From: a virus
Length of the DNA: 22,704 bases
Direction: 5' to 3' (one strand)
IMG/VR virus record: IMGVR_UViG_3300038825_000625
Coordinates: 1-22,704 of that record
The notes below the pieces were generated by a model. That model was not told where the DNA came from. It saw only the letters and a program-made list of their open reading frames with translations, and did not search any database. The stretch's first letter is position 1. Each line of letters begins with the position of its first letter. Below are positions 1 through 22,704 of the stretch, piece by piece. The position numbers and the translations under genes were made by a program.

Positions 1-19
1 ATAGGATATCAAACGTAAT

Positions 20-3000
20 ATGTTTATAATTAATCCTTATATATTTGGTTCAGGCTATACCATCGAAAACGCTATCTTGTTTGATGCTGGCTCATCAGAT
101 TATTTATCAAGAACTCCTAGCAGTGCGGGCAATAGAAAAACATGGACATTTAGTGCATGGCTAAAAAGAGGACAAATAAACTCCTTATCTGGAGTGCATC
201 TTTTTGGTGCGGATAGAGGGTCGGGATATGGAGATAGAATTACATTTGGAAATGGTGATACAGACGATAGGTTTAACGTAACTTTTAATGATGCAGGTTC
301 TGGCCGTTTACAAACAGACGCATTTTTTCGTGATCCTACAGCATGGACCCATTTTCTTATAGCTGTAGATACTACACAAACAACCGCTGCAAATCGTGTA
401 AAAATTTATGTTAATGGTACTTTAATTGATGATTTAAATACGTCATCTTATCCTGCTGAGGATTATGAAACTGCTGTAAATAATACTGCTGCTCAAATGA
501 TAGGAGCAAGAGGAGGATCAGCTAGTCAATTTATGGATGGCTATATGGCTGAAGTTATTTTGTTAGATGGCGCAGCGGTGTCTGATGCAAGTAGTTTTGG
601 TGAGCTTGATGATAACGGTGTGTGGATACCAAAAAACCCATCTGACTTATCTAGCACAGTTGGACAGGTGTTAATTCCTCAAGATACTGGCAGCACTATA
701 GGTACTATGGACACCAGAACATCTGCTGCGTTTGACGGAAATAATAACCAAGATGAAAACAATGCTGCATCACACTCTTCAGCGGCAACCAGTGTTACGA
801 TTGGTAAAGATTTTGGTTCTGGAAATGCTAAAACTGTTAACCAAGTAAAAGTTTGGGGTTACAATGGTGGAGGTTTTACGTCTAATGCCAGTGAGAACTG
901 CACTATTACTGTCAAAGGATCGAATAGTGGAATCGGAAGTAGTGAAGTAACTCTTCATTCGTCAGGTACTATTTCAGATACTACAAACAGTAATAAACAG
1001 ACTTTTTCATTTAGCAATTCAACTGCATATCGTTATGTATGGATTGAATTAACTCAATCACCATCAAATTATTTCTTCGTGGCAGAGCTTGAGTTTTACG
1101 AAGAGGGAACAGTAGGTTTCGGAACTAACGGTTTTCACCTAAAATTTGATGATGCTAATAACCCCGGTAAATCTTCTACACCCTCAACGGCAGCATCAGT
1201 ATCTTACGTTTCTACAGGTACAAATGACACATCTGCAAACTCGTATACTTTCTCATCACAAAACATTGGTACAGCGGCGTCTGATCGTTGGGTGGTTGTC
1301 GCAGCTACAGCATATAACACTGGACGTAGCGTTCAATCGCTTACAATTGGAGGAACAAACGCAACAAAAATTGTTGAAGCCAAAACTCCATCAGGAAATT
1401 CCGCTACAGTTGCAATTTATGCTTTACAAGTTTCGTCTGGTACAAGCGCAGATATCGTTATCGATTACGGTGGTGCTGGTCAAATTTCTTGCGGTATTAT
1501 GGTTTGGAACGTTAATAGTTCTTCTGGCTCATGGAACACAGCGACAGATACAGACGCAAGTGATCCGCTTACTGCTTCAGTTTCAGTTAATGATGGTGGT
1601 GTAGTAATTGCGGCCAGTGCATATGCTGGTGGAACTGCACCAACTAATGTTGTCTGGGCTGAATTAACAGAAAACAATGATGCAGTAGTTGAATCTTCTC
1701 CCTCTCCTTTCTGGCAGAGTGGCGCGTCTAAAGCGTACTCATCTGGGCAGACTGTAAATATTTCGGCTAATCACGACAACTCTCAAAGTCAACTTAACTT
1801 AGCGGCAGCGGTATTTAATGCAGACGGTGATAATAGTTTTGCTAATAATTCCATAACATCAACGCAGCAAGTCACCGACACGCCTACTGATGATGCAGGG
1901 AACAATATTGGAAATTACGCAACTTACAATGATCGAGCTGTACGTATACAAAATATCCTTAGTAGTGCTGAAAATAATATTGATCTTACTAATGGTAATT
2001 TGACAGCAACAAGGTCTGGTTCAGGCACATACCAACAAAATATTCCTTTGACAATAGCCTTACCCCCAGAAGGTAAATGGCACGTTGAGTTTGATGTAAC
2101 ATCTATAGGTTCTCACTCAGGTTATTATAATCAGTTTGGCATATGTCCTGCTGCAGATTGGGCTAATAATTCAACATCTGTTCAAGATATAGGCTGGACA
2201 TGGAGGGTTGGAAAAAGTGCCTCAAAAACAATGCTTGGTGGCACAGACGAGACTACATCATTAACTACAATATCGTCAGCTTTTCGTGCCACCTTAGATA
2301 TTGATCTATCTACGATTGGAAGTTCTACAATTAAAGGTACACTTAACGGCTCTGTAGACGTAACCGATACTGGCCTAGCCTTGTCTGATGAACCTCATGT
2401 TATTTGGACTTGGTTTGATAATGATACATCAGGATTTGCCACTACAATAACCTTAAATACAGGTCAGACATCGTTCACTGATACGCCTGTTTCAGGCCAT
2501 GTTGGGATTAACACCGCCAACCTACCGGCTCCGACTGTTACCAAGCCCGATGATTTCTTTAAAACAGTTCTATACACCGGAAATGGTAGCACGTTAGCAG
2601 TAACCGGCGCTGGATTTCAGCCTGACTTTCTTTGGATGAAAAGCCGTTCAGTTGCAACAAACTGGAACATCTATGATGCCGTCAGAACGGCCAACTCAAT
2701 GATCCGCTCAAATAGTGCCAACGGAGAGCAAACTGGATCAGATAACGAATTGAGCAGTTTCGGTGCTGATGGGTTCACTGTAACTCATGCGGGTGGCGTT
2801 GTTGAAGAACTGAATCGAGATGACGAAACCTATGTTGCATATTGTCTTAAAGCTAACGGTACTGGATCAAGCAATACAGACGGAAACGTGACAGGTGGCA
2901 GCACTGTTTCAGTTGCAAGTCATAACGGTTTTGCGATTGTAACATACGGTGATTGTGGCGGTGCGGCTAAAACTATCGGGCATGGCATGGGGCAAGCCCC

Positions 3001-3604
3001 AGACATGATAATGGTTAAGAACCTAACCGGGACAGCCCGTACTTGGAGAGTTTACCATAAAGATTTAACGTCAGATTATGTTTTATATTTAAACACTGTC
3101 GAACCTCAAGCTTCAGAACCATTGTCTTTTGGTACTATCGGTACAAGCACGTTTGGCGTTGATGGTGGGCCGGGCACATCAGCAAACGGTGAAACTCATG
3201 TTGCATACTGTTTTGCAAGGACACCGGGATTAATTGCCGTAGGGTCGTTTGAGGGAGCAAATTCCGCCGACGGAACTAACATAGTTCTGGATGACGGTGG
3301 TTCTGGATTTAAACCAGCATTTTTTATGTTTAAAAATATGGACAGTAATGGAGATTGGTACACTTTCGACTCGACTCGAAACACGTACAACCCAGTAAAC
3401 AGTCTATTAGCTCTTAATCAAAGTCATAACGAAAGCACAATGGCGTCGAACAGTTCCAATGGAACCGTTGATTTTACTGCAAACGGGGTGAAATTTCTAT
3501 CTACTAATGGGTCTGATTTTCAAGGTGCCAAAACGTTTATTTACCTAGCATTTGCAGAAACGCCATTCGGTGGAGACACTGTATCACAAGCTAGAGCGAG
3601 GTAA
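20..3604 (+). CDS. Tail fibre / receptor-binding protein with LamG-like and repeated C-terminal domains
   Basis: This large, cysteine-poor protein (1194 aa, rich in Gly, Ser, Thr and Asn) is most likely the host-recognition tail protein at the virion surface. Modules suggested by the residue patterns are: a LamG/concanavalin-like fold at about 20-185 (WTFSAWLKRG, then IYVNGTLID and a GYMAEVILLDGAAV strand); a discoidin/galactose-binding-like segment at about 228-364; a beta-sandwich at about 365-605; a SPRY-like segment at about 650-817 (GKWHVEFDV near its start). Three related repeats follow at about 846-975, 955-1075 and 1071-1185. Each carries a hydrophobic strand plus Lys and a Trp or Tyr (GFQPDFLWMKSR, QAPDMIMVKN, GFKPAFFMFKN), a type I recall from marine phage tail proteins (DUF7483-like). 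The C-terminus IYLAFAETPFGG is typical of this family. An in-frame stop at 2-4 makes the ATG at 20 the first start; no strong SD is visible. Domain names are from memory of patterns, not a profile search. Confidence 0.8.
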   Translation: MFIINPYIFGSGYTIENAILFDAGSSDYLSRTPSSAGNRKTWTFSAWLKRGQINSLSGVHLFGADRGSGYGDRITFGNGDTDDRFNVTFNDAGSGRLQTDAFFRDPTAWTHFLIAVDTTQTTAANRVKIYVNGTLIDDLNTSSYPAEDYETAVNNTAAQMIGARGGSASQFMDGYMAEVILLDGAAVSDASSFGELDDNGVWIPKNPSDLSSTVGQVLIPQDTGSTIGTMDTRTSAAFDGNNNQDENNAASHSSAATSVTIGKDFGSGNAKTVNQVKVWGYNGGGFTSNASENCTITVKGSNSGIGSSEVTLHSSGTISDTTNSNKQTFSFSNSTAYRYVWIELTQSPSNYFFVAELEFYEEGTVGFGTNGFHLKFDDANNPGKSSTPSTAASVSYVSTGTNDTSANSYTFSSQNIGTAASDRWVVVAATAYNTGRSVQSLTIGGTNATKIVEAKTPSGNSATVAIYALQVSSGTSADIVIDYGGAGQISCGIMVWNVNSSSGSWNTATDTDASDPLTASVSVNDGGVVIAASAYAGGTAPTNVVWAELTENNDAVVESSPSPFWQSGASKAYSSGQTVNISANHDNSQSQLNLAAAVFNADGDNSFANNSITSTQQVTDTPTDDAGNNIGNYATYNDRAVRIQNILSSAENNIDLTNGNLTATRSGSGTYQQNIPLTIALPPEGKWHVEFDVTSIGSHSGYYNQFGICPAADWANNSTSVQDIGWTWRVGKSASKTMLGGTDETTSLTTISSAFRATLDIDLSTIGSSTIKGTLNGSVDVTDTGLALSDEPHVIWTWFDNDTSGFATTITLNTGQTSFTDTPVSGHVGINTANLPAPTVTKPDDFFKTVLYTGNGSTLAVTGAGFQPDFLWMKSRSVATNWNIYDAVRTANSMIRSNSANGEQTGSDNELSSFGADGFTVTHAGGVVEELNRDDETYVAYCLKANGTGSSNTDGNVTGGSTVSVASHNGFAIVTYGDCGGAAKTIGHGMGQAPDMIMVKNLTGTARTWRVYHKDLTSDYVLYLNTVEPQASEPLSFGTIGTSTFGVDGGPGTSANGETHVAYCFARTPGLIAVGSFEGANSADGTNIVLDDGGSGFKPAFFMFKNMDSNGDWYTFDSTRNTYNPVNSLLALNQSHNESTMASNSSNGTVDFTANGVKFLSTNGSDFQGAKTFIYLAFAETPFGGDTVSQARAR
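3598..3601 (+). promoter_or_regulatory. Ribosome binding site setting the start at 3609
   Basis: GAGG lies 7 nt before the ATG at 3609 and inside the last codons of the tail-fibre gene. It favours this ATG over an in-frame upstream ATG at 3552 that would overlap the tail-fibre gene by 53 nt and has no comparable site. Confidence 0.6.
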
Positions 3605-3608
3605 TACT

Positions 3609-4145
3609 ATGGACCCAATTACTATAGCTGCCGCAATTGCAGCTACTAAGACTCTAGTAAAGTCTGCTAAAGGTGTTCAAGATATAGCGCATGGTTTAGA
3701 TGGATTGTTTCAAGCTAAAGAACAACATGAAAACAATAAAAATCATAAACCCGGTAGCTCAATAGGACAGAAGAATAAAAACATATTACAAAAACGCGCC
3801 AAAGATGATGGCTCAGAAACCTCAATGTCATCTGCTGCTGCAGCTGTTATAGAAGAGAAACAACTTAAACAACAACTTGACGATCTTAAAGCAGAGATTA
3901 ACTCAAAATGGCCTTCTAAACCGGGTGAGAAAACTACTTGGGAATTAATACTAGATGAACGTAAGAAACGAATTGCTGATAAGAAAGAACGTGAGAAACA
4001 AGAAAGAATAGAAGCAGAAGAACGTGCAGAGCAAAGAAAAGTAATACTAATTGAAATTGCAAAAGGTCTAGCTGTTGTAGTTATTGCCGGTGGCATTGGT
4101 TGGTTTCTTTGGTGGGCAGCAACATCTGGACCAGCGGTAACGTAG
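3609..4145 (+). CDS. Tail-anchored membrane protein with charged coiled-coil region, unknown function
   Basis: I do not recognise the family. The protein (178 aa from the ATG at 3609) begins with a mildly hydrophobic Ala/Ile/Thr segment (about 3-20). A basic linker follows, then a long, highly charged Lys/Glu/Arg helix (about 80-145, likely coiled coil). It ends in one strong transmembrane helix at about 146-172 with a Trp-rich end (GWFLWWAA). This is the layout of a C-terminally anchored membrane protein. It starts 4 nt after the tail-fibre stop and is followed after 1 nt by a second small membrane protein. A lysis accessory (spanin-like) or a minor virion protein are the plausible roles by position, but neither is shown by the sequence. 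Confidence is high that the gene is real and low on function. Confidence 0.75.
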   Translation: MDPITIAAAIAATKTLVKSAKGVQDIAHGLDGLFQAKEQHENNKNHKPGSSIGQKNKNILQKRAKDDGSETSMSSAAAAVIEEKQLKQQLDDLKAEINSKWPSKPGEKTTWELILDERKKRIADKKEREKQERIEAEERAEQRKVILIEIAKGLAVVVIAGGIGWFLWWAATSGPAVT

Positions 4146-4146
4146 T

Positions 4147-4497
4147 ATGGAGTTTGGTATTAGAGAACTTGTACAGTTTGGTACACTACTTGCCTCACTA
4201 GCTGGTGCGTTTGCTGTGGTAAAGTCTCAACTGTCTAGAGTTATTCAGGACATAGCGGAGATAGAGAAGACACTGAACGATATCAATACACGCATTGATC
4301 AGGCAGATGCAGATCGTGCAGTAATTAAACATCAAAACAAAGTGTTCTCTACTATTCTATCTCCATCTAAGTTAGAAGCAAGTCACAGAGAAATATCAGA
4401 ATTGAGGACTGAAATGAGAGTAGTACATAAGAATTTAGATAATCTATATCACATGCACAACGGTTCGCATCCGTCTGTGAAATCTGAACAGAGGTAA
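4147..4497 (+). CDS. Small N-terminally anchored membrane protein with coiled coil, unknown function
   Basis: This 116-aa protein has one hydrophobic segment near its N-terminus (about 8-26, TLLASLAGAFAVV). A long amphipathic helical region follows (about 27-100, Ile/Leu heptads with Asp, Glu and Lys), ending in a short polar His-rich tail. An N-terminal anchor plus a coiled coil is the general shape of inner-membrane spanins and of several small phage membrane proteins, but no family-defining motif is seen. It begins 1 nt after the stop of the tail-anchored protein upstream, with a weak ribosome site, so translation is probably coupled. The two genes may act as a pair. A holin-like role is less likely because only one membrane segment is visible. 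Confidence 0.72.
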   Translation: MEFGIRELVQFGTLLASLAGAFAVVKSQLSRVIQDIAEIEKTLNDINTRIDQADADRAVIKHQNKVFSTILSPSKLEASHREISELRTEMRVVHKNLDNLYHMHNGSHPSVKSEQR

Positions 4498-4503
4498 AGT
4501 AGT

Positions 4504-6081
4504 ATGGCTGAAGAAACAACTGCAACGGACACGGCACAAACAACAACGCAACAGGCTAGACCGCTTACCATAGAAGAGGCTAATAAGCCTATTCTGGATA
4601 TTACGGGTGAACAGGCACTTATGGGTGCAGATACTATTAATCCTGCAACTGGTGAAACAGTTCCCGGTCAATTTGATTTAGGACAAGCAGAGTACAAACC
4701 TGAGAAACAAACTGTTCAAGAAGATGAATTGTTAACTACTACAGGTAAGACTCTCACATCTGAAGGCGTATCAGCTACTGCGTCAACTGCAGCTACACCA
4801 GATAGTGTTAGTGTTACAGCACAGGACGCTGCACAAATTGATAGTGTAGAACGCACGTATTCAAGTCTACCAACAACAACAGCACAACAGGGAACAGTTT
4901 CAGAAGGTGCTATCATTGATCCTAATCAGGTTGTTGATGAGCGTACCAAGACTGAGATGTTTGAACGAGGTAGCCTAGCTGAAGCGAAAACACAAACACT
5001 TGCTGCAGAAGCTACAACTAAATACCAAGTAGAACAGCTTATGGCTGCACTTGACTCTGGCGCAGAATTACCACCTTACATGGCACCGGCAGTACGCAAA
5101 GCCAGATCAATCATGAACGCTAGAGGACTTAGCTCCTCATCTATGGCAGCTGCAGCCATGACACAAGCCATGCTTGAAAGTAGTATTCCAATAGCCAACT
5201 CTGATGCACAAGCGTATGCAACAATACAATTACAAAATCTAAACAACGAACAACAAACAGCTTTATCTAATGCTGCAACTATCGCAGCGATGGACCGTCA
5301 GAACCTTGACAATCGAATGAAGGCAGCGCAACAAAACGCACAGTCTTTTCTTCAAATGGACCTAACCAACTTATCAAACAGACAGGCTACAGAAACACTT
5401 ACATATCAAAGTAAAGTTCAGTCATTGTTTACAGATCAAGCTGCAGCAAACGCTGCCAAACAGTTCAATGCAACAAGTCAGAATCAGGTTAATCAGTTCT
5501 ACGATCAACTAGGTGCAACTGTTGCAACCAACAATGCTAATCGTGAAGCTTCACTTAATACGTTTAATGTTGATCAGACAAACGCTATGAAAAAGTACAA
5601 TGCAAAGCTAGAAGATGCTAGAGAACAATTTAATTCTAACATGCAGCTTCTGATTGAACAGGCAAATGCTAACTGGCAACGAACCATCAATACAGCCAAT
5701 ACAGCTGAACAGAACAAGGCTAATCAGATGAACGCACAAACTGTATTGGGTCTGTCAGTTCAAGCACAGAATAACATGTGGCAGAAGTATCGTGATGAAG
5801 CTTCAATGGCGTTTAACGCTGCACAGAACGATTTTCAACGCGCACACGCTATTGCTATTACCGCTATTGCCAATCAATTTACAGCTGACATGTTTGAAGC
5901 ACAGATTGAATACGAAACAGCACAGGCTAGTTCAGCTGCGTTGGGTGGATTGCTAACCAAAGCGTTTGATGTAGCGAAGAATGTGTTTACCAGTGGTGGT
6001 GGCGGTACAGAAACATATTATTTACCATCTACAATGACCGCTGCAGAAGCTGCGGAAGCAGAATCTGTAGCTTCAGAATAA
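4504..6081 (+). CDS. Putative internal virion protein, Ala/Gln/Asn-rich and helical
   Basis: Residues 1-150 are Thr/Ala/Glu-rich and look disordered. Residues about 155-480 are almost wholly helical and rich in Ala, Gln and Asn, with many repeated Gln/Asn-Ala spacings. They include the segment at 199-230 (KARSIMNARGLSSSS, then an Ala/Met-rich helix) that I associate with marine podovirus internal or structural proteins. A Gly run near 497 precedes a short acidic tail. The length is 525 aa; T7 internal core protein gp14 is 196 aa. Its position between the tail fibre and two very large virion proteins suits a DNA-ejection (core) protein. No enzymatic motif is visible. The start at 4504 has GAGG 8 nt upstream. 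The role is inferred from context and composition only. Confidence 0.7.
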   Translation: MAEETTATDTAQTTTQQARPLTIEEANKPILDITGEQALMGADTINPATGETVPGQFDLGQAEYKPEKQTVQEDELLTTTGKTLTSEGVSATASTAATPDSVSVTAQDAAQIDSVERTYSSLPTTTAQQGTVSEGAIIDPNQVVDERTKTEMFERGSLAEAKTQTLAAEATTKYQVEQLMAALDSGAELPPYMAPAVRKARSIMNARGLSSSSMAAAAMTQAMLESSIPIANSDAQAYATIQLQNLNNEQQTALSNAATIAAMDRQNLDNRMKAAQQNAQSFLQMDLTNLSNRQATETLTYQSKVQSLFTDQAAANAAKQFNATSQNQVNQFYDQLGATVATNNANREASLNTFNVDQTNAMKKYNAKLEDAREQFNSNMQLLIEQANANWQRTINTANTAEQNKANQMNAQTVLGLSVQAQNNMWQKYRDEASMAFNAAQNDFQRAHAIAITAIANQFTADMFEAQIEYETAQASSAALGGLLTKAFDVAKNVFTSGGGGTETYYLPSTMTAAEAAEAESVASE

Positions 6082-6099
6082 TTTTTAAGGAGTTAAACA

Positions 6100-6519
6100 A
6101 TGAGTTTTTGGAGCGATATAGGCAGTTTTGCAGTTAACTTTGTGTTAGATCAATTTACGGGTGGTTCAGATCAACCTACAGGGGGTGGCGGTGCGTCTTC
6201 TGCAGATATGCAAAGACAATCTGCACAACAAACAGCTTATCAGCAAGCTAATCTAGCTCAACGTAGAGCAGATACTGGTATTCGTGAAGGAAGAGCAGTA
6301 AGTCCATTTAGAGCGCAGAATGAAATGGCTAACTTTGTTAAATCCAACATTGAACCAGATGAAGTTCGTAATCAGGTCGTAGCACAACTCATTCGTCAAG
6401 GTGCTGATCCTATGACAGTTAAAAACATTCTAGCGCAGTGGGACACACAAGACAGAGCTTTAGCAGAACCTCGTAAGGGATTGCCGCAAGAAGGTTTTGC
6501 ACAAACACGCATAACGTAG
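6100..6519 (+). CDS. Hypothetical virion-cluster protein (139 aa)
   Basis: I do not recognise this gene. It has a hydrophobic, aromatic N-terminus (about 1-20, SFWSDIGSFAVNFVLDQF) that could be an amphipathic or membrane-associating helix. A Gly-rich linker with a GGGG run (about 25-32) follows, then Gln/Ala/Arg-rich helices to the C-terminus. It is preceded by a perfect AAGGAG 7 nt before the ATG, one of the strongest ribosome sites in this cluster, so abundant expression is plausible. It sits in a same-strand run between candidate internal virion proteins, which suggests a small structural or assembly partner. No catalytic motif is seen. Confidence 0.68.
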   Translation: MSFWSDIGSFAVNFVLDQFTGGSDQPTGGGGASSADMQRQSAQQTAYQQANLAQRRADTGIREGRAVSPFRAQNEMANFVKSNIEPDEVRNQVVAQLIRQGADPMTVKNILAQWDTQDRALAEPRKGLPQEGFAQTRIT

Positions 6520-6532
6520 GAAGAGAGAGAAC

Positions 6533-7105
6533 ATGCCACAGAAAACAGAATTACTTGAAGTAGATTTATTCAATATGAAACCAATACCTGGGTCTAGTCT
6601 TACTGAAGAACCAGGGAAAAGGCCATACGAGCGTCCTCCACAAATTGTAGAAGCAGACAAAGCTTTACAATATTGTTTAAATGGCATGTTGGGTGATACG
6701 GCAGTACGTGAAGAATTGTTTGATGTGTTGGACATGGGTATCAGCGTTGAGACAGTAGCTTCAGCGTTTACACTTCAAGCGTTCTCTGAAGGTGTGTTTG
6801 ATCCGAATATTGCTGAAACAATTAAAAAACCACTTATGCAATTTATCACACAAGAAGCAAGCAGGGCTGGTATCGAGGACTTAAATGTAGTAAACGAAAA
6901 TGTTCCTAAGATGATGCCTGATGATAAAAAATTAAGAGTTATGCAGTCTCTCAGTCCTGATAAATTTAATAGACTTAATGAAGAATTTATGAAACTTTCA
7001 CAACAAAATGATTTTGAATCAATGGATATGGAAGACGAACAAGACACAATGGCTATGCCTGAAAACCAAGGTTTTATCAATAAAGAACAAACAGGGATAA
7101 TGTAA
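6533..7105 (+). CDS. Hypothetical conserved-looking phage protein (190 aa), acidic C-terminus
   Basis: No function can be assigned. The N-terminal 35 residues are Pro-rich and probably extended. The central part (about 40-125) is helical, with the pattern LNGMLGDTAVREELFDVLDMGISVE, then AFSEGVFDPN and IKKPLMQFI. It resembles an uncharacterised family I have seen in marine phage structural regions, but I cannot name it. The C-terminal 35 residues are acidic and Met-rich (DMEDEQD). A purine-rich AGGAAGAGAGAGA tract precedes the ATG. It ends 1 nt before the 976-aa gene, consistent with co-translation. A chaperone, scaffold or minor virion component would fit the acidic tail, but that is speculation. 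Confidence 0.7.
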   Translation: MPQKTELLEVDLFNMKPIPGSSLTEEPGKRPYERPPQIVEADKALQYCLNGMLGDTAVREELFDVLDMGISVETVASAFTLQAFSEGVFDPNIAETIKKPLMQFITQEASRAGIEDLNVVNENVPKMMPDDKKLRVMQSLSPDKFNRLNEEFMKLSQQNDFESMDMEDEQDTMAMPENQGFINKEQTGIM

Positions 7106-7106
7106 T

Positions 7107-10037
7107 ATGGCTAATATCAATTTAGGTAACATTCGTAGATTAGGTTTTATAAAAGGTTTAGCCGACTCTGAACTTGCAAGACAAGCTGCACGAGCTAAGA
7201 TTGCTGAAGAAGATAGAGCGTATCAACGTTTGCTTAAAAGAGATGAAGAAAATCGTGCGTTTCAAGCTGCAGAGTCTGCAAAAGGCCGAGAGTTAACTAG
7301 AGAAAGAATGGGATACGAAGCAGAAGATAGAGCGGCTACAGCTGCTTTTCGCACAAAATCACTTGAGTATCAAGAAAAAGCAAGAATACGTGACGAAGAA
7401 AGACGAAAAGATACTGAAGCTTATAGAAGAGGACAAAAAGAAATAGTAAGACAATCTAATACACTTTCATCTATAGCAAATAATTACAAATCTGCTAACA
7501 CTGTAATATCGAAAGACCAAGAAAAAGAATTATCAGCTAGATTTTCTTTAGTTCCTGGTGCAACGCATATAATTGAAGGTATCAACATTCACGCGAACGC
7601 AGCAGAACGAGAAACAGTAAAAACAAACGCTGCAAGTATGGTTAAATTAATTCATAATAATAAAACAAGTATTCCTCCCGGCAGTGTAACATCAGAACAA
7701 CTTGTTCAGTATGCAGAACATAATGATTTCTTTAAAAAGTTTTTGACGACTAAAGGTAAAGCAAATCTTGTAGAATTTGATAAATATCTAAGACAAAAAC
7801 AGAAACATAAATCATTTGGAATGATAAATACAAAAGTTCGACCTAGAACTATAGGCACTGGGCCAGATGGTAGTGAAATACAGATTTCACAACCTACCGT
7901 TGATGAATACAAGAAAATGGTAGATAGTAAGCGTAGTAGAATAGATCAGATAAACGAAGCATTAGCTATCGCAACAGATCAAGATAGGCAAATAAAAGAA
8001 TATTACGATAAAGATACTACGTTATTTACTACAGAAAATAAACAAAGATTACAGGATGTGTATGGTAATATTGTGTCTAAATTTGCATCAGGTTTTCAAA
8101 AAATAGATGGAAGCGGTAAAGGCATAGGAACACGTTCAATATTTTCTGATGAGATTATTTTAAATAAAATGCCTTATCTAAAACAATTAATAAAAGCTGG
8201 AGTGTTAGATAAAAAACAAATAATGGATAGGGCTAATGTATTTGATCCGAAATCAGATCAAATGGCTAATGCAACTATTGGTAGGAAAACAGGTGAGATT
8301 ATAAGTCAACCTGTTCAGCCTGGAGAAACAATAACAGACTCTCCTTTTCAAATTTCTGTTCCTCTTCGTGCTTCTATAAAAGGAGTGCCTACAAATTCTG
8401 TAACTGCTACTTTTTTAACTGACGTAAATAAATTTAGAAGTTCAAAAGAATATGCGGATAATCCCGAAATAGGTAATAGAATTATTGCACGGTCTACTTT
8501 ATTTAGAGAATGGCATGATGCAGGTTATACTGGAACAAAAGATGGTGTTAATTACGAAGATTTATTATTAAAAACTTTAACAAATGGAGCAGGTGAGTTA
8601 AATCCTGATGCAAGCACTATTTTGAATAGAGCAGTTGTAATGGCTAATCCTGAAATGATTTACAAGATTAACACAGATTATAGAGGAGCAGGTGGAAAAC
8701 TATACGACGGTGTTAAAAATCCTAATATTCAAATGACTGACGAAGCAGATAAAATTGTATTAAATGCTGATGAAGCCATAGGTGAAACTGATGAAGTAAC
8801 CCGACTTGCCGAATCTATAAAGATAATGAGTAGACAGCTTCATATGCAAGGTATGTCTTCAGATGTTGCAGGATTTATAGATAAAACAGGCTTTCAATTT
8901 AAGACTGTTCCAGATGCTATAATTAATGGAGTTAAAGAAGTAGCGCGTTCTTTTGGTTTTAAACCCAAAAAAGGAGCAATACAAAATCTAGACGAAATGG
9001 AGTCTCAAGCTAAAGCGGTATACAGCAGTAGGGGTATAGGAAAAGCAGGTGAGGGAGGCACTGATGAAGAAAAAGTCAGAATTCGTAATGGAATTGTAAA
9101 AAGAGCGCAGGACGCAGCAGATAGAGATTTAAGAGTTTTAAATAATATGAGTAATGATGAGTTTTTATCAAAACATCCTCCTAAAAATTCTTCAGAGATG
9201 AATCAACAACAAATTAATGAATACGTTACACGAGCTAAAGTTGATAGGCAAAGAATAATCCTTAAAAAAATTGCTCTTACCTATAGAATGTCTGGATTGT
9301 TACAAGGAGACTCGTCAGGAAGAACTATCTCTAACGCTGACTTCGATGTGGCTTTGAGAGCATTGTGGGGTGAAGCATATGCTGTTGAAGCTAAGATGGA
9401 TGATATTATTCAATTTTTTAAGTATAGAAGAAACATAGCTGTAACAAACAGAGACTATGCAAGATCAGGTTTATTAACACCTATGTCTAAAATAAACGAA
9501 GCTTTAAATAGAAAGGTTAGTGATGATTTTGAAACCAAATTAAATGAAAGTGGAGAAAATAGACCTAGTTTTAGAGCAGGAGCGCAACAAGATGAAGCTG
9601 CTTTTAGAGCATTTTCTGGTTTAGGTAAACAAAAGTATCAAGAACTTTTCCAAGAGGTTACTAATAATACTGCAGAAATTATCAAAAGAGATTTTGGAGA
9701 TAGTATAAAAGTATTTGATAATATTAACCGACCTAGTGATTTTGTAGGAAAAAAAGTAAAAGTAAGAGGTAAAGAGATAGACTTACATACTACGATTAGT
9801 CGTATTACGTCACAAAAAGCAACTTATTTTTTATTGAATCTTTATAGAGATGACCCAGATAATTTTAAAAGATTTTTTAAAACTGGTAGAGATGGTAAAC
9901 CAGTTAGACCAAGAAAAATGAAAATGGAAATTATCAATATACCTCAACTGTTTACTACAGATGGAAAGAATTACATGAAAAATTTAATATATAGATTTGA
10001 ACAAGACTTAATTCAAAATATAAAAACAGGGAGATAG
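7107..10037 (+). CDS. Large putative internal virion / DNA-ejection protein (976 aa)
   Basis: The first 120 residues are extremely charged (Arg/Glu/Ala-rich, repeated RDEE and EEDRA-like pieces) and should form a long coiled coil. The rest is mixed, mostly helical and hydrophilic, with no transmembrane segment and no enzymatic signature that I recognise. Size and place just before a 1571-aa protein parallel T7 gp15 (747 aa) followed by gp16 (1318 aa), which form the trans-envelope ejection tube. That analogy rests on gene order and length only. The gene is distinctly AT-rich compared with the holin and the replication genes. It starts 1 nt after the previous stop with a weak ribosome site, suggesting coupling. 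Confidence 0.72.
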   Translation: MANINLGNIRRLGFIKGLADSELARQAARAKIAEEDRAYQRLLKRDEENRAFQAAESAKGRELTRERMGYEAEDRAATAAFRTKSLEYQEKARIRDEERRKDTEAYRRGQKEIVRQSNTLSSIANNYKSANTVISKDQEKELSARFSLVPGATHIIEGINIHANAAERETVKTNAASMVKLIHNNKTSIPPGSVTSEQLVQYAEHNDFFKKFLTTKGKANLVEFDKYLRQKQKHKSFGMINTKVRPRTIGTGPDGSEIQISQPTVDEYKKMVDSKRSRIDQINEALAIATDQDRQIKEYYDKDTTLFTTENKQRLQDVYGNIVSKFASGFQKIDGSGKGIGTRSIFSDEIILNKMPYLKQLIKAGVLDKKQIMDRANVFDPKSDQMANATIGRKTGEIISQPVQPGETITDSPFQISVPLRASIKGVPTNSVTATFLTDVNKFRSSKEYADNPEIGNRIIARSTLFREWHDAGYTGTKDGVNYEDLLLKTLTNGAGELNPDASTILNRAVVMANPEMIYKINTDYRGAGGKLYDGVKNPNIQMTDEADKIVLNADEAIGETDEVTRLAESIKIMSRQLHMQGMSSDVAGFIDKTGFQFKTVPDAIINGVKEVARSFGFKPKKGAIQNLDEMESQAKAVYSSRGIGKAGEGGTDEEKVRIRNGIVKRAQDAADRDLRVLNNMSNDEFLSKHPPKNSSEMNQQQINEYVTRAKVDRQRIILKKIALTYRMSGLLQGDSSGRTISNADFDVALRALWGEAYAVEAKMDDIIQFFKYRRNIAVTNRDYARSGLLTPMSKINEALNRKVSDDFETKLNESGENRPSFRAGAQQDEAAFRAFSGLGKQKYQELFQEVTNNTAEIIKRDFGDSIKVFDNINRPSDFVGKKVKVRGKEIDLHTTISRITSQKATYFLLNLYRDDPDNFKRFFKTGRDGKPVRPRKMKMEIINIPQLFTTDGKNYMKNLIYRFEQDLIQNIKTGR

Positions 10038-10042
10038 ATTTA

Positions 10043-13000
10043 ATGGTTGAAAATTTAAACTATCAAACATCTCTGTTAAAAGAAGACGACGAAGAATTAA
10101 GAAATCAAATGTTTTCTGTTTTTTCTGAACCAGAAGACCTTATTGATGAGTATGAAGGATTAGTTCAGTCTGATGAACAGGTTACTTCAAGTGTACCCCC
10201 ACAAGATATGGCAACTGCTGACATTGTTGGTGGCGAGGGAGATGATGTTCTTATTGGACAACAAGGACCAGATGTTTCGGATACTTTGTTTCAAACACAA
10301 GACAACATTGAAGATGACTTTGTAAACTCTGTTTTAGGAGGTTTTGTTACAAATTTAGAAAAGGACGAATCTTTTGGTTCTCCTATAGAATTTGCTGCGC
10401 CACAAACATTTCAAGAGTACGGTGAAGAAATAGTAGAAGACACTTCAAGTTATCTTGGAACTGCTGCTAGAATGGGTGCTTACGGATTTTTAAGACGAGG
10501 TATTGTAGGAACTGGAGAATTTTTGATTGAATCTCCAATATATGCTGCTCGTTTTCTTTCAGGCACACTTAGAGGCATAGAAGAAGCATCACGTTTTGCA
10601 GCAGCTGCTTTATTGCCTAAAGACTTAGAACTACTCATAAGCAGAAATATACTGGGAGAAGAACATAGAAACGTTTTTGATTATGTAGATATGTTTGATA
10701 CACAATCAGATATAGATCAGTTTGTTGATCAGTACATTGCAGGAGCTATTAACGCAGGTTACGATCTTATTACAGATGAAGATGGGGCTAAATTACTTAC
10801 TGTAAAAGATGAATTTGGTAACGTGCAAAAAGGAGATTACAATAAATTCGTAGACTATGTATTTAAAGGATTAGAAGTTCCTGTAGAAAAACAAAATGTT
10901 TTAGGTCGAGTATTGATGACTGCTGGAGAATTGATTGTACCTATGGGTGTGTTACGTACAGCTAGAGGAAAAATAGGTGAGACAATAGAAGATCAAATTA
11001 AAAAATTTACCAAAGAAAAAGATTTTATAAAACAAGAATTACGTACAAAAAACTTGCAAACGTATACTACAAAAGGCAGGGTTTACGATTCTAGTAAACT
11101 TAAAAGTCCTCGTGCTAAATCCTTAGAAAAAGGTTTAAACAGAGTAGAAAAAAAATTAGCTGATCTTAAATTTGAACAAAGACATTATTCTGCTGCAGAT
11201 ACTGCTGTTAAAGCAGGTAAAAATGTTAAAGATTCGGCAGTTGTAACATTTAAAGATGTTATGAAATCTGAAGCTAATATGGCAATCGCAGCTGCTACAG
11301 CGATGGTTTCTACTGAAGTAGCCTTAGAAGAGTTAGGTCTTGAAGAACTAAAACCTGCAGCTTTGCTTACAGGTATTGCAGGAGGCATGATAGGTGTAGG
11401 AGGTGTAGTTAGAGGATTATCATCTGCTAAATATTTAACACTATATGCTATTAAAGGTATAACTGAAGGTGGTCCTAGCGCACAGGGTGCTGAATATTAT
11501 TTGAGATATAAAGGATATGGTGAAGAATCTATTAGACAGATGACTGATGAAGAGAAAGTTCAAATAGCTGTAAGTAATCCTAAAGAGTTAAAAATAGCAA
11601 GAGATATTGGCAGAGCTATATCCGATTTAGAAAGGACTGATCCTAAAAAATTTAGAGAAATACAGTTTGCGGTTGAAGCTACTGAAAAATTAACCAGAAG
11701 GTTTAATAGAACTATTTTAGAAGATAAAGAACAAGGTTTTATAAAAGGTAAAGACTTTAATTACATATCTGAAACCATTCCTATTGTGTTAGATCAAGTA
11801 GTTCAAATAGCTGCTCTGTCTAAAGTAAGAGACACATTATTGAAGAATGTAACTACTGGTGGTTTTACTTTGAAAGCTAAAAAAGTAACAACTATAAATG
11901 AAATTGATAAAATGACTAAACTTCTTGAGACACAACAAAGACAAATTTTAGACTCTTTAGAAGCGTTAACAAAAAGAATTTATTCAGCTAAAGGTACAAC
12001 AGAAAGTAATGTTCAATCTTACGTGAGATATATGAATGAATTTGTCGAAGCATACAAAAAAGATGATTCTTTTCTAAATAGAGAAATAGATAGAATACGT
12101 AATTTGTCTGACGTAGATGTAGACCCTTTAAACACTCCTTTACTGACAGAAGATATCAATAAAATTTTTGGGCCAGATGATATGAATAGTGTTGCTATAA
12201 TGAATCGTCTACAGAAAGAAGGGTTTGATGAAAGAACTTTTACTGAAGAAGCTAGAAACTTATCTAAAATTAATAAAGAAGAGTTCGGTGAACAACAAAG
12301 CATACTGTTAGGAAACAGTTTTGAAAGTATAAAGAAACAATCTGATGCGAATTATGCAGAGGTTGAAGATTTTGACGTGGACGTAGACGATTTATTTCAT
12401 ATGAATGATTTTTCAGAAGAATTGATTAACGCTTCTGACTCATTAGAAAGATATGCAGCTGATTTAAAACGAGGAGGTAATAGACTAGAAGGTTTAGTAA
12501 GGGATGCTAGAAGAGTTGGATTACGTAGAGTGGCTATTAGATATTCAGATAAACCTAATAATCATATGGCAGCATTAATGGATATGTCTATTGAGCATAA
12601 TGAATTAATAGACCCTAATTACTTTAAAACTAGAAGGGATGAAAACGGAAGGTTACTTAGTAGAGAAGAAGCTATGCAGAAATTTAAAAATGAAAATTAC
12701 AAATTTGCTCAATCTCAAGGATCGTTCATGGCTATAAAAAGATTAGAAACAGAATTGATAAATTCAGATGTGTTTAAACAAACAACCGACAGCATGAATA
12801 GGGATGTTATAGAGTACATAGGAAGAGAGATTGTAGAAAACGATGTAACAAAAAGAGAATCAGTAATACCTGCATTTATGTCATTTAAAGATTTACTAGA
12901 TATACGTAGTAGAGCTATGTCTGATGCTTTTGCTAGAAACAAACAAACAGGAAATCTTAGTAAACAACATGACAAAAGAATCGAAGCAGGTGCATTTGTT

Positions 13001-14758
13001 TCAACACTAAATAATAAAGTAAGTAAATACATGAAAATGTACGGCGCAGAAGATTTAGGTATATCTAAAGACAGTTACGCTAAAGCCGTGCAAGCAGATA
13101 AATTTTATTCAAATGCAATTGGTAAAACTTTTAAACAGCGTTTAGGAGATTTTGTTAAAAGACAAGTTGATGACAGACCAACTGACACCGGGATTGACAG
13201 TATTCCTAGTGATCAACTTTTTGATTTATTTTTAGAACAACAAGATCATTTCAAATCAGCAGACATGTTTAGAAGAATGTTTACTGGTGATTTTGAAATA
13301 GATGAAAACGGTGTTAGAAAGTTTGTTGTAAGATTAGATGAAAATGGTAATCCTGTTGGTGAGATAAATGAAGAAGCTAAACAACTATTGCTAAAAGCAG
13401 TACGTAGACAATTTACAAATTCTTCTGGAAAAATAAATGGTCTTAAAGATTTAGACGATGATTTTTTAACGGCTTTCTTAGACGATGACTCAGGTGTTCA
13501 TCTTTTTAAAGGAATGGATGCAGAGGATGTGCGTAAATTTCAAGTTTGGAGACAACAAGAAACTAATTATATTGATAAACAATCTCAATTTTTTGTAGCT
13601 AACGAGAGAATGGAGTATAGGAAAACTCTTACAGAAGCTATGGAAGAATTATTTCAAGATAGAGAAACAGTTCTTGCTAAAAGTATCTTTGGAGAAAGAG
13701 TCACCGATAATTTTGATAGCGTAATAAAACAATTATTTGACCGTGAAGCTAGTTTTCATGCTGCAAGAGAACCTCTTGATTTTTTCAGAGCAAAAGCTTT
13801 TGACACATCTGATAACACTTTTTCTGTTGATAATTATGACAGGATGCGTAGAAATTATAATGTTATAGAAAATGCAGACAAAGATTTAGATGACAGAATA
13901 ACATTGGAAATGCTTGCACCTCCAGTTCGTAAAGGTGCCTCTGCTCCTAAAAGTCCTATTCAAATCCTTTTAGAAACAGTGGAAGATCAAGCTTCTCCAG
14001 CAAAACAACAAGAAATTAGAGAATCTTTGAAAGGATTATTTGTAGAGTATGTTACACGTAGAGCATATAACTTTAGAAATAAACAGAAGTGGGCAGCTAA
14101 CGAAGGAGAGTATGCTTTTGAACTTGCTAGAGATGTTGATCTAGGTGAGTTTACTCGTGTAATGAAGGAGAATGAAAAGACTTTAGAATTACTATTTGAA
14201 AATGATCCTGAACAACTAACAAGATTAAAAGACATACTTCAATTAGAAACTATGTTTCAAGGAAAAGGAATAGAAGGTTCTAAATTATTGGACATTGGAA
14301 TACAACTTAAACCTTCCTCTTTAATGTCAAGGGTGTACAGTATATCTAGAGGTGTAATCAGTCCTAAGTATGTTGCTACTGAGATAGCCATTGCTAAAGC
14401 TCAAGCAGAAAAAGGAAACTTTATGCTACAAGTTTTGATGAATCCTGCTGCAACTAAAACAGTAGCAGAGTCTATGGCTATTTCTGCAGGAATTAAACAA
14501 GCAGAACCAATTGCAGCAGAAAAATTAAGAAGGCTTGCAATAACTATTTTTTATACTCAAATGGGAGAAGATTATCCTGTAGAGATAAAAAGTGCTAGTT
14601 GGATTAAACAACAGTTAGAATTTGTTCCAAGAACTTTAAGTGAAATAAGGCAAGCTTCTAAGAGACAAGGAATGGGAATAACAAAAGAGCAGGATGCTCC
14701 ATATAGTATAAGGGAAGAAGTTGACGATCTTAGTAGATACGACAAGTTCTTGAATTAA
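10043..14758 (+). CDS. Very large putative internal virion / DNA-ejection protein (1571 aa) with RTX-like motif
   Basis: This is the largest gene in the window and is probably a virion protein that enters the cell with the DNA, by analogy with T7 gp16 (1318 aa). Visible features are: an acidic N-terminus; residues 63-80, which match two successive RTX-type calcium nonapeptides (GGEGDDVLI, GQQGPDVSD); a hydrophobic or amphipathic Ala/Gly/Phe-rich stretch at about 134-195; a second hydrophobic Ala/Gly stretch at about 411-475 that could insert in a membrane; long charged helical regions after that. I do not see the Glu-centred signature of an SLT lytic transglycosylase, which T7 gp16 carries at its N-terminus. 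GGGAGA precedes the ATG. Function is inferred from context and size. Confidence 0.72.
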   Translation: MVENLNYQTSLLKEDDEELRNQMFSVFSEPEDLIDEYEGLVQSDEQVTSSVPPQDMATADIVGGEGDDVLIGQQGPDVSDTLFQTQDNIEDDFVNSVLGGFVTNLEKDESFGSPIEFAAPQTFQEYGEEIVEDTSSYLGTAARMGAYGFLRRGIVGTGEFLIESPIYAARFLSGTLRGIEEASRFAAAALLPKDLELLISRNILGEEHRNVFDYVDMFDTQSDIDQFVDQYIAGAINAGYDLITDEDGAKLLTVKDEFGNVQKGDYNKFVDYVFKGLEVPVEKQNVLGRVLMTAGELIVPMGVLRTARGKIGETIEDQIKKFTKEKDFIKQELRTKNLQTYTTKGRVYDSSKLKSPRAKSLEKGLNRVEKKLADLKFEQRHYSAADTAVKAGKNVKDSAVVTFKDVMKSEANMAIAAATAMVSTEVALEELGLEELKPAALLTGIAGGMIGVGGVVRGLSSAKYLTLYAIKGITEGGPSAQGAEYYLRYKGYGEESIRQMTDEEKVQIAVSNPKELKIARDIGRAISDLERTDPKKFREIQFAVEATEKLTRRFNRTILEDKEQGFIKGKDFNYISETIPIVLDQVVQIAALSKVRDTLLKNVTTGGFTLKAKKVTTINEIDKMTKLLETQQRQILDSLEALTKRIYSAKGTTESNVQSYVRYMNEFVEAYKKDDSFLNREIDRIRNLSDVDVDPLNTPLLTEDINKIFGPDDMNSVAIMNRLQKEGFDERTFTEEARNLSKINKEEFGEQQSILLGNSFESIKKQSDANYAEVEDFDVDVDDLFHMNDFSEELINASDSLERYAADLKRGGNRLEGLVRDARRVGLRRVAIRYSDKPNNHMAALMDMSIEHNELIDPNYFKTRRDENGRLLSREEAMQKFKNENYKFAQSQGSFMAIKRLETELINSDVFKQTTDSMNRDVIEYIGREIVENDVTKRESVIPAFMSFKDLLDIRSRAMSDAFARNKQTGNLSKQHDKRIEAGAFVSTLNNKVSKYMKMYGAEDLGISKDSYAKAVQADKFYSNAIGKTFKQRLGDFVKRQVDDRPTDTGIDSIPSDQLFDLFLEQQDHFKSADMFRRMFTGDFEIDENGVRKFVVRLDENGNPVGEINEEAKQLLLKAVRRQFTNSSGKINGLKDLDDDFLTAFLDDDSGVHLFKGMDAEDVRKFQVWRQQETNYIDKQSQFFVANERMEYRKTLTEAMEELFQDRETVLAKSIFGERVTDNFDSVIKQLFDREASFHAAREPLDFFRAKAFDTSDNTFSVDNYDRMRRNYNVIENADKDLDDRITLEMLAPPVRKGASAPKSPIQILLETVEDQASPAKQQEIRESLKGLFVEYVTRRAYNFRNKQKWAANEGEYAFELARDVDLGEFTRVMKENEKTLELLFENDPEQLTRLKDILQLETMFQGKGIEGSKLLDIGIQLKPSSLMSRVYSISRGVISPKYVATEIAIAKAQAEKGNFMLQVLMNPAATKTVAESMAISAGIKQAEPIAAEKLRRLAITIFYTQMGEDYPVEIKSASWIKQQLEFVPRTLSEIRQASKRQGMGITKEQDAPYSIREEVDDLSRYDKFLN

Positions 14759-14759
14759 C

Positions 14760-15152
14760 ATGATACCATTTATAGGACCAATAGTAAACGCAGTAAGCAG
14801 CATCGGTGGCTCTTGGATGGAGAGCAAGCTAGAGGAAACCAAGGCCAAGTCGCAGGTCAAGGTTGCCAAGGCTGTAGCCGAAGCAGAGGTACACAAAAAA
14901 GTTGCCACTGGTGAGATTGAATGGGAACAAGCTATGGCGAAGGCCAGTGGAGATAGTTGGAAAGATGAGTATCTTGTTGTAGTGCTTACTGTTCCAGCTA
15001 TACTTGTGTTTGTTCCCGGTATGGAAGATATTATTCAGCGAGGGTTTAATGTACTCAGTACGTTACCTGATTGGTATCAGAACGCTCTCATGATTGCTAT
15101 CAGTGCTTCGTTTGGTATCAAAGGATTTAATAAATTTCTAGGGAGGAAGTAA
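14760..15152 (+). CDS. Holin, GTA_holin_3TM-like
   Basis: The 130-aa protein has a weakly hydrophobic N-terminus (1-18) and a charged Ala/Lys/Glu helix (22-60). The motif ASGDSWKDEYLVVV at 62-75 follows, leading into a strong transmembrane helix (71-87, ending at a Pro-Gly), and a second clear TM lies at about 107-123. The SWKDE-plus-TM signature is what I recognise from the three-TM holin family first described for gene-transfer-agent release. Such proteins form the inner-membrane lesion that releases endolysin. It is the last + strand gene, starts 1 nt after the 1571-aa stop with no clear SD, and its 3' end overlaps the opposing 74-aa gene by 15 nt. Its 5' half is markedly richer in G+C than the upstream gene. 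Confidence 0.8.
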   Translation: MIPFIGPIVNAVSSIGGSWMESKLEETKAKSQVKVAKAVAEAEVHKKVATGEIEWEQAMAKASGDSWKDEYLVVVLTVPAILVFVPGMEDIIQRGFNVLSTLPDWYQNALMIAISASFGIKGFNKFLGRK

Positions 15153-15362
15153 TCTATTAACATTGTTAAAATACTCTGCACTAAGAGTATTAACACGTTT
15201 TAGAAAAGAACCTATGATATGTGTATTTTCATAGTCTGCTAGTTTCTTTTCCATAATTTCAACAAAGTCATCAGGGGGAACATGGTTGTATTCAACTTCT
15301 ATGTTCCCCTTTGTATTTAGATATACCTTTAGTTCTGATAGTACTGTTTCTGCTTCCCTCAT
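15138..15362 (-). CDS. Hypothetical protein (74 aa), last gene of the leftward operon
   Basis: Unrecognised small soluble protein with an amphipathic helical pattern and no Cys cluster, TM segment or catalytic motif. The case for a real gene is positional: its ATG overlaps the RNR stop in an ATGA arrangement (4 nt), the usual mark of translational coupling in this operon. Its stop falls 15 nt inside the opposing holin gene, so it fills the space up to the convergent junction. A small phage regulator or accessory of nucleotide metabolism is possible from its place behind the RNR gene, but nothing in the sequence shows it. Confidence 0.6.
   Translation of the reverse strand: MREAETVLSELKVYLNTKGNIEVEYNHVPPDDFVEIMEKKLADYENTHIIGSFLKRVNTLSAEYFNNVNRLLPP
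15170..15191. terminator. Hairpin at the convergent junction, possible bidirectional terminator
   Basis: A perfect 8-bp stem AATACTCT / AGAGTATT with a 6-nt loop (GCACTA) begins 17 nt after the holin stop; it extends by GTT/AAC across a 2-nt bulge. A short CGTTTT follows on the + side. The stem is AT-rich and lies within the coding part of the opposing 74-aa gene, so terminator activity is only possible, not evident. Confidence 0.3.
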
Positions 15363-17218
15363 ATTTCACATACTCCAGCAGTACATGCCATCTCTTGAGA
15401 TGATGTTGTGTTATCATCGAACTCAAGATACGATGCGTAGTCAATGTCTGGTAGTTCATCCATTAACTTTTCGTACTCTACAATAGAAATCTCCTCGTAC
15501 GGTGCTTGCACGTAGCTGTGTGATTCATCTTCACGGGGAAGAAAAGCGATGCCGCATACTTCATCCCAATTCTCATATACCCATGCACCTACCTCTACCC
15601 ACTCGTCTTCACCGACATAAATGGTGACAGACGGATTGTGATCAGTCCAGTGCTTACGATACGTCAACCAAAGATCAAGATGTTTTACTGCGCTAATGTA
15701 ATTACGTGTTACTGCTTCAGGTGAAGATGCTATGGGAAAAGAGAAGACGCAGTTCTTATTATTATATACATCTATCTCATGAGGCATACCCTTCTCTATC
15801 ATCCATGATGCTAGCGGGTCTGTTAGGTCTGCACGTACTCTGCGAATGTAGTGATGCGCGTATCGTGGATGAATACCACTGCCACTGTTGACCAATTGTG
15901 ACACCGTGCCTGATGGCTTGATGGTGGTGATGGCAGCTGACGGTTCGATGCCAAGCTCTTTTGCAATTTTTGCATTTGTGACCTTTGCTGTGTGCCTTAT
16001 ATTTTGCAAAAATTTAACATTAGGGCTGTACGTTAAATGGTTGTCAAAGATACCTGTAAGAGATACACCAAGTAGCCGTTCTTCTTCGCTGTTGTCTGTC
16101 CACTTCTTAGATAGATACTTGAAATCAGTCAGTGCAGATTGATACGTACCAATAATTGTAGCGATACGTACCTTCTCTTCGATAGTTTTGTGTGTATCTT
16201 TTGGACGTACAACTACTTCACTAAGATTACAGAACTGTTTAGGACGTAATGATATTTCACCACAAGGATTAGTACCAAATACGTGTGAAGTATCACGGTC
16301 AATTTCCTTTGCTTTGTTGATTGCAGCTACACGATTAAACAACCCTCGTTCACCACTCTTAGATTCGTAGATTGCAGTCCACTCTCGCAGAAACGTACCC
16401 ATGTCAGGTTTAGAAGAAAACGCAATAGAGTTATTGGCATAGCTTCTGTTTACGTTATCGTTGAACCAGCTGCCCATCTTGGCATGGCGCATACGATCAT
16501 CACTTAGATTGGACAGACTGATCATGGCGCTTCGACGTACACCGCCTACCACCACTGCCGCTGCTACAGCGCACATTATATCATGGCACTCCAGGCTAGT
16601 AAGCTTACGTCCTTGTGCTTTGTAAAATGTAGACGTTACAAATCTAAATAGATTGTCGAGCGGTTCAGGTCCACTAGCGCGTCCACCAAACGTCTTCAGT
16701 CTGCTGCCTGAAGGACGAATACGTGACAAGTCCCATGTGGGATGTTCACCAGCATACAATCTCATTACGAGTTGTCGTAAACCTCTTGCCCATCCTTCTT
16801 TACTGTCAGCTACCGTAATAACCTCACTTGTGCGTGACATGTTCTCAGGTACTTCTGGCATACGATCTACGAAGTCACGTTCCACACTGTAACCTACACC
16901 AGTGCCACACATGAGTATCATCAGTGTCTCATCAAACGCCTTTGGATCGTCAACAGTAATATAGCTACAGTTGTACGCTGCAATGTGATTACGCTCTAGC
17001 GCGTCACCAGCCGCCATCATCGTCCTCATAGACGGCATAACCTCTTTATCCAGTATCGCCTGTTTGACATCTTTGTGCTTTGCAAGTGATGGAAACTTGC
17101 CTGTCATATAGTTCCACCAACGATTTACCGTATCGTCGTACGTTTCTCGTCTGTTCTCGTCTTCAATGTACCGTGCGTATCGACTAATGTGGATGAAGTC
17201 TTCGTAATTAGAACCCAT
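15359..17218 (-). CDS. nrdJ: Class II (adenosylcobalamin-dependent) ribonucleoside-triphosphate reductase
   Basis: This enzyme reduces ribonucleotides to deoxyribonucleotides using adenosylcobalamin, feeding phage DNA synthesis without an oxygen-dependent metallocofactor. The 619-aa protein shows the key residues of the monomeric class II family. C84 (AAYNCSY) and C330 (QFCNL) form the redox pair. N317-P-C319-G-E321 supplies the thiyl-radical cysteine with its Asn and Glu partners. C612 and C617 (CTAGVC) form the C-terminal relay pair. The 11-residue C319-C330 and 5-residue C612-C617 spacings equal those of Lactobacillus leichmannii RTPR (C408/C419, C731/C736). It is about 120 aa shorter than that enzyme (739 aa), with about 54 residues fewer between the first two catalytic cysteines. 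GAGG lies 6 nt before the ATG; the 5' end overlaps the DUF3310 gene by 11 nt. Confidence 0.93.
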   Translation of the reverse strand: MGSNYEDFIHISRYARYIEDENRRETYDDTVNRWWNYMTGKFPSLAKHKDVKQAILDKEVMPSMRTMMAAGDALERNHIAAYNCSYITVDDPKAFDETLMILMCGTGVGYSVERDFVDRMPEVPENMSRTSEVITVADSKEGWARGLRQLVMRLYAGEHPTWDLSRIRPSGSRLKTFGGRASGPEPLDNLFRFVTSTFYKAQGRKLTSLECHDIMCAVAAAVVVGGVRRSAMISLSNLSDDRMRHAKMGSWFNDNVNRSYANNSIAFSSKPDMGTFLREWTAIYESKSGERGLFNRVAAINKAKEIDRDTSHVFGTNPCGEISLRPKQFCNLSEVVVRPKDTHKTIEEKVRIATIIGTYQSALTDFKYLSKKWTDNSEEERLLGVSLTGIFDNHLTYSPNVKFLQNIRHTAKVTNAKIAKELGIEPSAAITTIKPSGTVSQLVNSGSGIHPRYAHHYIRRVRADLTDPLASWMIEKGMPHEIDVYNNKNCVFSFPIASSPEAVTRNYISAVKHLDLWLTYRKHWTDHNPSVTIYVGEDEWVEVGAWVYENWDEVCGIAFLPREDESHSYVQAPYEEISIVEYEKLMDELPDIDYASYLEFDDNTTSSQEMACTAGVCEI

Positions 17219-17495
17219 TTGTTACCTCGACAGTATTCGCTTTATCGAAGTTAAACGTAGGTTGTGTAATATCTTCATCTGTAATACTAATAAGTTTAGC
17301 AAGATACCATTTAGCTTTGTGTAAGTCTTGTACTTTATGTTCTTTATAGTTACATCTCCAAAGGTATTTAAATACGTTACCACGTAAGTACTCTTCAAAC
17401 CCTTCTTTTGACATACTAGCCTGTATGGCATCTATACATTCGATACCGTGTTCGTTAAGCTTGTAGTGCTTTGGACTGTTCACATTATCTTGCAT
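17208..17495 (-). CDS. DUF3310 family protein
   Basis: Small protein of the DUF3310 family common in phage replication regions; some members are annotated as nucleotide-kinase-like, but a function is not established. The family pattern is clear: N-terminal DNVNSPKHY, then HGIECIDAIQA, then EEYLRGNVFKYLWRCNYK and DLHKAKWYLAKLI. The C-terminal 25 residues are variable and acidic. Three in-frame ATGs (17504, 17501, 17495) are possible. The GGAG ribosome site abuts the first, is 3 nt from the second and 9 nt from the third, so I chose 17495 (95 aa). The start overlaps the end of the 144-aa gene and the stop overlaps the RNR start by 11 nt, placing it directly before the reductase in the operon. 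Confidence 0.85.
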   Translation of the reverse strand: MQDNVNSPKHYKLNEHGIECIDAIQASMSKEGFEEYLRGNVFKYLWRCNYKEHKVQDLHKAKWYLAKLISITDEDITQPTFNFDKANTVEVTNGF

Positions 17496-17919
17496 TGTCA
17501 TCATCTCCGCTCATGTCTCTATCTAACTTGTTTAAAAGTGAGGGAAGTTTATCTTTCATGTTCTTGTAGTCTTCCAACTTAACCACTTTACCCTCAGACG
17601 TTTTCTGTGTTTCTCTTTCAAAGTCATCCATCAATTTGCTCAGACCTTTACTAAACACCATTTCTAAGTCTTCGTCAAGCACACGCAACAGACCTAATGC
17701 CATCACTTTGCAAATAGGAAACTTACCGTCGTCTGCTTCTTTAAAATCAAATACACTAACGTTAAAATCTTCATCAGTATTTGGTTGCCTTTCTATAAGA
17801 ATAAATACACCGTTAGGTTCTCTAAATATATGTTCTTGGCTATCGTCATCATTGAACATAAGTTTGATCTTGCGAATAGCCTCTAAAACTTCATTCTCAT
17901 CTATATCGTCTTCAGTCAT
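17485..17919 (-). CDS. Hypothetical acidic protein (144 aa) in the replication operon
   Basis: I do not recognise this protein. It is strongly acidic at its N-terminus (MTEDDIDENEV) and C-terminus (DRDMSGDDD). The central segment (about 30-70) looks like alternating beta strands, and a helical Lys/Glu-rich C-terminal third follows. No Cys pairs, nucleotide-binding loop or TM are visible. The gene starts 8 nt inside the end of endonuclease I and ends inside the start of the DUF3310 gene, so it is a coupled member of the operon. Location between a DNA nuclease and nucleotide-metabolism genes suggests a replication accessory or a host-takeover protein, without direct evidence. Confidence 0.72.
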   Translation of the reverse strand: MTEDDIDENEVLEAIRKIKLMFNDDDSQEHIFREPNGVFILIERQPNTDEDFNVSVFDFKEADDGKFPICKVMALGLLRVLDEDLEMVFSKGLSKLMDDFERETQKTSEGKVVKLEDYKNMKDKLPSLLNKLDRDMSGDDDNAR

Positions 17920-18277
17920 TAATCCATCCCTTCGGCAGTGTCATTACATCGTACGTGAAACCGTGTTTATCACACCACTGCGCGTACGTTGTCTTAGATT
18001 TTTTACTTAAACGTTTCTTACTATTCATAAATATAAATCTAATGTCAAGGTCAGGATGTTGTTTCTGTATCAATAAATGTTTAGCTCTGTCCTCTGATGA
18101 GAACAGACCCTTTGTCTCAACATAGAAATCATGATCTTCGATGAAAAAGTCTGGTGTGTACGTTCTGACAGGTGGTACGTATTTTATTTTATTTGTTTCG
18201 TACGATGCTTTTATATTTCTATCATATAAGTCTCTAGCAAAGTCAGCTTCAAATCCTGATCTAAATTTTGTTCCCAT
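17912..18277 (-). CDS. T7 gp3-like endonuclease I (Holliday-junction resolvase)
   Basis: T7 endonuclease I cleaves branched DNA, resolves replication and recombination intermediates and helps degrade host DNA. The 121-aa protein aligns by eye with T7 gp3 (149 aa) over nearly its whole length: FRSGFE near the N-terminus, TYTPDF, FYVETKGLF, then DRAKHLLIQKQHPDLDIRFIF and a C-terminal WCDKHG. The PD-(D/E)XK-type acidic and lysine residues are present at E10, E27, D43, E54 and K56 (counted from the ATG at 18277), matching T7 E20, E35, D55, E65 and K67. The start is the ATG at 18277, sharing one base with the primase-helicase TGA. A GTG at 18280 also opens the frame, but only 2 nt separate it from the SD. 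The basic C-terminal tail of T7 gp3 is missing. Confidence 0.92.
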   Translation of the reverse strand: MGTKFRSGFEADFARDLYDRNIKASYETNKIKYVPPVRTYTPDFFIEDHDFYVETKGLFSSEDRAKHLLIQKQHPDLDIRFIFMNSKKRLSKKSKTTYAQWCDKHGFTYDVMTLPKGWIND

Positions 18278-19860
18278 CACAACTCCTCTAGTTCAGTTAT
18301 ACGTCCTGTACCTAGATCATAATACAGTTTGGTAGCTTGGCCCGTAAGACCACTGAACCTGTTCTTTATTACTCTAGCGTATGTTGTGTGACGTTCTACA
18401 ACGCAATCAGCTTGTCCGTTACGTTCAAGACCTAGCACGATGTCACTAAGCTGACCTATACTGTGGCTACCTCTAAGATCACTCAAGCTAACATTTAGTG
18501 AGTTAGTTTCATGTGATCCACCATTGGACGGTCTACGTAGATGCGACACCATGAACAGACAGATATCTAGTTCCTGCACAAGAGTACGCAACTTAGTCAC
18601 GCAAGCGTCAATTGTCTTACGTTCGTCCATAGCGTTCTCTTGTGCGCTAACCAGTATACTGATATGATCTAATACGATGTACCTACAGTTCAAAGCGCGT
18701 ACAAGATAACGAATACGTGCTATGATGTTTTCTATTGTGTTAGACCCGAAGTGATCAAAGAAGTAGAAACGTTCTGAACCTAGAACTTCTTGAAATGCTT
18801 TCTCATACGCCTCATCCTCATAGACCACATCGGGAAGATGTAATGGCTTGTTCATGTGTAGGCTCATCAGACTTTCAGCTGTAGTGCGTACACTTTCTTC
18901 CATGAACATTAAGCCAATGTTTTCATCTGTCTTATTATAGATATGGTATATGATTTCTCGTAGAAAGCTACTCTTACCAATACCCGTGCCAGCGCAGATA
19001 GTTACTAACTCACCCTTACGTACTCCGTACGTCATACGGTTCAAACCTTCAAAGGGATAATCTACCACTGCTTCCTTTGGACCTTCTGACAGAACGTCCC
19101 ATAGTTGAGAACCAGCCACAATGCCATCAGGAGTGTGTGTATCTGCGTTCCACCAATCACTGACAAACTCAGTCGATTTATTCTCCATGAGATAAGCTGA
19201 AGCGTCCTTATAACGCATCTTCATAATCTTGGCTTTAGGTGACAGAACTTCTGCTATTGATTTAGCGTTCTCTAATCCCACTTTATCATTATCGAAACAA
19301 ATAACGATATTATCAAAGCTCATAAGATAGTCGTAATTGTCTACGATGTCTTTGTGTGCGCTAGCCGCACCTGTCTTTATGGATACACAAGGCCATTTAC
19401 TGTCGAACATCTGGTGTGCCGACATGGCATCTAGTTCACCTTCGCAGATGGTTATGTACTTACCACCCTTCTTAAATAACTGCTGACCAAATAACTTAGC
19501 GTCACTTATCTGACCTTCGACGGTGAAGACTTTGTTCTTGCCACGTATCTTGTTAGCGACATGCTGATTCCATTCATCGTAATATGGATACACATGTTTT
19601 GATGCGTCACTTACAGTTACACCGTACTTCAGACAAGTTTCAGAAGACAGTTTGCGCTTTGATAACTCCTTAGTCTTACCCGTGGTAAGATTAGAATTCA
19701 GTGCAGGATTCTTAACTTTATACTCGTTAATGTGCATCTCTATTCCGTTCTTAATAACAGTGTTACAAGAAAAACAATACGTACCATCTGCATAGATTGA
19801 TAGTGCGTCTGAACTACCACATGTAGGACAAGGCTGGTGTGTCTTCTTTGCCTTCGTCAT
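18277..19860 (-). CDS. T7 gp4-like primase-helicase
   Basis: Bifunctional replication enzyme that unwinds the fork 5'-3' as a hexamer and lays RNA primers. The 527-aa protein (T7 gp4 is 566 aa) contains, in order: a zinc ribbon with C11, C14, C29 and C32; a Toprim primase core with E140 and the GELDAMS motif at 141-147, plus D190 and D192 (CFDND); a linker around 245-285; a RecA-like helicase. The helicase has Walker A GTGIGKSS at 291-298, the catalytic EES at 321-323, Walker B YIVLDH at 394-399, the MVSHLRRP sensor at 437-444, DLRGS at 461-465 and the Arg-containing KNRFSG at 499-504. All expected catalytic positions seem intact. The ATG overlaps the exonuclease stop by 4 nt (ATGA), and its own stop shares one base with the endonuclease I start. 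Confidence 0.96.
   Translation of the reverse strand: MTKAKKTHQPCPTCGSSDALSIYADGTYCFSCNTVIKNGIEMHINEYKVKNPALNSNLTTGKTKELSKRKLSSETCLKYGVTVSDASKHVYPYYDEWNQHVANKIRGKNKVFTVEGQISDAKLFGQQLFKKGGKYITICEGELDAMSAHQMFDSKWPCVSIKTGAASAHKDIVDNYDYLMSFDNIVICFDNDKVGLENAKSIAEVLSPKAKIMKMRYKDASAYLMENKSTEFVSDWWNADTHTPDGIVAGSQLWDVLSEGPKEAVVDYPFEGLNRMTYGVRKGELVTICAGTGIGKSSFLREIIYHIYNKTDENIGLMFMEESVRTTAESLMSLHMNKPLHLPDVVYEDEAYEKAFQEVLGSERFYFFDHFGSNTIENIIARIRYLVRALNCRYIVLDHISILVSAQENAMDERKTIDACVTKLRTLVQELDICLFMVSHLRRPSNGGSHETNSLNVSLSDLRGSHSIGQLSDIVLGLERNGQADCVVERHTTYARVIKNRFSGLTGQATKLYYDLGTGRITELEEL
18283..18288 (-). promoter_or_regulatory. Ribosome binding site deciding the endonuclease I start
   Basis: GAGGAG on the - strand is 5 nt from the ATG at 18277 and 2 nt from the alternative GTG at 18280, which favours the ATG. 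It lies within the last codons of the primase-helicase gene. Confidence 0.6.
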
Positions 19861-20702
19861 AGTACCTCTTCTACGTTAGGTTCTTTTACAACTTTAGTGA
19901 AGTAACGATACCCATTGGCATATCTGAATACACGTAATCCTTCACCGTTATTTGTGTTCTGCCAGCACTTATTCTTGTAATCACAGAACACGCAATCTTT
20001 AACCAGAATCATGTTACCGCTGTTACCATCTGGTATTGGATCGAAGCAACGTTCAGGTATGTTCTTATTCTTTACCATCTTCTTCAGATGTTTCACTCTA
20101 TCAGAAGCGTTAATTAACATCAACTCATCTACCTGCATCATGCAGATTTCACCGCTGTTCTTGTTGATAGCGAGAAAACCACCTTCATCAAGGTCCAGGG
20201 CTTCCATGTACGCACTAATTTGAGAAATGTATCCAAACGGATCGTTGTTCTCAAGCGTATTTTGTTTAAATTTTTTGAAACCATAGTCCGAAGCTGATTT
20301 AACGTCTACCAACGCACCGTCAATAACAGCGTCGATATGACCTTTTACGCCTTCTAGTTCTACTTCTCTCTGCCGGTCTTCAACTTTGTGTCCAGACTCT
20401 GTTACTAAATATAACAGTAGCGCCTCTAACAGATGACCGTAAAAGAAACGCATACGCAATGCCGGTGATTCTTTACGAGGCACCGGATCATTTATCTCAT
20501 ACCACAGTTTGCGATCAGTACGACCAATAGCAGACAAGCGTAATCGTTTTCGTTCACCTTCGTATGGCGAAAGAAACCGTTCTATCTCTTCACGTACTAC
20601 AGACAGAAAATCTTCTAAATTATTCTGATCTAATTCTTCTTTACCATTAAGTATTAATTCTTCTATGTCTGTAGTTAAAGTCTTCACTGATTTCTTCGCC
20701 AT
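19857..20702 (-). CDS. PD-(D/E)XK (RecB/Cas4-like) exonuclease with C-terminal Cys cluster
   Basis: Predicted phage DNA exonuclease that may act like T7 gp6 in host-DNA breakdown and primer removal or recombination. Visible nuclease residues in the 281-aa protein are GHLLE at 89-93, GHIDAV at 121-126 with D124, the core LVDVKSAS with D133 and K135, and QISAYMEAL from Q161. Cysteines C219, C237, C240 and C246 (C-x17-C-x2-C-x5-C) at the C-terminal end are placed like an iron-sulphur cluster or zinc site. The N-terminal Cys of classical Cas4 is replaced: the equivalent region reads GRTDRKLWYE at 60-69. Proteins of this type occur in T7-like marine phages at the same place beside primase-helicase. 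AGGAG lies 5 nt before the ATG. It is the first gene after the non-coding block. Confidence 0.85.
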   Translation of the reverse strand: MAKKSVKTLTTDIEELILNGKEELDQNNLEDFLSVVREEIERFLSPYEGERKRLRLSAIGRTDRKLWYEINDPVPRKESPALRMRFFYGHLLEALLLYLVTESGHKVEDRQREVELEGVKGHIDAVIDGALVDVKSASDYGFKKFKQNTLENNDPFGYISQISAYMEALDLDEGGFLAINKNSGEICMMQVDELMLINASDRVKHLKKMVKNKNIPERCFDPIPDGNSGNMILVKDCVFCDYKNKCWQNTNNGEGLRVFRYANGYRYFTKVVKEPNVEEVL

Positions 20703-20725
20703 TGTGTCTCCTACTGTTAAAGAAT

Positions 20726-20753
20726 GTGATAGCTACCGTCCCTCTACTATCAC
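20726..20753. repeat. Inverted repeat (7-bp stem)
   Basis: GTGATAG at 20726-20732 and CTATCAC at 20747-20753 are exact complements separated by 14 nt. On the - strand the hairpin would lie 24 nt upstream of the exonuclease ATG, close to its ribosome site. No U-run follows, so it does not look like a terminator. Confidence 0.4.
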
Positions 20754-20774
20754 TGAACTACCCTATCTGTAGTT

Positions 20775-20790
20775 CTCCCTACTATTAAGG
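20775..20790 (-). promoter_or_regulatory. Possible phage-type promoter or duplicated leader motif
   Basis: On the - strand the segment reads CCTTAATAGTAGGGAG followed by AAC. It is a near copy of CTTTAACAGTAGGAG at 20722-20708, which forms the exonuclease ribosome site. The TAATA...TAGGGAGA look also recalls T7-class promoters, but no phage RNA polymerase gene is in the window, so this stays a weak suggestion. Confidence 0.2.
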
Positions 20791-20879
20791 TGGAAAGGTA
20801 AGGAATCGAACCTTACGCTAGGTTGCTCGACCAACCCTGTAACGTTGTCGAAAACGGTACATTAGCCGCCTTGCTTTCC
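20791..20879 (-). tRNA. Degenerate class II tRNA, tRNA-Ser(CGA)-like
   Basis: On the - strand this 89-nt stretch has a class II tRNA layout. The acceptor is GGAAAGC paired with CCTTTCC (6 of 7 pairs, last pair C-C). A perfect T arm TAAGG-TTCGATT-CCTTA lies at 20815-20799. A long variable arm GGTTG/CAACC lies at 20836-20821. An anticodon hairpin CGTT-TTCGAC-AACG lies at 20856-20843, presenting CGA (Ser). Faults are plain: the anticodon loop has 6 nt rather than 7, the D arm is about 5 nt short with no good stem, and the bases after the discriminator are CCT rather than CCA. It may be a decayed tRNA, an atypical functional one, or a tRNA-derived attachment site; no integrase gene is seen in the window. 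Confidence 0.45.
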
Positions 20880-20884
20880 ATAGT

Positions 20885-20933
20885 GAAGATACAGTGTTTC
20901 TCCTTGTGGCGAGGGTTTGCCCACTGTATCTTC
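20885..20933. repeat. Perfect 12-bp inverted repeat, possible pseudoknot-forming RNA
   Basis: GAAGATACAGTG at 20885-20896 is the exact reverse complement of CACTGTATCTTC at 20922-20933, with a 25-nt loop. Loop bases GAGGGT at 20911-20916 are complementary to ACCCTC at 20938-20943 outside the stem, so a pseudoknot is possible in the transcript. No T-run follows on either side, which argues against a simple intrinsic terminator. It sits between the SSB stop and the tRNA-like element and could be a processing, stability or replication signal. Confidence 0.55.
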
Positions 20934-20950
20934 CTTCACCCTCTAGCTAC

Positions 20951-20964
20951 CGACCTTATGGTCG
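20951..20964. repeat. Short hairpin right after the SSB stop codon
   Basis: CGACC at 20951-20955 and GGTCG at 20960-20964 form a perfect 5-bp stem with a TTAT loop, 1 nt beyond the SSB stop. No U-run follows on the - strand. It may protect the SSB mRNA 3' end; this is inference. Confidence 0.35.
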
Positions 20965-20965
20965 A

Positions 20966-21436
20966 TTACAGTTCGTCACCATCCAACTCGTCAATGACGT
21001 CATTTTCAACTGTATTGTCTTCTAGCACAAAACCCTCTTCCTGATCAAGATCATCCGCACCTTCATAGGGCTTATAATCAATGACCATAACTGAATTAAG
21101 AGAGCAACCAACACCAGATTTCTTCTGGTAACGCCAATCATATGCACTGATAGAACATTTTACAGTACTGCCGTTTCCGACCACCATCTTATGCGGCCAA
21201 GGATTCCTAGCTGAATCTGTAACTTTGGGAAGCCTTTTGGTCTTGGCTGTAACGAAATGACCTTTATCTGCCTTTTCGCCTTCACCCTTTTTGACTTCGA
21301 TGCCAATGCTCTCAACAGCTTTGATGGCATCTTTGTCGAGGTTACAAATGTCGATTTGATATCTGTCCGACATTTCATTACGCTCAAACAGGCTAGCCCA
21401 CATGGCTTCGCCTTTAACTACTACACGTTCCTGCAT
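20966..21436 (-). CDS. T7 gp2.5-like single-stranded DNA-binding protein
   Basis: Coats single-stranded DNA at the fork and contacts the polymerase and primase-helicase. The protein (156 aa from the ATG at 21436) begins with ERVVVKGEAMWASLFE and has an OB-fold-like strand pattern through about 115, with aromatic residues such as the AYDWRYQK stretch. It ends in a long acidic tail (DELDGDEL) of the kind used by gp2.5 for partner binding. It is shorter than T7 gp2.5 (232 aa) and lacks the terminal Phe that T7 gp2.5 uses. The frame could open at a TTG at 21451, but AAGGAG is 6 nt from the ATG at 21436 and overlaps the TTG region, so the ATG is preferred. Position directly behind the polymerase gene supports the call. 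Confidence 0.85.
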   Translation of the reverse strand: MQERVVVKGEAMWASLFERNEMSDRYQIDICNLDKDAIKAVESIGIEVKKGEGEKADKGHFVTAKTKRLPKVTDSARNPWPHKMVVGNGSTVKCSISAYDWRYQKKSGVGCSLNSVMVIDYKPYEGADDLDQEEGFVLEDNTVENDVIDELDGDEL

Positions 21437-21442
21437 ATTTTT

Positions 21443-21448
21443 CTCCTT
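21443..21448 (-). promoter_or_regulatory. Ribosome binding site deciding the SSB start
   Basis: AAGGAG on the - strand, 6 nt before the ATG at 21436. It overlaps the region that a TTG start at 21451 would translate, which argues against that alternative. Confidence 0.65.
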
Positions 21449-21451
21449 CAA

Positions 21452-22704
21452 TTAATGTGTTTCGGCCCAATTAAACCCTAGCTTTGCATCGGCGTTCAAG
21501 GGCAACCGTACACCCAGTATATTACCGGCTTTACGCATTGTCAAGTCTGCTGATGAAATTATTTTTTCTACGTCATCCACATGCACTTCAAACTGCATCT
21601 CGTCATGTATTGTGTTAACAAGGTGCGCTCTAAGTCGATGTTTACGGATATGTTCATCCATACAAATAGACCACTGCTTACACGATATGGCACCGGCACC
21701 TTGCAGCAACGTGTTCAATGCTGCGTGTTGATGACGTACTAATATTCTACGTCCATCTAAACCTAATAGTGTGCCTTTCTCAGCCATAGTCTGTACCTTT
21801 GTAATCAGCTTCTCCAGTGAAGGCATATTACGTAGAAAGTTACGGCGAAGTCTCGCACCGTCTATAGCGGTGCCACCTACCACACTGCCCAGCTTCTCTA
21901 CACCCGCACCATACAGAAAAGCATAGATGAAACGTTTGCTTTCAGCCCTTGTTTCCAGACCAGCAGCTATACGGTTTAATTCGTGCGGATCACCGTTCAC
22001 CACTACGTCCATGTACGCCTTGTCCTGCATGTAGTGTGCTAACATGCGTAGTTCTAATCCTTTTGCATCCATACCGACCATGCGGTAATTGGAGTTGGGT
22101 ACAGTGAAACAAGCTCGACACTCTTTGCCGTACGGCTTATCGTTTGACACAATATTAGCCATGTTAGGATTAGCGTGTGTCATTCTACCAGTGACAGCAC
22201 CCATAGTATATACAGTACCGTGTATACGGTCATTACGATCTAGGTTTTCCAACCACGCTTCTACTGTCTTCCATCTTGTCTCAAGCATCTTCCATTCTGC
22301 CAGCTTTCTAGCAGGTTCCGGTGCGCTATCGAATACTGTTCTAAGATTCTCTTCACATATCTTAGGAGAACCTTTTGGTGTGAACATTACAGGCTTCCAA
22401 CCAAACTCATCTAGACGCTCAATGATTTGTTTTGGACTACCTAGATTAAAAGGTTTAAACTGTATAAGAGAGAACGGACCACCTACCTCGTCTACGTCAA
22501 TGCCAGATAGTCCAACCTTGGACATATCACCTTTCTTTGTATATCGTGGTATAACTTCACGCATAAGTTTTGCTCTAGGAAGAAAATGTTTATGTACTTC
22601 TTCTTTGATCGTTTCAGCTTTGCCTTTAGTCTCAGCAAACAGAGCGACAGCTTTGCGCTTATCAACAAAGAAACCATGAGTACGTTGATTGTCTATGATC
22701 TTAG
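21452..22704 (-). CDS. T7-like family A DNA polymerase (partial, N-terminus outside window)
   Basis: Replicative DNA polymerase of the phage. The frame stays open past the internal Met at 22564 to the right edge, so 416 codons of the C-terminal part are present and the 5' end is missing. Upstream residues DNQRTHGFFVDKRKA match the tract that follows the exonuclease domain in T7 gp5. Polymerase motifs are intact: GRMTHANPNMANI; motif A DAKGLELRMLAHY (near 22030-22070); motif B KRFIYAFLYGAG (near 21902-21940); motif C NTIHDEMQFEV (near 21584-21616), with the HDE catalytic acidic pair. The C-terminus ends LGFNWAETH, like the final region of T7 gp5. The 3'-5' exonuclease domain would lie beyond the window. 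Its stop is 15 nt before the SSB ATG, so the two are co-transcribed. Confidence 0.96.
   Translation of the reverse strand, partial: KIIDNQRTHGFFVDKRKAVALFAETKGKAETIKEEVHKHFLPRAKLMREVIPRYTKKGDMSKVGLSGIDVDEVGGPFSLIQFKPFNLGSPKQIIERLDEFGWKPVMFTPKGSPKICEENLRTVFDSAPEPARKLAEWKMLETRWKTVEAWLENLDRNDRIHGTVYTMGAVTGRMTHANPNMANIVSNDKPYGKECRACFTVPNSNYRMVGMDAKGLELRMLAHYMQDKAYMDVVVNGDPHELNRIAAGLETRAESKRFIYAFLYGAGVEKLGSVVGGTAIDGARLRRNFLRNMPSLEKLITKVQTMAEKGTLLGLDGRRILVRHQHAALNTLLQGAGAISCKQWSICMDEHIRKHRLRAHLVNTIHDEMQFEVHVDDVEKIISSADLTMRKAGNILGVRLPLNADAKLGFNWAETH

Follow-up and report, generated by a model that had tools for sequence, protein, structure and literature searches.

The locus and its parts

The DNA analysed here (the window), a virus record of 22.7 kb that may be a fragment, comes from a distant relative of Pelagibacter phage HTVC103P and the Zobellviridae of roseobacters. 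On its minus strand, a 263-nt gap lies between the genes for a gp2.5-like SSB and a Cas4-domain exonuclease, with a DNA polymerase gene before this pair and a primase-helicase gene after it. A reading made from the letters alone (the sequence-only reading) had placed a tRNA-like element between SSB and exonuclease, at 20791-20879; the place and the flanking genes were right, and the span left out U-1 (20880). A scan of window positions 20600-21100 for promoters and terminators returned none. Elsewhere in the window, two long open reading frames (7107-10037, 976 aa; 10043-14758, 1571 aa) had no PHROG match, and the first had no Pfam match either. The features of the locus, from the SSB gene to the exonuclease gene, are as follows.

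20966-21451, minus strand: gene for the gp2.5-like SSB
20885-20933, minus strand: hairpin immediately upstream of the element, with the stem GAAGATACAGTG/CACTGTATCTTC, from folding of the flank
20791-20880, minus strand: the whole tRNA-like kissing-loop RNA, 90 nt including U-1
20874-20880, minus strand: acceptor-like 5' strand U-GGAAAG (G1 = 20879, U-1 = 20880), pairing with 20791-20797, with double changes at several pairs
20861-20873, minus strand: 13-nt linker CAAGGCGGCTAAT replacing the D arm, from alignments
20853-20860, minus strand: hairpin 1 ('anticodon' arm), 5' strand GTACCGTT, pairing with 20839-20846, with one C-U mismatch in the window
20847-20852, minus strand: kissing strand 1, loop TTCGAC, complement of 20826-20831, holding the CGA taken for an anticodon
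20839-20846, minus strand: hairpin 1, 3' strand AACGTTAC, from covariation
20832-20837, minus strand: hairpin 2 ('variable' arm), 5' strand GGGTTG, from covariation
20826-20831, minus strand: kissing strand 2, loop GTCGAG, paired with strand 1 throughout a 23-member core
20820-20825, minus strand: hairpin 2, 3' strand CAACCT, from covariation
20817-20820, minus strand: conserved TARC segment (TAGC in the window) from hairpin 2 to the T arm, from alignments
20798-20816, minus strand: T arm, 6-bp stem GTAAGG/CCTTAC with the canonical 7-nt T loop TTCGATT (20804-20810), 100% of cells paired, with double changes
20791-20797, minus strand: acceptor-like 3' strand CTTTCC and discriminator-like A73 (20791), invariant in the alignments
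19857-20702, minus strand: gene for the Cas4-domain (Cas4-like) exonuclease

The acceptor-like helix GGAAAG/CTTTCC has 6 bp, plus a possible U-A pair, and together with the T stem forms a stack of 6+6 = 12 bp, compared with 7+5 in tRNA; CCA is not encoded at the 3' end. Most parts named by the sequence-only reading are thus present on the minus strand: the 6-bp acceptor helix, the T arm with TTCGATT, the CGA hairpin, a second hairpin described as a long variable arm, the missing CCA, and an 'anticodon' loop one base short, with 6 nt. Where it had seen a D arm lacking about 5 nt, the arm is absent altogether, the linker having no conserved stem, and the mutual complementarity of the two hairpin loops, the main feature of the element, had gone unmentioned. 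The folding energy of the window sequence was only modestly unusual (z = -2.0), so that the single sequence proves little; its minimum-energy fold pairs the middle differently (-27.8 kcal/mol, versus -24.5 kcal/mol when folded like a tRNA with the kiss left out). The upstream hairpin might be an RNase III site. A strong hairpin, variable in sequence and different from that of the window, also lies right upstream of the element in loci L044, L043 and L052.

Relatives and distribution

Starting from loci with a related exonuclease or SSB, we found the element at the same ssb/exonuclease intergenic place in group A (the window and L002-L007), group B (L010, L011, L012, L014, L018), group C (L044) and group D (L042, L043). 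Further groups were gathered using IUPAC patterns that excluded the loops and a covariance model (R1) built without the kissing helix, which together added groups from unrelated-looking phages; about 30-40 distinct relatives were found in viral contigs. R1 scores the window element at 96.6 bits, but the window is one of the model's 15 source sequences, and we therefore place the evidential weight on covariation. Weak matches (about 20-32 bits) in L069, L084, L074, L191, L198, L381 and others were excluded from the family. The element is missing in the close relatives L041, L013, L016, L017 and L019, indicating that it is not essential, and a whole-record search of the records of L041, L008 and L022 found no element elsewhere in them. 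Model searches of 13 named phages as whole records (HTVC103P, CRP-5, Greip, HTVC115P, HTVC104P, P12053L, SIO1, ICBM1, CRP-13, CRP-9, CRP-4, T5S1-k141_653015 and phiM6) gave no match, and when named phages were searched with the bare element by BLASTN, the only matches were of the T arm to ordinary tRNA-like stretches. From a pattern scan of bacterial genomes, 71 loci among the matches listed were searched with the model, none scoring above 23 bits.

The copies examined were intergenic and nearly always followed by co-directional genes; small opposite-strand open reading frames near L178, L187 and L189 may be spurious. The neighbours varied, including SSB and exonuclease, endolysin followed by primase, a UvsX-like recombinase, a 2OG-Fe(II) oxygenase and a phrog_1392 protein. 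L052, L172, L180, L195, L181 and L184 each have either two copies or a further tRNA-like element arranged in tandem, and in L170 a genuine tRNA-Trp starts 14 nt downstream of the element. The second tRNA-like element just upstream of a member in L181 (about 498-666) has an acceptor and T arm with a long insert in hairpin 2, and that in L052 (minus strand, 7309-7402) has an acceptor and T arm with an ill-defined middle. In L164 (about 1480-1620), the element sits atop a long inverted repeat of about 20 bp (GCTCTC..TTTTATGGAAGG / CCTTCCATAAAAGAG..GAGC), like an extended acceptor helix. The contig of L183, which also holds a member RNA, carries an ARAGORN-predicted tmRNA (2095-2561, minus strand) with the tag ANDNFAYEDYALAA.

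Members have in common G1, the 6-bp acceptor-like helix, the linker replacing the D arm, hairpins 1 and 2, TARC, the 6-bp T stem, a TTCRA T loop and A73; G1 and A73 were invariant among the aligned members, and many have an extra U-A pair outside the acceptor-like helix. The kissing strands are spaced strictly 15 nt apart in most members. In all 24 members with this canonical spacing, the distance from the first kissing strand to A73 was exactly 62 nt, length changes occurring only before the first kissing strand, in the linker and in hairpin 1. In a long form of about 120-137 nt, this leading part holds an inserted hairpin with the kink-turn signature CCNNNGA ... GGAGG. Of the 18 long entries with this insert, 17 had this pattern (C stem, 3-nt bulge, tandem G-A pairs), as read from sequence, on both strands, the exception being L172:1251, which has AGAGG; L178 and L183 carry other inserts without the signature.

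Covariation of the helices

In an alignment of 15 sequences, 92.9% of the cells at 33 pairs were paired, compared with 69.0% in shuffles, none of 500 shuffles scoring as high, and slid controls gave 36-50%. Double-changed cells numbered 139 versus 48 in shuffles, and both-side changes occurred at 24 of the 33 pairs. Hairpin 1 had double changes at 8 of its 8 pairs across the relatives. In a gap-free core of 23 members, all helices taken together were 97.4% paired versus 72% in shuffles. The sequence-only reading had held that a lack of compensatory changes in related phages would mark a chance fold; we found the opposite, every helix and the loop-loop helix covarying far beyond chance across the relatives, which rules out a chance fold. 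Among the mismatches, 53 G-U cells were found versus 6 A-C cells, favouring the minus strand as the functional RNA and disfavouring a DNA-level element.

Complementarity of the two hairpin loops

The loops of hairpins 1 and 2 in the window are complementary (TTCGAC:GTCGAG), and the same relation recurred in relatives with other letters: TGTGAC:GTCACA in group B and L052; GTGTAT:ATACAC in group C; CCAAA:TTTGG in group D and AGCCAAA:TTTGGCT in L187 and L189; CCCTAA:TTAGGG in L071, L072, L188 and L178 and CCCTAG:CTAGGG in L168; CTCTGAC:GTCAGAG in L190 and L164; CTAGAC:GTCTAG in L176 and L202; TTCAGA:TCTGAA in L183; TTACAC:GTGTAG in L170, L173 and L174; and CTGTAC:GTACAG in most long-form members, with CTATAC:GTATAG in L167. 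Single-pair compensatory changes distinguish otherwise similar copies (L168 versus L072, and L167 versus L172). Every examined match above 40 bits had loops complementary over 5-7 bp despite wholly different loop sequences, and members with other spacings (16-22 nt) likewise had the loop complement. Swapping loop partners between families abolished the pairing, with none of 20,000 permutations reaching the observed sum (loop limits set by hand). By comparison, the anticodon loop and variable arm of 54 real class II tRNAs, taken from fetched genome loci, shared at most 4 pairs and never 5.

Within the 23-member core, which comprises only members with the 15-nt spacing, the kissing helix was paired in 138 of 138 cells versus 66% in shuffles, a count biased by the placing of the first kissing strand via its complement in the long forms. 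Double changes occurred at 5 of its 6 pairs (40 double-changed cells versus 10 in shuffles), and the covariation score was 0.863 versus 0.197. The loops played no part in finding groups B, D, E, F and G.

Assignment of the element

ARAGORN detected no tRNA in the window. Rfam 15 gave no match there at the gathering threshold, the bacterial Y RNA (YrlA) and GOLLD/ROOL models included, and the best permissive match was tRNA-Sec (14 bits, E = 4, against a cut-off of 47). Nor did Rfam 15 match four loci with relatives (L172, L188, L202 and L189), the GOLLD/ROOL models being run on these at E up to 0.5. ARAGORN named some members tRNA-Pyl(cta) or tRNA-???(gtga), namely L188:1707-1797 (minus strand), L160:1502-1593 (plus strand), L161:1502-1598 (minus strand), L011:827-917, L014:1593-1683 and L018:2089-2179, so that lists of viral tRNAs probably hold mislabelled copies.

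Of the features expected of a tRNA, the 12-bp acceptor/T stack with a canonical T loop is present, as 6+6 bp. There is no D arm, and in place of a 7-nt loop with a free, constant anticodon there is a paired 6-nt loop whose triplet varies, the positions of the window's CGA reading UGA, GUA, CUA or AGA in relatives. As neither a D arm nor a free anticodon was found, we file the element as a tRNA-like RNA and not a tRNA. The sequence-only reading had offered a tRNA-Ser(CGA), decaying or unusual, and the class II-like layout, the T arm and the CGA in the loop would fit one; the linker also appears to resemble the D-loop half of class II tRNAs, which suggests an ancestry among them. With the CGA lying inside a conserved loop-loop helix, the triplet turning over between relatives and the tRNA models of ARAGORN and Rfam failing, we regard such a tRNA as very improbable, and decay is contradicted by compensatory changes that keep every helix and the loop-loop helix across many phages. 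Equally improbable is its suggestion of an attP, as a core of host tRNA-gene origin, which would explain a sequence like a tRNA 3' end and, as it had pointed out, has counterparts in some marine phages: covariation conserves the whole structure and not the 3' end alone, some contigs hold two copies, and no integrase was found among the 17 window proteins scanned, in a record that may be a fragment. The third suggestion, a tRNA-like RNA recruited for another use, agrees with our results. The loop lock has been rebuilt with different letters in many marine phages, so that the RNA family is real and does not represent a serine tRNA in decay. By sequence comparison, the element belongs to an as yet undescribed family of small phage RNAs; a search of the open-access literature found no description of this architecture.

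Proposed maturation and role

As judged from the aligned relatives, the element combines a 12-bp acceptor/T stack and a canonical T loop with a pair of hairpins that have complementary loops, and it lacks a D arm. We propose, with a probability of about 60%, that it is a non-decoding tRNA mimic, which copies the acceptor/T half, is excised from phage mRNA and has its anticodon side sealed by kissing loops. The element would be transcribed together with the phage operon, and the RNA would then be cut out by host RNase P at the 5' end and by a 3' tRNA nuclease. Such excision is probable, since the element presents the features that RNase P measures (the T-loop elbow, the 12-bp stack, G1, often U-1, and the discriminator A73) and is thus a predicted substrate. 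RNase P measures the T-loop/acceptor stack and cuts RNAs presenting such a stack, the D-loop being dispensable (PMC4919913), and pseudoknotted tRNA mimics are known RNase P substrates (PMC12710915).

Once released, the RNA would form a stable mimic of a tRNA, with its 'anticodon' and 'variable' loops hidden in the loop-loop helix. Kissing within and between molecules is indistinguishable by sequence. End-to-end stacking is usual in kissing complexes whose loops are fully paired; when hairpin 1 (8 bp), the kiss (6 bp) and hairpin 2 (6 bp) are stacked, simple A-form arithmetic places the hairpin bases 50-55 Å apart, with a joint of 0-1 nt between the two hairpins. A coaxial 6-bp kiss would be hard to close intramolecularly across such a joint, and on these grounds we lean towards pairing between two molecules, in which two copies would kiss reciprocally to form a homodimer. 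The strict 15-nt spacing of the kissing strands in most members speaks instead for an intramolecular lock, giving a compact monomeric tRNA mimic, and in the long form the kink turn could provide a bend in the arm; despite the distance between the hairpin bases, we give this arrangement a substantial, if minority, chance.

As to function, we tentatively favour a trans-acting tRNA mimic that would occupy tRNA-handling or tRNA-attacking machinery during infection. The element could alternatively serve as processing punctuation in cis, RNase P and the 3' tRNA nuclease cutting the polycistronic mRNA to separate ssb from exonuclease expression and give defined ends, with no job for the excised piece. 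This would be consistent with its intergenic position before co-directional genes, its tRNA-like ends, the other strong hairpins that adjoin it and a presence or absence among relatives that fits fine-tuning. We consider it somewhat less likely, since a T arm and acceptor would suffice, leaving the kissing helix and the 62-nt rule unexplained, and since several of the copies, some of them tandem, are found within long non-coding stretches.

More doubtful is a general form of the trans-acting mimic, in which non-decoding tRNA mimics made by phages would form a widespread class. They would dimerise via reciprocal kissing of the anticodon-arm and variable-arm loops, owe their maturation to the host's tRNA enzymes, and either block tRNA-directed functions of the host or evade them during infection. 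A still less probable version of the trans role, speculatively suggested by defence systems cleaving tRNAs in the variable or anticodon loop (PMC13096335), is a nuclease-proof tRNA decoy, titrating tRNA-attacking defence nucleases while its own anticodon-side loops are shielded by their mutual pairing. Both shielded loops sit where such nucleases cut, and the sporadic presence of the element fits an anti-defence gene, but a nuclease that has to read the anticodon would fail to bind when it is concealed.

None of the sources searched describes a tRNA body in which a covarying loop-loop helix seals the anticodon side, and as tRNA finders overlook the family or call it tRNA-Pyl or tRNA-???, it has been hidden or mislabelled in viral genomes. 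The family offers a direct test of how far a mimic can engage tRNA-processing enzymes, and bears on whether small phage RNAs build multimers like GOLLD and ROOL and whether phages counter tRNA-cleaving defences with tRNA mimics that resist nucleases.

Comparison with known systems

Several RNase P-cut tRNA mimics (tmRNA, plant-virus tRNA-like structures and MALAT1) present an acceptor/T half to tRNA enzymes (PMC4919913, PMC12710915). The element shares this half with them; unlike it, the TYMV structure has an H-type pseudoknot, and the viral 3' end carries CCA. To our knowledge, no RNase P-cut tRNA mimic has a kiss between the loops of the anticodon arm and the variable arm.

The phage RNAs GOLLD and ROOL have covarying, intermolecular kissing loops and often lie near tRNAs (PMC12286853). 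The element resembles them in being phage-encoded, in often lying near tRNAs and in having covarying kissing loops, whereas they are hundreds of nucleotides long, without a tRNA-like acceptor/T body, compared with about 90-140 nt here, and their Rfam models do not match. The pRNA of phi29 is a small phage RNA in which two complementary loops can join molecules head to tail (PMC7357161), and in its size, origin and complementary loops the element is alike. The pRNA, however, has a 4-bp kiss, neither a T loop nor an acceptor-like end, and is needed for packaging, unlike an element that close relatives do without.

With class II tRNAs (tRNA-Ser/Leu/Tyr), the element shares the 12-bp acceptor/T stack, the canonical T loop, A73 (as in Leu and Tyr), a D-loop-like linker, and hairpins at the places of the anticodon arm and the long variable arm. 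It differs from them in its division of the stack into 6+6 instead of 7+5 bp, in having no D arm and no encoded CCA, and in a 6-nt 'anticodon' loop, with an unconserved triplet, that is paired with the loop of the variable arm.
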